This document shows positions 1 to 37,320 of a DNA stretch of 37,320 nt, piece after piece. Both the position numbers and the translations under genes were made by a program. Under the pieces are notes generated by a model, which was not told the origin of the DNA, did no database searches, and saw nothing but the letters and a program-made list of their open reading frames with translations. The stretch comes from Candidatus Adlerbacteria bacterium. Lineage in GTDB: Bacteria > Patescibacteriota > Minisyncoccia > Phycocordibacterales > SBAW01. Location of the stretch: positions 1 through 37,320 of the forward strand of contig CAISEE010000023.1 in the NCBI GenBank assembly GCA_903884345.1. Reading direction: 5' to 3'. Each line of letters starts with the position of its first letter. Position 1 is the stretch's first letter.

Positions 1-10
1 CAATAACACT

Positions 11-1213
11 ATGCCGCAAGTACAACCAGAGATTGAAGCGTTCGCACGGATCCGCGTCATCGGCGTCGGCGGTTCGGGCAACAATGCCGTCAACCACATG
101 GTCGAGAGCAAAGTGCGCGGTGTCGATTTCATTGCGATAAACACAGACGCTCAAGATCTCCATCACTCGATGGCCAAGAAGAAGATCCATATCGGCAAGA
201 ACCTCACCCGAGGTCTCGGCGCCGGCATGAACCCCGAACTCGGCAAACGAGCCGCCGAAGAGACCAAAGAAGAGATCCAGCAGTCTATCAAAGGCTCCGA
301 CATGGTCTTCGTCGCCTGCGGTATGGGCGGCGGCACTGGCACCGGCGCAGCACCCATCGTCGCCAAGACCGCCAAGGAGCTCGGCGCACTCACCGTGGCC
401 GTCGTCACCAAGCCGTTTTCATTCGAAGGCCAGCAGCGCCTGCGCTTGGCCGAGCAGGGTCTCGATGAGCTTCGCAAAGAAGTCGACGCGCTCATCGTCA
501 TCCCCAACGACCGCATCCTCGCGACCGTCGCCAAAGACACGACGCTCAAGGCCGCATTCGCACAGTGTGATGACATTTTGAAACAGGCCGTCGAAGGAAT
601 CTCTGACCTCATCACCAACCCGGGTATCATCAACGTCGACTTCGCCGACATCCGCGCCGTCATGGAGAACGCCGGTTCGGCACTCATGGGCATCGGCATC
701 GCCTCGGGCGAGAACCGCGCGCAGGTGGCCGCTAAGGCAGCCGTCTCGTCGCCGCTTCTCGAGCTCTCGATCAACGGCGCCAAGGGCGTCCTCTTCGCCA
801 TCGCCGGTGGCGACGACCTGGGCATGATCGAAGTCCACGAGGCGGCCAAAATCATCACCGAGTCGGTTGACCCGAACGCCAAGATCATCTTCGGCGCCAT
901 CAAGGACGACAAACTCAAGAAAAACGACGTGCGCGTCACCGTCATCGCGACCGGCTTCCCCTCGGCAACCGGCGCGCTCCCGCGCACGAGCCCCGCTCTC
1001 TTTACCTTCACCCGCGACGCATCGAAAGACAAAGAGAAAGAGGCCGATGTGGCACCCTTGGGTAAAATCTTCAACGCCCCGACTGCCCCGACGCCCGTCA
1101 AAGAAGAGGCTGTCGTCAAACCAGCCGAGCCTGAGGTCAAACTCAAGAAGGACGAAGAAGAAGACGAATGGGGCGCCGTCCCATCGTTCCTCCGCCGCCC
1201 GAAGATCAAATAA
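11..1213 (+). CDS. ftsZ: Cell division protein FtsZ
   Basis: Tubulin-like GTPase that polymerises at mid-cell into the Z-ring. The 400 aa are a normal FtsZ length. Seen: a Rossmann-type GTPase start ([13 protein letters not shown], from about residue 18), the tubulin signature GGGTGTG near residues 107-113, the T7-loop region NVDFADIR, then a charged linker rich in K, E and P from about residue 335. It ends in a conserved C-terminal peptide ([10 protein letters not shown]) that in other bacteria binds FtsA or other membrane tethers. The start at 11 matches the usual short N-terminal extension. Only 10 nt of upstream sequence are visible, so its promoter and a possible ftsA neighbour are outside the window. 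It is followed by a palindromic element. Confidence 0.98.
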
Positions 1214-1233
1214 GCCCATATACCAAACGCTGC

Positions 1234-1289
1234 ACGGCAGGTCTTTGCTTCGGAGAGATGAACGAAACTCCTTCGCAAAGACCTGCCGT
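1234..1289. repeat. Palindromic element in the ftsZ-trxB spacer, possible terminator
   Basis: Perfect 15-bp inverted repeat: ACGGCAGGTCTTTGC at 1234-1248 and its complement at 1275-1289, enclosing 26 nt. Only a few T residues follow, so it is not a textbook rho-independent terminator, although it lies just after ftsZ. Its inner sequence TGAACGAAAC...CTTCGC is also found in the inverted repeat inside the rlpA-like gene at 36541-36591, which suggests a dispersed repeat family rather than only a terminator. Confidence 0.75.
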
Positions 1290-1307
1290 TTCGCGTATAC
1301 TGTTTTC

Positions 1308-2249
1308 ATGATGTATGACCTTGCGATTATCGGTGGGGGCCCGGCGGGTGTTGCGGCGGGGGTGTATGCGGCACGTAAGCGACTGAAGACGATTTTTATT
1401 GCCGAGACCGTGGGCGGCCAGAGCGTCGAGTCGACCGAGATTCAAAACTGGATCGGGACCGAGAAGATCTCGGGGACCGAACTCGCCAAGTCGCTCGAGC
1501 GCCATTTGCGCGCGTACGCCGAGGACGTCGTCGATATCAAACTTGGCAAGCGCGTCACCCGACTCGACAAAGATGCCGAGGGCTTCACCCTGGTCGCGGG
1601 CGAGGGCACCTACCAGGCGCGCGCCGTGCTCATTGCCTCGGGCGGGCGACGTCTCAAACTCGCGGTACCAGGCGGCCTCGACTTCGAGAACAAGGGCCTC
1701 ACCTACTGCGCCTCCTGCGACGGGGCGCTCTTTGCGGGCCAAGACGTCGTGGTCGTTGGTGGTGGGAACGCCGGCTTCGAAAGTGCGGCGCAACTCTTGG
1801 CCTACTGCAAAAGCGTCACGCTCATTCACCGCGGCGCCGATTTTACCAAGGCCGACGCCTCGACCGTCGAAGCGGTCTCCAAGCACCCCAACATGCACCT
1901 TTTGAAAAACAGCGAGCCGATCGAAGTCAAAGGCGAGACATTCGTGAGCGGCATCGTAGTCAAAGACCTGACGAGCGGCGAGACGACCACCCTGCCCGTA
2001 ACCGGCGTCTTCGTCGAGATCGGCACCATCCCCAACACCGACTACATGGACGGCCTCGTCGAACTTTCAGGCGACAAGCACGTGCCAGTCAACCACGCCA
2101 ACCAACGCGTTACCTCGGGCGGTGTCGAGGTGTCGGGACTCTGGGCTGCGGGCGACGTCACCACCGGCCGCTTCCACCAAAACAACATCGCCGCGGGCGA
2201 CGCCGTCAAAGCGCTCGAGGACATCTACTACTACGTCAAAGCGCACTAA
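1308..2249 (+). CDS. trxB: Thioredoxin reductase
   Basis: NADPH- and FAD-dependent reductase of thioredoxin, 313 aa, typical for the low-molecular-weight family. Seen: FAD-binding GGGPAG near residue 9, redox pair CASC at residues 134/137, NADPH-binding GGGNAG just after it, and a C-terminal FAD motif (GLWAAGDVT). The frame is open far upstream into ftsZ, but homology starts at 1308/1311. A TATACT hexamer at 1296-1301 lies 6 nt before ATG 1308 with no Shine-Dalgarno, so the mRNA is probably leaderless. ddl follows after 4 nt, so they are likely cotranscribed. The reduced thioredoxin it sustains could feed NrdJ (25931-28255). Confidence 0.96.
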   Translation: MMYDLAIIGGGPAGVAAGVYAARKRLKTIFIAETVGGQSVESTEIQNWIGTEKISGTELAKSLERHLRAYAEDVVDIKLGKRVTRLDKDAEGFTLVAGEGTYQARAVLIASGGRRLKLAVPGGLDFENKGLTYCASCDGALFAGQDVVVVGGGNAGFESAAQLLAYCKSVTLIHRGADFTKADASTVEAVSKHPNMHLLKNSEPIEVKGETFVSGIVVKDLTSGETTTLPVTGVFVEIGTIPNTDYMDGLVELSGDKHVPVNHANQRVTSGGVEVSGLWAAGDVTTGRFHQNNIAAGDAVKALEDIYYYVKAH

Positions 2250-2253
2250 CCGT

Positions 2254-3240
2254 ATGGCAAAAAAGCTCCGCATTGGCGTACTCTTCGGCGGCAAATCGGC
2301 CGAGCATGAAGTATCGATTCAATCGGCACAGAACGTCATTGCGGCGCTCGACAAGAAAAAGTACGACGTCGTGCCTGTCAAAATCGCCAAAGACGGCGCA
2401 TGGGATGTGGCACAACTCTTCCCCGCCACAGGCCACAAGAAACCCTTCGACGTCGTCTTCCCCGTCCTTCACGGGCCATTCGGCGAGGATGGTAGCGTCC
2501 AGGGGCTGCTTAAATTAGCAGGCGTGGCACATGTCGGGGCCGGAGTCTTAGGCTCGGCCGGCGGCATGGACAAGGACGTCATGAAGCGCCTCTTGCGCGA
2601 TGCGGGCATCCCCATCGGCACGTTTTTGGTGCTGCACTCGTACGAAAAAATCTCCTTCGCCGCAGCCAAGAAGGCGCTCGGCTGTCCCATGTTCGTGAAG
2701 CCTGCCAACCTAGGCTCGTCGGTTGGCGTGAGCAAGGTTTCTAATGCAAAAGAATTCGAGCAGGCGCTCGCCGACGCCTTTCAGTACGACACGAAAATTT
2801 TGATCGAAGAGGCCATCGTCGGTCGCGAGATCGAGTGTGGCGTGTTAGGCAACGATGCGCCCATCGCCTCGGTCCCCGGCGAAATCATCCCGCACGCGGA
2901 TTTTTATTCCTACGACGCCAAGTACATCGACGAAGACGGTGCCGCGCTCGCTATCCCCGCGAAACTTTCCACACGAGAGACCAAGGCCGTGCAGGCGCTC
3001 GCTATCAAAACCTTCAAGGTTCTCGAGTGCGCTGGGCTCGCACGCGTCGACTTCTTCCTCAAACAAAACGGCGAGATCTTAGTCAACGAAATCAACACCC
3101 TGCCGGGCTTTACCGACATCAGCATGTACCCCAAACTCTGGGAGGCCAGCGGCCTGTCGCAACCGGCACTGCTCGACCGACTCATCGAGCTGGCACTCGA
3201 GCGGTTCGCACGTGAACAAACGCTAAAGACCACGCACTAG
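2254..3240 (+). CDS. ddl: D-alanine--D-alanine ligase
   Basis: ATP-grasp ligase that joins two D-alanines for the peptidoglycan precursor, acting in the cytosol. The 328 aa fit DdlA/DdlB. Seen: N-terminal GVLFGGKSAEHEVS near residue 8, the KPANLGSSVGVSKV loop of the ATP-grasp domain, REIECGVLG, and the metal/ATP-binding end VNEINTLPGFT. The start at 2254 (MAKKLR) lies 4 nt after the trxB stop; longer in-frame extensions would overlap trxB and lack homology. With murJ (18534-20207) and a lytic transglycosylase (32583-33941) it shows that the cell builds a peptidoglycan wall. Confidence 0.97.
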   Translation: MAKKLRIGVLFGGKSAEHEVSIQSAQNVIAALDKKKYDVVPVKIAKDGAWDVAQLFPATGHKKPFDVVFPVLHGPFGEDGSVQGLLKLAGVAHVGAGVLGSAGGMDKDVMKRLLRDAGIPIGTFLVLHSYEKISFAAAKKALGCPMFVKPANLGSSVGVSKVSNAKEFEQALADAFQYDTKILIEEAIVGREIECGVLGNDAPIASVPGEIIPHADFYSYDAKYIDEDGAALAIPAKLSTRETKAVQALAIKTFKVLECAGLARVDFFLKQNGEILVNEINTLPGFTDISMYPKLWEASGLSQPALLDRLIELALERFAREQTLKTTH

Positions 3241-3329
3241 CATCTTTCATCGGCCTTCAGTCGCCTCACGTAGCATGACGCATAGAGGGGCTCTTTGACT
3301 GAACCTCACAACTCCAAAAAGGTGCCACG

Positions 3330-3668
3330 ATGCAAAAGAAAAGAAACTCGAACGTGCGGGAGATGCTCCGCGGACGCGGCTACAGCGCCGTCCTGTTTAC
3401 CTGGCGCGATGCTAGCAGGAAGGAGCGCGACGATCTGACGTTAATCGTCGGCGGAGGGCTCGACGCCGAGCCCAGCATTCATGACCTGCACAAACTCCAA
3501 ACCGACATGGGCGGCCGGCTCGATATGGTCGCCAAACCCTACGTCGGACTACTCTCAATCACCGGCTCTGCCCCGCACGCCGACTCCACAATGCGCCGCC
3601 GCCTGACCCGCTGGCTCGCCGACATGGGCGCAAAAACGCTGCACATCATCGCACGGCGAGGCTCTTGA
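3330..3668 (+). CDS. Hypothetical protein, 112 aa
   Basis: Not recognised. A basic, soluble-looking protein with an Arg/Lys-rich N-terminus, a central Gly-rich turn (VGGGLDAEP) and an RRRLTRW stretch before a hydrophobic C-terminus. No signal peptide or membrane span. An AAAGGTG sequence a few nt before ATG 3330 could be a ribosome binding site. High-GC third positions like the neighbouring genes support it as a real gene. The 89-nt spacer from ddl holds no promoter I can defend. Its stop codon overlaps the TTGACA box of the next gene. Confidence 0.6.
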   Translation: MQKKRNSNVREMLRGRGYSAVLFTWRDASRKERDDLTLIVGGGLDAEPSIHDLHKLQTDMGGRLDMVAKPYVGLLSITGSAPHADSTMRRRLTRWLADMGAKTLHIIARRGS

Positions 3669-3691
3669 CAAAGAGTAACAACTGGTATATT
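3665..3691 (+). promoter_or_regulatory. Sigma70-type promoter for the 3744 gene
   Basis: Perfect -35 TTGACA at 3665-3670 followed by TATATT at 3686-3691 (15-nt spacing; the overlapping TATTGT at 3688-3693 gives 17). Transcription would start near 3700, leaving a leader of about 45 nt with a Shine-Dalgarno site. Confidence 0.7.
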
Positions 3692-3743
3692 GTTGCAAAC
3701 GGTGACTTGAATCACTGCACGTTCACTTTCAAGGAGTACCCAC

Positions 3744-4364
3744 GTGGGTAACAACAACTTCACTATCCGTCGCGAGATTTCGATCAGCGATGGAAAGATC
3801 GCCTACAGCGCGGCGAAAATTTGCGTCGGCCTGATCGTCACGTTCGTCGCACTGATCGCAGCCTGGTTCGTGTTCGGCTGGCTGCTTACGTTTATCGGTT
3901 GGCTGGCAATGGCCGCCATGGTCGTCATCGGCTGCGCCGCCCTGTCCAAAATCGGGAAGCAGGATTACCGCTTCCAGAAGGACAAGCCGGGCATCACGTG
4001 CATTGCCGAAAATATTCGGCTGAAAAGGCCCAACAGAACGGATGAGTACGTCTACAATTTGCTGCTGGGACTCATGAGCGCGATGATAATCGTACTCGTC
4101 GTGGCCTGGATCGCGACAGTCGCCTACGCGACCACCGCGGCCTACCAGGTCGCGCCGGTGAACTACATCGGCTTCGCGGCTATCGTCGCGGTGCTCTGGC
4201 ATCTGCTCCACACGACTGTGCAGTTCGTGAGTCTGCCGTCCAAGCGGACCGAGCCGTTCGTGCGGCCGAGTCTGGTCGTCAAGACTCTCGACAGCACCGC
4301 GCTGGTGCTGATGATCGTGTACCCGCTGTGCATCGTTGCCGTCAACACCGGCATCCTGAAGTAA
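3744..4364 (+). CDS. Polytopic membrane protein of unknown function
   Basis: 206 aa with about five predicted membrane segments: two or three in residues 25-75 (KICVGLIVTFVALIAAWFVF onwards), one near 105-130, one near 140-155 and one near the C-terminus (LVLMIVYPLCIVAV). Soluble loops are basic. Not assigned to a family. It starts with GTG at 3744, chosen because AAGGAG at 3731-3736 sits 7 nt upstream and a consensus promoter precedes it. It stands alone between that promoter and a strong terminator, so it is a monocistronic unit. Confidence 0.75.
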   Translation: MGNNNFTIRREISISDGKIAYSAAKICVGLIVTFVALIAAWFVFGWLLTFIGWLAMAAMVVIGCAALSKIGKQDYRFQKDKPGITCIAENIRLKRPNRTDEYVYNLLLGLMSAMIIVLVVAWIATVAYATTAAYQVAPVNYIGFAAIVAVLWHLLHTTVQFVSLPSKRTEPFVRPSLVVKTLDSTALVLMIVYPLCIVAVNTGILK

Positions 4365-4387
4365 GGCCCGAGCAGACCTACCTGCTC

Positions 4388-4421
4388 AACCCGCGCAAGC
4401 ATTGTCTTGCGCGGGTTCTTG
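4388..4421 (+). terminator. Rho-independent terminator
   Basis: 12-bp perfect stem AACCCGCGCAAG (4388-4399) / CTTGCGCGGGTT (4406-4417) with a 6-nt loop and a short T-containing tail. It closes the 3744-4364 transcription unit. Confidence 0.85.
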
Positions 4422-4442
4422 ATTATCTTGTATCATTGCCGC

Positions 4443-5006
4443 ATGCAAGTGCTTGTACTACTGCTCGTGTGTCTCGTCGTTCTAACGCTCCTTTTCTTGG
4501 TGGCCGAGCAGCTCTACGTGATCGTGCGCTGCATGTGGCTTCGCGCCGCACCCTTTGTGCCGGTCAATGCGCGCAGCATCCCGCATATCGTCGCTGAAAT
4601 CGCACTTACACAAGACGACCTCGTCTATGACCTGGGCTGCGGCGATGGGCGCATCCTCCGCGCACTCCATACCAAAGAACCCCGGGCACGTTACGTGGGC
4701 GTCGAGTGGGATTGGCTCCCCTATGTACTCGCCAAATTTCGCACCCGCAACATCGCACGCCAATCGCTCACCCTCAAACGAAAAAATTTCTATACCGAGA
4801 ACCTCACCGGTGCGACCTGCCTCGTCCTCTACCTCTTCCCACAGGTCTTAAACCAGCTCTTGCCGAAGTTTCGAGCAGAACTCGCCCCCGGCACCCGCAT
4901 CTTCTCAGTCGACTTTCAATTCGCAGACCTCACCCCGACCCGCACCGTCGACCTCCCACCTATTGTGGGCTCGATCAACAAGCGCCTGTACGAGTACCGA
5001 CTGTAA
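4443..5006 (+). CDS. Membrane-anchored class I SAM-dependent methyltransferase
   Basis: 187 aa. One N-terminal membrane span (VLVLLLVCLVVLTLLFLV, residues 3-20) then a Rossmann methyltransferase domain with motif I VYDLGCGDGRIL near residues 61-72 and motif II VGVEWD. Substrate unknown; similar membrane-anchored methyltransferases are widespread in CPR genomes. ATG 4443 is preferred to the in-frame ATG at 4407 because 4407 lies inside the upstream terminator stem, while TATCAT at 4431-4436 sits 6 nt before 4443, the leaderless arrangement seen elsewhere in the window. Confidence 0.85.
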   Translation: MQVLVLLLVCLVVLTLLFLVAEQLYVIVRCMWLRAAPFVPVNARSIPHIVAEIALTQDDLVYDLGCGDGRILRALHTKEPRARYVGVEWDWLPYVLAKFRTRNIARQSLTLKRKNFYTENLTGATCLVLYLFPQVLNQLLPKFRAELAPGTRIFSVDFQFADLTPTRTVDLPPIVGSINKRLYEYRL

Positions 5007-5050
5007 CTGAAACGCGAACTATAGGCCTCGTGCAACGCTATCTTGACCTA

Positions 5051-5080
5051 TTGACAATATTGTGTCTTTAGGTATATACT
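5051..5080 (+). promoter_or_regulatory. Strong sigma70-type promoter
   Basis: TTGACA at 5051-5056 followed by overlapping -10 candidates TATATA 5073-5078 (16-nt spacing) and TATACT 5075-5080 (18-nt). It drives the 29-codon ORF at 5130 and its structured trailer. Confidence 0.8.
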
Positions 5081-5096
5081 TAAGTAAGTTAGTGGC

Positions 5097-5123
5097 GTGG
5101 AGCGAGGCTCCACCAATAGGAGG
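5097..5123 (+). promoter_or_regulatory. 5' UTR hairpin and perfect Shine-Dalgarno
   Basis: Hairpin GTGGAGC-GAG-GCTCCAC (5097-5113) ends 4 nt before a full AGGAGG (5118-5123), which is 6 nt from ATG 5130. The hairpin probably sits at or near the mRNA 5' end and would protect the transcript. Confidence 0.75.
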
Positions 5124-5129
5124 CGAGTT

Positions 5130-5219
5130 ATGCTGAGTGTAGGGGATTACATCACGTACATCGACAAGTTTTTCGCCGAAGGCAAGAAAGTCGTCGTCGT
5201 TGTGCGGTACCATTCATAA
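5130..5219 (+). CDS. 29-aa microprotein
   Basis: A 29-codon ORF starting MLSVGDYITYIDKFF and ending in a Lys-Lys followed by five valines, Arg-Tyr-His-Ser. Function unknown. What makes it credible is its control region: consensus TTGACA promoter, 5' hairpin, perfect AGGAGG at ideal spacing, and a terminator about 225 nt after the stop. The peptide is an amphipathic helix followed by a beta-prone valine run; no signal peptide. It could be a small regulatory peptide, or the coding part of a dual-function RNA given the structured 3' part. Confidence 0.6.
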   Translation: MLSVGDYITYIDKFFAEGKKVVVVVRYHS

Positions 5220-5478
5220 TTGGTTCCTGCCGGAGTCTATATTAGGAGCGCACTCCAGCGTCACCCAAATGGTGATGCGGTGAGCGAGATTAGCTCTGAT
5301 TTCTCGCTGGAGACAGGCCAAATCCTCGAGGGAAGGAGCGTGATTCTCTATCACTTCAACGCTTCTTCCTGTGGCCGTGGAGGCAAAGGGTAACCGTCAT
5401 TCGTTGGAAGCTCATTTGAAGTGCATTTTTGATCAACTGCCGAAGACCCCCGAGATAACATCAAAGGGGTCTTTATTA
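5220..5478 (+). ncRNA. Structured trailer of the microprotein transcript, with terminator
   Basis: No long ORF. Alternative helices are visible: CTCCAGCG near 5251 can pair with CGCTGGAG near 5306 around the hairpin TCACC-caaat-GGTGA, but an AGCGAGA...TCTCGCT hairpin (about 5284-5309) uses part of the same bases, so the two folds exclude each other. A further hairpin has the stem GTGAT/ATCAC near 5340. The end is a 7-bp terminator AGACCCC (5444-5450) / GGGGTCT (5466-5472) followed by TTATTAT. No Rfam family recognised. Confidence 0.5.
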
Positions 5479-5521
5479 TGCGACAACGTATTAATTATCT
5501 CTTTAACTCAGCCAAATTTTG

Positions 5522-5593
5522 TGACCCTATGGGGAATCGAACCCCAATTTACGCCGTGAAAGGGCGCTGTCCTAACCGTTAGACGATAGGGCC
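5522..5593 (-). tRNA. tRNA-Glu (TTC)
   Basis: Cloverleaf on the minus strand: acceptor GGCCCTA pairs with TAGGGTC (one G-T), anticodon stem GCGCC/GGCGT around loop CTTTCAC giving anticodon TTC, T-loop TTCGATT. Discriminator A; CCA is not encoded. Confidence 0.95.
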
Positions 5594-5669
5594 AATCGAA
5601 TTGACCACGAAACTATAGCCTAAATTGTAGAAAAATGCTATTGTACCCAGTGCTCGACACGCATTACCT

Positions 5670-5756
5670 GGAGAGGTGGCTGAGTGGTCGAAGGCACCGG
5701 TTTCGAAAACCGGCATCCGGGAAACTGGATCGAGAGTTCGAATCTCTCCCTCTCCG
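5670..5756 (+). tRNA. tRNA-Ser (CGA)
   Basis: Class II tRNA of 87 nt with acceptor GGAGAGG/CCTCTCC, anticodon stem CCGGT/ACCGG with loop TTCGAAA (anticodon CGA), a long variable arm (CATCCGGGAAACTGGATCG) and T-loop TTCGAAT. Discriminator G, no encoded CCA. Its 3' 77 nt are repeated, degenerate, at 6578-6652. Confidence 0.96.
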
Positions 5757-5767
5757 CATAGAATTCA

Positions 5768-6517
5768 ATGCTTGAACCAAACTACACAGAGTTTTCTGAC
5801 CCACGTTTAGTTGCTCTGTATGACCAGCTAAACCCCTACGGGGTCGATAGTGAGTTCTTCTGTAAACAAGCAAAAAGGCTCGGTGCAAAAACGATTATTG
5901 ACCTCGGTTGCGGCACGGGGCTTTTGACCTGTGAACTTGCCAAACGCGAATACCAAATGATTGGCATCGAGCCGTCAGCAGCCATGCTTGAAGTTGCGCA
6001 AAGCAAACCGTTTGCAGACCAAATCGATTGGCTGCAGGGTAGTTTTGAGCAGATGAAGGGACTCCGGGCTGACATGGTACTCATGACAAGCCATGTAGCT
6101 CAGTTCTTTCTCAAAAACGGAGAGTGGCGCGAGATGCTCAAAGCTTCGCATCAAGCGCTCAAACCGGGCGGTCATTTAGTATTTGATATTCGCCACCTCG
6201 ACACTCCTCCGTTTGTTGGATGGCCAACCGAAGACAACCGACGAAAGTTCGAAAACACCACTGACGGCTCGGTTTACTGGTGGTTTAAACTCCTAAACGT
6301 AGTTGATAAACTCGTTCGATATGAGCTACATTATTTCTTTGAGCAATCTGGCGAAGAGGTAGTTTCTATAAACGAACTTATATTCCGCTCAAGAGATGAA
6401 ATAACACAGGCACTGTCTGATACAGGTTTTGAAGTGGTAACCGTGTACGGCGATTGGGACGGCAGCACAAACACCCCAACAAGTCCAGAGATGATTTATG
6501 TTGCGAAACGAGACTAA
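5768..6517 (+). CDS. Class I SAM-dependent methyltransferase on a tRNA-bounded island
   Basis: 249 aa, soluble. Motif I IIDLGCGTGLLT near residues 42-53, motif II acidic residue in MIGIEPS, motif III-like LKPGGHLVFDIR. Substrate not predictable; the overall shape is that of the methyltransferase-25 class. The gene looks more AT-rich than its neighbours (codons such as AAA, GAT, TTT, ATA). Its ATG lies only 11 nt past tRNA-Ser with no Shine-Dalgarno and no -10 hexamer at leaderless spacing, so it is either read through from the tRNA or poorly expressed. Its position between the tRNA and a partial copy of it suggests acquisition by integration. Confidence 0.85.
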   Translation: MLEPNYTEFSDPRLVALYDQLNPYGVDSEFFCKQAKRLGAKTIIDLGCGTGLLTCELAKREYQMIGIEPSAAMLEVAQSKPFADQIDWLQGSFEQMKGLRADMVLMTSHVAQFFLKNGEWREMLKASHQALKPGGHLVFDIRHLDTPPFVGWPTEDNRRKFENTTDGSVYWWFKLLNVVDKLVRYELHYFFEQSGEEVVSINELIFRSRDEITQALSDTGFEVVTVYGDWDGSTNTPTSPEMIYVAKRD

Positions 6518-6577
6518 AGACTTCCCTACATATCTGTATCGGTGGCCTCCGCCCATGGCGGATCTGCCTCGGGCAGG

Positions 6578-6652
6578 GAGTGGTCGAAAGCACCGGTTTC
6601 GAAAACCGGCATCCGGGAAACTGGATCGAGAGTTCGAATTGCTCTCTCCGCA
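6578..6652 (+). pseudogene. Partial tRNA-Ser (CGA) copy
   Basis: Repeats positions 5682-5758: part of the D arm, an identical anticodon arm, variable arm and T-arm start, then a 2-nt loss near the acceptor. The 5' acceptor strand and first part of the D arm are missing, so it cannot form a tRNA. The 5' flank (6541-6577) has two short hairpins (CCGCCcatGGCGG and CTGCCtcgGGCAG). Confidence 0.9.
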
Positions 6653-6661
6653 CATTGTTGT

Positions 6662-6690
6662 TTGACATAGGTTTTAAAACGATTTAGTAT
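6662..6690 (+). promoter_or_regulatory. Sigma70-type promoter for the 63-aa ORF
   Basis: TTGACA at 6662-6667, 17-nt spacer, TAGTAT at 6685-6690. It begins about 10 nt after the tRNA-Ser fragment. Confidence 0.75.
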
Positions 6691-6720
6691 CGAAAAGGCA
6701 CGTTCTATCAGGAGAAGACC

Positions 6721-6912
6721 ATGACCGAAACACCTTTGTCGACTGCAGATGCCATGCGGTTACTCGAAGACGTCAGCGAATGCGCGATTCACCCCCGCAC
6801 CATAACGCATGCTGAGCTGATGCAGGCCGGCTTGACTCCGGATCATCGAAGCTGTCTTCCCAATCAACTGCCCTGCATTGTGGAACAGTACCAGTCGGTG
6901 GGTGACCACTGA
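6721..6912 (+). CDS. Small hypothetical protein, 63 aa
   Basis: Unknown function. Acidic N-terminal half with a predicted helix (TADAMRLLEDVSECA), two Cys in the second half. No membrane span or signal peptide. Supported by a consensus promoter at 6662-6690, an AGGAGA Shine-Dalgarno 7 nt before the ATG and a strong terminator just after. A monocistronic unit with the same layout as the 3744, 5130 and 15626 genes. Confidence 0.65.
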   Translation: MTETPLSTADAMRLLEDVSECAIHPRTITHAELMQAGLTPDHRSCLPNQLPCIVEQYQSVGDH

Positions 6913-6926
6913 TTGTTGCAATTGCC

Positions 6927-6968
6927 GCCGGGCGCTCACTACACTGTGAGTGCCCGGCTTCTGCTTTT
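6927..6968 (+). terminator. Rho-independent terminator
   Basis: 13-bp stem GCCGGGCGCTCAC (6927-6939) / GTGAGTGCCCGGC (6946-6958) with one G-T pair, 6-nt loop, then a T-rich tail. Confidence 0.9.
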
Positions 6969-6993
6969 CATAGCCGGTGCTACACTTATATTC

Positions 6994-7644
6994 ATGAAAC
7001 CCTCCTATGCCGATATCGGGTCACTCGCGCTTATTGTCATCGCATTCGCCTTTGGTGCCGCAGCCTACCCGCACCTGCCTACCCTTGTCGCCTCGCACTG
7101 GGGTGCCAACGGGGCCATCAACGGGCATATGACGCGTCTGTGGGGCGTACTGCTCATGCCGATCATCATGGCCGTCCTCTGGGGCATCTTCCTCGTCATC
7201 CCCGCGATCGAGCCCCAGCGGCAAAACTTCGAGACATTCCGCCGTCGCTACGACCTGTTTCGCGTCGGTATCCTCGCCTTCTTTTTGTACGTCTACGTGC
7301 TGACCTTGGCGATTAACCTGGGGTACCCCTTCGATCTGCGTCAATTCCTCGCCCCTGCCATGGCCGCGCTCTTTGCCGGGGTCGCCGCGATTCTTAAAGA
7401 CTCCAAGCGAAACTTCTTCGTCGGGATCCGCACCCCGTGGACGCTTTCAAGCGACGTGGTATGGCAAAAGACGCACCACCTCGGCGCGAAGCTCTTTTAT
7501 GCGACGGCACTCTGCACGCTCGTGGGCGCGCTCGTCCCGCACCTCTTGCTGTGGTACACCTTCGTCCCCCTCCTCGCGACCGTCGCCATAACGACCGTCT
7601 ATTCGTACGTCGTGTACCGATGTGAAAAGCCACACAATAAGTAA
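6994..7644 (+). CDS. SdpI-family (DUF1648) membrane protein
   Basis: 216 aa with about six membrane segments. The N-terminal DUF1648 signature is seen around residues 33-47 (ASHWGANGAINGHM), and the SdpI signature GIRTPWTLSSDVVWQKTHHLGA near residues 145-166. In Bacillus SdpI confers immunity to the SdpC toxin; most homologues, including those in CPR genomes, are uncharacterised, and no toxin gene is visible here. Start 6994 is chosen because TACACT at 6981-6986 sits 7 nt upstream; longer in-frame starts would run into the terminator. Confidence 0.85.
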   Translation: MKPSYADIGSLALIVIAFAFGAAAYPHLPTLVASHWGANGAINGHMTRLWGVLLMPIIMAVLWGIFLVIPAIEPQRQNFETFRRRYDLFRVGILAFFLYVYVLTLAINLGYPFDLRQFLAPAMAALFAGVAAILKDSKRNFFVGIRTPWTLSSDVVWQKTHHLGAKLFYATALCTLVGALVPHLLLWYTFVPLLATVAITTVYSYVVYRCEKPHNK

Positions 7645-7649
7645 TACAC

Positions 7650-8105
7650 TTATTGAACAAGTAACTTGACTAATTTACGGAGCGAAGTCTTACTTTCACC
7701 AACGTCCTGCTGATTTATATATTCGTTAAATGAAGTTTCAATAGTTTCCTTTTGCTCAGGCGTCAAAGAAGGGTTCGGACGCAGCAATGCATCAGAGGGA
7801 GTTGAGCCTTGCATATTAAGCTCATGCTCAAAATCTTTCCATAATTGATAGTTCCTACCTTCTGCCTCTGCATTCGTTGGCGCGCACAACGTCATCGCAA
7901 TCCTTAAAGCCCGACTGCGTTCATCAGTTTCCTTGACCATTCTTCTTGATTCCCCATATATCTCCAAAAATTCAGAATCTTCCCGAAATCGCTTTGAAAC
8001 GAAACCCGAGAGAGGCACCCCTGTTTCAACTTTATTAGGTTTTTCTTTCGCCTCTCGTCCCGATTGAGCACCTAGGTTTACCTCAGCTCTTGTAAATCCT
8101 TCCAT
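7650..8105 (-). CDS. Hypothetical protein, 151 aa, AT-rich
   Basis: Not recognised. Highly charged and probably helical, with no membrane span. Composition is distinctly more AT-rich than the flanking genes (A/T-ending codons, TTT, ATT, AAA), suggesting recent acquisition. ATG 8105 is preferred; an in-frame TTG lies two codons upstream at 8111. No good promoter or Shine-Dalgarno is visible; TATAAA occurs about 15 nt upstream. It is convergent with the SdpI-family gene, with only 5 nt between their stops. Confidence 0.6.
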   Translation of the reverse strand: MEGFTRAEVNLGAQSGREAKEKPNKVETGVPLSGFVSKRFREDSEFLEIYGESRRMVKETDERSRALRIAMTLCAPTNAEAEGRNYQLWKDFEHELNMQGSTPSDALLRPNPSLTPEQKETIETSFNEYINQQDVGESKTSLRKLVKLLVQ

Positions 8106-8195
8106 ATTCAAAATCTCAATTTTATAATGCTACTATTCAACTATATCACGCCCCGCTGACAGGAAAAAGACTCTGTGCTACACTGTGCCACGTAC

Positions 8196-8268
8196 GCGCG
8201 GTTAGCTCAGTTGGTAGAGCATCCCCTTGACGTGGGGAGGGCCAGGGGTTCGAGTCCCTTACCGCGCA
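8196..8268 (+). tRNA. tRNA-Val (GAC)
   Basis: Acceptor GCGCGGT/ACCGCGC, D arm GCTC...GAGC, anticodon stem TCCCC/GGGGA with loop TTGACGT (anticodon GAC), T-loop TTCGAGT. No encoded CCA. A -10-like TACACT at 8179-8184 lies 11 nt upstream. Confidence 0.96.
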
Positions 8269-8293
8269 CCCGTTTTAGTGCTCACAAAATATT

Positions 8294-8881
8294 ATGTTGC
8301 CCGATTTATTGGCGTTCGTCGACCTCACCCACCGGTTCGAGCAGACCAAACGGGTCGTCTTTGCCGCAGGTGAGGACCGGCTCGAGAACGATGCCGAGCA
8401 CAGCTACCAGTTGGCGCTCGTGGCGTGGTACCTGGCCGAAAAACATGTCCTACCGCTTGACCCCGCGAAACTGCTTCGCTATGCGCTCGTCCACGACCTG
8501 GTCGAAGCGTACGCGGGTGACACCTACTTTTACCGCGACGCGGCAGCCGACGCCGACAAGAAGGCCAAGGAGCAAGCGGCGGCCGATCGCATCGCAGCCG
8601 AGTTCCCCGACTTCCTGTCGCTCCACAAAACAATCGAGAACTACGAGCACCAGGTCGATGCCGAGGCACAGTTTTTATATTCGCTCGACAAGCTCCTCCC
8701 CGTCATCAACGGCTACCGCGACGGCGGCCGTTCGTGGAAGAAACTTGGCGTCACGTTTGCGATGGCCTCGACCGAGAAGACCAAAAAGATAACCGATCCC
8801 ATCGTGGCGCAGTACCTTAAAGAGTTACTCGCAATGCTTGAAACGAAGCAGGAGTTGTTTGCACCACGTTTACTGCTATGA
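8294..8881 (+). CDS. HD-domain hydrolase, YfbR/HDDC2-like
   Basis: 195 aa. HD-superfamily metal site: His in NDAEHSYQLAL (about residue 35), HD in ALVHDLVEAYAGD (about 74-75), and a later Asp in the SLDKLLPVING helix. E. coli YfbR, with this arrangement, is a 5'-deoxynucleotidase, so a role in nucleotide pools or house-cleaning is the best guess. It starts 25 nt after tRNA-Val and may be read from the tRNA promoter; no Shine-Dalgarno is seen. Its 3' end contains the tsaD promoter. Confidence 0.85.
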   Translation: MLPDLLAFVDLTHRFEQTKRVVFAAGEDRLENDAEHSYQLALVAWYLAEKHVLPLDPAKLLRYALVHDLVEAYAGDTYFYRDAAADADKKAKEQAAADRIAAEFPDFLSLHKTIENYEHQVDAEAQFLYSLDKLLPVINGYRDGGRSWKKLGVTFAMASTEKTKKITDPIVAQYLKELLAMLETKQELFAPRLLL

Positions 8882-8888
8882 TGCGAAC

Positions 8889-10136
8889 ATGCGAATCCTA
8901 GCAATCGAGACCAGCTGCGACGAGACGGGGGTTGCCATCCTCGACGGGGTCAAAAACAGCGAGTCGGTTGCCTTTGCTGTGCGAGGCTCGGCGCTCCTGT
9001 CGCAGGCGGCGATGCATGCCGAGTTTGGGGGCGTCTTCCCCACCCTCGCCAAGCGCGAACACCTCAAAAATCTGCCCTTGATGCTTGAAGAAGCAGTGCG
9101 AGCAGCTTCGTCGCAGTCGCCCGAAAAAAAGTCCTCGGGTCTCCTTGCTTCGCAAGGCCAGACTGTTTTTTCGGGCAACTGCGACTCCGCGTTTGCGGCA
9201 CTTCAGATTGATGCGATTGCGGTCACCAGCGGGCCGGGGCTTGAGCCGGCGCTGTGGACTGGGATTACCTTCGCGCAGGAGTTGGCGAAAAAATGGAACC
9301 TGCCGCTCATCCCGGTCAATCACCTCGAAGGGCATCTCATGTCGTCACTCGTTAAAGACAATATAATCGAGAACGTGGCACTGCCCGTCTTAGGGCTCGT
9401 CATCTCAGGCGGACACACCGAATTAGTACTGATGAAAGAGTGGTTCGTGTACGAAAAAATCGGCCAAACACTCGACGACGCTGTCGGCGAAGCCTTCGAC
9501 AAGGTCGCCCGCATGCTGAATTTGCCATACCCCGGCGGCCCGCACATCTCGCGACTTGCTCATCGTTCCCGCACCGCGCAAGCGGAGGAAGTCAAGAGAG
9601 GGCTTTCGAGCGCGACGGCGCGAGAACCTAGCCAATTTTCAGCAGAAAATTCGCGTACCACTCTCGACTTCCCTCCGCGAGCCACCGATTTCACCATAAC
9701 CCTCCCCCGCCCCATGCTCCACAGCGACAACTGCGACGTCTCTTTCTCAGGCCTCAAGACCGCAGCACTCTACAAGCTGCGCGACCTCGGTGGCATCGAA
9801 AAACTCTCCGAGTCAGAGGTTGCCCGCTTCGCGCAAGAGTTCGAAGACGCGACGGCAGATGTTCTGTGTGCCAAGACCAAGCGAGCACTCCAAAAAACAG
9901 GGACAGAGACCTTCGTCATCGGTGGCGGCGTCGCAGCCAACTCGCACATCCGCACACGACTGGCCCAGATGATCGAGCGCGACTTCCCCGACGTTGCCGT
10001 CTGCCTCCCCGGGGTGTCGCTGACGGGCGATAATGCCATCATGATCGCCATGACAGCCCTCTTGCGCTCGCTCGCCGGGGCCGCAATCATCCCAGCCCCC
10101 GAGTCTATCCGCGCCGACGGCAACCTCTCGCTTTAG
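8889..10136 (+). CDS. tsaD: tRNA N6-threonylcarbamoyladenosine synthase TsaD, with two insertions
   Basis: Transfers threonylcarbamoyl to A37 of ANN-decoding tRNAs, with TsaB and TsaE. Seen: start MRILAIETSCDETGVA, metal ligands HLEGH at residues 145-149, SGGHTELV, DDAVGEAFDKVARML, YPGGP, FSGLKTA, GGGVAANS and a final LTGDNAIMIA. At 415 aa it is about 75 residues longer than the usual ~340. The excess lies in two places where the DNA is palindromic (9113-9182 and 9582-9678), both in frame and both in regions outside the catalytic motifs. TTGTTT-16-TATGAT (8855-8882) ends 6 nt before ATG 8889, so the mRNA is probably leaderless. Confidence 0.97.
   Translation: MRILAIETSCDETGVAILDGVKNSESVAFAVRGSALLSQAAMHAEFGGVFPTLAKREHLKNLPLMLEEAVRAASSQSPEKKSSGLLASQGQTVFSGNCDSAFAALQIDAIAVTSGPGLEPALWTGITFAQELAKKWNLPLIPVNHLEGHLMSSLVKDNIIENVALPVLGLVISGGHTELVLMKEWFVYEKIGQTLDDAVGEAFDKVARMLNLPYPGGPHISRLAHRSRTAQAEEVKRGLSSATAREPSQFSAENSRTTLDFPPRATDFTITLPRPMLHSDNCDVSFSGLKTAALYKLRDLGGIEKLSESEVARFAQEFEDATADVLCAKTKRALQKTGTETFVIGGGVAANSHIRTRLAQMIERDFPDVAVCLPGVSLTGDNAIMIAMTALLRSLAGAAIIPAPESIRADGNLSL
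9113..9182. repeat. Palindromic insert 1 in tsaD
   Basis: Left arm 9113-9133 (GCAGTCGCCCGAAAAA...) mirrors right arm 9161-9182 with few mismatches. Inside is a perfect hairpin CCTTGC-TTC-GCAAGG (9143-9157). It adds roughly 20 residues (about 75-98) between an alpha helix and the conserved IDAIAVTSGPG strand of TsaD. Confidence 0.85.
9582..9678. repeat. Palindromic element, family I, in tsaD
   Basis: Outer stem GCGGAGG.AAGTC.AGAG (9582-9600 with 9661-9678), then hairpin A at 9605-9626 (TTCGAGCGC-GACG-GCGCGAGAA, with tandem G-A mismatches) and hairpin B at 9634-9651 (AATTTT-CAGCAG-AAAATT): a three-helix junction. Codes for about residues 232-264, missing in other TsaD proteins. Homologous to the element in lepA at 17811-17910. 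Confidence 0.9.
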
Positions 10137-10163
10137 AGCCCTATTTGGCGTACAATCGGCCAT

Positions 10164-12317
10164 ATGCTAGAGAAATTTCTTAAGCCATACGACGCTGCGG
10201 CCGTCGAGCCCGCAATCTACAAAATGTGGGACGAGAGCGGCTTTTTCAACCCCGACAAGTTACCCCCTCGACTTGACGCTCAGGGCAAGCCGGCCGAGCG
10301 CACCGAGCAGTTTTCAATCATCATGCCGCCGCCCAATGCCAACGGCTCACTCCATGCCGGGCATGCGCTTTTTGTGACGCTCCAGGACATCATGATTCGC
10401 TTCGAGCGCATGCGCGGGAAAAAGACGTTGTGGTACCCGGGCGCCGACCATGCGGGCTTCGAGACGCAGGTCGTCTATGAGAAGAAGCTCGAGAAGGAAG
10501 GTCGCTCGCGCTTCGAGATGAGCCGCGAACAACTCTACAAAGAAATTCTCGACTTCACCCTCGCCAACAAGTCATTCATGGAGGGGCAGCTGCGCCAGCT
10601 CGGTGCCTCGTGCGATTGGTCGCGCGAACTCTTTACCCTCGACGAGCGCGTGGTCAAGACCGTGTACGCGACGTTTAAAAAACTCTCCGACGACGGGTTG
10701 CTCTACCGCGGCTCGCGCATCGTCAACTGGTGCCCCAAGCATCAGACCTCACTGTCAAACCTCGAGACCAACCGCACGCCGCGCACCGACGCCTTCTACT
10801 ATTTCAAATACGGACCCTTCACCATCGGCACCGCTCGCCCCGAGACGAAGTTCGGCGACAAGTACGTCGTCATGCATCCGGCTGACCCGCGCTATGTAGC
10901 ATACACCGAAGGTCAGCAAATTGATCTTGAGTGGATCAACGGCCCGATTACCGCGACCGTCCTCAAAGACGAGGCCATCGACATGGAGTTCGGCACCGGC
11001 GTCATGACCATCACGCCGTGGCACGACCAGACCGACTTCGAGATCGCCAAGCGCCACAACCTGCCACTCGAGCAGGTCATCGACTGGCGCGGCAAACTCC
11101 TCCCCATCGCAGGCGAGTTCGCGGGCATGTCGATTAAGGATGCACGCCCCAAGATCGTCGAGAAACTCAAAGCCAAAGACTTGCTCGTCAAGATCGACGA
11201 GGCGTACGTGCACGAAGTGCCGGTGTGCTACAAATGCGAGCGCGAAATCGAGCCGCAAATCAAAGCGCAGTGGTTCGTCGCGATGCAGACCCTGGCCGAC
11301 CGCGCCAAAGAGGCCGTGCAGAAAAAAGAAGTCACTATCTTGACCGAGCAGCACGAGAAAATCATGCTCCACTGGCTCGAGAACATCCAAGACTGGAACA
11401 TCTCGCGCCAAATCGCCTGGGGCATCCCGATCCCGGCCAAGCTTTGCGAGAAATGCAACGACGGCTTCATAGACATGGATGATTCCAAGACCGCATGCCC
11501 CACTTGTGGCGGCCCTGTCGTAGCTGACCCCGACACCTTCGACACCTGGTTCTCGTCGGGTCAGTGGCCGTTTGCCACACTCGGCTACCCCGACTCCGCC
11601 GACTTCAAGACCTTCTACCCGACCTCGGTCATGGAGACGGGCGCCGACATCCTCTTCTTTTGGGTGGCGCGCATGCTCATGCTCGGGCTATATGTGACCG
11701 GCAAAGTGCCGTTTAAAGATGTGTACCTGCACGGCCTCGTTCGTGATGCCCACGGTAAGAAGATGAGCAAGAGCAAGGGCAACGTTATCTCGCCGTTGGA
11801 AATCTCAAACGAGTACGGAACCGACGCGCTTCGCATGGGCCTCATCGTCGGCAACACCCCGGGCACCGACCTTAACCTCGACCCCAAGAAAATAAACGCG
11901 TACAAAAAGTTCGCCAACAAAATCTGGAACATCACGCGCTTCGTACTCGAAAGCACGCAGGACGCGCCGGCGACCGCAACCCTCACCGAGCAAGATGCCG
12001 CACACCTCGCAGCCTTTCGCGCACTTTCGCAAGACATCACCAAGGACATCGAAGAGTACCGCCTCTACATGGCAGCCGAAAAACTATACCACTACCTCTG
12101 GGACGCCTTCGCGAGCACGCTTCTTGAAGAGAGCAAACCGATCCTCAAGGGCGAGGATACGGCCGCAAAAGCATCGCGCCAGGTGTTGCTACGCGACATC
12201 CTTCTTGATTCGCTGAAACTCCTTCACCCGTTTATGCCGTTTGTGACCGAAGAGATTTGGCAGTCGATTGGGACACCGCAAAACCTGTTGATGGTCGAGC
12301 ATTGGCCGGTCAAATAG
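10164..12317 (+). CDS. valS: Valine--tRNA ligase, short form
   Basis: Class Ia synthetase that charges tRNA-Val. Seen: HIGH-box variant within GSLHAGHALF near residues 63-72, WYPGADHAGFETQ, an editing (CP1) domain, a zinc-knuckle-like pair CEKC...CPTC, DTWFSSGQWPF, and KMSKSKGN near residue 533. At 717 aa it is shorter than the usual 850-950; it ends right after the anticodon-binding helices (FMPFVTEEIWQSIG), so the C-terminal coiled-coil arm is missing and CP1 appears trimmed. Short synthetases are common in CPR genomes. TACAAT at 10151-10156 lies 7 nt before the ATG, with no Shine-Dalgarno. Confidence 0.97.
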   Translation: MLEKFLKPYDAAAVEPAIYKMWDESGFFNPDKLPPRLDAQGKPAERTEQFSIIMPPPNANGSLHAGHALFVTLQDIMIRFERMRGKKTLWYPGADHAGFETQVVYEKKLEKEGRSRFEMSREQLYKEILDFTLANKSFMEGQLRQLGASCDWSRELFTLDERVVKTVYATFKKLSDDGLLYRGSRIVNWCPKHQTSLSNLETNRTPRTDAFYYFKYGPFTIGTARPETKFGDKYVVMHPADPRYVAYTEGQQIDLEWINGPITATVLKDEAIDMEFGTGVMTITPWHDQTDFEIAKRHNLPLEQVIDWRGKLLPIAGEFAGMSIKDARPKIVEKLKAKDLLVKIDEAYVHEVPVCYKCEREIEPQIKAQWFVAMQTLADRAKEAVQKKEVTILTEQHEKIMLHWLENIQDWNISRQIAWGIPIPAKLCEKCNDGFIDMDDSKTACPTCGGPVVADPDTFDTWFSSGQWPFATLGYPDSADFKTFYPTSVMETGADILFFWVARMLMLGLYVTGKVPFKDVYLHGLVRDAHGKKMSKSKGNVISPLEISNEYGTDALRMGLIVGNTPGTDLNLDPKKINAYKKFANKIWNITRFVLESTQDAPATATLTEQDAAHLAAFRALSQDITKDIEEYRLYMAAEKLYHYLWDAFASTLLEESKPILKGEDTAAKASRQVLLRDILLDSLKLLHPFMPFVTEEIWQSIGTPQNLLMVEHWPVK

Positions 12318-12333
12318 AGGGTATACTAAACGG

Positions 12334-13026
12334 GTGACTCTCGCACCGATTTTATTCGTTGCCTTTTTGGGTGGCGTCATCCCGTCGCTCTTGTGGCTGA
12401 CATTTTGGCTGCTCGAGGACCGCTGCCAGCCCGAGCCCAAACGCATGATCTTTTACACGTTCGTGGCCGGCATGCTCGGCGTCTTTGCGGTGTACTTCCC
12501 CGAGAAGGCGGTTCAGCCGTTTTTCAGCGAAGGTGCGGCACTCTTTCTTTGGTGGGCGCTGTTTGAAGAGTTGGCAAAGTTCCTCGCCGTCTACTTCGTG
12601 GCGATCAATACCGAGTACTTCGACGAACCGCTCGACGCCGTCATGTACATGGTGACCGCAGCACTGGGATTCTCGGCGCTCGAGAACGCAATCTTTCTCA
12701 TCGAACCACTGCGAAGCGGCGACATGCTGAAGACGCTCCTCACCGAGAACCTGCGCTTCATGGGTGCGACGCTCTTGCACGTGCTCTCGTCGGCAACGAT
12801 TGGCATCATGCTCGCACGCGCCTTCTACAAGGATGCGCGCGCAAAAAAACGGGCGCTGGTCGTGGGACTTATCCTTGCGACCGTCTTGCATGCGTTGTTT
12901 AACTTTTTTATACTGAAGGGAGGAGCTGGCGGAACTCTATGGCTTTTTCTCTGCATCTGGATCGGCATCATCGCTACCCTGTTACTAATCGAGCGCGTTA
13001 AAGAACCTACCAAGGATTATTGCTAA
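12334..13026 (+). CDS. PrsW-family intramembrane metalloprotease
   Basis: 230 aa, about seven membrane segments. Motifs of PrsW and the wider CAAX-protease group: FEELAKF (EExxK) near residues 73-79, SALENAIF with a membrane-embedded Glu, and histidines in LLHVLSS and LHALFNFF. PrsW in Bacillus cleaves the anti-sigma factor RsiW; the substrate here is unknown. GTG 12334 is chosen because TATACT at 12322-12327 lies 6 nt upstream. The Hsp20 gene follows after 2 nt, so the two are cotranscribed, which hints at envelope-stress handling. Confidence 0.88.
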   Translation: MTLAPILFVAFLGGVIPSLLWLTFWLLEDRCQPEPKRMIFYTFVAGMLGVFAVYFPEKAVQPFFSEGAALFLWWALFEELAKFLAVYFVAINTEYFDEPLDAVMYMVTAALGFSALENAIFLIEPLRSGDMLKTLLTENLRFMGATLLHVLSSATIGIMLARAFYKDARAKKRALVVGLILATVLHALFNFFILKGGAGGTLWLFLCIWIGIIATLLLIERVKEPTKDYC

Positions 13027-13028
13027 CT

Positions 13029-13553
13029 ATGGCACGAGAAAAACGATCACTATTCGAATGGCTCACCGGCGGCTCAAGCTCTGAGGACGATTTTTCGTTC
13101 GACGATATCGAGAGCGGCGGATCGGGCTACGGCACGAGCGCCAAAAAGCTCCCGACCGCACACGTGCCTGTGCACCGACAGAGCCCCGTCGCTCAAGAAG
13201 AAGAAACGCCTGAGCCCGAGGCCGAAGGCGAACTTGCCGTCGACGTCTACCAGACGCCCACACACATCGTCATCAAGGCTATGATCGCGGGCGTGCGCCC
13301 CGAGGACCTCGACGTCTCGATTACGCGCGACATGGTGACGCTTCGCGGCAAACGCGAGCGCCACACCGAGGGCGGCAACGGCGACTACTACTTTCAAGAA
13401 CTCTACTGGGGCGCCTTCTCACGCACCATCGTGCTGCCGCAAGAGGTCGAGATCGAGAACGCCGACGCGACCGAAAAGCACGGCCTCCTCATCATCAAAC
13501 TCCCCAAGCTCGACAAGGGCCGCCAAGCAAAACTCAAAATCAAATCCAGCTAA
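13029..13553 (+). CDS. Small heat-shock protein, Hsp20/alpha-crystallin family
   Basis: 174 aa. A disordered acidic N-terminal region (residues 1-65, Ser/Gly/Glu-rich) precedes an alpha-crystallin domain from LAVDVYQTPTHIVIKAMIAGVRPEDLDVSI to ADATEKHGLLIIKLPK, which holds the usual GLL-I/V motif. An ATP-independent holdase in the cytosol. Start 13029 lies 2 nt after the PrsW stop; it is closed by a strong terminator. Confidence 0.93.
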   Translation: MAREKRSLFEWLTGGSSSEDDFSFDDIESGGSGYGTSAKKLPTAHVPVHRQSPVAQEEETPEPEAEGELAVDVYQTPTHIVIKAMIAGVRPEDLDVSITRDMVTLRGKRERHTEGGNGDYYFQELYWGAFSRTIVLPQEVEIENADATEKHGLLIIKLPKLDKGRQAKLKIKSS

Positions 13554-13555
13554 GA

Positions 13556-13600
13556 CGAAAGAACCCGCTGCCAAAGGCAAGCGGGTTCTTTCGTTTTCTT
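13556..13600 (+). terminator. Rho-independent terminator after hsp20
   Basis: 13-bp perfect stem CGAAAGAACCCGC (13556-13568) / GCGGGTTCTTTCG (13581-13593), then TTTTCTT. Confidence 0.9.
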
Positions 13601-13635
13601 CGTGCCTGCACTGAGCGAGCGCCGCGAGTCGAATG

Positions 13636-13708
13636 TGCTTGGGGCCGGGCTCGAACCGGCGACCCCTTCCTCTTCAGGGAAATGCTCTACCAACTGAGCT
13701 ACCCAAGC
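13636..13708 (-). tRNA. tRNA-Phe (GAA)
   Basis: Minus strand: acceptor GCTTGGG with CCCAAGC, D arm GCTC/GAGC, anticodon loop CTGAAGA (GAA) on a TTTCC/GGAAG stem, T-loop TTCGAGC. No encoded CCA. Confidence 0.95.
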
Positions 13709-13714
13709 ATGTGT

Positions 13715-14026
13715 TTAGTGATGTGTCGAACTGGTCGGCGACGTCAGATTTTTGAGCATGTCGCCAAGACCCTGCGCCTGCTGATTGCCAACTTCGACCT
13801 GGTTGTAGAGGTCGACAAGCTTCGTCACGTACGGCTGCAGGTAGTACACGTACGCTGCACCGGATGCCGCGAAGATGAGCATCCACCACACGATCTGGAA
13901 GAACATACCCCACCGCGCCGCGTTGCGCATGCCGCGCACCATACGATTGGTGTCCTCGGCCAACGCCAACGTGCGGGCTGTAGCCTTTTTTATCTCCTCC
14001 AAATCTGGATCAACAATGTCCTCCAC
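13715..14026 (-). CDS. Small single-span membrane protein, 103 aa
   Basis: Unknown function; proteins of this shape are frequent in Parcubacteria-like genomes. An acidic helical N-terminus (DPDLEEIKKATARTLALAED) precedes one membrane segment near residues 42-62 (FFQIVWWMLIFAASGAAYVY), then a periplasmic or extracellular helical tail. GTG 14026 is chosen because a perfect TATAAT (14039-14034, minus strand) ends 7 nt before it; the longer in-frame start at 14083 lacks this and begins next to tRNA-Arg. Confidence 0.75.
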   Translation of the reverse strand: MEDIVDPDLEEIKKATARTLALAEDTNRMVRGMRNAARWGMFFQIVWWMLIFAASGAAYVYYLQPYVTKLVDLYNQVEVGNQQAQGLGDMLKNLTSPTSSTHH

Positions 14027-14095
14027 ACCCAGGATTATAGCCCAATAGGGCCGCCAAGTAAACACTCTGCACACCCGGCGCACCGCCGCCTTTTG

Positions 14096-14167
14096 TGCCC
14101 CCGGCAGGAATCGGACCTACATCTACCCCTTAGGACGGGGCTGTTCTATCCATTGAACTACGGGGGC
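14096..14167 (-). tRNA. tRNA-Arg (CCT)
   Basis: Minus strand: acceptor GCCCCCG/CGGGGGC, anticodon loop GTCCTAA (CCT) on GCCCC/GGGGT, T-loop TCCGATT. No encoded CCA. Confidence 0.93.
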
Positions 14168-14177
14168 CAAACAGCAC

Positions 14178-14200
14178 AAAACCGACACAGGGTCGGTTTT
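14178..14200 (-). terminator. Bidirectional terminator-like hairpin
   Basis: Perfect 9-bp stem AAAACCGAC (14178-14186) / GTCGGTTTT (14192-14200) with a 5-nt loop. It gives a short U tail in both directions and lies between the glutaredoxin gene and tRNA-Arg. Confidence 0.7.
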
Positions 14201-14239
14201 GGTAGTATGCGCCAATTGTGGGGAAACAGCCAGGGGCCG

Positions 14240-14482
14240 TTAGGCGGCTAACCCAAGCTTGCTCGCAACCTTCTCGCGATCAAAACCGACGAGCACGTCG
14301 TTGCCGATCACGATGACCGGGACGCCCATCTGACCCGTCATCTGCACCATCTCCTGGCGCTTTGCGGCATCAATCGAGACATCGTACGCGGTGTAGGTGA
14401 TGTTCTTCTCGGCGAAGAAATCCTTGGCCAAGTTGCAAAAATGGCAGGTAGGTGTGCTGTAGATTGTAATGGTCTTGTCCAT
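14240..14482 (-). CDS. Glutaredoxin / NrdH-like redoxin
   Basis: 80 aa, one thioredoxin-fold domain. Active site CHFC at about residues 13-16 after IYSTPT, cis-Pro loop GVPVIVI, and a final GFDRE helix, which match NrdH/glutaredoxin-like proteins. It reduces disulfides in the cytosol; it could serve ribonucleotide reductase or thiol homeostasis. No Shine-Dalgarno; TATCGC lies 7 nt upstream of the start, a weak match to the leaderless pattern. Confidence 0.9.
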   Translation of the reverse strand: MDKTITIYSTPTCHFCNLAKDFFAEKNITYTAYDVSIDAAKRQEMVQMTGQMGVPVIVIGNDVLVGFDREKVASKLGLAA

Positions 14483-14531
14483 GTCAGTTGCGATAACTAT
14501 TCAATAATGTGCGCCCAGTATACCACAGTGA

Positions 14532-15131
14532 TTATGCGGCGACCTTCGCCCCGCGCGCCCCAGCAATCGACGCGGCTGCGGTCGCGACCGATGCGACCAG
14601 CGCCTTGCCTGCCTCGACGTACTCGTCGAGCGCACCAGCCTTGAGGCCCCCTGCCTCGTCGGTCAAAAACCACGGCGCCATGATGTGCACCTCCTCGGCG
14701 ACACTCTCGAGCTTGAAGTCAGACGCGACCTGGCGCAGCTGCCCGATTGCGCGCGTACCACCCATCGCGCCGTAGCCCACGTACGCGACCGGCTTACCGT
14801 TCCACTCCGGGTAAATAACGTCGAGCGCGTTCTTTAATACCGCGGTGTAGCCGGCATTGTACTCGGCGACCGTGAAGATGAATCCATCGGCCTCGGCAAT
14901 CTGTGCCGCCCACTTTGATACGACCGGGTCAGCGTACATACCACCCAACGTCTTGGGGCTGGCACCCTCGAAGAATGGGAACGCGTAGTCGCGCAGATCG
15001 AGCACCTCGACGTCGAGATTTTCATTCGTCTTTGCCAAGTCTGCGACCCATGCGGCGGCCTTGTCGCCGAAGCGACCCTGGCGCGTGCTCCCGACGATGA
15101 CCTTTATGTTGAACTTTTTGTTGGTATCCAT
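14532..15131 (-). CDS. NADPH-dependent FMN reductase (flavodoxin-like)
   Basis: 199 aa. Flavodoxin-like fold with the FMN phosphate loop GSTRQGRFGD (about residues 13-22), AEYNAGYTAVLKNALD and YGAMGGTRA, all typical of the NAD(P)H-dependent FMN/quinone/azo-reductase family. Cytosolic; probably reduces quinones or other electrophiles. It is divergent from an HxlR-type regulator, and the shared spacer holds two palindromes, so it is very likely that regulator's target. TATAGA lies 8 nt before the start. Confidence 0.9.
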   Translation of the reverse strand: MDTNKKFNIKVIVGSTRQGRFGDKAAAWVADLAKTNENLDVEVLDLRDYAFPFFEGASPKTLGGMYADPVVSKWAAQIAEADGFIFTVAEYNAGYTAVLKNALDVIYPEWNGKPVAYVGYGAMGGTRAIGQLRQVASDFKLESVAEEVHIMAPWFLTDEAGGLKAGALDEYVEAGKALVASVATAAASIAGARGAKVAA

Positions 15132-15154
15132 AACAATTCTCTATAATTTTCTAA

Positions 15155-15168
15155 TGTGTATATACACA
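15155..15168. promoter_or_regulatory. Putative operator 1 (14-bp palindrome)
   Basis: Perfect palindrome TGTGTATATACACA in the FMN reductase / hxlR spacer, 23 nt upstream of the reductase start. Confidence 0.6.
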
Positions 15169-15182
15169 GCCTACACGAACAG

Positions 15183-15197
15183 CTTTACATTGTAAAG
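15183..15197. promoter_or_regulatory. Putative operator 2 (15-bp palindrome)
   Basis: Perfect dyad CTTTACA-T-TGTAAAG, 27 nt upstream of the hxlR start. HxlR-family proteins bind dyads in such divergent spacers. Confidence 0.65.
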
Positions 15198-15224
15198 TAT
15201 AAAACTATATGCTACTGTGGAAAA

Positions 15225-15554
15225 ATGTTACGCACGGTGTCGCAACGAAAGAAAATCTGCACCAACTGCCCGCTCGCTCGCGCGGCAGACCTCCTCGGCG
15301 ACACGTGCTCGCTCCTCATCGTGCGCGACCTCCTCAATGGTCCCAAACGCTTCGGCGACCTGCAGGCGTCTCTCTCGGGTATTAGCTCGCGCACCCTGGC
15401 CAATAAGCTCAAAACCCTGGAATCCAAAGGCATCGTCTCGCGCCAGGAGTTCCACGAGCACCCGCCCCGCGTCGAGTACACCCTCACCACAAAAGGCAAA
15501 GCCCTTGAGCCGATTCTGACCGTTATGCGCGAGTACGGCGCGATGCATTTGTAA
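15225..15554 (+). CDS. HxlR-family transcriptional regulator
   Basis: 109 aa winged-helix DNA-binding protein. Signature seen: CTNCPLARAADLLGD then LLIVRDLLNGPKRFGDL, GISSRTLANKLKTLE and PPRVEYTLTTKG. The N-terminal Cys residues (C13, C16) could sense thiol-reactive compounds, as in the HypR/QorR/YodB members. Start 15225 is preferred over longer in-frame starts because homology begins there and TACTGT ends 6 nt upstream. It is divergent from the FMN reductase. Confidence 0.92.
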   Translation: MLRTVSQRKKICTNCPLARAADLLGDTCSLLIVRDLLNGPKRFGDLQASLSGISSRTLANKLKTLESKGIVSRQEFHEHPPRVEYTLTTKGKALEPILTVMREYGAMHL

Positions 15555-15566
15555 CATTCTGCACGA

Positions 15567-15594
15567 TTGACAGTGCCCCTTTCTTCGGTATGAT
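15567..15594 (+). promoter_or_regulatory. Sigma70-type promoter for the 62-aa membrane protein
   Basis: TTGACA at 15567-15572, 16-nt spacer, TATGAT at 15589-15594. Confidence 0.75.
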
Positions 15595-15625
15595 TCGCTC
15601 GTACTTGTCCTTTAGGGAGCTTGCT

Positions 15626-15814
15626 ATGAACACAGTTATCCCAGCCCTGACGCGTGCTTTCGTCAGTGCCGGAACGATCTATGCCGGCATTGCTGTTGCG
15701 GCGCACTTTGGCCTCACCAAAACCGAATTCCACCTGTACCCGGATGCGCTCATCGTTATGGTCGCGCTTGCCCTTTACTTTCTCGCGATGCCCGACCGGC
15801 GACGTTCACGGTAA
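15626..15814 (+). CDS. Small membrane protein, 62 aa
   Basis: Unknown. Two hydrophobic segments (about residues 8-23 and 38-54) with a basic C-terminus (PDRRRSR), suggesting a two-span hairpin with cytoplasmic ends. ATG 15626 is chosen because AGGGAG lies 6 nt upstream; it belongs to the promoter plus Shine-Dalgarno plus terminator class of orphan genes in this window. Confidence 0.65.
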   Translation: MNTVIPALTRAFVSAGTIYAGIAVAAHFGLTKTEFHLYPDALIVMVALALYFLAMPDRRRSR

Positions 15815-15821
15815 CCAACGC

Positions 15822-15865
15822 CCGCGTCCCGCTTGCCGCAATGCAGGCGGGCGCTTTTCATTTTT
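15822..15865 (+). terminator. Rho-independent terminator
   Basis: GC-rich stem GCGTCCCGC...GCGGGCGC (about 15829-15854) with a loop containing GCCGCAATGCAG, followed by TTTTCATTTTT. Confidence 0.75.
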
Positions 15866-15873
15866 ATAAGTCC

Positions 15874-15947
15874 TGGTGCGGATAGGGAGAATCGAACTCC
15901 CGCCAAGTGCTTGGGAAGCACCTATTCTGCCACTAAACTATATCCGC
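15874..15947 (-). tRNA. tRNA-Gly (CCC), CCA encoded
   Basis: Minus strand: acceptor GCGGATA/TATCCGC, anticodon loop TTCCCAA (CCC) on GGTGC/GCACT, T-loop TTCGATT. It is the only tRNA in the window with an encoded 3' CCA (15876-15874). Confidence 0.95.
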
Positions 15948-16057
15948 GAGTGAGGGCAACTGAAAGAGTCCTCTTTTTCAGATTGTCCCGAGCGAGCGGT
16001 TATATCAAAGATATATCCGCTTTTATACAATCCGAACGAGTCGATTGTAGCACGAAA

Positions 16058-16450
16058 TCACCACACGAACAGCGCGTGAAAGACGCGGCTCCACCAGTGT
16101 TTGGATGCGTCGTCAGTCGTCGTGGCACTGCCTTGGTCGCGAACGATCTCGATCTCCCCTTCCCCCGGTTTGACGACACCGAAGCGTTGCCGCACTTCAG
16201 CCTCAACGCCGCGTGCGGTCGACAGTTGGGCCACCGAGGCGCTCACACCCTTCTTCTCGGCCTGAAGCGACGCCAACTGTGCCTCGGCCTCCTCCTGGCC
16301 CTGCGAGGCAGCCGAGAGCTTGCCGTACATGTCCCAGGCGGCATGAACCGCAGCGGCGGCTACAAGCAACAGAAGCAGCGCGCCGACGCCCCGGACGCAC
16401 AGCCAAAAGATTTCTTCCCGACGACTCCGGCGCTTTTTAAATTCCCGCAT
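16058..16450 (-). CDS. FtsB/DivIC-like septum formation protein
   Basis: 130 aa. Basic cytoplasmic start, one membrane span near residues 18-37 (CVRGVGALLLLLVAAAAVHA), then a coiled coil (about 45-80) and a short domain with EAEVRQRFGVVKPGEGEIEIV, the hallmark of DivIC/FtsB, where the EAR..F....PGE motif recurs. It acts in the divisome with FtsL and FtsQ, so it links to ftsZ at the start of the window. TACACT lies 8 nt before the ATG on the minus strand. Confidence 0.87.
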   Translation of the reverse strand: MREFKKRRSRREEIFWLCVRGVGALLLLLVAAAAVHAAWDMYGKLSAASQGQEEAEAQLASLQAEKKGVSASVAQLSTARGVEAEVRQRFGVVKPGEGEIEIVRDQGSATTTDDASKHWWSRVFHALFVW

Positions 16451-16470
16451 ACTATGGTAGTGTATCGTAT

Positions 16471-16575
16471 ATGTTTGGAAAAAACAGACAGCGATTTATA
16501 CAGATCTTCGCCGGGCTCGGTATCCTCGTCATCGTCAGCATGATCGCGATGTTCTTCGCGCCGCTGTTCGTCTAA
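16471..16575 (+). CDS. 34-aa single-span membrane peptide
   Basis: Starts MFGKNRQRFIQIF, followed by one hydrophobic helix (AGLGILVIVSMIAMFFAPLFV). The layout is a basic cytoplasmic tail plus one span. TAGTGT at 16458-16463 lies 7 nt upstream, in the leaderless pattern, back to back with the DivIC-like gene promoter. The stop is 3 nt from the convergent lepA stop. Short basic-plus-span peptides like this recur in CPR genomes; function unknown. Confidence 0.6.
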   Translation: MFGKNRQRFIQIFAGLGILVIVSMIAMFFAPLFV

Positions 16576-16578
16576 GCG

Positions 16579-18468
16579 CTATTCGCTTTTGATCATCTTG
16601 AGGAAGACGTCCTCGGGGATGTTGACTTTACCGCGCTGGAGCATCTTCTTCTTACCCTTCTTTTGCTTCTCGCGAAGCTTCATTTTGCGTGTGATATCAC
16701 CGCCGTACATGTGCTGGGTGACATCCTTTGAGAGCGCCGAGAGCGTGCGCGACGAGATGATACGCCCCATGGCCGAGCCCTGGATCTTGGTCGTAAACAT
16801 CTGGCGCGGCAAAATGTTGTAGAGTTTCTCGACCGCGGCAATCGCCTCTTCGTCGGCGCGATGCTTGGCGATGATGCGTGAGAACGCCGGCACCAACTCG
16901 TCGGCCACCATGATGTCGAGGCGCGTCACATCGGCCTCGCGCAATTCGCGCAATTCGTACGAAACCGAGGCGTAACCCGACGAGACGCTTTTTAATTTAT
17001 CGAAAAAGTTGCGCATGAGCTCGCGCAGCGGCATGACCACCTTAAGGATGACGCGACCCTCCGAGAAGTTCTCGGTCGACTCGGCCACCGCCTCGTGCTC
17101 GAAGAGGAGCGAGACCAAGCCGCCCAGGTACTCGGCCGGGAGCAAAATCTCGGCCTCGACGAAGGGCTCCCAGACGCGCACAATGTCGCCGTACTCGGGA
17201 AACTGATGCGGCGAGTAGACCGTCTTTCGCTTGCCGTCTTTGGTCTCGACTTCGTAGGTGATGGTCGGCGACGTGACGACGAGGGTGAGGTCGGATTCGC
17301 GACGCAGGCGCTCGGTGACGATCTCGAGGTGAAGCATCCCGAGGAGACCGCAGCGAAAGCCGCGCCCGAGCATGCCCGAGGCCTCCTCTTCGTAGGAAAG
17401 TGATGAGTCCGAGAGGCGCAGTCGCGAGAGTGCCTGGCGCAGCGCCACGAAGTCGTCTTGGCTTTCGGGGTAGATCGAGGCCCACACCACCGGGCGCGGC
17501 TCGGCATAACCCGAGAGCGGCGTGGTCTTGGATTGAAATGCCCGTACGGTGTCGCCGACGCGCGCCAACCCCGGCTCTTTGATGCCCGTCACGACGTAGC
17601 CGATTGCCCCCGCCGAGAGCCCGTCGGCAAGTGCCACCGGAGCAGGCGCGAAGGTGCCTACCTCGAGCGCGTTAAACTTGCGACCCGTCGCCGCAAACTC
17701 GTACGTCTCCCCTTTTTTTATCTGCCCATCGAACATGCGGAGGTACACAATCACTCCCTGATGGTCAGAGTATTGAAAATCGAACACCAAAGCCTGTGTT
17801 GGTGAGAGCGTCGATACTGCGGACGAAGGGGGTTTCGAGTGCGACGGCACGAGAACTTCAGGTGATTTTTCAGCAGAAAAATCGCCGTACCCTTCGTGCG
17901 CGCGTATCGATGCGGCATCCCGCGGTGGCGGCACACGCTCGATAATGGCGTCGAGGAGTTCTTTCACCCCCTCTCCGCTGCGCCCCGAGCACAGCAAAAT
18001 TTCCTCGGGCGAAATCTCCAGCAGTTTGGCAACCTGCTCACGCACGTCGTCGGTCTGTGCCAACGGTGAGTCGATTTTAGAAATGGCCGGCACAATGACG
18101 AGCCCCAACTCGCGAGCACTGCGAAGCGTGGTCAGAGTTTGCGCCTGGACACCCTGCGTAGCATCCACAAGCAACACCGCACCTTCAACCGCGGTCAAGG
18201 CACGCGACACCTCGTAGGAGAAATCGATGTGCCCCGGGGTGTCGATGAGATGAAGCAGAAACTCCGTACCATCCTTTTTATAGCGCATGCGAACCGGCTG
18301 CATCTTGATGGTGATGCCGCGCTCGCGCTCGAGTTCCATCGAGTCCAACACTTGGTCACGCATCTTGCGCTTCTCGATCGTGCCCGTCACCTCCAAAAAG
18401 CGGTCGGCCAGAGTCGATTTCCCGTGGTCGATGTGGGCGATAATGCTGAAGTTCCGAATCTGCTGCAT
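16579..18468 (-). CDS. lepA: Elongation factor 4 (LepA), with an insertion
   Basis: Ribosomal back-translocase GTPase. Seen: G1 AHIDHGKST at residues 11-19, G2 RGITIK, G3 DTPGHIDF, domain II, domain III/V (GFRCGLLGMLHLEI), and the LepA-specific C-terminus (KIQGSAMGRIISSRTLSALSKDV). At 629 aa it is about 30 residues longer than the usual ~600. The excess (about residues 187-219) lies between the PPP that ends the G domain and the LVFDFQYSDHQGV strand of domain II, exactly over the palindromic element at 17811-17910. TAGACT lies 7 nt before the start. Confidence 0.97.
   Translation of the reverse strand: MQQIRNFSIIAHIDHGKSTLADRFLEVTGTIEKRKMRDQVLDSMELERERGITIKMQPVRMRYKKDGTEFLLHLIDTPGHIDFSYEVSRALTAVEGAVLLVDATQGVQAQTLTTLRSARELGLVIVPAISKIDSPLAQTDDVREQVAKLLEISPEEILLCSGRSGEGVKELLDAIIERVPPPRDAASIRAHEGYGDFSAEKSPEVLVPSHSKPPSSAVSTLSPTQALVFDFQYSDHQGVIVYLRMFDGQIKKGETYEFAATGRKFNALEVGTFAPAPVALADGLSAGAIGYVVTGIKEPGLARVGDTVRAFQSKTTPLSGYAEPRPVVWASIYPESQDDFVALRQALSRLRLSDSSLSYEEEASGMLGRGFRCGLLGMLHLEIVTERLRRESDLTLVVTSPTITYEVETKDGKRKTVYSPHQFPEYGDIVRVWEPFVEAEILLPAEYLGGLVSLLFEHEAVAESTENFSEGRVILKVVMPLRELMRNFFDKLKSVSSGYASVSYELRELREADVTRLDIMVADELVPAFSRIIAKHRADEEAIAAVEKLYNILPRQMFTTKIQGSAMGRIISSRTLSALSKDVTQHMYGGDITRKMKLREKQKKGKKKMLQRGKVNIPEDVFLKMIKSE
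17811..17910. repeat. Palindromic element, family I, in lepA
   Basis: Outer stem TCGATAC (17811-17817) / GTATCGA (17904-17910) continued by CGAAGGG (17824-17830) / CCCTTCG (17890-17896). Hairpin A at 17834-17855 (TTCGAGTGC-GACG-GCACGAGAA) and hairpin B at 17864-17883 (GATTTTT-CAGCAG-AAAAATC). Aligned on the plus strand it matches the tsaD element, so relative to the gene it is inserted in the opposite orientation. Confidence 0.9.
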
Positions 18469-18533
18469 GCCCCGCAGTCTAGCATTTTAAAGCCTTTTTT
18501 GCGATGGTCGCGCGAGTCGAAGCACGTGAGCGA

Positions 18534-20207
18534 CTACGACGTAATGTCGGTCGTCTCGACGGGGACGGCGGAGCGGGCGCGAATGCGGGTGTGGAAGGCC
18601 GCGAAGGTTTCGGCCAATTCGTGATTGCCCAAGAGCGCCAGCGTGATGACCAAGACGACGAGGCCGACCACTCCTGCGGCGAAGCCTTGAAAGATGACCG
18701 CAAGAACGGTGTGCGTGCCAGTCGTGGCACCCGAGAGTGCCAAGACGCAGTACGCGGCAGCGCCACCGATGACCGAGGCACTAAAACTTTGAAAGACAAG
18801 TGCAGTGATGCGCTCGTGCGGGACCTTGAAATCGCGAATGAAAAACCAGTAACCGACAACGAACTCCATAATCGAGCCCAGTGCGAACCCGAGCGCCAAC
18901 ATGAGGACGGTCGTGCCGCCGACATCGGCGACACGCAGGAGACTCTCGACGAAGGCGCGGACGAACTCGCTCGAATGAAAGAGGGTCGCCAAGAGAAAGG
19001 CCGAGATGACCGAAACGCCGACGTCGATGGTGCCGTAGTAGAGGGGTTTGCGCGTGTTCCCTGCCGCGTAGTAGGCGCGCGCGATGAGGAGCGAGAGCGA
19101 TTGCGCGACCAGCGAGAGAATGAACAGCGCGAGCGCCGCTGCAGTAAGCCTGGTCGCCGCCCAATCGAAGGCCCCGCCGCCGAGGATGACGCGTACCAAC
19201 TGCGCGCGCAGGACAATCACAAAAATCGTCGCGGGGATGGCCCAAAAGAAGATGTGGCGCAGCGCCGTCTCGATGTACTGCGCAAACTCTTTGTGCTTGC
19301 CCGAGGCATGGAGGCGCGCCAAGGTCGGAAACGCCGCGACCGAGTATGAGACGCCGATGATGGTCAAGGGCACCGCCTGAAGATTGTAGGCGAACATAAA
19401 AACCGAGATTGAGCCCACCGCGAATATTGATGCCATCGAAACCAAAATGAGGAGCGAGATCTGCCCGGCAGCCAAAGCCAGGGTGCGCGGAATCGAGAGA
19501 CCGAGTACGGCAATCAGCTCTTTGTACGTTTCCTTCTGCGGCAACTCCGGGGTCGCTTCTTCGCTGAGGAAAAACGGCAGCTGAATCAGCATATGGAACA
19601 AGGCACCCAACACCACGCCCCAGCCCAAACCAGCCACACCGATTCGCGGGTAGAGCACCATGATACCGAAGATGATGCCGAGATTGTAGAGGAGCGGCGA
19701 GATCGAGTAGAGCAAAAAGCGGTGCCGAAACTGTGTGAACGAGGCGAGGATGTTCGACGCGCCCAAAAGAATCGGTTGCAGCAGCAAAATGCGAATGAGC
19801 GGAACAAATGAGGGGTCGACGATGCCGGGTGCGATTGCCCGCGAAATTTCGGGTACGAAGACGGCGACGACGGCCGCAATCACTCCCATCCCGACGAAGA
19901 AGATCAGAAGGATGCGGCGCAAAAACGAGACCATGAGGCCGGGGTGCTCGTGCTCGAGGCGCGAGAGGACCGGCAAGAGTGCGTAGAGTGAGAGGAGTGA
20001 GGCGATGGTCGCAAACAGGAAGTCTGGGATGCGGAAGGCCGCGTAGTACATGTCGAGCGTGTGCGAGGCACCGAAGGTCGAGGCGAGCAATCGATCACGC
20101 ACGAGCGCCAAGAGTTGCGAGCCCAGCGCAAAAGCCGCCAGGAGGTAGGCGGCTTCGTGCATGCCGCGCACCTCGCGGCCGATTGCTGATAGAAAGGTTC
20201 GTACCAT
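18534..20207 (-). CDS. murJ: Lipid II flippase MurJ (MviN family)
   Basis: 557 aa, about 14 membrane segments. N-terminal signature: LLASTFGASHTLDMYYAAFRIP then DFLFA; MOP-superfamily MATE-like fold throughout. It flips lipid-linked peptidoglycan precursor across the cytoplasmic membrane and so works downstream of Ddl. TAAGAT ends 6 nt before the ATG (minus strand) and lies directly behind the stop of the upstream ligase/TPR gene, so it has its own promoter although the genes are 14 nt apart. Confidence 0.95.
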   Translation of the reverse strand: MVRTFLSAIGREVRGMHEAAYLLAAFALGSQLLALVRDRLLASTFGASHTLDMYYAAFRIPDFLFATIASLLSLYALLPVLSRLEHEHPGLMVSFLRRILLIFFVGMGVIAAVVAVFVPEISRAIAPGIVDPSFVPLIRILLLQPILLGASNILASFTQFRHRFLLYSISPLLYNLGIIFGIMVLYPRIGVAGLGWGVVLGALFHMLIQLPFFLSEEATPELPQKETYKELIAVLGLSIPRTLALAAGQISLLILVSMASIFAVGSISVFMFAYNLQAVPLTIIGVSYSVAAFPTLARLHASGKHKEFAQYIETALRHIFFWAIPATIFVIVLRAQLVRVILGGGAFDWAATRLTAAALALFILSLVAQSLSLLIARAYYAAGNTRKPLYYGTIDVGVSVISAFLLATLFHSSEFVRAFVESLLRVADVGGTTVLMLALGFALGSIMEFVVGYWFFIRDFKVPHERITALVFQSFSASVIGGAAAYCVLALSGATTGTHTVLAVIFQGFAAGVVGLVVLVITLALLGNHELAETFAAFHTRIRARSAVPVETTDITS

Positions 20208-20221
20208 TTCCCTATCTTAAC

Positions 20222-22582
20222 TTACTGTGAGATAGGCGCAATTTTGCGTGCCTGCGGGGTCGGCGTGACCGGCGGCTGTGCATTCGCGAACGGTTGCTTG
20301 CCTGCCAAGAGGTTGGAGAGGATGAGCTTCACCTCGGCATTGTCGGGATTCTGAACCTGCAGATCGGTGAACTGGTTAATGGCGTCCTGCGGGCGATTTT
20401 GCGCCGCGTACGAGAGCCCGAGGAAGTACTTGGCGTTGGCGTACTGCGGCGACAGCGAGACCGCGCCTTCGAGCGCCGTGATCGCATTGGCGGTGTCGTT
20501 ATTGGTGTAGAAGAGGAGCCCGAGCTCAAACCACAGCGACGGGACGCCTGGCGCGCTTTGAACCGCCGCCTCGGCCGCCTTGATTGCGCTGGGGATGTCT
20601 TTGTTTGCCACGTCAATCTGGACCACGAAGAGGATGGCGTCGGTGTAATCGGGCTTGAGCGTCAGCGCCTGAGACAGTGCCGCCTGCGTATCCTGCATAT
20701 CGCCCTGCGCGTAAACCAAGCGAGCCGCCGCCAAGAAAATTTCGGGATCCTTCGGGTTCCATTTGAGCGCGTTCTCGTAAAGTGAAAGCGCGCTTTGGGC
20801 GGCGCCCGAGACCTTTATCTGTGCCAAGAAGGCGTACGCATTCCCCAGCGCCAGGTACCCGCGGTAGTCTTGTGGCGCTGCCGCGAGCAACTGCTGGCCG
20901 TGCGTCATCAGTTGGTTCGCTGTCGCGACGAAGAGTTGTTTGTCGGCGTCGGTCGGTGTGTTGCTCGCCGAGGCGATTGCCTGAAGCTTGGCACCGTCGG
21001 CCAAGACGGCACTGCGCAAGCCTTCGACGGTCACCTCGATTGCCAGCGACTTTTGCGCGGCAGCGATTGCGGCGTCGGGATTGTTTTGCGACAGCGCGAC
21101 CAGCGCACGATTGGAGTACACCCCCGCTGTGATTCGTCGCGTTGCCAGACCCGCAACGAGGATGAGTGCCGCCGCGACGATGATGATGCTCACGAGCGCC
21201 AGCTTCGACGCTACGCGCGACGGTTCTGGAGCCTCATCAGTCGAGGCACGCAGACCAGCAAACAGCACGCTCCAAGTGAGCCCCGCAAAGACGAAGGCAA
21301 GCAACGTCAGATTTTGGCTCGGCACGTAGAAAAAGAGTGCCGCCCACAGGTATACCGTCGCACCCGACAGCACCAGGGCCAGATGTTTCGCCTGCCGAGC
21401 GACTGAGGCATTGCGCACGTACTGCAGGAGCGCCACGAGCACCAGAAGGATGGGAAAGACGAACGCGGCAGCACCGACCGCACCATCCTCGCACAACACC
21501 GTCATAAAGCGGCTGTAGCCGACATCGAAATCGACGTTCCAAAACTGCGAACGCGCGACGCCCGCGGGTTTTTGGAGTAGCCAATCTTCGCCGAAGGTCT
21601 GCGGCCCGGTGCCGAGGAGGAACCGCTTGACCGACGATTGCGCATAGGTTCGCTCAATCGTCATGGTGGTACTAAACGCCGGTCGCGCCTCAACCGAGGA
21701 CACCGGGAAGACGCGGATGAGGCTCGTATTGAATATCGCTCCCCAGACGAGAAATACGCCGCACAAAACTGCGGATGCGAACGCGGCCCATGGCATCACG
21801 CTGTGGTGGACGAGTGCCGTAAGTGGTCGCCGTTCATCGCCTTTTTTAGGCACGCGGCCAAGGTAGGACACGATGCCGATGAGGAGACTAAAGACGAGGA
21901 CCATCGCCCACACGAGCGAAAATTGGACGATTGCCAGGAAAAGCGCCAGTACAAGACTGAAGGCAACAACGAGCCAGTACCGAACGCGTGACAGCGAGAC
22001 AAACTCGAGCGTGGCGATACCGCCGATGAACAGGAGCCCTGCCAGAAGCCCGAGGTCGTTCCATTTACCGACGAGGTTGACTGAGTGGTCGGCGAACAAA
22101 CTGAAGGTGACGCCGAAATCGCCGAGCACGATGACCGCAAACTGAAAGAGGACGGCGACTGCAGACGCGACGAGCGTGGCACCCAAGACGTCGCGAGCGA
22201 TGTTCTTGTTCGCCCCAAAGATGTACGACATGAGAAAAGCCACGAAACACAGCATCGCAAAGAGGATCGTACCGCCGTCGATGGCGTACCCCGTGAGAGC
22301 GATGGAGCGGTCGAGCGAGACGACGCTCGACAGAAGACACGTGAGCGGGACGAGCGCCGCGACCCAGGCGATTTTGAAGCCTCGATCACCCGCGAGCCCC
22401 TGCAGACCCTTCAGCCCGGTCGCCACCGCGTAGACCATGGCCGAAATGAGGAGGGCTGCGGAGAAGATCGTCACTTTGCCCAACTGAAATGGGAACCACG
22501 CCGTCGGGATGATAAAGAGGACCGCGAGAAAGACGCCGACGACGTACACGGCGCGCGACCACAGCAGAAGCTTTGTTTGCAT
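20222..22582 (-). CDS. O-antigen ligase-like (Wzy/WaaL) membrane protein with TPR repeats
   Basis: 786 aa. Residues about 1-460 hold a dozen membrane segments and the loop GTGPQTFGEDW with Arg/Glu residues typical of O-antigen ligase/polymerase (Wzy_C). A further span near 480-500 precedes a C-terminal run of TPRs (about 505-770; motifs such as ALALGNAYAFLAQIK and AKYFLGLSYAAQNRPQDAI). Such fusions are common in CPR genomes and may ligate surface glycans to lipid or protein. ATG 22582 is chosen because TATACT (22595-22590) ends 7 nt upstream. Confidence 0.87.
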   Translation of the reverse strand: MQTKLLLWSRAVYVVGVFLAVLFIIPTAWFPFQLGKVTIFSAALLISAMVYAVATGLKGLQGLAGDRGFKIAWVAALVPLTCLLSSVVSLDRSIALTGYAIDGGTILFAMLCFVAFLMSYIFGANKNIARDVLGATLVASAVAVLFQFAVIVLGDFGVTFSLFADHSVNLVGKWNDLGLLAGLLFIGGIATLEFVSLSRVRYWLVVAFSLVLALFLAIVQFSLVWAMVLVFSLLIGIVSYLGRVPKKGDERRPLTALVHHSVMPWAAFASAVLCGVFLVWGAIFNTSLIRVFPVSSVEARPAFSTTMTIERTYAQSSVKRFLLGTGPQTFGEDWLLQKPAGVARSQFWNVDFDVGYSRFMTVLCEDGAVGAAAFVFPILLVLVALLQYVRNASVARQAKHLALVLSGATVYLWAALFFYVPSQNLTLLAFVFAGLTWSVLFAGLRASTDEAPEPSRVASKLALVSIIIVAAALILVAGLATRRITAGVYSNRALVALSQNNPDAAIAAAQKSLAIEVTVEGLRSAVLADGAKLQAIASASNTPTDADKQLFVATANQLMTHGQQLLAAAPQDYRGYLALGNAYAFLAQIKVSGAAQSALSLYENALKWNPKDPEIFLAAARLVYAQGDMQDTQAALSQALTLKPDYTDAILFVVQIDVANKDIPSAIKAAEAAVQSAPGVPSLWFELGLLFYTNNDTANAITALEGAVSLSPQYANAKYFLGLSYAAQNRPQDAINQFTDLQVQNPDNAEVKLILSNLLAGKQPFANAQPPVTPTPQARKIAPISQ

Positions 22583-22625
22583 ACTATGAAGTATACGGCA
22601 TCCTGGCAGAGGGTTATCAACAACG

Positions 22626-22657
22626 CACAAACCCCGCCGGTAAAGGCAGGGTTTGTG
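22626..22657 (-). terminator. Terminator-like hairpin after rnpB
   Basis: Stem CACAAACCC.GCC / GGC.GGGTTTGTG with one wobble; the following minus-strand sequence is only weakly U-rich. Confidence 0.65.
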
Positions 22658-22664
22658 ATATCTA

Positions 22665-22976
22665 ACGCGCGCGCCGGTAAGCCGAATTCTGTCGTGGACA
22701 ACAATTTATCTGGGCCATCGATTGCTCGGTGGCCTCAAGCGGCACTTCCCTCGATTGCTCGAAGGACACGGCCTTGCACCCAAGTAAGGATTTAGCCGTT
22801 TCACCCCTTCGCCTTACGGCGAAGGACTCGTCTCTGTTCGCACCTCTGTTGCCCGTTAGAAGCAACTGACAGGGATTACCTGCTACCCTTGGATCCCGCG
22901 ACGTGCGCCGCGGGAGTGGTGTTCGGACTTTCCTCCCCCGCCCCTTGCGAGGCGGGAGCTGCTGCCTGGCGCGCTA
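22665..22976 (-). ncRNA. rnpB: RNase P RNA
   Basis: Catalytic RNA that trims tRNA 5' leaders. On the minus strand it has the conserved GAGGAAAGTCCGAACA, the AGGGTAGCAGGTAATCCC region, GAACAGAGACGAG, GGGTGAAACGGC, and the 3' ACAGAATTCGGCTTACCGG. P1 pairs GCGCGCC at the 5' end with GGCGCGC at the 3' end. About 310 nt, bacterial type A-like. TACAAT (22987-22982) upstream overlaps the stop codon of the DUF192 gene and would start transcription near 22975. Confidence 0.95.
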
Positions 22977-22979
22977 TCG

Positions 22980-23459
22980 TTATTGTACAACGATTTTATC
23001 CCCTATGGCAACCCTATGCTGGTCGGCAAACCCGGCCGGCACCTCAAGCACGTAGTGTGCGGGCTCGGCCGGATAAAACACGTTGGGGTAGGTCGCGGGT
23101 GAGATGTTGCGGTTGATGGTCATGACGACGCCATCATCCCCCGTCCAAATCATGTCGAGGGAGAATTTCATGTCCTTCATCCAAAATCCGAGCATGCGCG
23201 GCGGGTTGAATATAAAGAGCATCCCGCGCCCCTCGGCAAGGCCGGTCCGGTTCGAGAGACCTGCTTGTTGCTGCTCTGGCGTCGTTGCCAGTTCGGCCTC
23301 GATGGTGGTCGAACCCACACTGACCCACGACAATGGGAGTTGCGCCTGGCCGCCGGTCGGCAATGAATCGGTCATACGTCGCGAGTATACTATCGCACCG
23401 AGAATGAGTAAAAAGAGTGCGACCCCGCCCAAGATGATGATGCCACGATTTCGCTTCAT
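22980..23459 (-). CDS. DUF192 family protein, membrane-anchored
   Basis: 159 aa. One N-terminal span or signal anchor (GIIILGGVALFLLILGAIVY), then a DUF192 domain: TTIEAELATTPEQQQAGLS, GMLFIF, FWMKDMKFSLDMIW, then VLEVPAGFADQHRVAIGDKI. DUF192 proteins are small extracytoplasmic beta-barrel proteins of unknown function. The start at 23459 (MKRNRG) is preferred because TATACT lies 9 nt upstream; an ATG at 23468 directly abuts that hexamer. Its stop overlaps the rnpB promoter. Confidence 0.9.
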   Translation of the reverse strand: MKRNRGIIILGGVALFLLILGAIVYSRRMTDSLPTGGQAQLPLSWVSVGSTTIEAELATTPEQQQAGLSNRTGLAEGRGMLFIFNPPRMLGFWMKDMKFSLDMIWTGDDGVVMTINRNISPATYPNVFYPAEPAHYVLEVPAGFADQHRVAIGDKIVVQ

Positions 23460-23515
23460 GATGCTCATAGTATATACCGAGCATGTGTCTATGATGTATG
23501 CGATACTGGACGCAC

Positions 23516-24133
23516 ATGCACACCGCCCTTATGTCGTGGCTCTCGGAGCTTGACCCCGCCACCATCATCGCCACCTTCGGCTACCTCGGCCTCTTTGCCA
23601 TCGTCTTTGCCGAGTCAGGTCTCTTCTTCGGATTCTTCCTGCCCGGCGATAGCATGCTCTTTACCGCCGGCCTCTTTGCCGCAAAGGGCACGCTCGACAT
23701 CTACCTTCTCGTCCCCATCCTGGCGGTGGCCGCCATCCTGGGCGATCAGTGCGGCTACTGGTTTGGCAATAAAGTCGGCCCCCGCATCTTCACCCGCGAG
23801 GATTCGCTCCTCTTTAAGAAGAAGTATTTGATCGAGACGCAGCATTATTTTGAAAAATACGGCGCCTACACCGTCATCGCTGCCCGATTCATCCCTATCG
23901 TGCGCACCTTCACCCCCATTTTGGCCGGTGTGGGCCGCATGCGCTACGCCCAATTTCTGCGATTCAATATCATCAGCGGCATCCTCTGGAGCGCCGGCGT
24001 CACTCTTTTGGGCTACCTTTTGGGCACCATCGTCCCCAACATCGACAAATACCTCCTCCCCATCATCCTCGGCATCCTAGCTGTCTCCGTCGCCCCAGTA
24101 GCCTGGCAGTGGCTGCGCTCGCGCCGTACATAG
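23516..24133 (+). CDS. DedA family membrane protein
   Basis: 205 aa. DedA/SNARE-associated (VTT) domain: FAESGLFFGFFLPGDSML near residues 32-49, GDQCGYWFGNKVGPRIF, then FEKYGAYTVIAARFIPIVRTFTPILAGVGRM with the essential FR.IP....P..AG pattern. Members are undecaprenyl-phosphate or lipid scramblases/flippases, which would recycle the carrier used by MurJ and the ligase. ATG 23516 fits the family start; GATACT lies 8 nt upstream. Its stop codon is inside the first copy of the CATAGG hairpin repeat. Confidence 0.93.
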   Translation: MHTALMSWLSELDPATIIATFGYLGLFAIVFAESGLFFGFFLPGDSMLFTAGLFAAKGTLDIYLLVPILAVAAILGDQCGYWFGNKVGPRIFTREDSLLFKKKYLIETQHYFEKYGAYTVIAARFIPIVRTFTPILAGVGRMRYAQFLRFNIISGILWSAGVTLLGYLLGTIVPNIDKYLLPIILGILAVSVAPVAWQWLRSRRT

Positions 24134-24146
24134 GACCGATCTATGT
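24128..24146 (+). repeat. CATAGG hairpin motif, copy 1
   Basis: ACATAGG-ACCGA-TCTATGT, 6-bp arms (one G-T), pentaloop ACCGA. Overlaps the dedA stop. Confidence 0.8.
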
Positions 24147-24150
24147 AAAC

Positions 24151-24169
24151 ACATAGGACAGACCTATGT
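24151..24169 (+). repeat. CATAGG hairpin motif, copy 2
   Basis: ACATAGG-ACAGA-CCTATGT, perfect arms, pentaloop ACAGA; tandem with copy 1 and just upstream of the promoter at 24180. Confidence 0.8.
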
Positions 24170-24179
24170 AGACGAACCC

Positions 24180-24207
24180 TTGCCAAACAGCGCCGCTTGG
24201 ATATACT
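24180..24207 (+). promoter_or_regulatory. Promoter for the 24214 RNA
   Basis: TTGCCA (24180-24185), 16-nt spacer, TATACT (24202-24207). Predicted start near 24214, at the closing stem of the RNA candidate. Confidence 0.7.
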
Positions 24208-24213
24208 TATACG

Positions 24214-24574
24214 CGGAAGTTCGAAAGTCTCTAATGCATCCCTTCCGTCCGCGTGACGCGCGCCGCAGGATGCAGCGTTTAGAGATTAAAGGGAATCGCT
24301 CGTACCTCGGTCGAACGACTCCCAGACGTGTAGCTAAGGTCATAAGAGTGCGCCGTCATACCAGCCTGTGGGGCCATGACGACATATAATTCACCGAAGC
24401 TCTCGACACATGACTCGGAACCGTGCGGCTCGCTTCCGATGAGAACGCTGTGGTGCCTTCAGTTAATAAGGCGCGGCACTTCTGTTCGTTTCCGAACCCT
24501 CTCGGAACGTGTGGTAGAACTTCCACCTATAGACGGCTCGTGATTCCTTCGGGACACGGGCCGTTTTTCTTTTT
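24214..24574 (+). ncRNA. Structured RNA candidate 1, with terminator
   Basis: About 355 nt bounded by a promoter and a strong terminator. The 5' GGAAGTTC (24215-24222) pairs perfectly with GAACTTCC (24517-24524), closing the molecule. A long helix joins TCTCTAA+TGCATCC (24228-24241) with GGATGCA+TTAGAGA (24268-24285). Other hairpins: CGTCAT...ATGACG, TCGGAA...TTCCGA, TTCCGA...TCGGAA. Terminator stem ACGGCTCGTG (24533-24542) / CACGGGCCGT (24555-24564) with TTCG-capped loop and TTTTTCTTTTT. No ORF of quality. It does not match tmRNA, SRP or RNase P motifs; 6S-like function is possible from the closing stem alone. Confidence 0.6.
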
Positions 24575-24630
24575 CGACCTGCGTCATAAGTAAAGTATCT
24601 TTACAAATTCGAGTTTACATAAAATAAGGA

Positions 24631-24718
24631 CAAAAAGTCTGGACGATTTTTTTGATATGTTCCCCAGTGACGAATCCACAGATTTTGTGCTCATTCGCGC
24701 AGACAAGTTCTGTATAAT
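24631..24718 (+). repeat. 88-bp promoter repeat, copy A
   Basis: 88 bp, 5 mismatches from copy B at 25804-25891. It ends in TATAAT (24713-24718). Contains CCACAGATTTTGTGC, an imperfect dyad. It would start the RNA at about 24725. Confidence 0.88.
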
Positions 24719-24724
24719 CACCGA

Positions 24725-25041
24725 GAAAGTTCATCAGTAATTTAGATACGTCAAACACCCGCAATGGCGGGGGCATTCTTCGATTAATTAATCAATGAAA
24801 GCGCAGTAACTCCCCAATAAACGGACGGGGTCAGGTCTGACAACCTGACAGAACTCGTAACGTGTGACTGAAGGCCTTCAGTCTTCCAAAAACTACTGCA
24901 GTAGTACAGTCGACAATTTTGAAAATGCCCCCACCATTTCGGATGTTCACTTCATTTGAGAAGTGATCTGTGGGAATGGCAGGTTTGCGGCGAGAGGCCT
25001 CTTAAACTTCATGCCACGGGTTCAACTCCCGTCATTTCCAC
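24725..25041 (+). ncRNA. Structured RNA candidate 2, palindrome-rich, with tmRNA-like 3' domain
   Basis: ATGGCGGGGGCATT (24764-24777) pairs with AATGCCCCCACCAT (24924-24937; 13 of 14). Within this are GATTAATTAATC (24782-24793), GTCAGGT...ACCTGAC (24830-24849), the uninterrupted palindrome GACTGAAGGCCTTCAGTC (24866-24883) and ACTACTGCAGTAGT (24892-24905). Then a hairpin CACTTC/GAAGTG (24948-24965) and the tRNA-like domain at 24970-25041. No ORF and no terminator visible. Family unknown. Confidence 0.5.
24970..25041 (+). ncRNA. tRNA-like domain resembling the tmRNA TLD
   Basis: Acceptor-like stem GTGGGAATG/CATTTCCAC (9 bp), T arm ACGGG-TTCAACT-CCCGT placed as in tRNA, and a 5' part GGGAATGGCAGGTTTGCGG that resembles the tmRNA 5' end (GGGGATG....GGTTTCGAC). 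No D stem forms. The middle is only about 24 nt and gives a poor anticodon arm (GAGG/CTTC). No tag ORF, no encoded CCA. It could be a degenerate tmRNA end, a minimal tRNA-like element or an aberrant tRNA. Confidence 0.5.
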
Positions 25042-25246
25042 GGATCAACTCTCAAATACTAAACCGATAGCGCTCTTATCACATCGTACGCACACGCACG
25101 CGCACGCGCAATAGACTACTGTGAGTAAGTCACTCTAATTCTCAAAAATAGCTTTATTTTTAGGCATCTTTGACAAGGTTCGTCTTAAAGCTTGTTATCT
25201 TTGCGCAGACAAATCCCAATTCTCAACACAACAACGCATTACAACT

Positions 25247-25263
25247 CATAGGACGGACCTATG
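25247..25263 (+). repeat. CATAGG hairpin motif, copy 3
   Basis: CATAGG-ACGGA-CCTATG, perfect arms, pentaloop ACGGA, about 110 nt upstream of the next promoter. Confidence 0.8.
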
Positions 25264-25375
25264 TAATCGAAAATCGGTCGAATAGGTCCCGACAAGCAGC
25301 AATATTTTTTCGCACCCTGGAATTGCCTTATTTTAAGCCTTTTCTGACGCCTCGGGTGACTCGCTAGCAAAATGC

Positions 25376-25404
25376 TTGACAAATGTGCCAGGGTATGATA
25401 GGCT
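25376..25404 (+). promoter_or_regulatory. Promoter for structured RNA candidate 3
   Basis: Perfect TTGACA (25376-25381), 17-nt spacer, TAGGCT (25399-25404). Confidence 0.7.
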
Positions 25405-25410
25405 ATCTTC

Positions 25411-25705
25411 AGGTGAGGCAAATGTCCCACCTCTAGCCAAGGGCTGGAGTAGAGTGGAAACCAGCCCATTTGTGAGGAGCAGGCGCATGTGCGCTAGGCT
25501 CCAGAGAGTAAAAAGGAAGAGCCGTAACGGCACTCGGTTTCCATCCCGAGTAACATCTTCCCCTCAGGGTCTTGAGCACCCTGTTGTACAGATCTTTTTT
25601 AGAGACTATTAGGAGCGGAGTCAACAGGACTCCACATCGATGCTCAACTCGATGTAAAACTCCACCCCCCTAAGGCTCGCATCATGCGGGCCTTTTACTT
25701 TTTAT
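25411..25705 (+). ncRNA. Structured RNA candidate 3, with pseudoknot potential and terminator
   Basis: About 295 nt. CCACCTCTA (25427-25435) pairs with TAGAGTGG (25450-25457), while GGGCTGG in that loop (25441-25447) pairs with CCAGCCC (25461-25467): an H-type pseudoknot or two exclusive hairpins. Next GGAGC..GCGCATGTGCGC..GCTCC (about 25476-25502), GGAAGA...TCTTCC enclosing GCCG-taa-CGGC and ACTCGG...CCGAGT, CAGGGT/ACCCTG, then a three-way junction with GGAGTC/GACTCC and ACATCGA/TCGATGT. Terminator AGGCTCGCA (25673-25681) / TGCGGGCCT (25685-25693) plus TTTACTTTTT. No ORF; family not recognised. Confidence 0.6.
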
Positions 25706-25715
25706 ATAGTTCATT

Positions 25716-25733
25716 CCATGGACGGACCTATGG
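25716..25733 (+). repeat. CATAGG hairpin motif, copy 4 (degenerate)
   Basis: CCATGG-ACGGA-CCTATGG; one base lost in the left arm, pentaloop ACGGA kept. Between the RNA 3 terminator and the nrdJ promoter repeat. Confidence 0.7.
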
Positions 25734-25803
25734 GATTTCATTTTTGTTATCTGCGCCACTCACGATGCATCATTTGTAAAGTAACGGTACGCACAAATAA
25801 GCT

Positions 25804-25891
25804 CAAAAAGTATGGACGGTTTTTTTGATATGTTCCCCAGTGACGAATCCACAGATTTTGTGCCCATTCGCACAGACAAGTTCTGTACAAT
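25804..25891 (+). repeat. 88-bp promoter repeat, copy B (nrdJ promoter)
   Basis: Second copy of the 24631-24718 sequence; ends in TACAAT (25886-25891), which would start nrdJ transcription near 25898. No good -35 box, so an activator or operator-bound protein may be needed. Confidence 0.85.
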
Positions 25892-25930
25892 AGGTGTGCA
25901 AATTAAAAATATTATTTGGAACTTTGGAGT

Positions 25931-28255
25931 ATGCCACGCGCACAGTCGGGAATGATAACGAATATTAAGAAGCGGGATGGATCGTTGGTGCCGTTTGATG
26001 CCGAGAAGATTGCAGTCGCGGTCACCAAGGCCATGAAGGCCGCGGGCGATTTCAAAGAACACGCGCCTGAAAAGGTGGCGAAGGCCGTGGCCGAGAAGCT
26101 CGCTGCAAAGATTGGCGAGGACGCGACCTTTGTCCCGACCGTCGAGGGCGTGCAGGACGCGGTCGAGACCGAGCTCATGCTCCAAAAGTTCCCGGCGACC
26201 GCCAAGGCGTACATCCTCTACCGCGCCGATCGCTCCCGCATGCGCGAGAAACAAGGCATCGAGGTCTCCGACCATGTCCGCACCCTTGCCTCCGAGAGTA
26301 AAAAGTACTTCAAAGGCAACCAATTGGGCGAATTCGTCTACCTGCGCACCTACGCGCGTTGGATCGAGGCCGAGGGTCGCCGCGAGACCTGGATCGAGAC
26401 CGTCGATCGCTACATGGCCTTCATGAAAGAGAACCTGGGCGATAAGTTGACCGCGGCCGAGTACGCTGAGGTTCGCGAAGGAGTGCTCAAACAAGAGGTC
26501 ATGCCGTCGATGCGCGCCATGCAGTTTGCTGGCGAGCCCGCACGCCGCTGCAACACCTGTTTCTATAACTGCTCCTTCCTCGCCCCGTCCAAACTCGAGG
26601 ACTTCGCCGAGATCATGTACCTCTCGATGCAGGGCTGCGGCGTCGGATTCGCCGTCGAGAGTCAGAACGTCGAGCAGCTTCCGCAGATTAAGAAGCAGGG
26701 CGGCAAGAAATTGGCGATGCACATGGTCCTCGACTCCAAAGAAGGCTGGTGCGACGCGCTCACGCTCGGTCTTCGCACCTGGTACGACGGCCGCGACGTC
26801 GACTTCGACTTCTCGATGGTGCGCCCCGCTGGCGCACGCCTCAAAGTCATGGGTGGCAAGGCATCGGGCCCCGAGCCCCTGCGCTCGCTCCTACAGTTTG
26901 CCCGCGAGAAGATTCTGCGCCGTCAGGGTCGCCGCCTGCGCCCCATCGACGTGCACGACATCATCTGCAAGATCGGCGAATGCGTCGTGGCAGGTGGCGT
27001 ACGCCGCACCGCGATGATTTCCCTCTCCGACCTTGACGACGACGCACTGCGCGACGCAAAGAAGGGGCAGTTCTTCCTCGGCGAGCCGTACCGCATGGTC
27101 GCCAACAACTCGGCGGTCTACGAAAACAAGCCGTCTAACACCGAACTTATGGAGGAGTGGGTCGCCCTTATGAAGAGCGGCTCGGGTGAGCGCGGCATCT
27201 TCAACCGCGGATCCTTGGCCAACACCATGCCCAAGCGCCGCCTCGCACACTTCGACAAAATCGGTTTCTTGGGTGAGGACGGCGTCGTGCGCGGCCCCAT
27301 CGGCACCAACCCGTGCGGCGAAATCATCCTGCAATCAAAGCAGTTTTGTAACCTCTCCGAGGTGATCGCTCGCGCCGACGACACCCGCGAGTCGCTCGTA
27401 CGCAAGGCACGCTTGGCCGCCATCCTCGGCACCTACCAATCGTCGCTCACCAACTTCAAATACATCTCAAAAGAGTGGGCCGACCACTGCCAAGACGAGG
27501 CACTCCTTGGCGTCTCGATAACCGGCCAGTGGGACAGTGCCGCGGCACGCGAGCCCGAGACCATGCAGGCCGTGCGCGACATGGCAGTTGCGGTCAACGC
27601 CGAGTTTGCCAAGCGCTTCGGCATCAATCAGTCGATGTCGGTCACCGCGGTCAAGCCGTCGGGCACGGTCTCGCAAGCCTTCAACTGCTCCTCGGGCATC
27701 CACCCGCGTCACGCCAAGTACTACATCCGCCGCGTGCGCATCTCAGCCACCGACTCGCTCTTTAAAATGTTGCGCGACCAGGGCGTGCCGTACTACCCCG
27801 AGGTGGGCCAGACCACCGAGAACGCCAGCACCTACGTGCTCGAGTTCCCTGTCGAGTCCCCTGACAGCGCGAAGTTTAAAGATGACTTCTCGGCTCTCGA
27901 GCAGCTCGAGTACTGGAAGCGCGTCAAATTAAACTTCACCGAGCACAACCCGTCGGCCACTATTTCAGTCGGCGAGGACGAGTGGATCAGCGTCGTCGAT
28001 TGGGTGCAAAAGAACTGGGAGATCATCGGCGGCCTCTCGTTCCTCCCGCGCTATGACCACGTGTACCGTTTAGCACCGTACGAGACCATCGACAAGAAGC
28101 GCTACGACGAGATGCTCGCGCAGTTCCCCGAGATCGACTACTCGAAGTTGGTGACCTACGAACTCACCGACGAGACCGAGCAAAAGAAAGAGCTCGCCTG
28201 TGTGGGCGGCGTCTGCGACATCGACATGGTCCCGGTGGTGTCGGCCGGGCAGTAA
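25931..28255 (+). CDS. nrdJ: Adenosylcobalamin-dependent ribonucleoside-triphosphate reductase (class II)
   Basis: Converts ribonucleotides to deoxyribonucleotides using a radical made from AdoCbl. 774 aa, close to the monomeric RTPR of Lactobacillus. N-terminal ATP-cone (ITNIKKRDGSLVPFDAEKI, about residues 10-95), then MRAMQFAGEPARRCNTC, EIMYLSMQGCGVGFAVE, and NPCGEI with the thiyl-radical Cys at about 462 and a second active-site Cys 11 residues later, as in RTPR. The tail CVGGVC (757/762) matches the shuttle Cys pair reduced by thioredoxin. ATG 25931 is preferred; an in-frame TTG at 25916 and ATG at 25952 are alternatives. It is the consumer of the cobalamin locus that follows. Confidence 0.96.
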   Translation: MPRAQSGMITNIKKRDGSLVPFDAEKIAVAVTKAMKAAGDFKEHAPEKVAKAVAEKLAAKIGEDATFVPTVEGVQDAVETELMLQKFPATAKAYILYRADRSRMREKQGIEVSDHVRTLASESKKYFKGNQLGEFVYLRTYARWIEAEGRRETWIETVDRYMAFMKENLGDKLTAAEYAEVREGVLKQEVMPSMRAMQFAGEPARRCNTCFYNCSFLAPSKLEDFAEIMYLSMQGCGVGFAVESQNVEQLPQIKKQGGKKLAMHMVLDSKEGWCDALTLGLRTWYDGRDVDFDFSMVRPAGARLKVMGGKASGPEPLRSLLQFAREKILRRQGRRLRPIDVHDIICKIGECVVAGGVRRTAMISLSDLDDDALRDAKKGQFFLGEPYRMVANNSAVYENKPSNTELMEEWVALMKSGSGERGIFNRGSLANTMPKRRLAHFDKIGFLGEDGVVRGPIGTNPCGEIILQSKQFCNLSEVIARADDTRESLVRKARLAAILGTYQSSLTNFKYISKEWADHCQDEALLGVSITGQWDSAAAREPETMQAVRDMAVAVNAEFAKRFGINQSMSVTAVKPSGTVSQAFNCSSGIHPRHAKYYIRRVRISATDSLFKMLRDQGVPYYPEVGQTTENASTYVLEFPVESPDSAKFKDDFSALEQLEYWKRVKLNFTEHNPSATISVGEDEWISVVDWVQKNWEIIGGLSFLPRYDHVYRLAPYETIDKKRYDEMLAQFPEIDYSKLVTYELTDETEQKKELACVGGVCDIDMVPVVSAGQ

Positions 28256-28272
28256 CACTCAAGACATACCAA

Positions 28273-28306
28273 CGAACAAACCCCGGTTTATGCCGGGGTT
28301 TGTTCG
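28273..28306 (+). terminator. Terminator after nrdJ
   Basis: 14-bp perfect stem CGAACAAACCCCGG (28273-28286) / CCGGGGTTTGTTCG (28293-28306), loop TTTATG. Little U tail, but stem strength and position support it. Confidence 0.8.
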
Positions 28307-28321
28307 TACATAAACGAGTAA

Positions 28322-28343
28322 GGCGGACCCAGATGGATCCGCC
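28322..28343 (-). terminator. Terminator-like hairpin after the zinc-ribbon gene
   Basis: Minus strand GGCGGATCC-ATCT-GGGTCCGCC, 9 bp with one wobble, 15 nt past the stop of the 28358-28561 gene. Confidence 0.6.
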
Positions 28344-28357
28344 GTGTCGAATAGTAT

Positions 28358-28561
28358 TTACGCGTGCGCTGCCGGCTGCTGGCCTTTTTTTACTTTGGCT
28401 GGCACAGCTCCCGGGGCACCTGTCGCCACCGGAGCGGCGTTCGGTTCACAGGCGCTGCTGCAGTAGCGTTTCTTGTCGGCACCCACGTGATAGGCGCTGG
28501 TAAGTGCATTGGCACATGCGGGATTGGCGCATTTGTCTTTAGACCAAGACGTTCGGCACAT
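28358..28561 (-). CDS. Small putative zinc-ribbon protein, 67 aa
   Basis: Not assigned. Four Cys in two knuckles (CANPAC near residues 10-15 and CSSAC near residues 33-37) suggest a zinc ribbon; the tail is Ala/Pro/Lys-rich and probably disordered. ATG 28561 is chosen because AGGGAG lies about 8 nt upstream and a consensus promoter (TTGACA-16-TATTGT) precedes it. It belongs to the Shine-Dalgarno gene class. No evidence ties it to cobalamin apart from position. Confidence 0.65.
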   Translation of the reverse strand: MCRTSWSKDKCANPACANALTSAYHVGADKKRYCSSACEPNAAPVATGAPGAVPAKVKKGQQPAAHA

Positions 28562-28596
28562 CGACCATCTCCCTTTAAAATAATCCACCAAGCGCA

Positions 28597-28624
28597 ACAA
28601 TATCGTATATTTCTGAAATGTCAA
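28597..28624 (-). promoter_or_regulatory. Sigma70-type promoter for the zinc-ribbon gene
   Basis: Minus strand TTGACA (28624-28619), 16-nt spacer, TATTGT (28602-28597). Confidence 0.75.
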
Positions 28625-28659
28625 TGAAGATTGGCAGCTCCCTCTGTGCAGAACTCCAC

Positions 28660-29196
28660 TTAGTAGGTCGGTCGCTCCTCGGCAGACTGGGCCAAGGTGT
28701 TTGCCAAGCGCGCCAGAGCGTAGAGGAAGCTCGAGAGGCGGTTGAGGTACTTCCCCGTCTCGGGGCACACGGGTTTGGTGTCGCGGGCGGCGATGACCTG
28801 GCGCTCGACGCGGCGCGAGACGGCGCGGGCGTAGTCGAGGTGAGCCGAGAGTTCGGTGCCGCCGGCGATGACGAACGAGGTTGGCTTCTCGATCTCTTGC
28901 TCGATCTCGGCGATCGATACCTCGAGCCGGTCGACGCGCGGCTGGTCGATCTTCTTGTCGGCTCCGGCCAACTCGGCCTGAACGATGAACAAATCCTGCT
29001 GAACGGAGCGCAGCAACTCGGCCACGCGCTCATAGGTTGGGCCCGCCGCGGTCGCTTTCGCAAAGCAAATACCCAAGAGCGAATTAAGCTCGTCGACCGA
29101 GCCCAGCGCCTCAAACAGCGGGCAATCCTTGGGTAAGCGGCTATTCGAGCCAAAGAGACCCGAGGTACCGTCGTCGCCTTTGCGCGTGTATAACAT
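28660..29196 (-). CDS. Cob(I)alamin adenosyltransferase, PduO type
   Basis: 178 aa. Transfers the adenosyl group of ATP to cob(I)alamin to make AdoCbl, the cofactor of NrdJ. Seen: N-terminal TRKGDDGTSGLF (ATP loop, residues 4-15), ALGSVDELNSLLG, and the C-terminal ATP/cobalamin region with RRVERQVI and YLNRLSSFLYALAR. Start 29196 is set by the family start and by TATACT ending 7 nt upstream; longer in-frame starts overlap the divergent DUF4430 gene. The 27-nt spacer to that gene is a shared promoter region. Confidence 0.95.
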   Translation of the reverse strand: MLYTRKGDDGTSGLFGSNSRLPKDCPLFEALGSVDELNSLLGICFAKATAAGPTYERVAELLRSVQQDLFIVQAELAGADKKIDQPRVDRLEVSIAEIEQEIEKPTSFVIAGGTELSAHLDYARAVSRRVERQVIAARDTKPVCPETGKYLNRLSSFLYALARLANTLAQSAEERPTY

Positions 29197-29223
29197 TGCA
29201 GTTAGTATAAAGTACGAATCGCT

Positions 29224-29775
29224 ATGAGCAAAAAACGCCTCGTCATCAAACTCGCACTGATTGCGATCATTGCTGCGGTCACCATCACCGCCCTCTTTGG
29301 TGGCACCGGCTCGCACACAACCGTCTCCAAACCCCCAACCGACTCGCGTAGTGTCGGCATCACCACCGCGGTGCACACTGCGCCCCCGAATGACGGCGGC
29401 TCACCGGCATCCCAGTCCAACGCCGCTCCTGTGCATCAATCGGTGGCAACCATCGCGAAAGCGCCGCAAGGCCCGACTATTTCCCTCTCCATCCAAGGGT
29501 TATATACTAAGAAGCCGGTCGCCATTACGTCGGGCGAAACGATGCTCGCTCTGCTTCAGGCGCAAAACGCCGCAGACCCCGCGATGCAGTTGACCAGCAA
29601 GTCGTACGCGGGGCTGGGCACTTTGGTCACGGGCATGGGCGGATTCACGAACGGGACGGATAAAAATTACTGGCAGTACACGGTCAACGGCATCATGCCG
29701 CAAATCGGCGCCAGCGGGTACCAATTACAAAACGGTGATCGCGTCGAATGGTTCTTCGGCCCGTCGCAAAACTAA
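29224..29775 (+). CDS. Membrane-anchored DUF4430 (transcobalamin C-terminal-like) protein
   Basis: 183 aa. Basic start plus one span (LVIKLALIAIIAAVTITALF, about residues 6-25), a Ser/Thr/Pro-rich linker (28-80), then one DUF4430 domain (about 84-183) with SGETMLALLQAQ, MGGFTNGTDKNYWQYTVNG and LQNGDRVEWFFG. DUF4430 is the bacterial version of the beta domain of transcobalamin/intrinsic factor. It probably holds cobalamin, or helps hand it over, outside the membrane; that is inference from fold and neighbours. The next gene follows after 10 nt, so they form an operon. Confidence 0.88.
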   Translation: MSKKRLVIKLALIAIIAAVTITALFGGTGSHTTVSKPPTDSRSVGITTAVHTAPPNDGGSPASQSNAAPVHQSVATIAKAPQGPTISLSIQGLYTKKPVAITSGETMLALLQAQNAADPAMQLTSKSYAGLGTLVTGMGGFTNGTDKNYWQYTVNGIMPQIGASGYQLQNGDRVEWFFGPSQN

Positions 29776-29785
29776 CCTTACCGCT

Positions 29786-30337
29786 GTGGAGAAAAAACAG
29801 ATTTTCATGATTCTCGGATTGGTCGCCTTCGCCATCTTCGTGCGTCTCGCCTTTCACCTGCCCAACGCGACCCCAATCACGGCGCTGGCCTTGGTCTCAA
29901 GCCTCTACATCGGCCGACGCTGGGCCGTCATCGTGCCGCTTGTCGCACTCTTTCTCTCGGACCTTTTGATCGGCTTCTACGACTGGCGCGTGATGCTCGC
30001 CGTTTACGGCTCGTTTGCAAGTATCGGCGTCGCAAGCATGCTTTTGCGAAAGTACCCAACCAAACTCGTGGGCGCAGGCCTCACGCTGGGCTCGTCGCTG
30101 TTCTTCTTTCTCACCACCAACTTTGCCGTTTGGGCGTTCTCTCCGTGGTATGCCAAAAGCGTGGCTGGGCTCCTCTACTGCTACACCCTGGGCCTGCCCT
30201 TCTACCGCGACATGGTGCTCGGCGATATGATCTACGTCCCGCTCCTTATGGGCGTCTTCGCCTATGGTCACGTGGCCGCGCCGTACCTTCGCGCAACACG
30301 TCGAGAGCTTGCGCAAGCATTCGCCACTCGCGTATAG
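29786..30337 (+). CDS. DUF6580 / ECF S-component-like membrane protein
   Basis: 183 aa, about five or six membrane segments. Matches the DUF6580 putative-transport family: LPNATPITALALVSSLYIGRR, VPLVALFLSDLLIGFYDW, FFFLTTNFAVWAFSPWY and YCYTLGLPFYRDMVLGD. The size and fold resemble ECF transporter S-components (substrate-capture subunits that share a common energising module). Position next to DUF4430 and a cobalamin riboswitch suggests corrinoid uptake. No EcfA/EcfT genes are in the window. Start GTG 29786 is preferred (10 nt after the upstream stop); ATG 29807 is possible. Confidence 0.82.
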   Translation: MEKKQIFMILGLVAFAIFVRLAFHLPNATPITALALVSSLYIGRRWAVIVPLVALFLSDLLIGFYDWRVMLAVYGSFASIGVASMLLRKYPTKLVGAGLTLGSSLFFFLTTNFAVWAFSPWYAKSVAGLLYCYTLGLPFYRDMVLGDMIYVPLLMGVFAYGHVAAPYLRATRRELAQAFATRV

Positions 30338-30338
30338 T
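30309..30338 (+). promoter_or_regulatory. Promoter of the riboswitch transcript
   Basis: TTGCGC (30309-30314), 18-nt spacer, TATAGT (30333-30338), inside the 3' end of the DUF6580 gene. Start expected near 30345, just before the riboswitch. Confidence 0.55.
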
Positions 30339-30359
30339 TGCGCTGTTCGTTACATAGAA

Positions 30360-30454
30360 CTGAGAGTCGGGGAAGCGAGGTGCAATGCCTCCACAGTGCC
30401 GCTACGGTAAATCCAACGAGCAATCGACGGATGAGTCCGAATACCGACCCTCAG
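30360..30454 (+). promoter_or_regulatory. Cobalamin riboswitch
   Basis: Compact aptamer closed by CTGAGAGTCGG (30360-30370) / CCGACCCTCAG (30444-30454), one mismatch. Core motifs in order: GGGGAA, the hairpin GAGGTGCAATGCCTC, GTGCCGCTACGGTAA (consensus GxCCCGCxACUGUxA), and the B12 box GAGTCCGAATACC (consensus AAGxCAGxAxACC). Downstream, GCCT-cgagca-AGGC (30474-30487) can cover the AAGG that precedes ATG 30490, which points to translational control: B12 bound, start hidden. The missing 5' peripheral arm makes it look like a short, class II-type variant. Confidence 0.85.
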
Positions 30455-30489
30455 CGATATTTATTCACATAAAGCCTCGAGCAAGGCGT

Positions 30490-32520
30490 ATGCCATACAC
30501 AAACTCAACAGCCGTGCGTGTGTTCCTGTTCGCTACCCTTTTAACACTCACTCTCCCCTTTGCCGCGGCGCGTGCCGATGACGCGTCGAGCACGCCCGAC
30601 GTTGCAACGACGACGCCGAACGTCTCACTCGCAACCAGCACTCCCCCGGTCGCGACAACAACGCCCATTCTTCCACCGAGCGTCCCCATTCACCTCGAGA
30701 TTGATACGGCGACCACGACACTCTTTTCAGATTACCTGACGGTCGACGCGTGCGCGCCCGACACCATCGGTGGCGCCGAGACGGTCAACCTCATGTGCGC
30801 GATTAACCAGACGAATCTGCCCACCTCATGGACACCCTCGTCGCAGTACATGTTCCTCAACTCGATCAGCGGCGCCGCAAACGACTACGCAGCAAACAAC
30901 TATTGGGGCTGGTTCTCGAACGCAGTCTACGGGCAGACGGCCATGAACGTGCACCCGCTGACCAGTGGCGAGGATCTTCTCGTTACGATCGGCCGCATGC
31001 CACTCTCAATCAGCGCGACCACGCTGGCGCCACAGGTCGGCGACATTGCGACGATTACCGTGTCGCACTTTGCCTTCGACGCCAACTACAACCCTATTTG
31101 GCAACCTGCGCAAAACGGCATGGTGTACATCGCGGGGCAAAGCTACCCGACCGACGTAAACGGCCAAGTCGCCTTCACCGCCACCTCGACCGACCCACTT
31201 GATGTCTACGCGACCGTCGACGGTTTTTTGCCGAGTAAACACATCGCACTTCTGCCGACCGCAGCACCCGCGGCACCCGCCCCAATCGCGACCGGAGACT
31301 CGACCGGCATCACGCCCGCGCCGAGTACCTCGGCCTCGACCGGCAACGCCTCAGCCGCACTCGCATTTTTGCTCTCGCAGCAGAAGGCCGACGGCTCGTT
31401 TACGGGTAGCTTCATCGACGACTGGGCGGCGCTCGCACTCGCTCAAAGCACCGCACCACAGGCTGCGAAGAACGCTCTCAAAACCTCCCTTGCGGCACAA
31501 CAGCAATTCGACTCCGTGACCGACTACGAGCGCCGCGCGATGGCAAACGAGGCACTGGGGCAGGACCCAAACGCGGGCGCTGACCCGATCGCACACATCA
31601 CCACATCGTTTGACGGCACACAAATCGGCGACAAAAACCTCACGACCGACGACATCTTCGCACTCTTCCCACTCACCCACGCCGGGTACACGGTGAATGA
31701 TTCACTCATACAAAAAGAAGTCGCGCACGTGCTTTCGGCACAGTCCACTAATGGCTCGTTCGACACGAGCGTCGACGTCACGGCAGCCGCCATACAGGCA
31801 CTCGCGCCGCTGACCTCAATCGACGGTGTCACTGCGGCGCTTGCCAAAGCGCGCACCTACCTGGCCGCGCGCGAGCAGCCAAATGGTTGCTTTGGCAACG
31901 ACTTCTCGACCAGCTGGGCGATGCAGGCCATTGCGGCACTCGGCGAGAATCCTGCCAACTGGGCAGCTTCAAACGGTGGCAACCCGCTGACTTGCTTGGC
32001 GACGTACCAGCAGCAAGACGGCGGGTTCGAGTCCACGACCACCGACCAAAACACCCGCATCTGGGCGACCTCGTACGCGCTGCTCGCGCTTCAGAACAAG
32101 ACTTGGAACTTGCTCTTGCACACCTTCGCGAAGCAGGACGCACCCTCGACCGGTGGCTCGTCGCTAAGCATCACGGTTGCAACCAGCACCGCGACCACGA
32201 CTCCGCCTATCGCGGCAACCTCGACGACGCCAGTCCTCCTCATCGCGACCTCGACCCCGGCAGTGGTGCAGAGCACGGCGACATCGACCGCGACCACGAC
32301 GCCTAATCGCATCCACACAGCGCTGCGGCGAAAACATGAAGGGATCATCGGCACGAGTGTCGCCACGGTGGCGCTGCGCCCTGCCACAGCCTCGACAATC
32401 GCACCCGAAACACAGGTTGCCGGTGTCGGCGCGGCCACTCTCCCCGCAGAGACGCACGGCGGTGTACGCGGATTCTTCGCCTCGCTCTGGCGTCGCATTC
32501 TCTCGACGTTTACGAAATAG
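30490..32520 (+). CDS. Secreted transcobalamin-like protein: DUF4430 + Ig-like + alpha/alpha toroid
   Basis: 676 aa. Signal peptide (residues 1-29, cleavage after AAARA), Thr/Pro linker (30-70), a DUF4430-like domain (about 75-167, with YMFLNSISG and NNYWGWFSNA), an Ig-like domain (about 168-255), a Pro/Thr/Ala linker, then an alpha/alpha toroid (about 284-540) with at least five QW-like repeats (LLSQQKADGSF, VLSAQSTNGSFD, AAREQPNGCFG, YQQQDGGFES). A Thr-rich stalk and basic amphipathic end (FFASLWRRILSTF) follow. The toroid is the fold of the alpha domain of intrinsic factor/transcobalamin and of prenyltransferases. With the riboswitch in its leader, extracellular corrinoid binding is the best guess. 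Start 30490 is used because the upstream in-frame ATG (30385) lies inside the riboswitch. Confidence 0.85.
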   Translation: MPYTNSTAVRVFLFATLLTLTLPFAAARADDASSTPDVATTTPNVSLATSTPPVATTTPILPPSVPIHLEIDTATTTLFSDYLTVDACAPDTIGGAETVNLMCAINQTNLPTSWTPSSQYMFLNSISGAANDYAANNYWGWFSNAVYGQTAMNVHPLTSGEDLLVTIGRMPLSISATTLAPQVGDIATITVSHFAFDANYNPIWQPAQNGMVYIAGQSYPTDVNGQVAFTATSTDPLDVYATVDGFLPSKHIALLPTAAPAAPAPIATGDSTGITPAPSTSASTGNASAALAFLLSQQKADGSFTGSFIDDWAALALAQSTAPQAAKNALKTSLAAQQQFDSVTDYERRAMANEALGQDPNAGADPIAHITTSFDGTQIGDKNLTTDDIFALFPLTHAGYTVNDSLIQKEVAHVLSAQSTNGSFDTSVDVTAAAIQALAPLTSIDGVTAALAKARTYLAAREQPNGCFGNDFSTSWAMQAIAALGENPANWAASNGGNPLTCLATYQQQDGGFESTTTDQNTRIWATSYALLALQNKTWNLLLHTFAKQDAPSTGGSSLSITVATSTATTTPPIAATSTTPVLLIATSTPAVVQSTATSTATTTPNRIHTALRRKHEGIIGTSVATVALRPATASTIAPETQVAGVGAATLPAETHGGVRGFFASLWRRILSTFTK

Positions 32521-32547
32521 CAGGCCAACCGCCGTATTACGGCCTGC
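32520..32547 (+). terminator. Terminator-like hairpin
   Basis: GCAGGCC (32520-32526) / GGCCTGC (32541-32547), 7 bp, no U tract. Weak; may only stabilise the 3' end. Confidence 0.4.
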
Positions 32548-32582
32548 GACACGCATCTGTAGAGTTGATATACTGAGTGAAC

Positions 32583-33941
32583 GTGAAGCTGCGCGTAATC
32601 CCCTTCGTCGTGCCGGTTCTGCTATCACTCTCTTTCGTCGTGCTTCTATCGGCACCTCGCGCACATGCGCTGACGCCGGCCGAGCGCGCACAGCTTGAGG
32701 CACAGTTGGCGCAAGTCGAGGCCGATCAAGCGGCGGCGCAACAGGCACTCTCGGTCGCGCAATCAAAATCCTCGTCGCTCCAAACCGACCTCGCCATCAT
32801 CGCCGCCAAAATCAAGACCGAGCAGCTCGACATCCAAAAGAAGAAGCTCCAGATTCAGACGCTCGGCAACACCATCTCGACCAAGCAAAGCGAAATTAAC
32901 AGCCTCGACGCGCAGATTGCAAAAAACAAGCAATCGGTCGGCGCGATGTTTCGCGACCTCGCACAAAACGATGACGAGTCGCTTTTGGCTATCGCGCTTG
33001 GCAACCAGACCCTGTCGCAGTTCTTCGACGACGCCATTACGCTGGTGTCGCTGCAGCAGCAGATTGACACGCTCTCATCGCAGCTCGCCGTCGACGAGGC
33101 ATCGAGCACCGCGGCCAAGCAGACGCTCGTCGTCAAACAAAACTCGGTGAGCGATGCACTCTACGCCATTCAGCAGGAGCAAAAAATCGTGCAGGCAAAC
33201 CAGGCACAGCAGCAGCAACTCCTCTCGGTGGGCAAGTTAAGCGAGAAGGCGTACTCGACGCTCGTGGCACAAAAGAAGAAAGAGGCCGCCGCGATTAACG
33301 CAAAACTCTTCGCCCTCGCCGGTGGATCGAACCCCATCCCTTTCGGCACCGCCTACCAGTACGCGCTCGCCGCGCAAAAGGCGACCGGTGTCGACCCCGC
33401 CTTCCTCTTGGCCATCATGACGCAGGAGTCGAACTTGGGATCAAACCAAGGGACCTGCTACCTCACCGACACCAACACGGGCGCGGGCGTGAGCGTTAAA
33501 TCGGGCAAAGTCTACAGCAAGGTCATGAACCCCACGCGTGACGTGCCGCCCTATTTGCAAATCACGTCGGCACTCGGGGTCGACGCGCTTCACACCACGG
33601 TCTCGTGCCCGCAGTCGGTCGGCTGGGGCGGCGCCATGGGGCCGGCGCAGTTCATCGCCTCGACGTGGGTCTTGCTTTCAAGCCGCGTCACGTCGTCGCT
33701 CGGGCAAAGTGGCATGGCCAACCCCTGGAACGCGCAGCACGCCTTCGTCGCCTCGGCGCTCTACCTGGCCGACCTCGGTGCCGCAAGTGGCGGCTACACT
33801 GCCGAAAGTAATGCCGCGTGCCGCTACTACTCGGGCAGCTCCTGCAGCAAATCGTCGCTCATCGCCAGTTACGGCACGAGCGTGATGTCGCTTGCCGCGA
33901 CGATTCAGACCACCGAAATCAACAAACTTCTCGGGCAGTAA
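32583..33941 (+). CDS. Secreted coiled-coil lytic transglycosylase-like protein
   Basis: 452 aa. Signal peptide (about residues 1-28, ends APRAHA), a long coiled coil (about 30-220, EnvC/PcsB-like, Gln/Ala/Lys heptads), then a transglycosylase-like domain (about 240-440): ATGVDPAFLLAIMTQESNLGSN with a probable catalytic Glu, WGGAMGPAQFIASTW, NPWNAQHAFVASALYLADLG. It would cleave peptidoglycan glycan strands; the coiled coil suggests control by a membrane partner at the division site. TATACT (32569-32574) ends 8 nt before GTG 32583; a GTG at 32577 is also in frame. Confidence 0.88.
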   Translation: MKLRVIPFVVPVLLSLSFVVLLSAPRAHALTPAERAQLEAQLAQVEADQAAAQQALSVAQSKSSSLQTDLAIIAAKIKTEQLDIQKKKLQIQTLGNTISTKQSEINSLDAQIAKNKQSVGAMFRDLAQNDDESLLAIALGNQTLSQFFDDAITLVSLQQQIDTLSSQLAVDEASSTAAKQTLVVKQNSVSDALYAIQQEQKIVQANQAQQQQLLSVGKLSEKAYSTLVAQKKKEAAAINAKLFALAGGSNPIPFGTAYQYALAAQKATGVDPAFLLAIMTQESNLGSNQGTCYLTDTNTGAGVSVKSGKVYSKVMNPTRDVPPYLQITSALGVDALHTTVSCPQSVGWGGAMGPAQFIASTWVLLSSRVTSSLGQSGMANPWNAQHAFVASALYLADLGAASGGYTAESNAACRYYSGSSCSKSSLIASYGTSVMSLAATIQTTEINKLLGQ

Positions 33942-33994
33942 ATCGTGGCGCAAAGATAATCTCACCGTCACGCGGCGCGTGCTACACTTTTTGC

Positions 33995-34687
33995 ATGGAT
34001 ATCAAAGACAAAGTCGCCATCGTCACCGGCGCCTCGGCGGGAATCGGCCTTTCGCTCGCGCATGCGCTGTCGGCACAAGGCGCTACCGTCGTCTTGGCTG
34101 CCCGCTCGGGAGCAAAACTCGACGCACTGTCGCACGAGATTCCCAACTCATTCCCGATTGTGGCCGACATGCGTCGCCCCGAGGACATCACGAACCTCGT
34201 CGAGAAGACGCTCGCGAAGTTCGGCCGCATCGATATACTCGTCAACAACGCGGGGCAAGGACTGCGCGCGCCGATTGAAGAGATCGACCTCGAGCAGTAC
34301 CGCGACATCGTCGAACTCAACGTCTTTGGCGTGCTCTTGGCGATGCAAGCAGTCATCCCGCTGATGCGTGCACAGGGCGGCGGACTGATTCTCAACGTCA
34401 GCTCGATGGTGTCGAAGAACTACTTCCCCGAGTTGGCCGCCTATGCCTCGACCAAGTACGCGCTCAATGCGCTGACGCTCACCGCACGCCAAGAGCTCGC
34501 GGCCGACCACATCAGCGTCTGCCTCTTTCATCCCAAAATGACCGCCACCGACTTCGGGCAAAATGCGCACGGCACACCGTACGTCTCGGCCGCCGGTCGC
34601 CCGGGGATGGAGGTCGACACCCCGCGCCAGGTCGCCGAACACATCATCAAACAAATCGAATCCGAGGAAGCCGAGGCGCACATGTAG
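33995..34687 (+). CDS. Short-chain dehydrogenase/reductase
   Basis: 230 aa, classical SDR. Cofactor motif TGASAGIG (residues 11-18), NNAG, catalytic Ser in NVSSMVSK, YASTK (Tyr and Lys). The Arg in AARSG after beta 2 favours NADP(H). Substrate not predictable; it belongs to the broad short-chain oxidoreductase group that includes YdfG-like enzymes. TACACT ends 6 nt before the ATG; no Shine-Dalgarno. Confidence 0.92.
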   Translation: MDIKDKVAIVTGASAGIGLSLAHALSAQGATVVLAARSGAKLDALSHEIPNSFPIVADMRRPEDITNLVEKTLAKFGRIDILVNNAGQGLRAPIEEIDLEQYRDIVELNVFGVLLAMQAVIPLMRAQGGGLILNVSSMVSKNYFPELAAYASTKYALNALTLTARQELAADHISVCLFHPKMTATDFGQNAHGTPYVSAAGRPGMEVDTPRQVAEHIIKQIESEEAEAHM

Positions 34688-34699
34688 TACCCCGCAGCA

Positions 34700-35035
34700 T
34701 TAAAAAGTCGGATTACCGTAGAGGAGCGCACCGAGGAACACGAGCCCGTTGAAGAAAAACCACAGCGTGTAGGTCATGACGATGGGTCGCTCGCGGTGTG
34801 CCACGCCGTAAAGTATCCACGGGATATCGAGCAGCGTGAAGCCGCCCCAGGTGTAGAGCGACACGCCCGACGCATCGTGCAAAAGAAAAATCTTCGCCAA
34901 CTGCGGGATGGTCATGAGCGGCCCCACGATGCCGACGATGTAGATGACCCGGTCGAGCAGCCGAAGCAGTACCGAGCGCGCCGGAAACGGCTCCTTTCTT
35001 TTTCGTGCAAACAAGTGCGGATGCAGTTGTACCAT
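34700..35035 (-). CDS. SemiSWEET/PQ-loop-like small transporter
   Basis: 111 aa, three membrane segments. First span IYIVGIVGPLMTIPQLAKIFLL carries the PQ motif, the second has LYTWGGFTLLDIPWILYGV, and the third ends the protein. This is the triple-helix-bundle layout of SemiSWEETs, which dimerise to move sugars; the basic 30-residue N-terminus is longer than usual. Substrate unknown. TATACT lies 7 nt before the start, back to back with the promoter of the 35072 gene. Confidence 0.8.
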   Translation of the reverse strand: MVQLHPHLFARKRKEPFPARSVLLRLLDRVIYIVGIVGPLMTIPQLAKIFLLHDASGVSLYTWGGFTLLDIPWILYGVAHRERPIVMTYTLWFFFNGLVFLGALLYGNPTF

Positions 35036-35071
35036 ACTAGTGAGTATACCGTACTGTTGTATACTAGGTAC

Positions 35072-36028
35072 ATGCATTTGGAAGGACTGGCGAGAGCGAG
35101 ACCACCACAAGAGCGCGAGCGTGCTGACTCAGTCGAGACGGTGCAGCAACTCATTGAGCGCATTCGAAACGGTGGTATGCCGCACCTGGATGCGCACGTC
35201 GAAGAACTCTACGAGCAAACCATCGGCGACGCCAAACGAAACATTCTCGACGCATTCCTCGAAAAGACGCCCAGCAGCACGCAGGCATGGTTTGCAAAAC
35301 GCCGATCACAGGCCGAGGCGAAGCGGTCGACTCGTCGCAACAGCGCCGAGACTCAAGCGTCGACCGTCGAACCTTCGCCATTTTCGGTCCCCGGGGCTAT
35401 GGGCGAATACTACCTGGCCAGTGGCATCACCGCCGGCGTCATCGGTACGGCACACGAAATAGCCAACGACTCGTCAATCGCCCGCGTCAGCAAGCTCATC
35501 GACGCATCCGAGGCGGCCATGATAAACCCCGATGATGCCGAGACGACCGACGCTCGCCGGCAGCTACTTGCCGTGGCCGATGAGGTGCTGCGCCGCAATG
35601 GCAACAACGCAATCGGGCTGCGTGCAATAAGCCACGCGCAACTCCTTACACTACGATCGGCGGCACGACGTGCCTCGCTCTCGCTCCTGCGCGAGCCCGG
35701 CACGACGGAGTCAGAAGAGGAACGCACGGTCGTCGAGCGATTAATCGACGGTGAGCGAGACATCCTGGCCCGCGATGCCGAAACTCTCGCGAGCGTGCTC
35801 CTGCGATTTAGCGACGACGCGCTCGACGACCGCGACCACGCACTCGCGCGGTTTGCCGAAGGCCACGACCCTCTCTCGAGAATGAGCCGCTACATTATGG
35901 GATTCGTTCGTGGAGCCGCCATCAGCGCGACCGGTATACCAGAGGAAACAATCGCCGAAACCGTCAAACGTCTTACGCCCACAAAACGAATTACCACAGC
36001 GACCGCCACCACCCGCTATGCCAACTGA
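35072..36028 (+). CDS. Hypothetical soluble helical protein, 318 aa
   Basis: No family recognised. Almost entirely helical, Arg/Glu/Ala-rich, with a disordered Ser/Thr stretch near residues 80-105 and one mildly hydrophobic Gly-rich segment (about 110-128, GEYYLASGITAGVIGTAHEI). The high-GC codon use fits the genome. TATACT (35060-35065) ends 6 nt before ATG 35072. The next gene overlaps its stop by 11 nt, so the two are translationally linked and probably work together. Confidence 0.7.
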   Translation: MHLEGLARARPPQERERADSVETVQQLIERIRNGGMPHLDAHVEELYEQTIGDAKRNILDAFLEKTPSSTQAWFAKRRSQAEAKRSTRRNSAETQASTVEPSPFSVPGAMGEYYLASGITAGVIGTAHEIANDSSIARVSKLIDASEAAMINPDDAETTDARRQLLAVADEVLRRNGNNAIGLRAISHAQLLTLRSAARRASLSLLREPGTTESEEERTVVERLIDGERDILARDAETLASVLLRFSDDALDDRDHALARFAEGHDPLSRMSRYIMGFVRGAAISATGIPEETIAETVKRLTPTKRITTATATTRYAN

Positions 36029-36356
36029 AACCACCCACCGACAACTCATCGAACATTTGGTCGAAGGCGCCATCGCCGAGGCGGGTCTTGTCGTACCCGA
36101 GGCGCAATTGAAAGAACTCGTCATGATCCTCACCGAGCGCGTGAGCGTCATGATTTTTATGGAACTCCTCTCGGCACTGTCGCCTGCCCAGGCTGCCGCC
36201 GTACAGGCCTCGATCGAAGCCGACGGCGACCCCAAAGATATGATCGAGCGCCTGCGCACCGAGTTGCCCGACTTTGGCCCCCGTTTTGCCGCCGCCCTGG
36301 TGCGCAGCTACGAGGAAATCAGCCGCGACCTCACCGCAGCGGCAAAGAAAAAATAA
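36018..36356 (+). CDS. Small helical protein, probable DUF5663 family
   Basis: 112 aa, all helical. The pattern VVPEAQLKELVMILTERVSVMIFMELLSALS, then a short acidic turn and LRTELPDFGPRFAAALVRSYEEI, resembles DUF5663 proteins, which are common in CPR genomes and have no known function. Start 36018 overlaps the end of the upstream gene (11 nt), a typical coupled start. A terminator follows after 13 nt. Confidence 0.7.
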   Translation: MPTETTHRQLIEHLVEGAIAEAGLVVPEAQLKELVMILTERVSVMIFMELLSALSPAQAAAVQASIEADGDPKDMIERLRTELPDFGPRFAAALVRSYEEISRDLTAAAKKK

Positions 36357-36369
36357 AACAGCGGTTAGC

Positions 36370-36392
36370 GAAGCTCCCCATAAGGGAGCTTC
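36370..36392. terminator. Bidirectional terminator hairpin
   Basis: GAAGCTCCC (36370-36378) / GGGAGCTTC (36384-36392), 9 bp, 5-nt loop, between the convergent 36018-36356 and 36428-36967 genes. Confidence 0.75.
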
Positions 36393-36427
36393 TTGGTTGG
36401 ACGGTCTGCGTCGATTGAAGAGCAGTA

Positions 36428-36967
36428 TCAAGGTCGTGACATTAAGGTGATTCGCACGGGGATAATCCCCTGCCGCAAATCAAAGCCAATGGCAGCCGCA
36501 GCCGCCGGGCTAAGGTCAAGGTGCGATTGGTGTGTCGCACGCCTGACCCTTCGCAAGTGAAGTGAAACGCCGCTTCGCGAAGGACATGCCATACGATCTT
36601 GTAGCACGAATACAGAACTCCTATTGTTGGTAAGATTGGTCACTTGCACGGCCGAACCCAGCGGGTAGAGGTCGCAGTACGTTGCGGCGATCGTCGCATC
36701 GTTTCGATTGAAGCGATGCCCGTTGGCCATGGGTGCTGAACCGGTGTACCAGGTAGCGTACGTAAAGGTAGGCCGCTCGGCCCTCCCGAGACTCGGCAGG
36801 GCGATAAGCGCGAGCGGCACGAGCAATCTTTTCAATGTTTTGTAACTCCCGTTTTGCGACAGGGCGCACACGAGTAAGGCACCTCCTCCCACGGATGCCT
36901 TAATTAATCGTGCGAACCCCAACGCGCTACTAAGTGTACCCCTCGAACCTGAAATATGGTGCAGCAT
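36428..36967 (-). CDS. RlpA-like double-psi beta-barrel protein with an insertion
   Basis: 179 aa. The C-terminal 110 residues match RlpA: TYATWYTGSAPMANGHRFN, AATYCDLYPLGSAVQVTNL, VFVLQDR, then LDLSPAAAAAIG and QGIIPVRI. In RlpA the DR is followed closely by the DLS motif; here about 20 extra residues (Arg/His/Ser-rich) sit between, over the palindrome at 36541-36591. RlpA proteins are secreted peptidoglycan hydrolases or SPOR partners. The signal-like segment LKRLLVPLALIALPSLGRAE precedes the domain. Start is uncertain: ATG 36967 has TAAATT 5 nt upstream, but a TTG next to the signal segment is possible. Confidence 0.75.
   Translation of the reverse strand: MLHHISGSRGTLSSALGFARLIKASVGGGALLVCALSQNGSYKTLKRLLVPLALIALPSLGRAERPTFTYATWYTGSAPMANGHRFNRNDATIAATYCDLYPLGSAVQVTNLTNNRSSVFVLQDRMACPSRSGVSLHLRRVRRATHQSHLDLSPAAAAAIGFDLRQGIIPVRITLMSRP
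36541..36591. repeat. Palindromic element, family II, in the rlpA-like gene
   Basis: Inverted repeat built on CCTTCGC...GCGAAGG. On the plus strand it reads TGAAGTGAAAC...CTTCGCGAAGGAC.TGCC, matching TGAACGAAAC..CTTCGCAAAGACCTGCC of the ftsZ-trxB palindrome. The outer arms are less perfect here. Confidence 0.65.
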
Positions 36968-36997
36968 AATCAAATTTAACCAGCACCTCATAGTTTG

Positions 36998-37031
36998 AAA
37001 AAAAGGAAAGGCCGCAGGAAATCCCGCGGCC
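36998..37031 (-). terminator. Terminator on the minus strand
   Basis: GGCCGC (37010-37015) / GCGGCC (37026-37031), read on the minus strand, followed by TTTCC and a run of seven T. It would end a minus-strand transcript coming from beyond 37047. Confidence 0.75.
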
Positions 37032-37046
37032 CGTAGTGATGTGTGC

Positions 37047-37220
37047 CTATCCCACACGTTTGAACTGGATGATGGTAGCCGACATTTCAGGTTCGACATC
37101 GACCACGGGACTCATATCACTGAGCGAATCGAGGAGCTCATTGATGCGCCGACGCTCGGTCAAAAGGTCGGTGATCGTGGTGCTCCAATTGGCCGAGAAG
37201 GTGCAACAGCCGTTTTTGGC
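37047..37220 (-). other. Open frame without a good start, possible remnant gene or readthrough ORF
   Basis: A minus-strand frame runs from after a TAA at 37223-37221 to a TAG at 37049-37047 and is followed by a real terminator, so something is transcribed here. The encoded 58 codons look protein-like (TERRRINELLDSLSDM, then VEPEMSATIIQFKRV). The only in-frame ATG gives 22 residues, a TTG at 37163 gives 38. Upstream of the TAA the same frame is open back to an ATG near 37256. Either a short gene with a non-ATG start, or a gene broken by a stop. Confidence 0.35.
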
Positions 37221-37278
37221 TTAATGGGAAAATGTGAGGCTGTTTTGCCACACCATGGCCCAACCACAACGCAACAGC

Positions 37279-37284
37279 TACAAT
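37279..37284 (+). promoter_or_regulatory. -10 element of the last gene
   Basis: TACAAT, 6 nt before ATG 37291, the leaderless layout found throughout the window. Confidence 0.65.
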
Positions 37285-37290
37285 CAAGGT

Positions 37291-37320
37291 ATGACTACAA
37301 AAAAAGTGTCCCAGGTGTGC
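37291..37320 (+). CDS. Start of a gene cut by the window edge
   Basis: Ten codons, MTTKKVSQVC, directly after a TACAAT -10 element. Too little sequence to name it. Confidence 0.5.
   Translation, partial: MTTKKVSQVC

Follow-up and report, generated by a model that had tools for sequence, protein, structure and literature searches.

Genes and features beside nrdJ

In a complete Adlerbacteria-like genome of 887 kb, genes for a PduO-type adenosyltransferase, a small DUF4430 protein, a DUF6580 membrane protein and an exported toroid protein, as well as a cobalamin riboswitch, adjoin nrdJ. Within the window, i.e., the whole stretch of 37,320 nucleotides that was analyzed, the following features were recognized:

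about 25952 to 28255, plus strand: nrdJ, for a class II ribonucleotide reductase that depends on AdoCbl; scores above cut-off for the ATP-cone (PF03477), RNR_Alpha (PF17975) and PF02867
28660 to 29196, minus strand: PduO-type ATP:cob(I)alamin adenosyltransferase; PF01923 with 156 bits, E 1.1e-45; TIGR00636 equivalog with 143.9 bits against a cut-off of 108.45
29224 to 29775, plus strand: small DUF4430 protein, similar to the beta domain of transcobalamin, with a membrane anchor or signal at its N-terminus; PF14478 with 48.8 bits, cut-off 23.8
29786 to 30337, plus strand: DUF6580 membrane protein with S-component fold; PF20221 with 134 bits, cut-off 27
30347 to 30466, plus strand: cobalamin riboswitch aptamer; RF00174 (clan CL00101) with 34.5 bits against a gathering score of 31.5
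30474 to 30487, plus strand: L13-like hairpin GCCU-CGAGCA-AGGC, read from the sequence, overlapping the ribosome-binding site AAGG (30483-30486)
30490 to 32520, plus strand: exported protein with signal-like N-terminus, DUF4430-like domain, beta-sandwich and alpha/alpha toroid; PF01122 with 30.2 bits, cut-off 25

Matches for all named parts of the cluster were well above chance, and the five parts which a sequence-only reading had recognized beside nrdJ (PduO, DUF4430, DUF6580, cobalamin riboswitch and secreted toroid protein) were all confirmed by profile scores; its wording that PduO ‘adenylates’ corrinoids is to be corrected, as PduO adenosylates them. The start of PduO is most likely at 29196 and that of DUF6580 most likely the GTG at 29786, with the ATG at 29807 as an alternative. 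The toroid gene starts at 30490, downstream of the riboswitch, and an ATG at 30385 falls inside the aptamer.

With 287.6 bits nrdJ stayed under the cut-off of TIGR02505 (340.05), and it was the only gene of the genome to match this model. NrdJ is the expected client of the cobalamin pathway, and its B12 dependence is supported by the co-occurrence of PduO and NrdJ (p 2e-19); a PduO match was missing from two DUF6580-bearing genomes (G089 and G105). Presence and absence on the genome level were judged by targeted profile searches in the window's genome and 117 sampled relatives. None of these 118 genomes displayed the corrin-ring gene CbiC (PF02570), so that complete B12 synthesis, with which the sequence-only reading is incompatible, does not speak against it here; going by CbiC as the corrin-ring gene searched, the bacterium is apparently a B12 auxotroph.

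The riboswitch and the distribution of the module

The aptamer at 30347-30466 was the only RF00174 riboswitch in the genome. Pairing in its P1 and P4 stems is kept in relatives through double changes, as seen in an alignment whose structure was made by hand; an RNAalifold consensus was rejected because it joined the aptamer to the hairpin that lies downstream. The L13-like hairpin over the ribosome-binding site is proposed, from its sequence, to be a translational off-switch. Its CCTCGAGCAAGG motif is kept within the genus and is replaced elsewhere by UCCCGAGCAGGA and an intrinsic terminator. Antiterminator pairing of the L13 hairpin with terminators, at a shuffle fraction of <=0.05 in 13 of 32, is only suggestive. 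Because the hairpin covers the ribosome-binding site and relatives carry terminators, expression is probably under corrinoid-responsive control.

A riboswitch model was built from six switches, of which four precede toroid genes in the window's genus, one a second toroid gene and one an unrelated operon. Applied to 384 class-level genomes, it yielded 28 riboswitches outside the window, 26 of which were followed within 0.8 kb and on the same strand by DUF4430/toroid or S-component-like genes, and a 27th headed a canonical cobU-cobT-cobS-btuF-btuC operon. In a search of 84,980 species genomes a riboswitch was located just upstream and on the same strand at 47 of 61 toroid loci, and re-checking of R1-positive loci with Rfam's models returned a B12 riboswitch at all six. 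The earlier proposal of a riboswitch-controlled cluster is well borne out by these placements.

The co-occurrence named as a check by the sequence-only reading extends widely beyond the window's genome, as all 14 toroid-bearing genomes lie within the 17 that possess DUF6580 (118 genomes; Fisher p 1.3e-15), including five in which both genes reside on separate contigs. NrdJ was present in 17/17 DUF6580 genomes (of 118; p 2e-5) and within 6 kb of 15 of the 61 toroid genes, where about one was expected. Synteny of the module genes recurs in shuffled orders across many lineages of Paceibacteria. Since 39 of the 118 genomes contain NrdJ and PduO without either S-component family, the module is not the sole solution.

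The exported proteins and the DUF6580 carrier

The toroid protein begins with a signal-like segment ending ARADD and displays a linker rich in Ser, Thr, Pro and Ala as well as an aromatic, amphipathic C-terminal tail. Its N-terminal DUF4430 domain reached 15.8 bits in Pfam, below the cut-off of 23.8, and the model of this domain matched structure 3u7z with a TM of 0.73; the family profile gave a weak match to the beta domain of intrinsic factor (E 0.02). Fold matches of the protein model (pLDDT 92) comprised haptocorrin (4kki), transcobalamin (2bb6), intrinsic factor (2pmv) and DUF4430 (3u7z), and also terpene cyclases, which fit the barrel no less well. Among 57 toroid proteins SQHop_cyclase_C was matched by 53, and PF01122 (‘Eukaryotic cobalamin-binding protein’) by 28. 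The fold alone is no proof of cobalamin binding, because the barrel profile is nearer to terpene cyclases than to B12 binders in most members.

In transcobalamin, intrinsic factor and haptocorrin (PF01122 plus DUF4430 beta domain) an alpha/alpha barrel and a DUF4430-type domain are united in one exported protein, a combination which the window's protein probably shares. Their domain order, barrel before DUF4430, is common to riboswitch-controlled relatives (L193, L195, L196 and others), whereas the window's protein shows the reverse, a beta-like domain followed by the barrel, and differs further in possessing an additional beta-sandwich domain as well as a long tail; the sequence similarity is weak and shared by terpene cyclases. 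The idea of a bacterial transcobalamin counterpart holds for the barrel (PF01122) and probably for the beta domain (model match to 3u7z), but not for their order in this protein, which we propose to be a surface corrinoid-capture protein. The small DUF4430 protein, with a hydropathy of 2.6 in an N-terminal window of 19 residues and the conserved motif W..Y.NG...G...Y.L..GD.V.W.F, is proposed to be a membrane-side corrinoid binder or hand-over protein.

The sole sequence match of the DUF6580 profile in the PDB was CbrT (6fnp_A, E 6.9e-6). The top fold matches of the DUF6580 model (pLDDT 92) were to cobalamin-bound BtuM (8c7p and 8ovv, TM about 0.65), and its nine best were all ECF-S folds; by its predicted fold, DUF6580 is an ECF S-component. 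Alignments of 16 and 14 members contained no invariant Cys, the residue used by BtuM as axial ligand, and it is speculative whether the invariant His24 might substitute for it. For a second S-like family (A9), without PDB match, profile comparison with DUF6580 gave only a weak resemblance (hhalign E 0.001, probability 21).

Corrinoid acquisition and competing explanations

We regard the cluster as a probable module by which Paceibacteria unable to make B12 acquire this vitamin (corrinoids). Co-occurrence, synteny, the location of the riboswitches and the predicted folds lend strong support to the core idea of the sequence-only reading, a putative riboswitch-controlled, transcobalamin-like scavenging of corrinoids by which a B12 auxotroph supplies its NrdJ.

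Import through an ECF-type carrier, as had been suggested, can be retained only for the S-component. EcfT (PF02361), by which absence of the ECF module was judged, was detected in 10 of 14 control genomes and in none of the 118 genomes, i.e., neither in the window's genome nor in any sampled relative. A classical ECF transporter, in which DUF6580 docks on a shared, ATP-energized EcfA-EcfA'-EcfT module encoded elsewhere, would agree with the S-component fold and the similarity to CbrT, but is largely refuted by this result and was rejected as quite improbable. Likewise, a BtuCDF importer was rejected for the window's genome, where no FecCD-type permease (PF01032, BtuC type) was found. With neither EcfT nor a BtuC-type permease, the carrier would therefore have to work alone. 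This is the case for BtuM of Thiobacillus denitrificans, a solitary S-component which carries B12 and for which metabolic trapping was proposed (PMC6072759). A solitary corrinoid carrier is accordingly proposed by analogy: DUF6580 resembles BtuM in fold, in the lack of EcfT from the genome and in an adenosyltransferase gene (PduO) nearby, but belongs to another sequence family without the invariant Cys ligand and occurs together with a riboswitch and exported proteins of the DUF4430/toroid type. Support is weakened by the missing Cys and by CbrT of Lactobacillus delbrueckii, which needs its ECF module and, as a solitary protein, did not sustain B12-dependent growth in E. coli (PMC5997447); CbrT is the nearest sequence match, yet EcfT was not found here.

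Instead, the toroid protein might be regulated by B12 without binding it and be an enzyme of the terpene-cyclase or lyase kind, or else a surface protein resembling complement/TED. Squalene-hopene cyclase, drimenyl diphosphate synthase and complement C3/C4 are among its top matches in sequence and fold, and 19 of 57 members bear a D.DD motif, most commonly DNDD. We consider this unlikely, given that the motif is missing from the window's protein and most members, that half of all members match PF01122, that prenyl diphosphates are not expected where an exported protein resides and that the gene, located behind B12 riboswitches, adjoins those for DUF4430, PduO, NrdJ and S-components. In favor of a chance neighborhood of unrelated genes in one genome, DUF4430 and toroid domains are frequent in surface proteins; with the linkage recurring in shuffled orders over many lineages, the excess of NrdJ near toroid genes and the strong co-occurrence, this explanation is refuted and of negligible probability. 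Nor does it seem probable that the corrinoids serve cobinamide salvage, or are sequestered to starve competitors, instead of being taken up for NrdJ. Some riboswitch-controlled DUF4430-DUF6580 operons (L193, L208) do hold DUF71 (PF01902/COG2102), a family predicted for B12 salvage and usually located beside BtuCDF (PMC3541065, the text of which mentions neither transcobalamin nor riboswitches). Against this, NrdJ accompanies DUF6580 in each of its 17 genomes, often adjacently, a PF02310-type B12 enzyme was not found in the window's genome, and the cluster showed no genes for the nucleotide loop.

For the acquisition module the following route is proposed. At low intracellular B12 the riboswitch would permit translation of the toroid gene or, in most relatives, transcription of the DUF4430-toroid pair. 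The exported toroid protein, held by its C-terminal tail, would capture corrinoids between the DUF4430-like domain and the alpha/alpha barrel in a transcobalamin-like manner, the membrane-anchored small DUF4430 protein aiding in ligand binding or hand-over. Via DUF6580, as an S-component without ECF module, the corrinoid would cross the membrane, adenosylation by PduO would both trap it and yield the active cofactor, and NrdJ would use the latter in deoxynucleotide synthesis. We infer that the ligand is bound and handed over, in which direction and by what mode it is transported, and that the toroid protein is tethered.

Many reduced Paceibacteria possess an AdoCbl-requiring NrdJ without visible B12 synthesis or a recognized importer, and the module offers a concrete, testable answer to how this cofactor is supplied. 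It suggests functions for DUF4430, DUF6580 and the second, unnamed S-like family, and ties these bacteria to B12-producing neighbors; that its parts are kept together in dozens of related bacteria points to a shared, apparently undescribed uptake of B12 from them. No paper describing the module was found in the open-access literature searched. The proteins are also bacterial counterparts of an architecture known from animal B12 carriers. It is a tentative and rather doubtful extension that Paceibacteria take up B12 independently of ATP, from bacterial transcobalamins to a solitary S-component with adenosylation as the pull, and that at the same time the animal barrel-plus-DUF4430 carriers descended from, or share ancestry with, these proteins.

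BtuG has as its partner BtuB, a TonB-dependent transporter of the outer membrane, and is structurally unrelated to the barrel/DUF4430 design. The role proposed for the toroid protein nevertheless resembles that of the BtuG surface lipoproteins of Bacteroides, namely a dedicated surface capture of B12 which feeds a transporter (PMC6143338, PMC10404256).

Parts of the cluster and the B12 demand

Comparative genomics and fold prediction give good support to the prediction that the cluster is a widespread, riboswitch-controlled module for corrinoid acquisition. Its individual parts resemble known B12 systems, and nothing in the open-access literature searched, outside which most subscription papers lie, describes them in combination. 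Profile and covariance-model searches recovered, at the positions proposed, all parts of the transcobalamin-like scavenging system named in the sequence-only reading. PduO, the small DUF4430 protein and DUF6580 passed Pfam cut-offs, PduO also the NCBIfam equivalog cut-off, and the toroid protein passed that of PF01122, ‘Eukaryotic cobalamin-binding protein’. The riboswitch scored above the Rfam gathering score and is the sole copy of its family in this 887 kb, 100%-complete genome. Genes and elements of this region include:

25952-28255 (+), nrdJ
28358-28768 (-), small Cys-rich protein between nrdJ and pduO, weakly resembling prokaryotic metallothionein (PF02069, below cut-off)
30347-30466, cobalamin riboswitch
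30490-32520, exported toroid protein
32577-33941 (+), protein combining a coiled coil with a lytic transglycosylase domain (PF13406 scoring above cut-off), adjoining the toroid gene downstream

In line with the supposed lack of cob/cbi genes, CbiC, the cob/cbi gene covered by the search of this genome, was not found in any of the 118 genomes sampled. PF02310 B12-binding enzymes were not found in this genome, and NrdJ is hence the sole recognised B12 user found, with NrdB and NrdD outside the search.

Placement and proposed mode of action of the riboswitch

Of the evidence for DUF4430/toroid proteins working on B12, the placement of the switch is the strongest single line. The toroid alignment was scanned against 84,980 species genomes and yielded 61 loci, which carry no weight on absence elsewhere, the scan patterns being derived from this clade; named hosts are Patescibacteria lineages (Adlerbacteria, Kaiserbacteria, Nomurabacteria, Taylorbacteria, Liptonbacteria and others). 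Our covariance model (R1) was seeded with six switches: four precede toroid genes within the window's genus, one a second toroid gene and one an unrelated operon. It matched 47 of the 61 loci, always on the toroid strand; in nearly all of them the switch lay immediately 5' either of the small DUF4430 gene or, where no such gene lay between, of the toroid gene. Rfam models, run on eight loci, placed B12 riboswitches at six, in the same positions as R1; the other two were negative by both.

In a class-wide survey of 384 genomes selected independently of the toroid protein, R1 detected 28 switches outside the window, of which 26 had a DUF4430/toroid or S-like gene within 0.8 kb downstream on the same strand (at L208 behind an intervening DUF71 gene). 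One was without explanation, and one, doubling as a positive control, heads a cobC-cobU-cobT-cobS-DUF71-btuF-btuC operon. This canonical B12 salvage operon (L202:1-5542) lies in a class-level, possibly contaminated assembly. DUF71/PF01902 genes also occur within riboswitch-controlled DUF4430-DUF6580 operons (L193:6429-7175, L208:2030-2713), which fits the earlier prediction that DUF71 acts in B12 salvage (PMC3541065). At two loci (L077:3182-8720, L080:2166-7182), in genomes of two different families, R1 matched upstream of an operon without an obvious B12 gene, encoding an acidic protein, a ClpA/B-like AAA+ ATPase and a TraD/TrwB-like ATPase; there the RF00174 score fell under its cut-off.

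In the window, the hairpin GCCU-CGAGCA-AGGC masks the ribosome-binding site directly 5' of the ATG at 30490, suggesting translational shut-off upon B12 binding. In relatives its position is occupied by UCCCGAGCAGGA, and an intrinsic terminator downstream of 32 of the 35 switches carrying it suggests transcriptional shut-off. The presumed direction of control follows the behaviour of known B12 riboswitches.

Candidate carrier and capture proteins

The proposed ECF-type carrier was borne out in its S-component fold and not in its module, as EcfT was found in none of the 118 genomes; FecCD/BtuC was not found in this genome either. The single PDB match of the DUF6580 profile at E up to 10 was 6fnp_A (‘Crystal structure of ECF-CbrT, a cobalamin transporter’), and the two best fold matches of its AlphaFold2 model (pLDDT 92) were BtuM structures carrying cyano- and hydroxycobalamin, ahead of FolT and RibU; E-values were weak, with TM about 0.65. 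A precedent exists in BtuM, an S-component that functions in the absence of an ECF module and has its gene near an adenosyltransferase (PMC6072759), whereas CbrT by itself failed to support growth (PMC5997447), which counts against a solitary carrier. At best, DUF6580 may be comparable to BtuM in its working; it is not a BtuM member, because it lacks the Cys ligand.

The toroid model (pLDDT 92 overall) combines a DUF4430-like domain at the N-terminus with a beta-sandwich and a barrel, in an arrangement left uncertain by a pTM of 0.60. Haptocorrin, transcobalamin and intrinsic factor were among its fold matches, as were, to an equal degree, terpene cyclases and complement proteins; PF01122 matched 28 of 57 family members and a squalene-cyclase model 53. 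Transcobalamin has the barrel followed by DUF4430, an order common to class-level relatives behind the same riboswitch. A hydrophobic N-terminal segment was present in 59 of 62 toroid proteins and a C-terminal transmembrane-like segment in 18, with a short aromatic tail in others, the window's among them. A same-genus relative (L079:2623-4058) encodes a second toroid protein without DUF4430, with its own riboswitch and a C-terminal peptidoglycan-binding domain (PF01471). These segments, tails and the latter domain make tethering at the surface likely.

Gene neighbourhood and co-occurrence

A DUF4430 match accompanied 59 of the 61 toroid loci, nearly always as a separate small gene immediately 5' of the toroid gene. 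NrdJ lay within 6 kb at 15 of the 61 (about one expected), with a nominal p too small because the genomes are related, and a second S-component-like family replaced DUF6580 at about ten. DUF6580 was present in 17 of the 118 genomes. At most of these loci NrdJ, PduO and a small DUF4430 protein, and in many cases the toroid protein as well, lay no more than a few kilobases away, in varying gene order. Co-occurrence extends beyond this genome: all 14 genomes with the toroid protein fell within these 17 (Fisher p 1.3e-15), and all 17 had strong NrdJ matches (p 1.8e-5), p values here being computed without regard to phylogeny. NrdJ and PduO occurred without either S-component-like family in 39 of the 118, and two genomes (G089, G105) had DUF6580 and NrdJ without a PduO match. 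The toroid gene and DUF6580 were on separate contigs in five genomes (G001, G019, G088, G108, G111), so their association exceeds physical linkage alone, and it persisted inside the window's genus (p 5e-6).
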